Source: Owenia fusiformis
Lineage: Eukaryota > Annelida > Polychaeta > Sabellida > Oweniidae
DNA length: 64,000 nt
Direction: 5' to 3'
Assembly (NCBI GenBank): GCA_903813345.2
Contig: CAIIXF020000001.1
Coordinates: 53,771,885 to 53,835,884 of the forward strand
Shown: one piece after another, positions 1 through 64,000 of the stretch
Layout: each line of letters starts with the position of its first letter
How positions within the stretch are numbered: position 1 is the first letter of the stretch
Position numbers and translations under genes: made by a program
The notes under the pieces: model-generated
What the model saw: only the letters and a program-made list of their open reading frames with translations
Told to the model about the DNA's origin: nothing
The model's database searches: none

Positions 1-9
1 CAAGTCTGA

Positions 10-172
10 ACTAAATCAAGATTATTTTATGAGAATCCAGATATCAATATGGGGAACATTAGAAATAAATTATCGAGTGGGGTACATATAAACAAGTTGA
101 CAAGGACAAACCGGAGCACCCTGACAATGGAAAAGTCAGATACTGTTGTCACAAATGGCAGCCACAGGTTCG
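10..172 (+). CDS. Possible upstream exon of the fibrocystin-L gene (tentative)
   Basis: A frame stays open from about base 10 to a GT donor (gttcgt) at 173 and ends in phase 2, which fits the first secure exon at 669. The reading crosses a possible acceptor (ccag) near 40. The peptide has no motif I recognise and does not resemble the IPT region expected here, so the true upstream exon may lie left of the window. Confidence 0.25.
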
Positions 173-668
173 TATTCAATTCAATTTTCATGAACTGCAT
201 GTTGAATGATCACCTAGATTAAATTCCTTTGGTACAACAATCAATCAAAGTGTCTATGTACTCCTTATATCGTTAAATTTGTTCTACCATAAAGCCTTTG
301 ATTTTTACCAATCAAAATATGACAAGGAACAACGGATACTGTAAAATATGAATAATCAGAGTTATCATTTCTCGTCATTGACGATACAAAAGACCGTACA
401 TTGTGGCGATTGAAGGCCACATTTGATGGAAATTGGGATTTCATATGATACACCATCACAAGAGCTAATACATGCACAAAATCGGCGAATATAAGGTCCC
501 GTGAAATGAGAACCAAGTGATTAAAGAGTTGAAGTGGGATTTAAGTCTGCCTTTTGTGACAATGATATCTGACTTTACCCTTGTCAGGGTGTCCTGGTGT
601 GTGAATGATAGAAGAAAACAGAGATTTCTTCCATTAATGTGAATACATGTGCATATTCTTTTTTGCAG

Positions 669-736
669 ATATGGATTGCAGCTTACAAACAATGATAATG
701 GTTATTTAAAGTGTAAACCAAGTGGCACATTTATAG
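669..736 (+). CDS. PKHD1L1: Fibrocystin-L exon 1 of the traced chain
   Basis: Acceptor ttttgcag ends at 668; donor gtgggt follows at 737. The peptide begins YGLQLTNND and ends SGTFIG across the junction, matching the conserved YGLKL...TGTFIG stretch that precedes the third IPT domain in vertebrate fibrocystin-L. Starts needing phase 2 and ends in phase 1. Confidence 0.75.
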
Positions 737-3700
737 GTGGGTACTCAGTCATCCTCCGATGACAGGGCTTCAAAATCCAGAATATATTCTTTCTTTTTAT
801 CCCCTGCGATAAGCAGTTAGCATTTCCCCGATTAAGAACTCGCAATCTGATTGGCTGTCGCAACACTGCGACAGAAATCATGTATAAGTCATTGCGCATA
901 ATTAGATCATGTGATTCAGTTAAATCAGGCGCTTCCAAATTGGTTATAGCAGGGGGAAGAAGGAGTACTGATTCTGGACACCTGCTTAGGAGGATGTTAC
1001 TCAGTTGAATTACATTTTGTTGTGATGGAATTACATTTTGTTGTAATATAAGGGAGTGTAAATAATCAGTTTAGAATTCTCTTTGAGATGACATTGTATC
1101 ATTGTGACTTCTTTTTACTGGGATTTGGTAGTTCGCCAGTGAAAACCTAACACCCTCCTGCCTGTGAACATTATCTTTTGAATTTCACAAAAACAGTTTT
1201 TCATAATCATTTTAAAAAGACTCATTGGTACCATTAGCATCACCACAATATATCTATCATTATATACTTTTGTATTTGCAATAAATCATAGAATCAAGGT
1301 CTTTGTTATGATTCTAAAATGTCTACTTGATAAGCCATTTCTTCATTTATCAGGAGTAAAAGATATTTCATTATTCATAATATCTCAAATGTAATCCTTC
1401 TTTTAATTTTATTCCAGGATCACAACATATTCAGTTTCTGGTGTCAGGTAAACATGGCAGGTGAGTTTTCGTAGATTTTGTAGTATTTTTGGTGTCATGT
1501 AAATATCACATGAACTTAGCCCCCCCATACTATACAGATGCCTCTGCTCATAACAACTAGAGATGGCATGTTTTGGGTAATAATTGCAGGAAAACTTATC
1601 AGTTGAGTCGAGATGTCATATAAATTTCTGGCCTAATTGTTTCTGGTAAAGAAAGTATTTCTACATCGGTGTCAGTTAAATATGGCAGAAGAGTCTTAGG
1701 ATGTCAAGCCTTCTGATAACTGCAGCTACCTTCCCTACATTTTCCTTTGTCTAATTCCATCTTGGAATACTTAACAATGCCTATTGGAGTGATCATATGC
1801 AATCATATATGAGTGAATATAACTTGTATAATTCTGTTTTCCCATTTGTTGAATGTTCTATTAATGTTTTCTGCTTCAATTTTAGTATTTTGAGTCATAT
1901 TCTCAAATTTTTCATATAGTCATATGAAAACTTTGATAACATCATAAAATCAGGTGATTTGTTTAAGATGTTTGAAGAGTATGTTTACAGTCATTCTTTG
2001 GCATTATCAAAGAAAACAAGATGAGAAATATTGATTTAAGATTCACTGTTGTCATGAGAACAATGCAATGAACAATGCTTTGATTAAAGTTGATAGTTTA
2101 TGTTAGTAAATTTGGGCATGTTTAGTGATATTGTGCTTCATATATTACTTGATTTCTTTTACAAAATGATATGGACCATACCGCCATCACCTAGGTTACC
2201 ATAGCAACCGTGAAATGTTAAGTGATAGTCCTACATACATGAAAACTTGGCAGTATAAAGGAATAATATTGGGCTGCTACCTACCAAATATGAACAAGAT
2301 TGATTCATTATTGTCATAATGATATAATTGTGCAAAACATTTTGAACAATCCTTGTACAGGGTGACCCAAAAAAAATGCAACCCTCCATTTCTTCAATAT
2401 TTTTCTTAAATGGAAGTAAATTGCTCTGAGATTTGGCACACAAGGACTTCATTCAATGTGGAAGCATCTGGCAAAGTTTTAACAATCGTAGTCTTATATT
2501 GATAGAGTTATGGTTGTTTCAAAATATGCTCCAGATATCGTCAATTTCGCTGAAAACAAACTTGCAATGTTCAAGGAAAACTGTTCATAACACGGATGCA
2601 TTTTTCCAATGGGTATGGTTCAAATTTTTGCAGTCATTGCTTGTTGGAGTTCTGCAATTGCAGTAGGGTTATTTTCACACACATTATCCTTTAAATAACC
2701 CCATATATAGAAGTCAGGGGCATTGAGATCAAGACGTTGGGATGACCATGGGTTCTCCATCCTAGGAGAGATAATCTTCTCATAGAAATGACTAGTGAGC
2801 CAGGCGATGCTATCATAAGAAGTGTGAGGAGTAGCTCCATACTTCTAGAACCACTGTTCTTGTCTATTGAAGCCTGTATGTCATTCTAGAACTGCCTAGA
2901 ACTTCCTGGGAACGCCAATATTGCGCTGTGTGTTAACAGTAAGGGGCGGGGTCAAAATATCAATGTTCATATGGAGACGAAAGTAATTTCGTTTGGACAA
3001 CAACCCCCCACCCCCCTCTAGACGAAAGCTTAGGTCACTTAAAAAAACATTGATTTTCAGTGACTGTCAAATGATTTGGAACCCGTGATTACATTGATGA
3101 ACATGTTACCTTTATACACCGATTATTATTATTATTATTATTATTACCTGATAGAAAAGTCAAATGAGAGGCATAATCGTATCCTATTTGCCGGGTTATT
3201 ATTATGGTGAATTAACACACGTTCGCAATTTAACTGCATTGAACTCTTCAAAAGGAGGAGGGAAAAGTACGAAATTTATTTGAAAAATGATCGAATTATC
3301 GTCTTTATCTACCGATATTTTGGACCTATCACACAAAAAAGCTCACGAACTATTGAAAACAAGCCTTTTTATCAGAACATAGCGCCAGAAAAAGTGGGTA
3401 AGACCAGGTACACTGTATATCAGATCCGAATTATCGATGTTTTTTTGGTCAACGAAAGTGCCCAAAAACCCCCTCCCCCTCGCGAAAGTACTTTCGTCTC
3501 CATATGAACATCGATATTTTGACCCCGCCCCTAACAGTGTTGCCATTATCAACCTCAAACCATAAGGGGCTGATGATTTCATGTTTGGAAATTGGCAACC
3601 CAAGCTGTGCATTTAACAGAATGAAGGGGCCTTTGAAGCACTTCATCTGGAATTTGTGATCCCAGAACGCATTATTTCTTGAGTTTACATGTTCAGAAAG

Positions 3701-6700
3701 AAGGGAATGTGATTCATCCGAAAACCTAACATTGTAAATGGACGACATTTGGAGCATATTTTGGAACGGCCATAACTCTATCAATATAAGACTATGATTA
3801 TTGGAACTTTGCCAGAGGATCCCACATTGAATGAAGTCTTTGTGTGCCAAATTCCAGAGCAATTAACCTCCATTCAAGAAAAATATTGAAAAAATGGAGG
3901 GTTGCATTTTTTTTGGGTCACCCTGTACATACATGTTTACATACAGGTAGCCACAAAAAATGTTAAATACACTGAGTGGAGCTGATCATTTATAAGTAAA
4001 ATTGTCAGTGAAATATTTTTCTAAAATATTAAGAGATTTTCTAGACAGTACAGATAAAGTATAGTTTCAGAAATTTTTTGGACTTAAATTGATTAATTTT
4101 TCAGATCACTCACCAACCCTGCTGCATTGAGTCTTAGCGCCCAAGATGAGTTGTATCTCTTCCAAACTCACCCCCTGATCACTTCCCTTACCCCCTCTAG
4201 TGGAAGTACAGAGGGGGGTACCCTTGTGAAAATTGAAGGGGTGGGGTTTGACCCACATTCAAACAACACAGAGGTGCTAGTTGGGGGTTTACCATGCATT
4301 AACAGCAAGGTTACAACTACAGGGATTCAATGTCGCACCCCTAAACTAGAGAATGTGCACTCATTTTATCCAGGTAACATTTTGTCGTTGTTATAATGAA
4401 ATACTTAGCCATTATGTCCCTATTATTGAATATACGCCTGAGGTCTGTTATCAATATAGCCTGAGCTCATGATCGAGGCATGTTATTACAACAGACCAAA
4501 GCATATATTCAATGATACGGACATCATTGTTATATTACATACCTTTATTTCCATGGCTATGTTATATCAATGACGTCACATGTCTGTGTGCGAGTGAAAT
4601 TTGGAGGAAATGAGATATTATGTCATAAGGTTGTCATGGTAAAAAGTTTGGCGGCTATACAGGCATATATAGCTGACCTTCGGCTCCATTGACCTCAATA
4701 CAAATGCTGCTTTGCTAGATATGTTATACAACACATAAGATATATTGGTTAGAAATTCTAATTTCATCTTCTTATTGCTGAAACTCGCTTTAATTTTTTA
4801 TAATTTCAGTATGAAATTAATAAACATTTGACATGAGAAATACAAAACAGAGCGATTATATCTACATAACACTCATAATTTAAAAACTTATGATAGAAAT
4901 GTTCATGCTTATACAGGTGCACGTGGTCTGTCACATGAAGTTTGGAAGAATGCCCTTACTGATACCCTTGATCAGATCCATGCTTTGGATGATGATGCAG
5001 AGGATTATGAGCTTAACATCATACCTAATTCTTATGTCACAAAGACCATGGTGAAAGACCTGTCAAAGTATGGATTTACAATATTTTTCTTCTTCTGAGA
5101 AATACATTAAGTCAAAAATATATTACTCTCAAACATTGTTATATTCAGTCTTTCGAATATCAGCAGATCATATCAATGTAGGTAGAAATTAAGGTAGATT
5201 TTAGGTGACCTAATTTTGTACCATCAACCAAAATATTTGTTAAGAAAATAGATTGAGAATTCTCTTTCTGTGTGTCAAGTTGACCTACTTTTTCAACTTC
5301 ACCCTTTTTCAATATAAGTACATGTATAATGAATCATCATGTGAGACCACTAAATGTTATGTGCCACTTTTAGATATAGCAGTGCTCTGCGAGGGTTCTT
5401 GAAGGTGCCTCACACAGGGGAATACACATTTCATCTGACAGCTGGAGGAGATGCTTCAATGTACTTGACACTCAATGATTCTCTATTGACAAAGGTACAC
5501 ATTAAAAAGTACCAATAAAGATACATAATTTACTTGATACTCAACAATTCTCTATTGACAAAGGTTCACTTTAAAAAGTACCAATAAAGATACATAATTT
5601 ACTTGACACTCAATGATTCTCTATTGACAAAGGTACACTTTAAAAAGTACCAATAAAGATACATGATTTACTTGAAACTCAATGATTCTCTATTGACAAA
5701 AGTACACTTTAAAAAGTACCAATAAAGATACATAATTTACTTGATACTCAATGATTCTCTATTGACAAAGGTACACTTTAAAAAATACCAATAAAGATAC
5801 ATGATTTACTTGAAACTCAATGATTCTCTATTGACAAAGGTACACTTTTAAAAGTACCAGTAAAGATACATAATTTACTTGATACTCAATGATTCTCTAT
5901 TGACAAAGGTACACTTTAAAAAGTACCAATAAAGATACATAATTTACTTGAAACTCAATGATTCTCTATTGACAAAGGTACACTTTTAAAAGTACCAGTA
6001 AAGATACATAATTTACTTGATACTCAATGATTCTCTATTGACAAAGGTACACTTTAAAAAGTACCAATAAAGATACATAATTTACTTGATACTCAATGAT
6101 TCTATTCTTGATCTTTCTTGATTCTCCCCTATATTTTAAAAAACTCACATAAACTCACAAAAAATCCTGTTTTGAAAAATAAAAACGACCATATGCATTC
6201 TTTCCAACTTTGTTAAGAAGTAAACGTTTAATGTAAATGTAACAACAAATCTAAAATTTCTTAGGAGGAATTGACTTCATCTCAGAATGGGAAATCAAGT
6301 CACTCCCAAAAAGTAAGCCTCCAGGTGGGACAGCAGTATTTTGTTGAGGTGTTACACAGGCAAAGGGCTCCAACAGGGGCCAGTGTTAAGCTGGGACTCT
6401 ATATGCATCAGACTCGATTCAACAGCAAGGATATATGGATGGCAAGAGATGAACAACAAGAGATCAAATTTTCTGCAATATCAAGGCCTGAAATACAGGT
6501 TTGTTTACCATGTTAATTAGTTAAAAGTCGCAATCATTTAAATTAGAAAATGTTTGAAAATTTGGAGTTTGCATACTTTTCATGGGACTTAAATATTAAT
6601 GGGTCAAATCTTTTTATTTTTCAGCATTATATGTACTACTCAAAATGAAAACATTGAACACATGTACCAAAATTTTGTAATCTGCTTTAGAAATTGACCA

Positions 6701-9700
6701 TAAGTGATTGGGTGACTGGGGAGGTTCCAGAAATTCAGGAAATATTTGTATCAGCTTGTACAGAGCCACAAACACTCAGCACAATAGTACCCAAGAGTAC
6801 ACAATCATCTAGTGCTACTGTGCCTGGTGGTGAGGTCCTTACAACTATGAGTGGACTTGATAACACTAATGGCATGACAGAAAGTGAGACTGAAGTGAAC
6901 ACTGCAACTACAAATGAAGTAAATTCTCAAGCAGACAACAATGTCTATAGTGCTGACAATAATACAATAGTTGCTAGCACACAGACCACACCTGCTACTG
7001 AAATAAAAGATAATGTCACCACTGCAGTAAATGTCAACTCAACTGATGTTAATGAGCCTACTACAGAGTCAAATGTTATATGTGCCAATCCCACCTCTAT
7101 GTTTACTCTTAGGTATGGCAAAGAAGGCACCTACAGAGCATTGAGCAGTAAGTAGAATATATATTTTTATCTCTTGTTATCTCACTCTCCTACAACATTC
7201 CTGCCCTGTAGCCAGCTTTTGTCAAAAGATTCCAGGGGGGGATCCAAATTTGAAAACTGTGGTCCAAAATCACTCAAAAAGTGCTCAGAATGGTGAAAAA
7301 CTGCATGTTTTTGAAAGAATTTTTGGTCAAGGGGGTTCAGTTGCAATTTTCTTTACATTTTTTATTCTAGTATTATATTATATATAGATTCACAAATTTA
7401 TCCATGTAATTGTATTTCATGTTTTACACATTTTTAGAGCCCATTGCCCTGAATGCAACAGTTGATGATATAGCAGCAGCTGTCAGTGCCATCTATACTT
7501 TAAAAAGGGTAGCTTCTGTTAAAGTTGTCAACAAAACCTTGACTCTGGAGGGCCTGAAATTCCGCGTTGTTTTTCTGCCACACCAAGGTAATTAAATCTA
7601 TTGTTGATTTGTATGTAACAATCCACAAGTTACACCATTCTTGCAGAATCTTTGCTTTCCCTCATTCTTGTCTTGTGTTTTGTTTAAAAACTATTTTTAA
7701 GTAAAGAAACGAACAAAGCTTTTTGCATTATCGAATGGTGGTTGTTTGATATCGGGTGTTATGTTATGACCAAAAAGAGATGAAAAATTGTTACATCTAA
7801 ATGTACAATTTGCTTTGTCCATTGTTCCATGTCGTAATTTGGCATTGGTACATATATTAAATGGTTGGTGTAGGTTACAAATTATCACACTTTTTATGTC
7901 CCCAGCACACAGTGTGGGGCCATATTGTTGGCCTAGGTTTGTCTGTCTATCTGTCCGTCCATCTGTCCATCCATTTTCAGGGCTGGATCTTAGTATGAAA
8001 ATCTAGAACTGATTAGTTTTTCGGCATTATGGGTAAATGTTAAGGCAGCCATTTTGGATTTTCCGTTCTAAAATCTTGTGTCTAAAGTCTTGTCTATGCA
8101 TTTTCAGGTTAACCGTTTGAGGGATCAATTTCAAATTTTCAGGGATGATTGTTAGTATGAAAATGTTGGAACTGATTGGAACTGATTTACCACATTCTGA
8201 GTAAATTTTAAGGTGGCCATTTTGGATTTTCCATCCTAAAAACTTCTCTATAAAGCCTTGTCTACATGTTTCCTGGCGAACCAGTTGACAGATCATTTTC
8301 AAATATTCAGGAATGATTCTTTGTATGAAAATCTCAAACTATTTAGTTTTTGGGCAGTCTGGGTAAATTTTAAGGTGGCCACATTGGATTTTTCTCTTAA
8401 AATCTTGTCTTCAACTGATTAGTGTTCAGCATTCAAGATGAAAAATGTGCAGTATATAGGATCACCTATTGGTGAGGACATGTTGTACACATTTGTGTTC
8501 TTGTCTAATCATTTTCAATCACTTTTGGTTGATGATATTTTTTCTTATTTTATATTTTTTTGCTTGTTGTATTTGTGGTGATTTCTGATGACAGGAACAC
8601 AGTCCATAGACCTACTGGAAAGTGGTTCTAGTATGCCTTATAATGGGACAATCACTGTTAGCAGAGTACAAGCCTTTGTGCCTCCGCAGGACACATTCAC
8701 TATCAGTTATGGTGGCAGGAATACATCACCTATACAGATAGGGTCATCAGCCGTACAGGTAAGGCTAATTGCATCACCTGTACAGATAGGGTCATCGGCC
8801 ATACAGGTAAGGCTAATTACATCACCTGTACAGATAGGGTCATCGGCCATACAGGTAAGACTAATTACATCACCTGTACAGATAGGGTCATCAGCCGTAC
8901 AGGTAAGGCTAATTACATCACCTGCACAGATAGGGTCATCGGCCATACAGGTAAGGCTAATTACATCACCTGTACAGATAGGGTCATCAGCCGTACAGGT
9001 AAGGCTAATTACATCACCTGTACAGATAGCTTAAGCATATTTAAATCAAGCCTTAAAAGAAATATTTTTAACGAAACTGTCATTAACTCATCAGAACTGT
9101 CCATCTCAAGAAACCAAGAAATTATATTTAACAGAGTACGATGTGATTTCATTTTCAAGGCTCACCTTTACTCGCATAACTTTACCAATGTAAATTCCCC
9201 CATCTGCTCATGTGGTATTAACAGTGAAACAACCAGCCATGTGATTTTTCGATGTAACTTGAGATTAACATTCTGGACTGAATTAGAAAACCAACTAAAA
9301 AATATGAATATACAATACTCCCGTAAATATAAGACACAAGGTGATAAACTTTCTCTGATCCTCAATAGTGATAAAACATTAAGTAGAGCTGAGAATCTGA
9401 TTGTTTTAAAGTGCAGTGCCATTTTCTTCGAGCGATGTGTAAATGTCTGAAATCCTCCACAAAACAACCTTTATCTTATTGTATCTCATTTATTTTAATC
9501 AAATATTATTGATTGAATACATTGTATATTGTAATTGTAGAACGTGGCTAATAATGCTAAAAGCACAGCCACTTACACTGTATTATTGTATGTATTCTTT
9601 GTACAAATGATTAATTTAATAAAAAAAAAAAAATAGGGTCATCAGCCGTACAGGTAAGACTAATTACATCACCTGTACAGATAGGGTCATCAGCCTTACA

Positions 9701-12700
9701 GGTAAGGCTAATTACATCACCTGTACAGATAGGGTCATCGGCCATACAGGTAAGGCTAATTACATCACCTGTACAGATAGGGTCATCGGCCATACAGGTA
9801 AGGCTAATTACATCACCTGTACAGATAGGGTCATCGGCCATACAGGTAAGGCTAATTACATCACCTGTACAGTGAGGGTCATCAGCCGTACAGGTAAGGC
9901 TAATTACATCACCTGTACAGATAGGGTCATCGGCCATACAGGTAAGGCTAATTAAATCACCTGTACAGATAGGGTCATCAGCCGTACAGGTAAGGCTAAT
10001 TACATCACCTGTACAGATAGGGTCATCGGCCATACAGGTAAGGCTAATTACATCACCTGTTCAGATAGGGTCATCAGCCGTACAGGTAAGGCTAATTACA
10101 TCACCTGTACAGATAGGGTCATCGGCCATACAGGTAAGGCTAATTAAATCACCTGTACAGATAGGGTCATCAGCCGTACAGGTAAGGCTAATTACATCAC
10201 CTGTACAGATAGGGTCATCGGCCATACAGGTAAGGCTAATTACATCACCTGTTCAGATAGGGTCATCAGCCGTACAGGTAAGGCTAATTACATCACCTGT
10301 ACAGATAGGGTCATCGGCCATACAGGTAAGGCTAATTACATCACCTGTACAGTGAGGGTCATCAGCCGTACAGGTAAGGCTAATTACATCACCTGTACAG
10401 ATAGGGTCACCGGCCATACAGGTAAGGCTAATTACATCACCTGTACAGATAGGGTCATCAGTTGTACAGGTAAGGCTAATTACATCACCTGTACAGTGAG
10501 GGTCATCAGCCGTACAGGTAAGGCTAATTACATCACCTGTACAGATAGGGTCATCAGCCGTACAGGTAAGGCTAATTATATCACCTGTACAGATAGGGTC
10601 GTTGGCCATACAGGTAAGGCTAATTACATCACCTGTACAGATAGGGTCATCAGCCGTACAGGTAAGGCTAATTACATCACCTGTACAGATAGGGTCATCA
10701 GCCTTACAGGTAAGGCTAATTACATCACCTGTACAGATAGGGTCATCGGCCATACAGGTAAGGCTAGTTACATCACCTGTACAGATGGGGTCATTGGCCA
10801 TACAGGTAAGGCTAATTACATCATCTGTACAGATAGGGTCATCAGCCATACAGGTAAGGCTAATTACATCACCTGTACAGATAGGGTATCAGTTGTACAG
10901 GTAAGGCTAATTACATCACCTGTACAGATATGGTCATCAGCCATACAGGTAAGGCTAATTACTTCACCTGTACAGACAGGGTCATCAGCCATACAGGTAA
11001 GGCTAATTACATCACCTGTACAGATAGGGTATCAGTTGTACAGGTAAGGCTAATTACATCACCTGTACAGATAGGGTATCAGTTGTACAGGTAAGGCTAA
11101 TTAAATCACCTGTACAGATAGGGTCATCAGCCGTACAGGTAAGGCTAATTACATCACCTGCACAGATAGGGTCATCGGCCATACAGGTAAGGCTAATTAC
11201 ATCACCTGTACAGATATGGTCATCAGCCATACAGGTAAGGCTAAATACATCACCTGTACAGATAGGGTCATCAGCCATACAGGTAAGGCTAATTACATCA
11301 CCTGTACAGATAGGGTCATCAGCCATACAGGTAAGGCTAAATATATCACCTGTTCAGATAGGGTCATCAGCCATACAGGTAAGGCTAAATATATCACCTG
11401 TACAGATAGGGTCATCAGCCATACAGGTAAGGCTAAATACATCACCTGTACAGATATGGTCATCAGCCATACAGGTAAGGCTAAATATATCACCTGTTCA
11501 GATAGGGTCATCAGCCATACAGGTAAGGCTAATTACATCACCTGTACAGATAGGGTATCAGTTGTACAGGTAAGGCTAATTACATCACCTGTACAGATAG
11601 GGTCATCGGCCATACAGGTAAGGCTAAATATATCACCTGTACAGATAGGGTATCAGTTGTACAGGTAAGGCTAATTACATCACCTGTACAGATATGGTCA
11701 TCGGCCATACAGGTAAGGCTAAATATATCACCTGTACAGATAGGGTCATCAGCCATACAGGTAAGGCTAATTACATCACCTGTACAGATATGGTCATCAG
11801 CCATACAGGTAAGGCTAATTACATCACCTGTACAGATAGGGTCATCAGCCATACAGGTAAGGCTAAATATATCACCTGTTCAGATAGGGTCATCAGCCAT
11901 ACAGGTAAGGCTAATTACATCACCTGTACAGATAGGGTCATTGGCCATACAGGTAAGGCTAATTACATCACCTGTACAGATATGGTCATCAGCCATACAG
12001 GTAAGGCTAAATATATCACCTGTTCAGATAGGGTCATCAGCCATACAGGTAAGGCTAATTACATCACCTGCACAGATAGGGTCATCGGCCATACAGGTAA
12101 GGCTAATTACATCACCTGTACAGATATGGTCATCAGCCATACAGGTAAGGCTAATTACATCACCTGTACAGATAGGGTCATCAGCCATACAGGTAAGGCT
12201 AATTACATCACCTGTTCAGATAGGGTCATCAGCCGTACAGGTAAGGCTAATTACATCACCTGTACAGATATGGTCATCAGCCATACAGGTAAGGCTAAAT
12301 ATATCACCTGTTCAGATAGGGTCATCAGCCATACAGGTAAGGCTAAATATATCACCTGTTCAGATAGGGTCATCAGCCATACAGGTAAGGCTAAATATAT
12401 CACCTGTTCAGATAGGGTCATCAGCCATACAGGTAAGGCTAATTGCATCACCTGTACAGATATGGTCATCAGCCATACAGGTAAGACTAATTACATCACC
12501 TGTACAGATATGGTCATCAGCCATACAGGTAAGGCTAAATATATCACCTGTTCAGATAGGGTCATCAGCCATACAGGTAAGGCTAAATATATCACCTGTT
12601 CAGATAGGGTCATCAGCCATACAGGTAAGGCTAATTGCATCACCTGTACAGATAGGGTCATTGGCCATACAGGTAAGGCTAATTACATCACCTGTACAGA

Positions 12701-15700
12701 TAGGGTCATCGGCCATACAGGTAAGGCTAATTACATCACCTGTACAGATAGGGTATCAGTTGTACAGGTAAGGCTAATTACATCACCTGTACAGATAGGG
12801 TCATCGGCCATACAGGTAAGGCTAAATATATCACCTGTTCAGATAGGGTCATCAGCCATACAGGTAAGGCTAATTACATCACCTGTACAGATATGGTCAT
12901 CAGCCATACAGGTAAGGCTAAATATATCACCTGTACAGATAGGGTCATCAGCCATACAGGTAAGGCTAAATACATCACCTGTACAGATATGGTCATCAGC
13001 CATACAGGTAAGGCTAAATACATCACCTGTACAGATATGGTCATCAGCCATACAGGTAAGGCTAATTACATCACCTGTTCAGATAGGGTCATCAGCCATA
13101 CATGTAAGACTTCTTATATCAACTGTACTATTGCTAATTACATTACCTGTGCATGTAAAGAAAGGCCATTAGCCAGAAAGGTAAGGCTAATTACATCATC
13201 TGAAAGGAAAGAGTTATTAGTTAGACATGACACATCGATTCAACATCAGTTTCGGAGGCATAAACAATCACCCAGACAGACTGAGTCACAAAATTTATTA
13301 AAACGAACCAAAAATAACGTTAACGTTGGAATTCAGGTTTTGGTATAAATATAAATAAACATAAATGACAAGGGGCAAAAATTTTTCCCTCTAATGAACA
13401 GTGTCCATAATATGTTTCTGATCCTCTTTCTCACACATTTCAGGTAGAACATAAACTACAAGACATCTTCAAAACCCAGTGTTTAACAAGTGAGAAAGTG
13501 TTCAAGCATTATCTCCATACATTTGAGGAGACTTTCCATGATTCTCCCCTAGGTACAAAGACTTGGGATATTGACCCCTACTGTGGTCAGGTGTCCTCTA
13601 GAAACCCCAAATTGCTCTACTCTACCCAGTTCATCAAAGCTAAAACCACCTCTGGGAAAATATTTCGAGCTGGTGATATCAATGTGGGGCGGTACCCTTA
13701 TGTAAGTCATTTAATATCTCAATTTATAATTATCATCAATGTAAAACATCTTAACACTTAATTCATAAGTATTATTTTGGTGCATAAAGCAGAAGAGTGT
13801 AATGTAAAACTAAATTGCCTCCTTTTCACCAATATCTAACGCTTTATCACTTCAGTGACAAGATATTATGTTAGTTTGAGGAAGGACTTTATGCTCTTGT
13901 GTTTTTGGAAAGTAACCTACTGTAACATAAGAATGATATATGAATTTTGGACTAGTATAATACGACTAACACTTAACTCATTGCTGGCCAAAGCTATTTT
14001 TGAGGTTTTCTGCAGGTGACAGGCCATTCTGATAAAAATTGATCAAAATGCCATGTTTTCATATCAGCATTTTAATGGACTGTATCAACACCCTCTTTGC
14101 TATGTTTAATACCATTGTGAACAGCAATGACAATATGATGACAATATATTCCATTGCACCCAAAAGTATTCCCCATGTAACCCCTACAATATTTCGGAAC
14201 ATTGTTGGTACAAATTGTGTGACAATTATTGTACAGCACCCCGAGATATCTCGGGGTACGATTATGACGTCATAGACAAGATATCTCAGGGTTGGTCATC
14301 AGCAATGAGTTAAAATCTATTTTATTGATGTAGTTGTGTTTTGCTGTCTTTGGGGATCATAGTCGTATGTTGGAAGTGACTGGTTATGTCCAAGGCAGGA
14401 ATGAAGATATGGGAATAGATGAAGATTACAACTTTAAGGTGGAGAAAAACATAGATACAATCCAACTCAATTCAAATAGGTAAAATTCATTGATATTTTG
14501 GCAACATGATTAATGTGTTTATCAAAATACATTTGAAGTTTTTTTTCACACCTATATATTTCATCTCCAAGACAGTTTTCCTGAAAGCATCCGATCTTTT
14601 CATTCCCTAGATATGAACCCTTCTGGATATGAACCCATTGAAATCCCACCCTTAGACATTCTGCCATTAGACCAGCTTTACAATGAGAGGAATTTAATGC
14701 ATAGTAAGAAACACATTGGTTGATCTATTGAAAAGATTGTTTGCAATTTGTTCATTGACAATCACAGATTTTACCTTTAAATGTTCAAGGTGGCAACATG
14801 TATGTGTGAATATATATGAGGAGATGATACAGAACAATGGGAGGATTCCATTCAAGGGCCAACTTCCTAGTAGCAAGCATAGGATACAGACTATTGCCCT
14901 AAAGAAACAACTCCAGACATCTGTCTTCTATGTGGATGAGATCACAATATCAAAGTCTGCATTTACAGGTAATAAACACCAACCTCCAAGCAGAGTCTGC
15001 ATTTACAGGTAATAAACACCAACCTCCAAGCAGAGTCTGCATTTACAGGTAATAAACACCAACCTCCAAGCAGAGTCTGCATTTACAGGTAATAAACACC
15101 AACCTCCAAGCAGAGTCTGCATTTACAGGTAATAAACACCAACCTCCAAGCAGAGATCTTTACAGCATTGGAGCAAGTAGGGCTGCACCAATATGGAATT
15201 TAATGAAAATAGACTTTCAAGCTTCCACTTGATACCATATATGCACTTACTTGGGAATGCATAAATAAAAGATTTCCATGTTTCTTTGGCAGAAGTGTAA
15301 AATATTAAGGGCACAATGAGTACTGTGTATATATATATACAGTATATATAATCATAAGTCATTATACAGCATACAGTGAGATAGCACAATGGGCAACATT
15401 TAGATAAGCTAAAAAAAATCAATTTTTACTTGTGAATGTTGGATTGAATGTAATGGAGATAGAATATCAGCAGCATATCAATAACGTAAATGCGAGTAGG
15501 TAGTTACCAGTTTCACCACCAGGTGGCTCGCTCGGGTCAGATAGCATGGCGGGTATAGTAGAAAGTTCCCTTTAACTTAAATTACATCTGTTTTAGTGGT
15601 TCAATTTTCATATAGCCCTTATGTATCGAATAGTTATGCAAATTAAAGTATGTCCAGTAAAAGAAAATGTTATATGTTCAATACAAGAAAAGATATTTCA

Positions 15701-18700
15701 CTTTTTGTGATTTTTAATCTGGAGTCTATGGGGAATCAACCCGAACTAGAAGTCACATTTTCAAAAACCATTAAGTTTTCAAAGTTTATAAACAATTTTT
15801 GAAACCATAATGTTAGATGTATTTTTACATGTAGATTTCAAATATGACATCACTTTGACTGAATTTTGAATATTTAATGACGTAAATCAAGATCATTTCT
15901 ACTAGCATCTAGTCTATTATTATTGCCTAGATAGATTTTATTTTCAGACTTTTCTGTTTTATTTTAGTTGTACAGCTGATGCCTGGTGTAAAGCCAAATG
16001 GTGTCACAGTAAAAGACATTAAAGTGTCAAAAGATAAAGATAGCTATATGGTTGAGATGTCACCAATAAACTGTGGCAATAACCTCCCCTTGCTGGCTAT
16101 TCACAATGCATCAATGTACAATTCAACAATGCACAATGAGTCAGGTGTGGAACAAGTAATCTACAAGGTACGAATTTTTTTTTAGGCAGTTATGAGACTA
16201 TTTCAGGGATTTTCTCTGGTTGATCTGGCTCTACCTGGTGGACAAAAAGAATCTGCCCTTTATCCCGTTCAACTCTTCATCTGTCTGTCAACAATAAACA
16301 GACAAATTAAAACTTACTTATCTGAACCAATGGTAGATTCATTTTATGGGGATCTGAGATGCTAATCACACCATTATCGCCCTAGCTCCCAGGTCTGCCA
16401 CTTTTTTAGAGTCAGCTTCGAGTCTGTATACAACTCTTTAACAATTCAATTTTTCTACTTTTTTCAAAGAAGAATTTCAATCAAAATCTTGCATCTTTCT
16501 GTATGTAAATATTGAAAAGATGTAACATATTATTTTTTCAGTCATCTCAATGGCCTAGTAACAACCACATAAGCATATCCCGAATACAAGCAGCTTCTTT
16601 GCCAATTGGAGGATCATTTGACCTCACAGTTGATAAACAAACTATCTCAGGTACGTTAAACCAATTGTACCCTTAGCAAGAGCCAGAGTTCATCTTTCCT
16701 TTCAAGATTCAAAATCAGAAAATCACTTCACCAAATTTTACACATATAAGCAGTTGATATTTATTTCAAGTTAAGTGTAACAGGGTGTCACTGTTGCTGT
16801 AGTTGTAGTTGTATTCCACTTTGGCTTAAACGTGCAATGTATGAAAAACTTAGGCAGTATGTACTGATAAAGTGGCAAGATCATTTTCTTGTTTTCAAGG
16901 TATTCCTGCATTAATCGCTGATGTAGACCTCAAACATCTCCTGGAGACTAATTTCAACTGGCAAGGAGTTGACGTTGAGAGACAGGGTACATGTACAGCA
17001 TTTCAATTTAAAATCAAATGGTCAAAAACTGGAGGAGATATAGCTCAGCTTTTGATTGGTTCCTCAATGTTGACTGCTAGTTCATCAGTTACCGTGGATA
17101 CTCGTACGATCCAAGATGGTGGATTATTTATGCCGACCATTCCAGGTGATTTTTTCCAAGTGGCTCATAGAAAACCACAGGTAAGGAATTAATTAAAAGT
17201 AGAATATTGTTTCTTTTGTGAGGAGAGAGGGTAATGCGCTATGTAACTAGAGTGTAAACTCAGTGTGTTTATGCTATACTGTTTCCTGATTGGCCAGAAT
17301 AAACGCTTGCCTATTTATGTTAAACCCATCATATGGTTCAGCGCATTTTGGGCTATGGATTTAAAATGGGAATGAGTTGTGTAACTAGTTTTAACCTGTT
17401 CTGATTTTGACCTTTGACAATGGGTTCCCTGGATTGAAGGAAAGAACATTCTGCTTGATTGTATTGTGAGATGAAATCATGTAGGGTGTGTTTTTGAACT
17501 ACCCGTGGGCAAGTGCATTGCATGATACAGGGTGGTCAAAAAACTGGAAACTGAATTTTTAATAACGTAAATCAAGATTATTTCTACTCACATCTAGTCT
17601 GTTAAGCAAATTTGGCAAAATTTAAGCAAATTTGGCAAAATTTAAGTAAATTAGGCAGAGATTAAGCAAATTTCACCAAATTCACCATAAGGTGGGTCCT
17701 AAAAAATTTGCGCCGAAAATATTCGAACCCCCTCCTGTCAAATCCTGGCTACGCCACTGCAATTGTGTTTTAAGTTGATCCAAATGGAATAACTTGTTAA
17801 ATCAAGAAATTAAGCGACTCTTGCTATTAAGTTGCCATGTTATTTAGCCCTACCAATACCCATGATGCCATCTATTTTTCCATTTATATGGAAAAGGGTC
17901 AATTCAGAAAGATTATTATTTTTCAGGTGACTGTTTCTGTTAATGGACTGCAAGCAGCCTGTGTGGGTGAAGGATTTCCCTTTCAATTCACTTCTTCTAG
18001 AACTCCAACCTTGACAGGCATAAACCCAATATCAGGTAAATTGTAATCTTATACCCCCCATGCATTTATTCCTGATATTCCTGAGTCTTTGATAATTTGG
18101 CTGGAAATTAAAAAATAAGGCCCAACTAGGCCCAGTAATGCGCAAAAAGGCCCCCTAATTGTGGCCATAAAAAATTTAGGCCCAGGCCTCTGATCCCCCC
18201 TGAACAACCAGTGAATTGCACCAAGAATACAACCATCTTTCAAAATAGGGATATCACTCAAATGTTTTCAGTAGCAAATGTTACAAAAGGAAATTGGTCT
18301 GGAAATATAATATGCTACATACGGCAGTGTCAGTTGCCACAGCATTTGGGAACTTATTAGCTAAGTATCTAGGATAAGTTATAGCCTGGTATTGTGCAGT
18401 TAGTACCACTTGCAATGATTAAAAAGACTTTAAGATATTGAATAAAAATAGTGTGGGCATTAAGGAGGTTTGGCTCCCATAGTTCCAACATGATATTTTA
18501 ATTTTGATCTCCAAGCAATATGTTCAGTGCTGATCATGCCTGCTTATTTATATGGCTGCAAGGAACTAATATGTCGTTAATGTCTAACATTATAAATGTA
18601 TTGCTATAAATTCATTATAGCAATCCAAAAGATTTGAATTAATATTTGACCACTTTGCTTATGTTTTAAATTTTTTGTCCACTAATAAGACCATAACTCA

Positions 18701-21700
18701 AATTCTGAAGTGAAAAAAAATGGCGGCTGTTTAATAATTTGAATTTTGTAATTAAGACATGGCTCCAAATATGGCAGAATATTGAGATGGGATGCTGGGA
18801 GCGAATCCTCTTTGGTGGGTATGGTGATTAATATAGAATATAGCAGGTGTTAAGATCTCACAATACAATGATATTTTATTCTTTTTAATCAAACTAGACA
18901 ATAGCGAGTTTAAGCTAGCGATATTTTTCACAACATTACCGTGAATGCAAAGCCAGTGAATCATTACAGTAATATACTCGTATATATTTATTTATTTATT
19001 TATTTAGCCTCCAATACTGAAGAATAGTTTGACAATTAAAACAATCTTACACTATACCTTATGCTAATTAGACAATTACAATATCATGAATTATACATGT
19101 ATACATGAGCAAAATTTAGACCCAAAATAACAATGGATACATTGGGAAATCAGCTAAAAAATCTTCTTTGGTACATAATTGAGACATTCTTACATGAATT
19201 AATCAAAACATTATCCCAATTTTTCATTGGAAACTCCATGCCTAAAATAATGTTATATAAAACCTCGCATGAAAGTTTCTTAAATGTAGGATTTTCCTTA
19301 ATCAGATTTTCAATCATAATCTCTCTGATATCAACATAATTATCACAACCCATAATAAAATGATAAAGATCCTCTAATGAGTTATTATTGCATCTCTTAC
19401 ATTCCCTATTTTCTCTAGGTAAACCATGGTTGTTGATTTCTAAATTATGTATACCACATAGCAACTTAATCATCATATTACATTTTTGCTTAAGTTCGGG
19501 ATGTTTGAGTCCTAAGTAATACCAGATAGAAGGAATGTCAATATGCAACTGTACAGTTCTAAAATCTTGAAATTGAATACTCATTGATAAAGATTGTCTC
19601 CAACTATTACATTCAAAATCTCTGACATTGTTCTTACATATTTTTTTCCATAGAAACTTTGACATATTTATACAACCATTGTACATGAAGCTCACAACAT
19701 TGTCCAACAATTTATATTTATTTAAAATAGTAATATACTCTTTAGTAATACCACCTGCTTGATGATTCACTAAACATTCAAACACTCTAAATATAAAAAT
19801 GTTTCTATAAATATTACTGGCACCCAAGGACAATATGTTGAAACAGAACATTAGCTTACATAGCTCAATATTATATAATATTCCTCTCCACCCCAATAAT
19901 GCCAAACATGCATCATTTGGTGTTTTCTGAGGTAAATTCTGAATAGATTTACACATGTGTTTATGAGTTTTTTCATAGAGTTCAACCTCCTGCTTATTAA
20001 AAGATCTAACTTCTGCTCCATAAAGCATTTTAGGTATCATTACAGATTGGTAAACCTTAGAAAGTATTAAGGGGTTTAAACCATCATTCCTCATTCTGGC
20101 TCCTACACATGCATAAAAATTACATCTTGCATCACTTATTGTAGCATTAACATTCCTCAACTTATCAGAATTATTATTTGCATAAACATTAACACCAAGA
20201 TGCTTATATATGAATTCTCCTCATTAATTACAAGGTTTTCAATTGTAATGTTGGTACCTTCAGAGTGTTGTCTTTTCTTTTTCTGACTTTTTGTCTCTCC
20301 AAAAACCATAATTGCGCTCTTAGAAGCATTAAATTGAAATCGACACTTATTGGCATAATTATTAGCAAGTTTTAATTCAATTAATTTACTCTTGTGTATA
20401 GCTAGAATTGCTAGATCATCAGCATAACACACACAACTCACATTTAATGATCCAACTTTACATGAGTTATTATTTGCAAGCAAGTTAATAAGCGGATTTA
20501 TAAATAAAAGGTACAAATACATGGAGATCTTTCCACCTTGTTTTAAACCCTGTCTATTATACAAACCATTCAGAATTTGCACCATGTATAAAAACAGAGT
20601 CCATAGAGTTTATATAAGATTGACGCAAAATTCTCCAAAGTTTCCCTTTAATACCAGCGTCATATATTTGAGCAAATAGCCCATCAATCCACACCGTGTC
20701 GTATGCCTTCTTTGTGTCTAAAAATGCAGCAACAATCTTACTTCCATTTTCAACATTATGAGCTATAGCCTCTTGAAGAAGAAGGGATGAGTGAAGAGAA
20801 CTACATTTAATCTTATTAGCACCCTGTAACTCTGATATTGTCTGATAAATATGACCATACTTCAATTCCATCTGAAGTAAAATCTCATCATATAGTTTAC
20901 ACAATGATGATTGAAGTGTTATACGTCTGTAACTATCCTTATCAAGTTTCTTCTTTTTTCCTCCTTTATATACTGGAATTATAACACCCTGTTTAAAGTT
21001 CTTAGGTGAATATTCTTCATTTAAATCAACATATTAAATAGAAATGCTATAGTTTTAAAAGTGTGATCACCAGCATACAGAAATTGTTCATATGGTATGC
21101 CATCATAACCTGGTGCCTTGGCCTTAGGTAACTTATAACAGGATTCCCTGACTTCATCTACAGTTATAACATACTGAAATTTTGGAGAATGATGACCAGT
21201 TTCATCCTCTATACACTTTATTCTCTGTTCAATTGCACATTTAAAGGTATCATCATATATATTGTTCATTTGGTCAGGTGAAGCTAACTTCTCAAAATAC
21301 TGTTTCCATGACTCCCTAACCTCTTCAGCATCAGTCAATAAAATTCCTTCTTCATCAAGTATAACATCAGGTAATCTTGACATTTTCTTGCCTTTGTTTA
21401 ATAAATACCACAGGTCTTTTTGTGAAACACTAGCATCTTCAATTGTGATATCAATTTGTTTGTTATATTCATACTCAGCTTGCCTTAAAGCTTTCCTTAA
21501 AGCTTTAAGGCAATCTTTTTATCCTTTGTTATCTGGGGTAATAATGGGTTACATTTCCAGTAGGGTTTACCATTATTTTTCCTGAACCGTATTTTAGGTA
21601 TAGATAAATTGGCAGCTGAATTAAAATTTTTAGTTATACTTTCCATAAACTCCTCTATTTCACTTGGTGAGAATTTTCTTTTATCAAATGTGTTGTCATT

Positions 21701-24700
21701 ATCTATAGATTTCTCTTCATTCAGCCTCTTGAATAAAGATTTTATAGTGCAACTTTTTGCAACAGGTTTATGTTTTGATTTTATACGCATTGCTTAATTT
21801 AGTCTCAAATATCAATTCCAAGGCATAACAAATCTCATTTAACATCTTGTAAGCATCTGATATGCCTTCAACTAACTTAATTTTCTCAAAATGACCCAAA
21901 ATATAATGTGTCCTGCTTGAACATACTTACATAAAATGTTGACAATATTGTCTCCTACATTGCTGCATCTTTCAAATGTATACAATAACATATACTATAT
22001 ACTACTGGCAGACATAGTTTTTATGTGTGTGGGGGTGTGGGGGGGGGGGCTTATAGGTGGTCCTGAACTATCCCCTATATTTTTTGACTCTCACCCAGTA
22101 ACTATGTGATTGACTAGGTGTCCGTTCATTGGTCTGTCCATTGGTCGGTCCATCCATTCATTGACGGATGGACCGTCGTCAACATTTGACAAATATAGGA
22201 CTATCATTTTCAGGGAACTTTCTCATATATAAAGTCAATGGCATGTCAACATTTGCTGCACAAATTAAAACTGCTATTCGTATTAAGTCATATCCACAAT
22301 CATTTTATGTATATCAATAGTGCCTATTTGACCTGTCATCATTTCCAAAGTTCACCCAATATCTGAGAAATTGTTGATTTTGACCCCTGGGGGTTCACTG
22401 TATGTAAAACTTCTGGTATGAGAATGTCCCTGAAATTAGTTTTTTTCTGTGTGGTATGGCATTGGTCCCATATTTGGAAATTTAGTATGGCATTGGTCTT
22501 ACAGTATATTTAGACATTTGATATGGGTTTGGGGGCTATTTTGGTTGGTATGGGAACACATTGAAATTTGACAGATTAGTATGAGACATATTGATATCTG
22601 AGGGTTCAGCCTAGGACCCGCTGTGGCAACCTTGTTGGCTGCTCATACGCCAGTTTGTTGCTAGTGCACCAAAGGAATTCAATCGCAATTAACCATGAGA
22701 ATTATGTGAGTGTTGGTGCGCTTGAATGAACTTTTTTGTTGAAAACGCTTGAGGATATAATGAGCACTTCAGGCTTATTGTTCTTTTAAGTGATGCACTA
22801 GCAATGCGGGCATACAAAAATACAGTGTAAGTTCCAGTAACTAAATGACTAAGTAACTAACTCATGTAATTTGGTCAGAGTGTATGATATTAATCCTTTC
22901 CAAATGTGGTTACAATTCACTCTGTGAGCACTGGGTCACAGGTCCTTTATTCATTATGACATTGAATCCAACTTTCTCTGTGACTCACACCATTATCACG
23001 TGAAGCACTGAAGCTGTAGCGTTTATTGGGAAATTAATACTTATTTTAAATTTAATATGCGTCTACACAGTCACAGATCCACAATGAAACAGCCAGCAGG
23101 AAAGGTAAGACTATTTTATTACATAAATTACATGTCTTATAATTTAGTCAACTGAAGGTATGGCATTAAATCAAAAAATATATTATAATTCATAATTATT
23201 ATTATTTTAAATTGCATTGCTATCTCTATTATTTTAAATTGCATTGCTATCTCTATTGCATACGGAAGAATTCCATTCATTATTTTATAATTAATATTTT
23301 TAATCAACAACAATATTTAACAAAATAGTATGACATTCAAAAGTTAACAGCAATGTTCAGGGCAGAAATGCAACATTTTCAGTTTTAAAAATTTAGATCA
23401 TACAGAATTTGCTCAATTTATGCAGGTACTGTAGTTATTAACACTGAGATTTTTTTCTGAAGACAAATAAGTGACTACTTGTTTTCTTAATATTAATTAA
23501 TACATATATTAATCTTTGGTTGGGAACTGAAAAATATAATTAACAAATATTAAACGGTGTCTAATGATGATATTCAATATATTACACAATATATTGTAAA
23601 ATGCTACTGCAGAGTGTTGATAGATGTTTTAAGAATAAAAACATGGGACTTATTTAAAGCTACATGTACTCCAATGAGATCGGCAAGAAAAATGTGCAAA
23701 AGGAAGGGGCATTGTTAGGCATATACCCCCAAGGTTATAATAATTTTATTAGGTGTAAAATGAAAACTACAGTGTTGAATAATACTTTGGAAAATATTTA
23801 TGTGTTTGGACACACATAGGCTTAGGTCGGGGCCATTAAGGGCAGCAAAGGTGTATTGCCTCAATATGGGGATATTCTTCATACCTATTTCGACTTAACA
23901 TGTTGGTTTCATCATATCCCAATAGGGAGCATTGGTTTCCTTTATAAAAAATATGCCATGACCAGAACAGAGAAATTTAAACTTTTTTTGTCACGGAGTA
24001 AAGGTTCTTTTCAATAAAAAGATAACAGATATACATTTTAATGTAAGATAATTAATTTTGTATTCTATTGAGAATTAAAAATATATTAAAAATCACAAGG
24101 TGAAGGAATAAATGGTAAAATAAATCTTGATAAAAACACATAAGTGGTTATATAACACCACAACTACAGTCCTGGAACCTAAAGACGGTATTATATCCAT
24201 TAAGTCAGACACATATAGTTTAATCCATAAAAGGAAATAAATGCCTTGTACACAAATCCAGTCACAAACGAAGTAAATGTTACACATAGATTTCTTCGGT
24301 TATCCATAACACAAAACTTGTATTACGTCACAAGCTTTAAAGTACTCCCATGGAGCTACACGGCTTCACAAGTATGGCAGGAATCCTCATCCTACGCAAT
24401 ACCTAACACAAACACAGTGATCCACTATTCCGTCAGTGGAAAACTAAGGGTGCGTGTATCCCAAGCTAAGTACAAACACAAATGCAGGATGTTCGAATCG
24501 CTCTCCATATGCACTAATACACAGATGACAGTCTTAGCATACGACATAAATATATACGTGGCACGACATCAAAAGGTTATTCCAGATAACTGATATGTTC
24601 ATAGTGTTCCATTCTACACATGAAGATGTATATATGTCATTCATATTTGCAAAATCCACAGTTCCCCTAAACTTGTTGAAATAGTTCTTCCTTTACTTTC

Positions 24701-27700
24701 ACATCTCACTCAGTCTGTTCTCTTGATTTCATAACTCAGCTAGGTCACTATATTACTCTATACTCTACTCAGTGTAACAACATGAGTTTATGTCAAAGGA
24801 TTAAGGTACAATAAAACTAATCAACCGTAAATTTCTACATAAAGGACTATGGACAATTTAGATTTACTCAAAGGAAAATGTAAAGTGCACATGGGGAGTT
24901 AGTAATAGAATCTGCACCTGGTCCTTTGGATTTTTGGGGTACACATGGTGATCGAGAAGTAACGTCAAGATATTGCCATTTCAATACTTCTGGACCATTG
25001 TTTTTGAAAATTGATACAGATATTTCCCAAACATTGTTGAGTTTAATGTATACATCAAATATAAAGCTTCTGCTATTTGATTGGTCCATTTCCTGGTTAT
25101 TATGGTTACTCAAGGTCACCAGAGGCAAATCATTTGTTTTAGCAGAAAATGGAACGAACAATTGAAAAATACAATATCTCCCTCTGCAAGAAAAATTATA
25201 TTATTCCTTACCTAGATATCGTAGAACTATTTTAAAGAAATTGCTCGTTCTGCACATCCCAAATCAGATTTCTATGAGAGATCCTTTTTATTTTGCAGAT
25301 TTAAAAAAGTGTGCAATCCATTACCGGATGACATTGTGATGACATCACATTGATGTTCAGGTGACACCACCTTCATGAATTGCTGAATGACCTTGTGTGA
25401 TGATGCTCAATTGTACATATGATTCTCCCCAATGACAACAGATTGACACTCAAGTGACACTGCCTTCATGAATTTCTGGATGACCTCGTGTGATGATGCT
25501 CAATTGTACATATGATTCTCCCCAATGACAACAGATTGACGCTCAAGTGACACTGCCTTCATGAATTTCTGGATGACCTCGTGTGATGATGCTCAATTGT
25601 ACATATGATTCTCCCCAATGACAACAGATTGACACTCAAGTGACACTGCCTTCATGAATTGCTAGATGACCTTGTGTGATGATGCTCAATTATACATATG
25701 ATTCTCCCCAATGACAACAGATTGACGCTGAAGTGACACTGCCTTCATGAATTGGTGAATGAACTTGTGTGATGATGCTCAATTACACATATGATTCTCC
25801 CCAATGACAACAGATTGATGCTCAAGTGACACTGCCTTCATGAATTGCTGAATGAACTTGTGTGATGATGCTCAATTATACATATGATTTTCCCCAATGA
25901 CAACAGATTGATGGTCAAATGACACTGCCTTCATGAATTGCTGAATGAACTTGTGTGATGATGCTCAATTACACATATGATTTCTCAATGACAACAGATT
26001 AACGCTCAAGTGACACTGCCTTCATGAATTGCTGAATGAACTTGTGTGATGATGCTCAATTACACATATGATTCTCCCCAATGACAACAGATTGACACTC
26101 AAGTGACACTGCCTTCATGACTTGCTGAATGAACTTGTGTGATGATGCTCAATTACACATATGATTCTCCCCAATGACAACAGATTGATGGTCAAGTGAC
26201 ACTGCCTTCATGAATTGCTGAATGAACTTGTGTGATGATGCTCAATTACACATATGATTCTCCCCAATGACAACAGATTGATGCTCAAGTGACACTGCCT
26301 TCATGAATTGCTGAATGAACTTGTGTGATGATGCTCAATTACACATATGATTCTCCCCAATGACAACAGATTGATGCTCAAGTGACACTGCCTTCATGAC
26401 TTGCTGAATGAACTTGTGTGATGATGCTCAATTACACATATGATTTCTCAATGACAACAGATTAACGCTCAAGTGACACTGCCTTCATGAATTGCTGGAT
26501 GACCTTGTGTGGTGATGCTCAATTGTACATATGATTCTCCCCAATGACAACAGATTGACGCTCAAGTGACATTGCCTTCATGAATTGCTGGATGACCTTG
26601 ATGATGGCCAATTTCACCTGGAATAACAATTCCCTCCAATGACAATTTAGTTCAGAACCAAAATGATATCCAATGAGACATGTCCAGAGATCAGAGAGAT
26701 CAGCCCTGTTGCACTTGTCATTCACTCAACAGTTGCTGCCAGTATAGCTTTTGCCGCAGCAGTTAGCAATGGCATCATGCTTATCATATTGTGTAAGAAT
26801 TTTAGAAAATTGTCATCAACATCAATTTTGGTATTCAGTTTAACTATTGCTGATTTTATAACAGGTTTAATCTGTATTCCACTTATGATTTTCATTCGTT
26901 TACTTGTACCCCTTTATGCTCAAAAGGGAGAACAACTGCTTGATCCGGGAGCACAAAGCATGGTTTGTTGTGCTACATTCTTTAGTGGACTTGTCACTTA
27001 CATTGTGTCATTCTGCATAATGGCAGCTGTAGCTGTAGAAAGATTTCTTGGCATGCTGTTTTATAGGACACTGCATCAGCGTGTGGCTAAACGCAATGCA
27101 AAGTTGGTTGCAGTGGCCCTTTGGATCTATATTACAACTTGGGTTGCAGGTGCACTACCCCAAAACTTCAACTTTAACCCAGAACTTGGCTGTCATTTGT
27201 CATTAAGTTTCAAACCATTGTTTGTCCTTGTTGTGCAGTCACATTATGGATTATGTTTAGCATTATGTGTTATATTCTATATATTCATATTTGTTACTAT
27301 TAAAAAGCATAGAAATCGTATCAATGTCCAAATACAAACAAATCCTGTTATTGCCATTGCGCATCTCAATCAGCAAAAATGGACTGTTACAATATTCCTT
27401 GTAGTAGCAGTATTTATAGCTACTTGGTTTCCCTTTTTCATCACTGTAAACATCATCAAAGAGGTGAACTGTATCTTGCCTTGGAAAAAGAATGTTCTGT
27501 TCTCTGTGACAGAATTAGCATATTTGAGTTCTTTGGCTAATCCTTGGATATATACATACAGGCACAGATGTTATAGGAATGCTTTGATAAAACTGTTGCA
27601 GCCAAACAAAATTCAACCACTTTAAAAATAACATCATGGTTATTGGTAGTCTGCACAATTGAGTTTAAAATGAGATCAGCCTTGAGATGAGACTAAAGGG

Positions 27701-30700
27701 CAATAATTGCTCGACATTAAGAAAACAGATATTGTTTTCATTCTCAAGTTTCTCAGAGGTGCATGTCATTATCTGCTTCTGTCACCGCAAATTGCCATGG
27801 GGTGACATTTTGCATGTCAATGCCTTGTGTTAGTTCCACTACAAGAATATTATTTATTGGAAAATGATTTGTTGTTCTGAAATTTCTGTACTTGTTATTT
27901 ATTATAGATAAGGTAGATGTTTAATGTAGTGAAGTGAAATGCTGTTACAGTTGATTTTGCACTTGGAAGTGTAATTATAGATCACATTGTTGTATAACTA
28001 GAAACTTTCAATTGCCCATAATCTTGAATATATAAGTAAAATAAATGTATGCAACGTGTACCACCTTTTTTGCTCTGAGGTCATTTAAAGTCACTTGTAC
28101 ATCTGATAACTTTGTAATTGGCATTCGTTCAATACAAGTATTGCTGTATATGTTATTGATAACTAGAGATCCATGTTTTGTATTTGCTCAGTAATTGGTA
28201 ACTGGAGGCCCATGTCTTGTGTATAATTATTAGTAACAAGAGATCATTTTAGAGCATGCTATTGTCAATAGTATTATTATACAGGGAATGTAGAATTGAT
28301 TACAGGATGTTTGAACTTATCAATAATTGTACATTCTGCAACTCCCAGTTTGTTGGGTCATACTTTAGAAATAGTGAGGAGTCTTTTAATAATAATACTA
28401 CTACAATTCTAGAAACATGTTCATCTTTTAAATCTTATTTATTTACTATAATTATCCTGTATTACATTTACACAGGGTTGGCACTAGATGCCCATAGGAG
28501 GGGATATCAGTGCACAATCCTAGAATGCAAATATACCATAAAAAGGTACAATATATAATAGTTGAGTAAAGCAAGAAATACAATTTATAAATAACATGCT
28601 AATTCGTGCTATAAATATGAAAATATACAAAAATGCCTGCACATGGGTAAGTCAAAAATAAAATGTGAAATTAAAAACTTTATGTGGAACTTATGTGGAA
28701 AAATACAGAACATGCTTACATGGCTCAATAACAGTTTAATGATGATACGTGCTTCCCTTTTGTAACAGTAGACAGAAAAAATTCATTTACTCCTCAATTA
28801 CCTTAACACTTCACAATCAAACTTATCGAAATCAAAAGATGGATGGAATGTCTTCAATTGGTGAAATTGCTTATTTGAAGATATTACAAAGGCACTGACC
28901 TGCTCAGTTTGTAGAGAACTAAAATACCTGTCACTTTAAAGTGAGTTTCAAAAAGTTGACAACTTTCCTATTTTTTCACATTTTAGAGAATGCAAACAAA
29001 GAAAGATAGCTACATGTACTCGAAGTATGCTTAGGTTTACATTCAGGTTTAGAGAAAAATGATATTTTGAAGAACATAAATAATGAATTCCTGAAGAGAG
29101 ACTGAATGGTCTAATTTGTATGAATACTAGTATCTACAGTATAACCATTTTTGATATTTTGGGTGTTGGGTATTAATTTTGAATTTATTTTTCACCATGT
29201 ATAAAATGACTTCAGTATGAATGAAATGTCCCTTGTAGTTATGTAGACAAGAGGAGGGAAAACCCCAGAGCTTAGAGATGAGAGATATGATAATTATGTC
29301 CCTTGCATATCACCTTCATTTGTCAGAATTCTCACAGGCTACCTCTGAATACACAACATTGTTGTGATGTTTAAAGTGATGTTAGTATATTCCATACATC
29401 TTTCTTTATCCTGATGTGAAATAACAAGCTATGATATTATTTAACAAGCCAAAAATTAATATAATATTATTTGGAGTATTTTTAGAAAATTTTGAAACAG
29501 CCATTAAATGATGTCATTATTTTGTCTGTCAATTTGACCAATTAATGACGATCGATGTCTTCTCAATCCGAACTTACATAAAAGGCACATGTCTTCTTTG
29601 AAACATGGGGTTTCCACTCCTCTTTATTGGTTTTATGGTCTCCGATTAGTGTTATACTGGTATTTAAAATGGTGGGGGTAGGAGGAATTAGGCTTCTTTT
29701 CACATATTGGATTGTGATTGGATTGTGTCACTAATTGTACATTTGATGATACGTTATGTTTAAGATTGTGATATTTTAAGATTATTACTGAAATTACATA
29801 CTGTTTCATATTCATATCTATTTATTGTGTGATCGTCATACAGACTCAGCAAATTGAAGATATATTAAATGACTTTGAGCTTACATGTTTACATACCATT
29901 TTGTCTATGAAATTAAGGTTAATTCTTCATTAAAGAGGCTCTATGCCATAGAATAGCACAATCAAGACACCTCTGGACTTTTTTGCATATTGAGTTTCAC
30001 CACATATATAGCCATCTACTTACGAAAGAAGAAGTCCCAAATCCCCCTCTTTCAGTGTTAATTTTGCTATTGTGCTGGCCGATCTAATCATTTTCGAAGA
30101 AATTAATTCAATCTGAAGTGAAAGTCCTCCTGTTATCTGATTGGTCGTTGAATTTGTTATCATAAACCTGATTGGCTGCCTGGTTCAAGGCGCTTGTGGG
30201 CGCGTGTGTGACTCAATGGGGATTCCCCTCGCTAGCTGAGGAATCAATTGTGTTTAATTCTGGAGTTTGGTTGTTCTGTTGATCATTTCTGATATTTCCG
30301 CAATAATATACCCAAAAGTTATTCTCAAGATATATCCATGGTATGTGAGATATTATATGAGCAATAACAATAGGACATCATTGATTGTCTGGGGGAGAAA
30401 TCTATGGCATAATGCATCTTTAAGAACTTTAGATTTTAAGCTCTCCTGGTTTCACAGGCATTTTTATGATGATTTGAAATTGTAAATACATGTAATGCAT
30501 ATAAAACATATAGTGTCACATTTGGTCCAGCAATTTGTATCTGTAGGGACTTAATTTGTTGTTTTTGCTATCATATTTTTATCTACATGTATATATCTAT
30601 CATGATCCCTGGATCATGGATATCAGGTGTTACGATACTAGCCTGAGGTAGTCAGGAGGATGTCCTTAATGGAACAACAACATTTTCCTGATTGTGATTG

Positions 30701-33700
30701 TCATTCACATCACATAATTACTGTGTGTTTGTCCATTTGATATTATTGCCCATTATTAATAATCAAGCTAAGGCTTGTACTCAGGTGGCAATATGGGAGA
30801 GATTGATTTTAACTTTCTGCCATTGTTGCTATCTTTTTTCTTTAGTCCAGAACTTAGCATAAGAGACAAACATCTTGGCCATCATTGATTTGTATCAATT
30901 TGGAGAACAGTCATTGTATAAATCTATTAGTATCTTTGTCAGTAGCAAAAATCAGTAAAAGTTTTTGGAGTAGCCTAAAATATGTTGCTGGTCTTTGAAC
31001 ATAAATGTATTCAGATAAAGCTTATCTTACGATGAAAAATAAATAAGATAATAAGTTTCTTCTCAAAGATATATATTCAGATATTTTATTTGACTGACAT
31101 CCAATATATTGACAATATTTTATGACAAAACTAACTATGAACAGTTATTTGATTGAATAACAATGTAAACACAATGCATGTGACAAGTAGAACACAAACT
31201 ACCAGACAACGGTCCATAACCATAGCAACCAACATCCATTCACTTTTTTGACGCTCAGTTTTAATTCTTTTCATATTTCTTTCATGTTTTTCCTTGTACA
31301 TTTTATTAGTCAGTTCCATATGTTGACAGCTTTGACAACCATCCTGTTTGTTTTCAGTTAAATCAAAACCAAGGGTACCCATATCACTATGTTTCTTAAT
31401 GATAATGCCAAATACCTTTCCAAGTGCTCTAGCAACATAGGCAGTCCTTTTTCCATAGTGGCCATTGAAATGTATATTCAGGCTGCCAACTGTGAAGATG
31501 ACATTCATGCCCATAGCAAACATAATGAACATTGTGAATTGGCTAATCAGGGGTATGTTGTGTGAATCTACTGGTATGTATGCTGAGATGCTCATGTTTA
31601 GGACAACCATGGATAATAAAACCATTATTGACAATGGTGCCCTGGAACCAGAAGCTATTGGCATTAGTAAACCCATAGTGCTGATTAGTAGCAGGAAAAT
31701 ACATGGTATGATCAGATTGAAAATGTAGTATAATGGTTTGCGCTGTATTATTATGGTAGATACCACTTCACTAAATGGCAAAACAACAGTCCCTGGAGAA
31801 CTCGAGTAGTTCATTTCAGTGTTATATGTATAAAAGTCTAAAATATTCCATTCACCATTTAGTTGAAAATGTTTCATATCTCCTTTCCTTTGTTTGGTAT
31901 ATATGTATATTTCAGAGACGTCACTTACCCATGGTGCAATGATCATATTGCATTTCTGTGTATCAAATGGAAATATTTTCAAAAACATTGTACATGATAC
32001 TCGGAGAACAGCAGGAAAATTCCAGCGAACATATCCTGTGTGTTCAACAATATTCGGTATGCCTTCACTGTAAAATTTTAGTGAGGTTTGTTTATTATAG
32101 TCCGCACTATTGTATAATGTTATATCTGGGATCCAAATCTCATCATTGGCAAAGTGTTGTATTGTAATGTTCCCATAATCCTTTGGGTTCCACTGCAGAC
32201 GGCTATCGTTCCAAAAGAATCGCATGAATGTTGCTACTTCAATGACTTTACTCCTTTCATGAACATTGAGGATTTGGAACAATGCAATGTCTACCATAAC
32301 CTGTGTTGACTGCAACAACAAATTGTTATTTTGGTAATTAGCGCCTCATTTACAAACTTGTGTCTTATTTAAAGGCACACTGTAACATACAGCCGACAAA
32401 ATGGTTAAAAAAACATTTTCTCAGGCTTTAGAGTCGATTTCATGGTTTAAAACCTTCTCTTGTGATTCTATTTTCGAACTATGCTTGAAATTCAATTCAA
32501 AGTCTATTGAGTCTTAAAAAGCGATACTTAGACTGAGGATTGAAATGTGTTCACGACAACTTTCATCTCATCTTTATTATGACAGACCGGAAGTGAATTT
32601 TCGAGTCGAGTAAATGGTGATAATGATCTTTTTTATGAAGCAGGGAAATCAAAACATTACTAATAGAAATCATAGTAAGCATTAGAAGATCATTTAGAAG
32701 CATTTAAAATCGAATCCATGGCAAAATCTGAATAATTGAAATATTCACGCACGGACGGATTTTTATAATCGATGATTTTATCAATCAAAAAATGTTTTTA
32801 TGAATTTATGAAATTTTATGAAAATAATACTCAGAATATCAACCTCAGAATTTCCGTCATACTACAAGGTTGCAAATATATCATATATCAATACCTGCCT
32901 CAGAAAAAAACGAAATGGCTAATGAGATTTCTGACAGAAGATCGTAGATATTGTATCATGACACATTTCAGATTCATGAATTTGTCTCTTTGGATTTTCT
33001 ACTCTGTGAATTTTCTAGTCTGTCTTAAAAGATTTCTATTTTATGCCATATTTATCTTTAAGGATTTATAGTTAGTAGTATAAGATAAGCTGGGGGTCAT
33101 TAACAGAACTTTCGCAAAGTTACGAATTTGTAATTCGTAACTTTATGAAATTCGTAAATATATAAAAAGTTACGAATCGGCCATTAACACAACACTTTCG
33201 TAATTGTCATTCATAAGTTTTATCGTTCGTAAACGAATTTCAAATTGTGACGTCATCTTATATCATTATTTATCACAAATAAAAATATGATGTCATTTGA
33301 TATCATTGCGCGCTGTGATTAAACCTGTCTCCGCGATTTCAAAGATTCCCAGCTCAGGAACATATTTGCTTATCATGTAAGAATAGGTAGATATTTTAGC
33401 TTGAAACTTAGCATGCATATAAAGAACAATTTCTTTTTGCCAACCTGTATACCTTACATAAAAACTGGATGAGAAATATGCCATTCGCAAAGTTATAAAA
33501 GGTTCTGAGGTGCTATTAAAGTTACGAACGAACGCATATGTGACGTCATTTTTTTGTAACTTTGCGAATCGTTCGTAACTTTACGAAAGTTCTGTTAATG
33601 CATATTTACCAAATTCGTAAAATTAACAATTGACTTGCGAATTCGTAACTTTGAGAAAGTTCTGTTATTGACCCCCTGGCTATTTTCTAGTCGTTTTTAT

Positions 33701-36700
33701 TGGTTCAAACCTGTTCAATTTACAAAAGCAGTATCCAATGATCAGTGAAACAAATTTACTTACATCCTTAGTTGGGGGCCTAGCTCTCTTTCTGTAATAC
33801 TTGAGTAAATGTCTGGTCAGGTTGAACTCAAAGGTCTGTCCTAGCGGCTGTATCATGAATTCATCCATGCATAATATTATCACATAAAGGTAGGAGACGA
33901 CTTGTCTTGTCATATTGTATACTTGAAATTTCAGGAATGCCAACTCAATAAACAATGGCACTTCTCAAAATAAGCACCCAATGATGTATAATTGTTGTTT
34001 TCCATTGTCGTTATGATGACTAATCTAAACACATATGATCCATTTAGCACTTTGTGATTTAATCTATGGAGACATAAAAGGGATCCATTATAGTTCCATC
34101 AATTTTGGTGTTTTGGTTTTCCAAATAAAAGGTAACATTTATGTGTTCTTCACATGCCATATATACAAAAACTATTTGATAGTAAAATATATATGTGTAC
34201 ATTTTTATATGAGCAAAGTGTAACCTTATTATTAGTAAAACATTTGTGAGTAAAATTTCTATCTGAGTAAAACTTTTGTAATGAAAAACTTCTGTGTGTG
34301 TAAAATCGCCGTGTGAGTAAAATCCATAATATGAGTGATATATTTAGTATTTATGATAATGAAAGCTTATATGCCTTTAAAACCTCTATTTCTAGGAGCC
34401 AAAGGCACAGAGGCTACAATTACTGGAAGTGGGTTCAGTCTCAAGCCAAGTGACAATGTTATAGATATAGGGGGCTCTCCCTGTACACCTATCACAGTGA
34501 CTGATTCAGAAATAACTTGTACAATACAGAGTGGACCTGCCCTGATCTCTTTAGTTGAACTGATGGTGGAGAATAAAGGGAGGGCATCGTATCCCAGAGG
34601 GAATGTTACCTTTACTAAAGTACTGACGATTGGGAGTGTATCTCCTGATAAAGTCAGCAGTGCAGGTAATTGTAATAATCATGAACAACATCCATTTAGA
34701 TTAAGATCAAATTATATGTTATATCTCCATTCTGTTATTTTGATCTGTTATTGCTTGTGTTTCTACTCTGACAGGGAACCATTAATGCTAATGGAAGTAC
34801 TCATTGCACTGGGTGGGCAAAAAGAGTGGGACACTTTGTACTGTATCATTCTTAAAAATATTTAAGATCACATACGTGTACCATGTGTTTTATACCAAAA
34901 TGGAATGTAGTGGGTTTTAAAAAAGGTCGCAATATTTATAAAATGCTGGTTTGAATACATGTTTACTGAAGTTACTGAACACTGTTTTGGCAACATATAA
35001 AAATAACATTTACAATTTCATTAGCTGTTTTGAGTGGACATGCGCCACATGACATGTGTCAAGCGAAAAATAATGAAAACGTATTATTTTACTGAGAATA
35101 CTGATTAATTGTCATGACATTTGACAGTCATATAGACTATAGGGTTTCAGTAGAATATGTGAATGTTCCACTTGTATTTGTTCATCCAATACAGAAAAAT
35201 GCAAATTCTGCGTGGAAATTCTGCATGAAAAAGTCAAATTCTGCGCCAAATTCTGCATGAAATCCTGAATTCCGCATGAAATCCTGAATTCCGCAATAAA
35301 TTCTGCAAGCAATGGCTTCATCTGAAGTATCATGAAATTGCAGGGAGTTTAAATTCCTTGACATACTAGATGTTTGTCTTCTAATATACCGTCCATATGA
35401 ATGTAATATATTTTTTACATTGCATTAAAATGTTAATTACATTACCATAGACTTAAGTAATAATGGGATGAAAATGTGAATTACATGACAATAGACCTAA
35501 GTAATAATGGGATGATAATGTGAATTACATTACAATATGGGATGAAAATGTGAATTACATTACAATAGACCTATAAGTAATCATGGGATGAAAATGTGAA
35601 CTACATTACAATAGACCTATAACCTACTAAGTAATGATGGGATGAATGATATCTAAAGAATAGTACTACGAGGGGTGATCCAAAAGTCTTGGACGCCCTG
35701 GTCTAATTTTGTTGGTTTTTGATAAAATTACTTTAAACTTTCCAATAATAAAGACCAACAACCTAACTACTTTGTGTGTTAATTTCATGGAGAAATTATT
35801 TATTTGATATAGTTTTCTAGGTAGTTTTTAAGATAGGGACCCTGCCACCCGGAACGGTATTCGCACATGACAACTTTCAGCCTTAAATGTTACCGCCATT
35901 TCACTTGTTTCGCAAGTCTTGACCACTATCTTTCTTTGAATTTTGAATGTTAAACCATGTTAGTTTACTTTCTTTGTTATCAGGCAATCAATTAAGTGTG
36001 CTTTAATTATCATGTCATATATGACAATGGTTGTATATGTTTAATTCTAAGAAAATGACATCAGTCAAGGAACCCTCATTCTGGTATCACTTTTGCTCAA
36101 AGATGACTGCTGAAATGGAGAACATGAAAGAAATCAAAGTGGAACAAAGTATACTACGATATATTCTCACTATTATTGACCTTGAGCAGCTACCATATGC
36201 ACAATACAGTCTTATGGCTCTGTGTGATTGTCCTCCTTTTCTCAAAGTTGAAAGAAGAAAGGTTGAAAGAAAATGTTTTTTGCTCATAGATGAGGTTTAT
36301 AGTGGCACTCCAGCAGCATTTGTATCACATAAGCAATGGCGGTTTCATAAATGTCTTCCATTCATTGGTAAAGCGGTATGAAAAATGTGTTCAAATTCTT
36401 GGAAAATTCGTTGAAAAGTAGGTCTTGATATGTGAAGATGATGATGGCAGATGACACTCAGATTGAAAATCAGAAATTTCTCATATCATGACTGGTGTTA
36501 GGTTCTGCACCTGCACCTAAAGTATTTGCCACATTATAACAGTTGTGACGTGATTTGCTATATTCAAATACCGTTCCGGGTGGCAGGGACCCGCTATTAA
36601 AAACTATCTAGAAAAGTAGCTAAAATATATTATTTTCTGTTAAAACTTATACACAAAGTTGTTAAGATGTTGATCTTTATTATCTGAAAGTTTCATGTAA

Positions 36701-39700
36701 TTATATTAGAAAATAGCAAAGTTAGAGCAGGGCGTCCAAGACTTTTGGATCACCCCTCGTATTTATAAAATTTACAGAAGTTTTACAACTTTAACTTTAT
36801 ATTGTGGTCTCACCAATCACCATACAATTCCCAAAACATTGAATCACATCGCATGAATCTCTATTCTCTGATTGCAGGTGGTACTCTAGTTACTGTATGT
36901 GGTGATGGGTTCCCTAACAATACCACAACATGTAAAGAGACAGTCCAACTGAAGATAAGTGGTGGTGACTGTTCCATTCTGACATGTAATGGTAGCTGTC
37001 TCACATGTGTGTCACCTAGCCAGGTACGTGTTTTTTGCCATTTTCATGATTTTGAGGGAATCGCCAAAGCTCACCCCCAACCATTTTTGGCCACATAATA
37101 TGAACAGCATTAGCAATGGCGTAGCGTCATATACGCATAAAACGCCATGGCGTTGAATTGAATTGCCTCACACTTTAAAAATGGATAAAATTACCAATAA
37201 ATTAAATGTCATTAGTCCATTTCGTCGGAATTTCGTATTTTAAAACGCCCCAGAACGCTTCAACTGCAATCTCATTTTCAAATTTTCTCGGGGGAGTACC
37301 GAGATCACATCTCAAGGTTAATATCAAAGACTTGTGTGGGGTAGTATCAAATCAAAGGACATGCTTTTATTCCACTCCAGGCTTCAAGACATAGACGAGA
37401 TGCACTGGAGGGGAGTGTAACAGTATCCGTAGGGGGTAAAACTACAATCTCCAAGCAGAGACTGGGATTTGATACCATGGCAACACCAATGGTGACCTCT
37501 GTGCAGCCATCAAAGGTATCAGTTAGAGGTGAGTACATGACATGTACATGAGGGTTGTGTGCTAGGAGGTTTTGGATACAGGGTTTAACCCAAGAGAAAT
37601 ATGTGTATCAGATATTGATATCGACTCGTGTATAGAAATGATAATACTCATAATCATAGGATATCTATAGTATTTTTTATATACAAATCTTTTTTTTTCT
37701 CTGTTAAGATCAAATATCATCCATTTTGGAATTTCTTTTTAAAATGAATACCAATTTACCAAGTCATCTTATAAGTTCAAACAAAAATGCGCCTGAAAAT
37801 AGTTGAATATATCTCTAGATTATTTCATCTGAATCAGCAACTCAGTAGATTTTCAACCAAAGATCAGTGCTGAATTAATTTTTCACCATCCAACTAAATA
37901 TTCCTTTTGTCATACAATCAACAAATCACCACCTTTAACCTAAGCGTCAGAACCTTCCAGTTTGTATATTGATAAACATATATCGCAGCAACTACTTTAA
38001 AAGTATCAAATTGTATCAAAAAATTGTTCCCTTTAATCAAAAATGCCTCTAAAAAAAATACAATTCAACCACTGATATTCACTTTCATCTTCTTACACTC
38101 ATATCCCATTGTCCACAGGTGAGCACAATGAAAAATACTTTTTCAAAAGACTTAAATCATTTCAACATTTGTTTTATCATGAGTAAAAGGTATTTCAGCA
38201 TGCCATGCCATCATCTATTAATATTGTACATTATACCAGAACGTGATACAAAACCATGTTAAGTACAAAATGTCATGTTAACTTCCATTAATTAAAATAT
38301 TATTTACACATGTTTTAAAGCATGTATTATATATACATCTCAAATATGCGATGAATATGTGATGAATTAAATCGTAACTAGATTTAAGCATTCTCTACAA
38401 ATTGCTCACTATATGTCAGCATAACATTTTCAACGTTTTTGAGATATTTGACTTCAAAAAACGGTAAAAATAGGTCATTTTTCAACTCGCTTCAAATTGA
38501 CCAAATTTTTTTTAAAAAGCATCTACAAGTTCTCAGGAGTTCAAATCCGACCTTAATTTTGACCTTTGACCTTTGGTTGACCTTCAGTGACCTTCAAAAG
38601 GTAAAAAAAGTTAACCAACAATAGTAGAGGGTTAGCCAAAAAAGGTATCCCAAACAAATTAACAACTCAGTCATTCAGAATGGGGTTTAAGTCATATTTG
38701 GCACAACTGAACCATTTTAAAGAAAGTTTAATTGAACTATTCCAAATGGTCAATATTTTATTTTATGACAATTTTACAAAAAATGCTCAAAATTCCAGCC
38801 TTGTCTTTGGGTTACCTTTTTTGGCTCACTTTGTATCAAGCCATTAAATGTACATAGAAATATGAAAACACAGTGAACCTGACAATCCACAATTTATGTT
38901 TTTCTCCCATTTTTGTAGGCATATATTATAAAATGAGAGAGGTGTTCCAAAGTCTAAACAAGAAATCTTATAAAAATCCATGTCAAAATGAAAGAGAGGC
39001 TTTTAAATCTTTAAGAACAGAAGTCACTGCTAAACATATAGCTAATTTGTGAGGGCCTTATTAATGACATTCGTAATAATCATGAAATGAAACATACAAT
39101 GTTAATTCTTAATTGACATTTAAGCCCCCACATGTCCAACCACCGTGGCAAATCTAACTGAATCGAAGCAATAACTTGGATGTGGGTCTTAATGAATTAA
39201 TCAGTGAGAAATATGTACGCTTTTTTGTACAATAAAAACAGCATTCTTTGGGAACAATTTAAACTTTTTCATTACGAAAACTTTCTAATTATCGCGACTG
39301 CAGAAATGAAAAAAAACTGTGTTATAATTTTCACAGCCACCCTCCAGTTTATGAAAACTGAGATACACTGACTAGTAACAAGTGGTCACATATTGTTACG
39401 TTTTCCATCTTTTTTGTGACAGTGTCCAGCATTTGGCATATGTAACAAATGGCAGGTTGTGACATTTTACATGTTAATGCATTGTCTATTGTTGCTTTAA
39501 GTATTTCTTTGCAACACTAGCTATCATAATATAATATAGTAGTACCAGATGACATCCAATTAACATACCTGCAATCACATATACCTGTGTGATGCATCCG
39601 CAATGATCAACTCCAGGCATGTTCATATATTTGAATGCTTTGTCAATGAAACTCCTCACTTATATTAATAAATGATTTGAATATATTAACATTATGAATG

Positions 39701-42700
39701 TATTTTCAGGATGATTTTTATCTATTTTCATATTGCTGGTGATGTTCTCAAACAGTATTTTCTGAGCAATTAATCGTAAAATGAATTTCACCGCCAACAA
39801 CATTATATCATCAGATGTTCAGGTTTTGTCAACCTAGTTTGATTTGCAATTTATGAGCTTTTAATCTCGGTGGGCTTAAGCATCACCTGTTATTCATTAT
39901 AACAGGAATGCATAGAAATGACAAGTATCCCTGATACTCTATTAAGTGTTTATCTAACATGTCTAAGAAGTGTACAGCTATTGCGATCATTATAAAAAAC
40001 TAGTCATAAAAATTAAGAATACGACGGCAGTGATCACAAATTATTTAGAATCAATTAAGAATGGTAGAAGTGCTTATGCATTCATATATGAGGTCAACAT
40101 TATCGAGCAATGAAATATACACACAAACAGAAAACAATGGCATGATATTAAATCGAAAATTAATTAATTAATGGAAATAATAATCAATGGGAAAATGTAA
40201 AGGTTCCAACTGGGGACTTCACATAACAAAAATCTCAAGAAAAGAATTTAATTTGCTCAGAGGGTGTAATAATTGACCCTGTATTATCCATTTTGGAAAA
40301 TTTCATTGAAAGCTTCCTGGGGAAAGCTTATTGTTAACTGTGCACATACCACACCAACTTTACACCGAAAATGTGAAAGCTACATGATGTTAAAATCACC
40401 AACAATATAATCATTCTGTCTTATATTAAAGTTATATTGCAATTTATAGAGGATAAAATGGTTTAGAATAACACTTTTCTGGCTATACAGGGTGTTCCAA
40501 AAGTAACAGGACTGGTGCTGGCCTTTTTTCAGTTCTTTAATACACTTGTGATTTGTCTTTGACCTATGACTGCTGACCTATCGATTACTAGAGTGCTGCT
40601 AACTCGATAAAAGGCTAGCGCTGGCTAGAATTGTCTATGGTTCTAGCCAGGATAAAGATACCAGTTCTTCAACTCGACAATGGGAAGAACTGCTCTACCT
40701 TAGTGACTAATATGTCATGATATGACATCTAAAGAGTCAACAAAAGATATATAATATGAGCTGATTGTTATCCCACTGAATTAAGTTCGAGGGGGATATA
40801 GAAAAGCCGTTCGTCTGTCCGTCCGTTCGCCCGTTCGTCCGTCCATTCGTGTGTCCGGGCAATAACTCAAATACGAGTTGACGGATTTCACTCAAATTTT
40901 TAAGGCTTATGCCTTATGGGTGTAGGACCACCGCTCGAGAAGGAATTTTCAATATGGCCACTAAATTCAAGATGGCGGCTATTTTTCAGAAAAAATATAA
41001 TCTTTGATAATTCAAATACTAGTGGATGGATTTGGTTCAAATTTTATATGCTGTTGTCTGGGTACAAAAGAGCCTTGCCCAAGAAGACATTTTCAAGATA
41101 ACCACCATATTTTTCAAAATGGCGGCCATTTTTTGTAAAAAAACGTTATCTTTGATAACTCAAATACCATTCAATGGATTTGGTTAAAATGTTACATGCT
41201 GATGCCTTGGGACATAGGAGCTCTGCTCGAGAAGGGATTTTCAAGATGGTAGCTAAATTTAAAATGGCCGCCATTTTTCATAAAAGAACGTAACCTTCGA
41301 TAACTCAAATACCAGTTGATGGATTTGGTTCATATTCTATATGCTGATGCCTAAAAACAAAAAAGTTCTGCTCAAGAAGACATTTTCAAGATGGCCACTG
41401 AATTTCAAAATGGCCGCCATATTTCATGATAACTCAAATACCAGTGGATGGATTTGGTTCCAACTTAAAATGCTGATGTTTAGGGAAAAGGAGATCTGCT
41501 TTAGAAGAAATTTCAAAGGCGTCAGCTGAATTTCAAAATGGCTGCCATTTTTCATAAAAAAGGTAATCTTTGATAACGCAAATACCATTGGACGGATTTA
41601 CTTCAAATTTTATATACTGATGCCTAGAGATAAAAGAGTTCTGCTTGAGAAGAAATTTTCAAGTTGGCTGCTATTTATCGAAATCTCCGCCATTTTTCAT
41701 TAAACATGTAATCTAAATAAATCAAGTACCAGTAGACTGATTTTGATTAAATTCTATATGCTGATGCCTTGGGAAATAGGAGCTCTGCTTAAGAAGAAAT
41801 CAAAAGATGACAGCTGAATTTCAAAATGGCAACCATGTTTCATAAAAACATAATCTTTAATAATTCAAATACCAGAGGATGGATTTGGCTCAATTTTTAT
41901 ATTGCCGCTATTTATCAAAACATGTTTTGTTTGGTGGGATTTGCTACTCCGTGGAGTTGCTGTTTTTCTAGTTAAATTATAAAATAGGTAGGATAAAGAA
42001 TATGTCAAAGTCGTTTGATCTCATCCCAGAAGCCTCATTTCCATCGCCTAGAATTCCTTTAAGGAACATTATGGTCTCAAACAGACTATTTACTAAAATT
42101 ATTCAGAATTAAGATTTATTACGTTATTTTTGTGTGTTATGTAAGAAGCTTTAAAGTTTATTTTTCTTCACCATTAATTTTTATCATTACCTTTTTATTA
42201 ATCGTATCATTACTGTACTTGGCATTTATGACATTGGACTTAATGATAGCTTTTATGAAGAGTTGTTTATGTGTTTGCTTGCGTCTGGTTGAATTGTCAT
42301 TTACATTTATGCAATTGTTGAAATAAATATTTTATAGAGCCGGGTTTTATTAAACTGTTGATGATACAGATGGCAATGTCAACATGTTCTCTTTTTTATT
42401 ACTTATTTGTTTGCCAATATATAGTATGCACTGTGTATACCTGAACTTGTCTCTAATCTAATCACTTTCCAGTTTCACATTTTTATTCTCCCATAGACTT
42501 CAATGTTTAACAAAGCTTGATATGTAAACACAATTCAAACACTTTTAACTGGTCTCAGTAGTGTTCTGACTAGAAGTTTAATGAGCAATGATTTTCATTC
42601 AGGCTAATATGAGATAGAGATCTTCTAAATTCTGAACATCTATGCCTTATTTTCTTTTGTCCAGCTTTTTACTAATTACTCTTTTAGTTCCTTAATATTA

Positions 42701-45700
42701 TATTCACTGGCGGATCCAGAAGCTAACAAGGGGGGACATTTCAAGTTGGCACGAAAAAGCCCTAAAACCAAAAATTGGGCCCAAATATTTTGAAAATTTA
42801 AGACCCATATGTTAATAATTTGGCCTAAAAAGGCCCATTTTTGAGGCCCTACAAAATATTTGGAGCCATAAAAATTTTTGGGGTCTACCCTACCGCCCTT
42901 GGATCTGCCAGTGATACTCTTATAATATAGTACACATTTATGACAAAACATGGATTGTTACCTCTCCAATTTAAGATTTTAATGCCAGAGCATTTTGCAA
43001 TGGTATTCTTCAAATTGACATTGCAAATAAAAAAGCGAATTTTACATGACACATAACAGTGTCATGTAAAAGCATGTCAGATTGGACATAATTTATGAAC
43101 CATTGTTTTCAAAAGATTCTTGAATGTAGATGTTGGAATTTGGGTATATTTATCAGAAAGTTCATTGGAACTATTACTATTCTGCCAAAAGATATGATGT
43201 AATCCTCGCCACTTTGAAAGGCTTTGGAAATGAGCATTAGCCGCACTCCAGTAATTTGGGTAAAACTCAATTAGACCAGCATGCTTTGGTAGGAAAAGGA
43301 CATGTGTGAGGCCAGCGCCATGCATGCCAACCAGGATATCACTGTTGCTCACATATTGTAACTGTTGCTTCATAGGAAGTAAATCTATCTGACTTTCTTG
43401 TATGGTGTAACTGGGATACATCTCATTAGCAATTTGCACCAATTCTTTTTCATTCTTTATTTTTCTGGTGACAAATCCTGTGGGATTTCTGGGATGAGCA
43501 AGATAGTCTCGTCGCCATATTAATGAAATAGTGAGATTTTCACATTTTAGATGTTCCTCGTTATTAATGCTATAACGTTTGAGAAAGAAATTACTGAAGT
43601 CTTCAATATATGGAATGTCCACTCTATCATGTGATTCCATAGGGCTAGAATAGCCTAGAATACCCCATGTAAGATCTGTATACATCACCACTTTAGGTAT
43701 ATTAGCTACATACTCTGATGAATTAAACAGCGTTTTCCAAACTGGGTCTAAAGCTCCAATGGGGTGGCCATCAATGAAGAGAATATTTGTGTCTCTTGGG
43801 GAATGGTTAAAGAATCTCATTAATAGGAAAGCATTGTAGAAGTCTGTCATAGTATGATAAAAGTTAGCATATTCATATCGTGTTATTGCAATAGTAAACT
43901 CTGAGATTGTTTGATTAGTTCTTGGGAACATTGGGACTAATTCTAAAGCATGCAACCACTGTGATAAGTGATTTATCTCAGAGAATGTATAATTTGGTAC
44001 TTCTTCATCACATTTTAGTTGAAAAAATCCTGGCAGTAATGTATAATATTCTTTACTTTCTTTTTGGTTCATTACATCTTTGATTTCCTCACCTCCTCTT
44101 TTTCCCGATGCTTTGGACATGTCAATTAATCCATTTGAAATGTGAACAAAATTGTGGTTGAAAAGTTGTAGCTGGTCATTACAGTATGTTTCTCTCTTAG
44201 AGTACCAGTTGTTCATCTCTTTGTTATCCATCCAAGGCATAAAGTGTTCCACACGGTTAATAATATCTTTGATAGTAAGGATTGTTTGAGAGACTTTCAG
44301 CTTGATACCATCCATTGATTTTGCTGTTAAGAAATTTTCCTGTTTAGGTTTGTTCATATCCATTATATTAAGATAAACATATTTTTCATGGTTATGTATA
44401 TATATCAGAAGAGAGAAACTCCAGAGCACTACGACTAGCAGAGGAACTGCCATAAATATTGGTTTACGTAATAATTGTGTCAATATTTTACTCAACATTG
44501 GCGCTGTCATATTGCAACTGTATGCTGTATCCTATCAGTATAACTTCACAAGTTTAATTTTCCCTGCTTGTCAGACAGCATATACATTTTATGATTCCTG
44601 TATTTGTTAAAGTTCAGCTTCTATAAATCAGAAAGTAACAATTGTGATAATTTTTATTACAGAAATAAAACATATTTTAGTATTTTAAGCTATAAATATA
44701 ATGGAATTGGAACACCATAGATCAGCAAATCCTCAAAATGGTCACCATTATTTGCAAAAATGTTATCACTAAATATAAGATGTTTGATTTGGTTCAAATC
44801 TTATAGGTTTATTCCTAAGGGAATAGGACCATTTCTCAAAAATGGTTACACTTTTAAGACAGAAAATACATTTTTTGACTGAAACCGTTTTACCCATTTT
44901 GTTCATGATTTATATATTCATGCTTAACAAATTTGTACCCTGATGAAGAGGTAATATACAAAATGGCCTCTTAATTCAAAATGGTTCCCATTTTTGCAAA
45001 AAGAATGCAAGCAATTCTTTAAAAGGAGATACTTCTTCTTTGTTATTTCTGTCACAAAATTTAAGTTCAAAATGAGGAGTGTGATAAATATGTTTTGTTC
45101 AGTGGGATTTGCTGTCTTTATTAGGCATCATCTGCAATATATGAATTTAATTCAATACCCAACGTGAATTAGTTCATAATATAGTATCATGAATTCAAAT
45201 TCAAAAATCACTGTTGGTTATGCTATCTGTACAGTGTATTTTCTGCATGGTCAGCATGGTCTGCATAGGGTGTAATAGGCCCGGGGGGTTCACTGTGTAC
45301 AAAATTTGGTGGGGTCCTAGGTTAAACCCTCAGATATCAATATATGTTCCCATACCAATTTCGATGAGTTCCCATATCAACCAATATAACATCCAAAGGC
45401 CATACCAAATATAAGACCAATGCCATACCAAATGTTACCAAATGTTTAAAAATAGGACCAATGCCATACCAATGCTATGATTGGTCAAAAGTGAAATATC
45501 TTCCAGGAAAAAAGCTAATATTTAAACTGAAGAAGGCCCCGACAAGAAGGTGATCCTTGAGGAAAACGTTCCAACACGGCCTCAATTTAAGGATATGTGT
45601 AACTACTAGACCAATGCTATACCACAAGTGTGAGATAACATATTTTCCATGACCATTCTCATACCAGAAACTTGGGGGCATTCTCAATTCCCATACCAGA

Positions 45701-48700
45701 TTTCGGTCCATTGCCATACCAAATGTCAAAAAAGATACCCCATGTGCGCAGAGGATCCCCGTCGAGGCTTATATACAGTGGACCCCCTGGGGTTATAGGC
45801 TGTCCTAATACATGTATTCAAATTTTATGTTGAATATTATAGACAGTTCTCTGATTTTATTGATAGTGGATTTTTTCTGATTTTTTAATAAATTTGTTTT
45901 GTATTCTTAGATCAGACTTATTAGTGACATTATATTATTATCAAATAATGTTTTCTTTATCTGACTTATATAGATACATATTGTTTATTCTGCATATGTT
46001 GAAAAATTGAACTATATCAGATAAATAAAGGATCGACACCGAGCTGAATTTACCGCAGAGCTTACAAATACATTTAGCCCCATGCCTGAGGCATGCTGTC
46101 TCGAGTAAGCTCACAGTATCATGAGCATGAGGTCTGAAAAATTAGTGACATGTGAAAAATGTTTTGACATTTTGCAATATAGTAATGACATTTGCTCTGT
46201 ACTGTTAAGACTAGAACCTAGGTTGGTAAAAATTTGAAGTAGATTATTTAACAAAATACATACAATTAAAAACCTTACCTTAATATTTTCACATCTGCTA
46301 CACATCATTAAATTCTTTAGTTCTCTATCTCTCTTCACATTCGCATATCATTGGCTTAGTGTCCACTGTCACCATAACTTTTTTTATCAAATAATTTATA
46401 ATAGTTTATGAAATGGTAATTATTGAATGATTATTTTGATTTTGAAACATTTGCTTAAATGATATTAGCATTTATTGCTCTCATATATTAAAGTCACCTG
46501 AAGCCTTGAGATTCTGAGATTTATATCATTGAATACTCTTAAATTTAACAACACACAGCCTATTTCTTGTCAGAAAACAACAATCAAAACTGTCAATTTT
46601 AAATTTATTCTACAAACAAGTAGCATTTAATAAACCAAGGCTATAAGAAGTGGCTTGTTTGTTTTGTGTCTTGGTATAATCCTAATGCTACAAGGATACA
46701 ATTCAAAATTCTGCAATAAAAAGAGAAATTCTGCAAGGGGAAAAATTCTGCATAATTTTTTCCAAAAAAATTCTGCAATTTTTTAAAATGACAATTCAAT
46801 CAATTTTCTTCACGAATCTGTCTATTTTTGACTGTTGTTTAAAATTTAAAACTGCATAATGAAACCGGCAGCAGAAATCCTAACTAATTTCCAAGAAAAA
46901 ACTGTAAATCGCTTTAGCAAACTGATAGTGATAGAACGGGGATGGAATTTCATGGTAAAATTGTACTTGTACTCAATAATGATTGATTTCTGGCCATAAT
47001 AAGACCCTCTACAAATGCCTCTCAATTGTAGGAGTTTGTAAAAACATATAAATCTGGTAATTCCAATTGATTTCCATGAAAATCAGGGATTTTGCAAAAT
47101 ATGGAAGTTTTGACAAATTTCACCCATGGCATGGAATTATGGAAAACTGGTAGCTATGACAGACTACAGTATCCCATGCAGGTACTTCCAGTACTTCCGT
47201 CTCACCATTGAACACAAACTAACCAATCTGAATTTCTATATTCACTTTATTATTACCTGCAAAATTTAGGTATTTTTTGTAGGGAACGTTCTTATTTACT
47301 GTGATTTGTGTCACATAACTATCTTCTTTCTTCAATCTTTATTTTATTTAAATTCAACAATGATAATTTCAATTATTTTTATTAAATTGTACATACAAGG
47401 GGGCATAAAACAAGAATTTACTTGTAATGGCCCATAGAATGTGAAAAATATTGATTTTGGATTAACAACTTCAAATACAGAAAAGCTTGTTTTGCTAGTT
47501 TTATATGTTGGCTGTAAAATTGGTTTACCCATGCAAAGAATAAAATATGGAGAAAACTAGATTAATGCAATTATTTGGTTTTCAATAGCAATTGCATTCT
47601 ATTGTGTTATTCAACAGAAAGAAGTAATAGATGAGCGGGAGAATGTCCGCTTTAAGAACTTGGTCAAATATCAAATGTTCTGTCTGTCTTGCTACATTTG
47701 AATTCTAGTAAAGATGCAGTATACCATAGGTTTCTTTCCCGGACAGTCAATTATTATCCCATGGAACGAAGTTCGGAAGGATATAGGGAACGCCTCCGTC
47801 CGTCCGTCCTTCCGTCCGTCCGTCCGTCCGTCCGTCCGTCCGTCCGTCCATCTGTCTGTCTGTCCGTCCAGGCGATAACTCAAATACCGTTGGCCCGATT
47901 TTGTTCATATTTTGTACACATATACCCTATGGGGGTAGAAGTTCTGCTCGAAAGCTGATTTACAAAATGGCCGCTCAATTCAAAATGGCGGCCATCTTTG
48001 TGCCGATTTTACAGTAATTTAGGTGCAATATGTAAAACTGTAATAGCAATATGTTTTAAATGTAAAAAAATTATGAAGGACATTAATAAAGCTATAAATG
48101 TAGACATTAAAGAAGCACATGGCAGCCATCTTGAAAAATGGCGGCCTTTACTCGTTATTTTACGATTTTTGCTATAACTCGAAAAGTAGTGGAGCGATTT
48201 GTTCATATTTGGTATGTGAATACTATAAGCATTGCACACTGCCTAAAGACACTTTTGGTAGAAGGCGGCCATTTTTCAAAATGGCCGCCATTTTAACGTA
48301 TATTACTATAACTCGAAAAGTAGTGGAGCGATTTTGTTCATATTTGGTATGTGAATACTATAAGCATGGCACACTGTCCTATGACACTTTTGGTAGAATG
48401 GGGCCATTTTGAAAAAAATTTTGTAAAATGGCCGCCATTTTAACGTATTTCACTATAACTCGAAAAGTAGTGAAGCGATTTTGTTCATATTTTGTATGTT
48501 TCATATTTCATATGTGAATACATGGCATGGCACACTGTCTAATGACACTTTGGGTAGTAGGTGGCCATTTTGAAAAATGGTCACCATTTTTATGTTTTTT
48601 ACTATAACTTGAAAAGTAGTGAAGCGATTTGGTCATATTTGATATGTGAATACTCATGAGCCTTGCACACTGTCTCATGACACTTCAGATAGTAGGCAGC

Positions 48701-51700
48701 CATTTTATAAAAATGGCTGTCATTTTTACATTTTTTACCATAACTCGAAAAGTAGTGGAGCAATTTTGTTCATATTTGATATGTGAATACTTTAAGCATG
48801 GCACATTGTCTAATAAAACTTTGGGGAGTAGTCAGCCATTTTTAAAAATGGCCACCATTTTTATGTGTGTTATTTTACAAGTACATGTATGCGATTTTTC
48901 AAAGATTTTATTGGTGGCTACTTAAAAGCATATTATTTCTTCTGATGACAACTTGGCTAGTGAGCAACCATTTTGAAAATGGTGGCCTTTCTGGTGTGTT
49001 GTTTTATGATGTTTGCTATATATTTCGTTTGTAAAAATGCCAGCCATTTCTGTTCGATGGGATTCGCTACGCTTTGGCGTTGCCGTTGTTTTGGTTATGA
49101 TTTCGGGGCAAGTGATTCGGGGTGGTCTTCATGGATTTTTTAGTCTCTGACCCCCACCCCTACCAGGCAGGGAGGGGGTACAGTACATTATAAAAAATAA
49201 ATGAAAATGGTTTTAAAGTATATTTCTTTAAATGACTTCATTTGGTGATTGCTTTGAGCCTTGAAATTGGAGACAAACCCATTATAGAAGTGGTGTTTAG
49301 TGAGGAAAATACATTTTAAACCAATTATCTAGCGAGAATTAATCTTTTAAAGGGTCAAATATGGGACATCAAGTACTGTATTTCAAGAATGTGATGTCTG
49401 ATCATCCTGGAAAAATTCATACTTATAGGGGTATAGGTGTTTATCACAAATTTAAAATATGGTTTGGATAGCTCATGTATTTTTGAGATAAAAATTATCA
49501 AAATTTGAATTGCTAAGCCCTTGCTGCTTAGGGGTAACCTAATTTTACCTTAATAATTTTTAAGATATGCAATGTTTGGGTCTCATATGAGCTCAAAATG
49601 GTGCATTAAGTCTTGTTTTGTCATATTATTCCTAATAAGATTGAAAAAATGATTGGAAATTTAAAAAAAATTAAATTTTCATTTTTGCTTCTAAACGGCC
49701 AGGGGTAACCATATTTTACCTTAATAACTTTCAAGATTTGTAATATGTGCATCTCAAATTAGCTCAAGATGGTGCATATAGTTTTGCTCTATCATATTAC
49801 CTCCAATAAAATATAGAAAAATGATTGGACATTTCTAAAAAATCAAAATTTTCATCATACTCAACTGCCTGATTGAAATTATGAAATTGATGAGCATAAT
49901 TAATTTAATTTAATTTAAAAATAGACATCCACTCTGTTGTAATTTTTAGAATCAGGTTATTTGAAATACTGTGTTTTGATTGGCTTACTTTAGAGAATTC
50001 AACGAATTTGATATATACACTGTACAGGTAAAGCTTACTGTCAGTCAGTTCATCCTTCATTCCATCTGGAGAATAACTCAGGTATTAGTTGACAGGTATA
50101 TTCATATTCATTAGAAAGATAGATATTGGTGAATAGTTTTACTAAAAACATTTTTTTCAAGATGGCCTCCACTTTGAATGGCGGGAATTTTTTTAAAAAA
50201 AGTGATGAGAATTGCTGTTTAAAATTTTGGTTGTGCATTAATGAAATATATCAATTTCAGATATGATCCATGATTCTTGGCTTGACCCCTCTGGGCTGTG
50301 TAGGGGGAGTAGAGAAAACAGGAATTATTGTTAAAATTGCAAAATTGTATTGGTTTTCAGATTCTTGCCTCATGAAACCAAAAATGGTCCCCTGATATAG
50401 GTTTTTTCTTGAAAAATCTATTTTTTCATTTCCAGCCAAAGTTATTGCAAAGTAGATTGCAAATCAAAGTCTCAGAAAATCCATTTCTATAGTTTGACCA
50501 AATAGTTGTGCAAATTGAGGTTTACTTGTAAATATTATTTCATGACACATATCAGTTTCATGAATAATTTATTGTTGGGATTTGCTACTCCATAGAGTTG
50601 CCGTTTTTTAGTTTGCTATTTTTTCCTATACATTCCTCTAATCTTTAAACCTAAGAAGAATGCCTTAGACAAATTCAGCAGTCTTATTAATGACAACATC
50701 TTCATCAGTATTCTATCTACTATTGTCAGGTGCATTTGTTAAATCCATATCAGATCACATATACATATATCTAGATTTTCTAGAAAATTGTGAAACCACC
50801 CATGACGAACAAAACAGTCAGATTTATTAAAATCAATAAATATTATGTAGCATAGTAAAGATGATTGAGTGATGTAATAAATGGATCACAAGATGAATCA
50901 AGTTTATTCATTTTTTAATTTCATTAAATTATCAACTTGATTTATGATAACTTTAACAACAGAGCAAATTAGGTTATGAGAAAATATCATGGGTGTCAGA
51001 AAGGGGGGTGCACCCCCCTCTGTAACTGCGAAAACTTTTTTTTGATACGATTCCTCGGTGAAACTTCAAAAAAAACTATTCTTCAGGGTATTATGGTATC
51101 ATGGTTCAACTCACAAATGGTAAAAAGTTACAGGCATTTCAAAACTTAGTGTTTGGTCAAAAATATACTTCATTTCAGTATCTTGACAACAGCCCTGACC
51201 TGAATAACCTGAATGAATTCTTGTAAACGAGTATTCTTGTTCAAAAATAGGGAGGTATAATTTAATTTGTTAGTCTGTGGACGTTTTTCCGTATTTCCTT
51301 AACTGGCAATACACTCATCATGTGGAGCCTTTCGTCCAATTTTTCCAGAAATCATTTGAAAGAAATATTTTCCGAGAAATCTACGTACAAGCCTTCTTTT
51401 TAAATTGTTATGCTTTTTAAAGGAATATGTTAGCGAAATATTATAAACAAAGAATGACATTATTATGCTTATGTCAGAGTTCAAGTAAATGAGTCATGTT
51501 TTAGTACTTGTTACTATTTGATATGTTTTCTCATAACCATTTCTGCATCAGATTTTCAATACTATAAAAAACACAGCTTTTCACAGCTTAGTAAGTTTTC
51601 GCTATTTTTGGAGAGAGCATTTTACTTCTTTATACTTAAAAGAACAGAAAAGAAGACAGCAGTAGTCAGGTAGATCTAAAATTTGATTGCACGGTGACCA

Positions 51701-54700
51701 AAATATTTTCCTACCTTCATGTGGATGCACCCCTGAGAGTATATATCATTACATGTATTTAGAACTTATTAGGAAACCAATACTTCTATTTGGTATTTAT
51801 TTTCACAAAAACACAAAGGGCAGCATTAAAACTAACACAACTCATTTAAACCATTGGTGTTTTTCAGGTGGAGATATATTACAGTTAAAGGGCTCAGGAT
51901 TCACATCTTCTTCGGGTAATGTCACACTTTCAAGTTACTCTACAGATATTGATTGTGACATCATCACTTGGTCTGACATCACCATAGAATGTCAGCTGCC
52001 ATCATCGCGGCAAGGTAGTTATGACATCAGAGTGAATGTTCCTGCAGTTGGTTTTGCCGATCTAAGGTATGTGTAAATCTTTTATATGTGTGATTTTGTG
52101 TAACCACAAAAAAAGGTGACATATTGTTACTGATTCTTTGTTAACAGCATTAATCTGCATCAGCATTAATGGTTAAAATTTGTGACATATTGTTACACTT
52201 TTGTCATGTGAATGCCTGTTGTGGTACTGCTATTTCAGTTGCTTTTTATTCCATTTATATGAAGTTCCAGAAGCAGGGGTGACTGCCATTTAGCATTTCA
52301 CATCGTCAGTAGACATCTGTAACAACTTGCAATAACTCACCAGATGGTGACATATTGTCAAGTTATGTCTATTCTTGATTTTCAGTCATGTTAATGCCAA
52401 GTTAACTTATGCACTAAAGGTCTATGGGATATCTCCTGTGCAGGGTTCTCTTAATGGAGGCACCCTGGTGTCAATACGGGGTGAGGGATTTGGGACAAAT
52501 ACCAGTGGAATTGATGTCTACCTTGGTAAGCCATGTGACATTAAGACAATCACGGATACTCTTATCACATGTACAACTGGAAGTGGAAAAGCTGTGAAGG
52601 TTATTGAAAATTCTGGAAGACATCCAGGTGAGTATTGTATTTATTCACTAAGAGGGATATATATTATCTATATGTTTTTTTTATTCATTTGCCAATACCT
52701 GCAACATCTTTATATATTGGGTAGCATTTTTTGGCCCATCCTTTTTATGGAAAACTCTTTGTATCTGCTTTATAGAATATGGTCTTGGCTATGAGTGGAA
52801 CCCTAAAGTGTTGGAGGTGCAGGTTGGTGATACGGTTGAATGGAGATGGGGCACAACCACATTGGTGGAGGGTCTTGGCTACAGAGTGTATGGTACAGAT
52901 AATGCAACTACAGACACATACAATGAAATGGGGATGCACAGTGGAAGGAAATCATTGAATGGTAAAATTCCCATTTTTATTCCAGTAAATCTTTTTGTTC
53001 TCCACATCATATACATTAAAAGATGTTCAAGGTCAGAATCAGGGTCAAATCATGTATTTATACATTTTTTACAATTTTGTTATCAAAGTTGTATTACTAA
53101 GAAAATAGCCTGTGGTGTTGTATTATTATATGATCTGTTTTTATAGGTATCTAGCGAACATGTAGTGAGTTGGTGTTAGTACTAATCTTGAATTTGCACT
53201 TTACAATAGGATTTGACAATCTTTTATGTGAAGTTTTCTTGATTTAAAAGATTGGATAATATATACGGTATGACCAAAAACAGGTCAATTAAATCTTTAC
53301 ACTTATGTTTGATGTTACCATAATCAGACATTAATAAAGCAATTTTTAAGCAGTTTTCTGACCCAAATTAAATGATTTTTTGTTTGTTTCAGGCTCCTAC
53401 ATTTACCAATTTACTAAGGTTGGAACATTCTACTTTAGTAGTGGAGCTGTGGATAGGGGTGGTAGGGTTATTATGCGTGGTAAGGTAGTTGTCACCCCTA
53501 TACAATCATGGACTGACTCGCTCCAGCTGAATGCATTGAAAACAGAGGCTGAGTATGACTTCTCAGAATCGATAGGTGAGGAAATTAAGCCAGTGAGCAG
53601 ATAATAAAATATTAACATCAATGAAAGAAATACGTAATCAAACGAACATAAAAGTAACATGCTATTATTGTTTATTAAGGTTTATTCTTAGAAGCAATTC
53701 ATACTGTAAAACAATTAATCAAACTAGTATTTACAGAGGAATTGTTTAAGTTAAGACAACTTAAATTATTTACAATAAATAGAAAACTCTATTAAGCTGA
53801 TATTTAATTTGATGTTTTATGTTACTTCAAATTAATATGCACCTTGATGAAAAATAGCCATCATATTTTTTATTAACTTGAATTCTTCATGTATATGTAT
53901 ATTTTTCATAATATGATTTCAAAGGCAGTCTTTCTGAAATAATCAGAAACTAGTTTTCTATTTTGAAACTAGTGCACAGTAAATTAAAGGCATTAAAAGA
54001 AAGAACTAATTATATGTAATTAAAGGCAATAAAAGAAAGAACTAATTATATGGGGCTAAAACGTATGATGATCAAATCTATTATTGAAATCTCAAAGCAT
54101 AAATCTCAATAATTGTTTTTCCTAAATATGATTAGTACAGCATTTACAACTTCAGTTCCATTTATGTTTTAAAAGTTGCATTTGCTGATTCTGTTGGAGT
54201 GTGCTCTACACTACCCGAAAGTTCTCTGAGAGGTTGTCGAGAAAAAATGCCAATTCCAGGAGATTTCAGCAGGTTCCATTTTACATACTGGAGATGTCTT
54301 ACTCCAGAGATTCACAGTATCTCACCCAATAGGTAAATGAATCTTTATGTAACAGTTCGATATTATTGTACCACCTACAATCATTGTTAAAAAAGCACAT
54401 GGCAAATTGAAAGAGCTTTGAAAGTGTTGAATAGATGGCTCTCAATTCAAATGTTTTTACATTTTATTGATATAAACAAAAAATGAAGTTAAAGATTTTA
54501 AATTAATTATAAACTAAACAAGTTATCCCAAGAGTCAAAATATTTGTGTATATTTGACATGTCAAATTTACATTGTATATCTCAAGCAGTAAAATGCATC
54601 AAAATTTGTTTATAGCGGACCATATGACAGTGTTGTGACCATAGAGGGCATTGGGTTTGGAGAGGAGACATGTCAGAATGAGGTGTTGCTGGGCAACTAT

Positions 54701-57700
54701 CCGTGTAATGTGTTATCAGCCACTGATACAAAGATAACATGCATGGTAAGTTCAGGTTGGCTAACTTGGCTTATTAATGTTAAAAAGATGCTCACCTTGG
54801 TTTGGTTGAGCTGAAGATACAAATTTTACAAAACTGCTTTTTTGTGGTACTATTGCACCCATCGCACCCTCCTGGCTACAACTAAGCTAATTGTACCTCT
54901 GTTCTGATCTTAAAATCACTGTTTATGCACTATAATTTTAAATGAATGAGGCTAAGTATTGTATTAATGCACACTAACATAAAAGATGTCATCATAGTCT
55001 CAAGAAAAAATGGAATTACTTGTAGCATAACACCATCATTAACGCTTAGAGAATTTTGAATCAGTGTCTACTGTTCATCAGTACAACATTATAAGGATAA
55101 TGGGTGGTAATGATTTAAAATGACTATGCATTTATTAACATCATACATGTGAATTTGATACATCCAGTTGTTGACTACTTAAAAGAGAAAACATTATAAT
55201 TTATGATGATATTGATAAAACTAAGGACTTTAATTAAGAGATGCTGGGGTAATGTTTTTATGGCATTTTTTAAGTCCTTCTTTTAATTAATTTTAAACAT
55301 CAACGCAGAGTAACCTACAACATAATGTAACATAACATAACGTAATGTAACGTGACGTGACGTGACATGAAATAACGTTATCCAATGTAACGTAATGTAA
55401 CTTGGTATAACATAACTATACATAACAAAACATAGCATATTGTTAGTACCTCAGTGTAAATACTCGCATCTGATTGGTCAATTAGCGGTCAACATTTTTG
55501 CCTGTACCTCAACTGTGCATCATGGGATATCATATTATTGACCGCTTATGTTACTGTACTACACTTATGAATTATGGGGAATATGACGTCATAATGTTTA
55601 CAGAAAAAACATGGTAGACGGACATTTCGTAAACGTTGATGAAAGTGATATTTTGACTTTGCTAGACGACAAGTATAGCAAAAATACAAAAATGAAACGA
55701 AAAATTAACATTAATTTACTAGTGAGTACGCAGTTATGTGCCAAAAACAGAGAGTTTAACTACCACTGTCTTCAGATTTTCTTAAAAAATTATTGCTGGC
55801 GTGGTTCGGAGAAAAGGTTTTGAAATGAAGCCATGATTGATGACTGTTGTCTATACATGTATGTGTATTATTAGTTTCTTCTGACTAACAAAACAATTGT
55901 AGACCTCTCCATTCGGTCAACCGTCAAAATCATATACCTCGACTGTAAACCTTGAAACTACTGTTGACCTCGACCTTCGGTCTCTGTCAACAGTAGTTTC
56001 TCGGTTTACCGTCTCGGTATACAATTTTGCCGGTTGACCTCTGGAGAGGTCAACAATTGTATAATGTAACATGACATACAATGTAACATGATGTAAAGTA
56101 ACATAATATAACATAAAATATCTGTCTGTCTGCTTTAGTTTTCTTCTGAGACAACCATGCCAGCAGGGGAGCTTCATGAACTGAGGGTGTCAGTACCTAA
56201 CAGAGGCCTGGCTTTGAACACTCTAGCTACCCCCGTAGAGAGGGGCTTTACACTCATACCCACACTAGAGACAGTATCGCCATCTATCGGTTCACTCGCT
56301 GGAGGCACTGAATTAAGCATAACTGGTCAGTGAGACTTTGTTAAAAAAACAATATTTCAACAAAAGCATGATTGATGTCTTAATAGTAAACATGATTTGT
56401 GAATGGACATTGAAAAATATCATGGGCTCTCAAATTCTCAAGAGAAAAACCCAATAAAAAAATATTTCCCAATTTATTAATTGACAAATTTTGCTGGAAT
56501 TTTCATTGGGCCAAGAACATGTATAATAATTGAAATAACAAAGTACCCAATCTGAAGGTGACTGTCTCTTTAAAAGCAGATATTGCACTTATTTCTCATC
56601 ATCCAATAGCATGGGGTATTTTCCTATTAATTTCCTTTTTTCCAGGTCATGGGTTTGTCAGTTCAATAGAGGGTGGTGTTTTGGTAACTATTGATGGTAG
56701 CCACACTTGTTCTATTGTGTCAATACAGCATGATAAAATCGTGTGTAGAACACCCCCAGCCAGTGCAGGTACCTACAATGTGTCCGTGAACATAGGGAAG
56801 AAGGGGATCCAGTCAGATTGCAGCAAATCTCAATGTACATTTGAGTACAGCACCAGTGTGACATCTATTGTGAAGTCTGTCAGTCCCAACAAGATTTTAT
56901 CATCTACAAAGACAGATGTTATGCTTACAGGGACATTTCTCATAACAGATAAAGTAAGTACATTCACAAGTCAATTTCAACTGAAAACTGAGAACCCCTA
57001 TCGGGACAAAGCCCAGGGGAAATATTTGTATCACTGTTAAACATAATAGTCATAATTCCTTTATAAAAACCTTGAGAGTCTGAATTCAAACCGTTTCAAG
57101 CAATCATTGAGTAAATTAGTTGAACAAATGTTCAGATTTTTATGTCACCATCTAACAATGAAATGTGAAGATTGCAGTAGGATTGTATTTTATTTCATTT
57201 GCATTCTTATTATTCAGTATTAAACATTTGAATTTACTTTCCTTGCATTATAGATGCATTGGCAATAAATGTTATATTTTTGCTTCTATGATGATACCTT
57301 TATTATTTTCAGGCCTTGGTATCAGTAGAAATTGGAAACACCCCATGTGTTATCACCACTGTATATGCAAACTACATTTCCTGTTCTCTGAGTCACATTC
57401 CTCATGGCAACCACAAGCTCAGGGTTCATCTCCAGGGTCAGGGAGATGCCAACATAGATGGCGCTTACAGGATCATTAATGTACAGGCAACAATATCAAG
57501 TATAACACCCAATGAAGGTAGTGTTAATGGTGGAACTAAAGTGAAAATTTCTGGCAGTGGATTTATCGATACGATTACAGAAGTTAACATTGATAGTAGT
57601 GAGGTTAAATGTAAGGTTATCTCTGCAATGATTCATGAGGTGACATGTCTGACTCCCGCTCACACTGCTGGTGACGTGATGCTTATTGTGCCCCTGCCAA

Positions 57701-60700
57701 CACCAGAGGGCGGAAATGAAGCAATGGCGGTGGCTTATAAGTTCTCCCTCACAGCCACTCCAGTGGTGAATAACATAAGGTGAACATCTTCTTCTTTAAG
57801 GTGTAAGACTATTGTAGTCAACATTTGGTGTTTGAAAACTGAACTCCCTTGGCAAATCCTGGCTACGGGCCTGAGGCATCAGTTGTTGGTGTTCAGTATT
57901 TGATGTCCAGTAACAAATTGTTACACTAATTGTAACCAGGTGGCTACATTTTATCAACTACCCTTAAAACAATGGCTTACCGTCATATACACATAAAACA
58001 CCATGGCATACTCTCAAAGGATTGGTATCGATATGGTGAGCTGAATTCAACAATGTTTATAAACCAATTATTGAAAACATATGTAAAATACACGGCCTTC
58101 ATGTAATGTTCACTGATTGACAACAATTTAATGCGAAAATTATTTATATATATTTGATATAACTGTTAAAACACTGCTTAAACCATTCTTAAATTTTGAA
58201 TCATGGAAAGTTTTCTTGCATTATTTCATTTTCTAATTGCAGTCCTTCTGAAGGCACCACCGGAGACACTGTCAAAATCAGTGGTACTGGTTTTGACAAG
58301 TCATCAAGTCATGTTACTATTGGAGGAGTTCCATGTGATGTCACAGCTGCAACAACCAATGAGATCACTTGTACTCTAGGGGCTAATAAAGGAGGAAGTT
58401 TCCCAGTGGGTGTGAGTGTAGATGGGAAGGGGATTGCAACATCAAGTACAATGTTTTCCTATGTTCTGAGAGTTGATGCTGTTCGACCTAATACTAGTGA
58501 GTTTGTTTGAGTTCTACAAAAACTTTCATGTACCATTTCTCACAGATATAAATCTCCTTGATGTAATGTCTATTGTACTAAAAGTGACCAAATCAAAACC
58601 ATCTTGTTTTACTGGTTGATGTGTGGAATAACTTTTTACACTTTGTTTTATATATATGTTACTTTCTTATTTTAGAGATGAGTTTTGGTGGGGGACGAAC
58701 ATTGACCATCTCTGGTGTTGGATTCTCTGATGTTGCCAAAGTGAGGGTGTGTGATGAAATCTGTCCCATACTTGGCAATGTCTCAACCAATCAGATAAAG
58801 TGTGATGCTCCGGCACAGTTAAGTAAGTCAATCAACATAGTGAAATACATGTACATTTACATTGCAATATGCTGCAAGCTCTGAACTTTTAATAGTTTGA
58901 AAAAGTTCTGTTCTGTTCTTTCCAATTTATGACATTAATGGCCTAGCTGTGACTACATGTATGATATTTATTAGCAAATTGAAAGATTCTTTTTTGTGTT
59001 GCTCACCATTTAGCATAAAAAGGCACAATCCCGGAATAATACTCAAGGGTCTACAGGCTGAGGTCAAGGTGTAGAGAATCAATTTCACCTTTTATTTGGT
59101 GAAGTTGCAAGATCCTCTGTTTGCGTTTAATAGGGAAATTGATATCTTGATTTACCTAATTTACGTTAATGTACCTTAATTTCTTAAGACAAACTGATCC
59201 GGTAGACTCGTCTGGAGTTGCTGTGTTGTATTCATATGGGAAATAACCCTTTAACCATAATCCACTATTCTGAACTGGCAAATAATACTATGTGATTCAA
59301 GGTAAACAAGACACACTGGCATGTGGCGTGGAAATTGAACAGAACGGTTTGACCGTCACAAGTGCAGAGAAAATTTATTATGATCGGAGCATCACTCCAG
59401 TTATATCTGACGTCACACCCAATAGGGGAGGAACAGGTGGGGGTACCCAGATTATTATATCTGGGCAGGGTCTAACATCAGGGTAAGCAAAATTCTAGTT
59501 ACATGTATTGAAACATTCTGTGTAGGAGTCCATTACTGACCAGATTTAGAACCAAACTTAGTCACCTCATCAGTTAGTTCATATGTAGGTCTATTGAATG
59601 CAGTTATTTTAACTTCAAAACCAGAGAGGCAATCTATATGAGCTCAAAAACAAGATACTGTATGTAATATGGCAAGCTGAATGATGTACAAATAACAAGG
59701 GTATGCCTGTGAAGGATCTATTCCATGTTAAAGAAGACATATTCTTTTATTTACAAGTAAAATGAATAGTACAATAGTACAATAAAGTACAATAAAAAGA
59801 TTGTGTCTTAATTACAAAAAGTGGCAAAACGTGACATTTAACATCAGTTACTCGCTTATTTCAGGGGTGTGCCAACTTCTGTCACAATAGATGGCAGTGT
59901 GTGTGATGTGAAATCTGCCACAGAAGCTGAGATAACATGTGTCACAAGTTCACATCAAGGATCAACCAGAGCTAAAGTACGAGTGAATGTAGGAGACAAT
60001 GGAATTGCCACACAGGTATATGAAGACATTATTTAGTCTAAGAATTGTTTGAACTGTATTCATATTTTTATGGGACATCTCTTTCATTTTTCTTTGTAGT
60101 GATGTCTTGTAAAATGGGATGAAAGTATCATCTTATACAAGGGTCGATCCAGATATTATGATAAAAATGCTATGTGTTATGTATTTAAATTTTACTCTCA
60201 CTGTCCTAGTTGTACTGTATGATTTAATAACACCAAAAAGCTAAATAAGACCATTTAATCGTGAATTTCAGCTTCAGTGTACAATCTATGTTCTCAATTC
60301 CATTTTGAATAAGTTAAATAAGACCATTTCTTGTTCTACTTAAAAATCTACATGCTACAATCTTCTACCACATGTACATGTAGTAGATTTCAAGAGCATT
60401 CTGTGCCAGCCTTTCAAGTTCTGTGTTTTTCTTTTAGGAAAATGCTGGTTTTTTCTATGTGGACAGATGGTCCTCCAGGTTTACCTGGGGAAATGGTCCT
60501 CTTCCAAAGAAGGGTGACTTTGTTGTCATAGAGAAACACCAGACTGTATATTTGGATGTCACTACACCAATGCTTAAGTTCTTGCTCATTAAAGGTATGA
60601 CAGTATATTACTTTAAGACATTTCATTGATTAATTAGCTTGTATAGTAATTATGTCGCCACCATAAGTGGTGACCTATTATTGTCTTCAACTTTTTTGTG

Positions 60701-61927: not shown

Positions 61928-61990
61928 GTAAGTTGTCTTTTCAACATTTTATTTTTCTGGTAATAGATGGTTGTTAAGCCACTGTTTTGT

Positions 61991-62180
61991 GATTGGCAAT
62001 TTGCATTTGGTGTGTGTAATAGTTGGCAATTGGCATTTGGTGTGTGTTATAGTTGACAATTGGCATTTGGTGTGTGTAATAGTTGGCAATTGGCATTTGG
62101 TGTGTGTAATAATTGGCAATTGGCATTTGGTGTGTGTAATAGATGGCAATTGGCATTTGGTGTGTGTAATAGTTGATAAA
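61991..62180. repeat. 30-bp tandem repeat (6 copies)
   Basis: Unit agttggcaattggcatttgg plus tgtgtgtaat, spaced exactly 30 bp from 61991 to 62141 with a broken seventh. It lies 64 bp after the exon 36 donor and does not include it. Confidence 0.95.
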
Positions 62181-62604
62181 GAGCACTGCTCTTCCATGTT
62201 TAGGTGTAGACTGTAGACCATGGCAGCTTATCTTAAAGTCCGTGAATGATCATGAGAGAAAAGGAAGACTACCCATGTTACTTAGATTTAAAAAATAGTA
62301 ACAGTAAATGTTTATATTGATTATGCATGTAATTTATTTATATTCCTGTATACATTACAGGATGTCACAAAAGCAACAGCTTTCCCACCAAATACAACAA
62401 AAACTACTCTCTCATACATCTTTTCTCAAGTTGATTGTACATAATCAGATACCTTGATGGATAATGATCTTAATAACTATGCAGTATAAAAGCAGAACTT
62501 ATTTGGAAGTCCTTGATAAAGCTACAGTATTACAGTTTGAGCACTAAATAAAAGAGTTCATGTAGTTGATTTCTATTACCACTTCAAAACCATAGTGGTT
62601 TGAG

Positions 62605-63125
62605 ATCTCATAGTGCACTGGTGATCCACTCGATTACTCTGGCCAAAATGTCAGAACCTCTAATGTATGATTTTTCTTTTTTCCTTATTTCACGCATTGT
62701 AGGCAGAATTCCCACAACATTTTACCACAAACGTGTGTCAGTATCATATGTTTAAGAAAATGTACATGTTTGCGAACAAATGGTTCAGAAGACTACAGAA
62801 TCGTCAATTTAATACCTCACATTTGTTACATAAACGGAATGTCAAAAAATGGTCAAGATCCGCACCTACCCATTCCGTTTACGTAACAATAGTGAGGTAT
62901 TAGATCGAAGATTCTGTTGTCTTCTTACCTATTTGTTCGCAAACATATACATTTTCTTAAAATAAATATATGATACTGACACACGTTTTTGATCAAAATG
63001 TTTTGGGAATTCTGCCTCCAATGTGTGAAATAAAGAAAAATCGCACCTTTGAGGTTCTGACATTTTGTTACCGAAACAAATCGTTTCATTAACCAGCATA
63101 ATCAAATGGATCATTAGTGATAGTT
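62605..63125. repeat. Large imperfect palindrome (arms about 250 bp)
   Basis: Left arm markers aaaatgtcagaacctc, atgtttgcgaacaaatggtt and gttacataaacggaatg recur as reverse complements on the right (gaggttctgacatttt, ctatttgttcgcaaacatat, cattccgtttacgtaac). Centre near 62858 with a spacer of about 20 bp. Outer parts (ctggtgatccactcgattac / atggatcattagtg) also pair weakly. Would fold into a long hairpin; probably a foldback element. Confidence 0.85.
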
Positions 63126-63535
63126 TCCAATATTGTCTAGACAGGTATCCCCTATTTGTGTATTTTACATTTTGAATACGCTCATCCACTGATGAATGAC
63201 CTCTTAAAAATACTTTTATTTTTAACATGGAAAATCCTCACTTCAGCAAATCCACGACTATTTATTTATTGCTCAGTCCATATTTCTATGACATTGATTA
63301 TTAATTGCTAGCAAGAGATATAGATTATCTGTTTTTATTACCACATGCACATGTTGAAATTTTCACCTACAATATATGACTTTCTATATAGATGGAAAAA
63401 TAGATGGCACTATTGGTTTTGGCCAGACTAGAATACATGAATTACCTATTTGTAAAATTTGAATCTTAGATTTTACTGTCTTACATAGATCTTATTAAAT
63501 TTGTATATGTACATGTACATATGAGTATCATGTCT

Positions 63536-63735
63536 TTAGCCCAAACACTTCTTTACTTTATTCCAATAGCCAATTGTGGCACTACTTTGACATCCCTTGG
63601 GTCCTCCATTGTGTATTCTAGCATAGTCCTCACATGTAGGTGTACGTCCTCCAGTGCAGTATGTACCATAGCGATTCATGTAAGCCACGACGCAAGTCTT
63701 GGAACAAGCCATCTGTGTGGTACAGGTTTTGTAAT
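63536..63735 (-). CDS. Invertebrate-type (i-type) lysozyme, last exon
   Basis: Acceptor ctattccag at 63736-63744 on the - strand, then 66 codons to a TAA. Destabilase/i-type lysozyme C-terminal half: DYKTCTTQMACSKTCV, AYMNRYGTYCTGGRTPTCED, YARIHNGGPKGC, ATIGYWNKVKKCLG. The cysteine spacing and the RIHNGGP.GC motif are diagnostic. I-type lysozymes cleave peptidoglycan and serve defence or digestion. The catalytic Glu and Asp sit in upstream exons, which would be right of the window, so activity cannot be judged. It is antisense to the fibrocystin-L gene, probably in one of its introns. Confidence 0.92.
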
Positions 63736-64000
63736 CTGGAATAGGACCCAACATAAAATGAAAAGATAAAACTGTATAGTGGCATATGTGTATGGCTGAT
63801 CGATTAAGATCCCCTTCAAAGATATTAATCTAAAGTTGGTCTAATTTCAGATATTCATATATTGTGTTCTAATAGTTGATTTGAAAATGACTGTATTTAC
63901 ACCTTAAGCTGTGAACAAAGTCAACATTTCACCCGGGGTATATTCGCGAACAATATCCCTGGTGATACGAGTAATGTGTGACGTCATAACGGTGGGCCGT

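Follow-up and report, generated by a model that had tools for sequence, protein, structure and literature searches.

The choice of one splice donor among several equal ones has long been a puzzle, and in classical duplicated-donor constructs the donor nearer the acceptor (the intron-proximal one) is favored. Natural arrays, in which a nearly identical donor or acceptor is present in three to about 80 copies, provide a test of splice-site choice. The window considered here (the whole stretch of 64,000 nucleotides that was analyzed) contains a giant fibrocystin-L-like gene in which one exon–intron boundary is present in about 80 tandem copies. Which of these donors can be used, and how might a gene tolerate so many of them?

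An exon–intron boundary in about 80 copies

The minisatellite lies at 8722-13128 on the + strand, where TRF reports two 48-bp arrays, at 8722-9029 (6.4 copies, 94% matches) and 9633-13128 (73.0 copies, 93%). The array begins within the end of an exon and continues through that exon's intron, with each unit corresponding to the exon's final 37 nt (8722-8758) plus approximately 11 nt of intron. Among the roughly 79 copies, 78 carry CAG|GTAAG. Exact CAGGTAAG donors number 78 (80 if two degenerate 3' donors are included), compared to one more elsewhere on the + strand of the window, and the 77 donor-to-donor spacings measure 48 (70 cases), 47 (six cases), or 655 (one case). The units are of 29 kinds among 76. 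Degenerate edge copies, recognized from the sequence, occupy 13129-13210 (+), and the tail of the array extends to about 13200. An earlier note on this DNA had described 75 to 80 copies, each with a strong 5' splice site, and a unit made from 36 nt of exon and 12 nt of intron. The array is real, and the proposed unit is right within the ambiguity of its edges. The array also lies where it had been placed, at 8722-13110, but it is interrupted by an insert, has a longer tail, and includes six 47-bp units.

In the 498-Mb assembly, the 48-bp unit gave 21 matches, all within its own array, and such match counts are lower bounds because the search skips very common words. Neither a second allele nor a paralog of the array was matched in the assembly by this lower-bound search, and one allele is represented. 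No Rfam family was found in the window at the gathering score.

The insert, at about 9030-9635 (+), is a LINE-like fragment with a poly-A, recognized from its sequence, its flanks, and its genome matches. Its sole family match is to zf-RVT, below the cut-off, and we infer that this poly-A-ended insert is a LINE fragment. Repeated bases at its ends amount to ATAG at most. The 595 bases of the insert have at least 42 matches in the genome, including the insert itself (40 of 155 candidates were scored). The insert is probably young, and probably arrived after the array already existed, because at least 16 other copies are 99% identical over 593-595 of the 595 bases.

The host gene

The earlier note had assigned the amplified boundary to a fibrocystin-L gene, and the domain content of this + strand gene supports the assignment. 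Of the 10 peptides tested, 7 scored above the cut-off for TIG, and PA14 did so in one peptide joining three exons. Farther along the gene, G8 and a CEMIP-type beta-helix were each recognized in two of four further peptides, which came from exons predicted by the second gene model at up to 97 kb. The set of TIG, PA14, G8, and beta-helix is one that we take to define the fibrocystin-L (PKHD1L1) family.

The index exon at 8595-8758 (+) is an open frame that ends in phase 0, with the 5'-most donor after 8758. Its predicted partner is the exon at 13444-13701 (+; VEHKLQDIF..., with the 3' end placed by eye), which follows the acceptor AG at 13442-13443, and the junction of 8595-8758 to 13444 is in frame (phase 0). 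When the two exons are joined, the resulting peptide can be aligned over their junction to a different module of this protein (E 5e-05, a single comparison), and a second module also matches it (5e-04). In profile comparison, the index exon and its partner gave no family above the cut-off.

A first ab initio model predicted 8595-8758 with exactly these ends and missed many exons, and in a second model self-training was pulled into the 48-bp array and exon 8595-8758 was lost. In the edited model, 12 predicted exons were dropped by hand (starts 8600-13200, and beyond 134700), 8595-8758 was inserted, and an edge was changed in three exons, yielding 68 exons. Phases in the second model are enforced by its method except at penalized breaks, and thus phase agreement is partly by construction.

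Three long uninterrupted frames within the span of this gene look like intronless nested genes: a rhodopsin-type GPCR (26651-27625, +), a Cys-loop receptor channel (31131-32345, -), and a glycosyltransferase 61 (43077-44531, -). There is also a broken retrotransposon-like stretch at 19150-21518 (-), with reverse transcriptase matches in two frames.

Arrays at other exon edges

Three additional donor-spanning arrays, with units of 69, 40, and 33 bp, are present in the same gene. The 69-bp array (5458-6103, +; 9.4 copies) lies inside PA14, where it duplicates the donor of the exon at 5374-5494 (+). The PA14 match spans the junction between this exon and the one at 6265-6499 (+; 5' end placed by eye), which completes the domain. 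The 40-bp array (14954-15155, +; 5.1 copies, 100% identical) duplicates the donor of the exon at 14790-14968 (+; 5' end approximate), and the gene model places the following exon at 15968-16167 (+). The flanks of all five of its donors are identical over 15 nt on the 5' side and 25 nt on the 3' side. The 33-bp array has 2.8 copies and lies at 6273 of locus L011. Two other minisatellites begin past a predicted donor and do not span it, one at 61993-62175 (30 bp x 6.1; 66 nt past the donor) and one at window coordinate 98128 (L011:4128; 20 bp x 8.2; 68 nt past).

A genome search for two CAGGTAAG motifs 12-27 bp apart gave 127 matches, compared to 62 for the reversed pattern, and many of the matches listed are dispersed repeats. 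Sixteen loci were hand-picked among the matches listed of these 127, with two many-place repeat families left out. Four of the 16 (L019, L020, L043, and L049) were read as starting at a recognizable exon end, whereas the L018 array begins about 60 nt inside an intron and the other 11 are unclear or off-exon. Protein matches underlie the readings of L019 and L020, and L043 has only a weak match (0.037). An automatic score did not agree with all of these readings: L019 received 4.0 and L020 received 0.1 at its first close pair (its exon end lies earlier), whereas high scores without an exon-end reading were given to L045 (15.0, for a frame made of the repeat itself) and L018 (13.3).

Besides L043, the four loci read as starting at an exon end are donor arrays in a DNAH2 gene (25 bp x 46; PDB match E 5.9e-20), in a KIAA0895-like gene (17 bp x 17.5; match E 0.0039), and in a cathepsin L-like gene. 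DNAH2, which was chosen as already array-bearing and was modeled with 68 exons after one weak exon was dropped, has additional arrays at donors (44 bp x 13.1, 118 bp x 18, and 37 bp x 2.6), acceptor-spanning arrays (87 bp x 5.9 and 94 bp x 2.7), a 33 bp x 9.5 array ending at an acceptor, and two-copy duplications. The earlier interpretation of an amplified boundary in a fibrocystin-L-like gene is supported, but its view that such boundaries are rare is not supported for this genome, since three more donors of the same gene and donors and acceptors of others in this genome are similarly amplified, and amphioxus provides a precedent.

The 118-bp DNAH2 array corresponds to L058:5425-7546 (C4:3111425-3113546) and has 97% identity. 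Roughly 91 nt of its unit is exon, and the unit also carries a TAG|GTAAGT donor, giving about 17 partial exon copies in the intron. One dispersed repeat family has CAGGTAAGCACATC-like motifs in pairs with a spacing of 22 bp (G000 C1:38277561, C3:7460108, C4:3454250, C5:12848860, and others), and a second carries CAGGTAAGTAAGTACATTG. Locus L017 may also be dispersed because its motif recurs at C2:626437.

Reading frames and donor choice

Donors 1-6 of the 48-bp array (after 8758 to 8998) are in frame and stop-free because 48 nt make 16 codons, and the insert closes the reading frame beyond donor 6. The exon-attached copy is probably the one that is spliced, because, of 133 later donors matched by motif in eight donor arrays, just 7 keep the frame open, an argument that presupposes functional genes and exons taken from an ab initio model with hand edits. 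Counting by motif captured 8 of 9 copies in the 69-bp array and, in the DNAH2 array with its 46 copies, 31 donors. In the fibrocystin-L-like gene, the open later donors are 5 of 77 (48-bp array), 0 of 7 (69-bp), 0 of 4 (40-bp), and 1 of 1 (33-bp). Elsewhere they are 0 of 30 in the 25-bp array of DNAH2, 0 of 10 in the KIAA0895-like gene, 0 of 2 in the cathepsin gene, and 1 of 2 in L043.

At four DNAH2 donors, none of 23 further positions keeps an open frame (some have no GT in register), and among 12 AG copies upstream of seven acceptors in DNAH2, one keeps it open. The 33-bp array abutting a DNAH2 acceptor is an exception, with open frames at all eight upstream AG copies tested. Frame does not choose at this acceptor array, at the 33-bp donor array, or at L043, because copies there are open (8/8, 1/1, and 1/2, respectively). 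In most arrays tested, frame would demand the exon-attached copy, which for donors is the one farthest from the acceptor.

In the 40-bp array the 40 nt around every donor are the same, yet the frame stays open at the first donor only; local sequence is therefore insufficient for the choice, which must depend on position or wider context. For the 48-bp array, the reading frames are consistent with normal splicing despite the many copies. It had been proposed that the gene either selects a single donor or makes many isoforms. The five open later donors leave room for some isoforms, but frame closes the remaining donors.

Tolerance, targeting, and other explanations

Judging from these sequences, boundary-spanning minisatellites, or "mirages," are likely tolerated through use of the exon-attached copy by exon definition. 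Such arrays would begin with short tandem duplications across the edge of an exon, and those seen here would have grown by ordinary minisatellite turnover. They would be tolerated because the spliceosome keeps to the copy on the intact exon, which to judge from the reading frames would be the 5'-most donor or the 3'-most acceptor. In exon definition, a donor would pair across the exon with the upstream acceptor, and decoys farther on would have no close partner. A "first transcribed" rule fits donors but not acceptors, whereas exon definition fits both, and so appears to be the simplest account. In the 48-bp array, the 77 donors after the first would then be mostly silent intron, and donors 2-6 at most might be used in part to make in-frame variants, with 16 residues added per step.

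The open frames at donors 1-6 and the unit length of 16 codons might instead reflect a protein repeat selected through splicing, with all six donors used to provide zero to five extra 16-residue repeats like VRLITSPVQIGSSAIQ. Conservation within the array is in keeping with this proposal: in inner copies, the eight CAGGTAAG columns are invariant (P 0.006, for 21 of 48 variable columns and random placement), as are ten columns, ACAGGTAAGG (P 0.016), and the longest invariant run is ten columns (P 0.034). However, 2 of 9 copies of the 69-bp array have donor variants, the insert closes the frame past donor 6, and the 69- and 40-bp arrays of the same gene are unable to do likewise, making the proposal quite unlikely. 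Selection on donor cores was discarded as a general rule, the invariance being confined to the 48-bp array, and donor conservation was not built on because of the variants in the 69-bp array. Decidedly improbable is the related suggestion that the 48-bp array is a variable-length coding element, in which donors 1-6 would yield fibrocystin-L isoforms, donor cores would be under selection, and turnover would provide heritable variation. Inflated copy number or misassembly might also be suspected, as long arrays are difficult to assemble, but such an artifact is highly improbable for an array with so many kinds of unit, degenerate edges, and an insertion within it, and with like arrays recurring in other genes.

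A mutational process might also direct tandem duplication to splice sites, for example by way of R-loops or AG|GT motifs. Left array edges lie upstream of a donor, no more than 60 nt away, in 4 cases versus 0.78 expected (P 0.0076; 27 arrays), and in DNAH2 three are at donors versus 0.99 expected and three at acceptors versus 0.96 (P 0.07 each; 18 arrays), but these edge tests were picked after the data had been seen and DNAH2 was picked for having an array. Arrays do not overlap donors more often than expected (4 versus 4.39). Furthermore, boundary 40-mers have a nearby copy (at least 75% identity within 3 kb) less often than intron-interior 40-mers do (16 of 272 versus 89 of 600), compared to 3 of 121 for exon centers. 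Targeting of this kind is thus unlikely, and boundaries seem to be tolerated, not targeted, because their copies are fewer than those of intron interiors. A broader count, of arrays spanning a donor or lying up to 80 nt downstream of one, was set aside (6 versus 5.24 expected at random placement).

The same 40-mer rates place boundaries between exons and introns. Intron-interior 40-mers have copies in 36 of 300 cases in the fibrocystin-L-like gene and 53 of 300 in DNAH2, and exon centers in 0 of 61 and 3 of 60, respectively; an earlier control draw of random intronic 40-mers from the fibrocystin-L-like gene gave 53 of 400. A bias toward donors alone was hinted at by the fibrocystin-L-like gene (4 of 68 donors versus 0 of 68 acceptors) but was not upheld in DNAH2 (5 of 68 versus 7 of 68).

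Relation to known boundary duplications

In structure, the 48-bp array, with its about 80 copies, fits the known mirage type. Its unit joins exon and intron of one boundary, and the splice signals persist in many copies, as the 78 exact donors attest. In amphioxus, mirages have been described in Adh3, the globins BflGb6 and BflGb9, TnC, and PGBD5 (PMC3087553; PMC3902484). These reports describe, as in the present case, minisatellite-like tandem duplication of exon–intron boundaries on the donor or acceptor side, with splice signals retained in many copies (PMC3087553; PMC3902484). BflGb6 has six and three repeat units in two haplotypes, in contrast to about 80 copies here, and the hosts are cephalochordates, whereas the present host is a spiralian with several arrays in one gene (PMC3087553; PMC3902484).

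In a literature search covering few subscription journals, no report of mirages outside cephalochordates was recognized. A cephalochordate host is common to the mirage cases compared, although it is not a structural trait; the host here has a Lox5-type homeodomain followed by KLTGP, which we take to be a spiralian mark, and a search for COX1 gave no match. Provided that this placement of the host is right, mirages are thereby extended from cephalochordates to a protostome. Pervasive minisatellite growth of this kind suggests that introns may be lengthened without breaking genes.

Intron gain by tandem duplication has reportedly occurred in potato RdRp, and it resembles the present case in that a segment containing splice signals was copied in tandem. 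Unlike in potato, the acceptor here lies outside the array and, by eye, the intron end is unlike the exon end. The intron starts with GTAAGG and the next exon with GTAGAA, and the intron and exon ends show no likeness by eye.

Human segmental duplications contain internal tandem repeats, some of them at exon–intron boundaries (PMC2812944). That work likewise describes minisatellite units at exon–intron boundaries that alter gene structure (PMC2812944). The variable human repeats, which were found via paralog differences, average 30-bp units in four copies, whereas the array described here is longer and resides at a single locus (PMC2812944).
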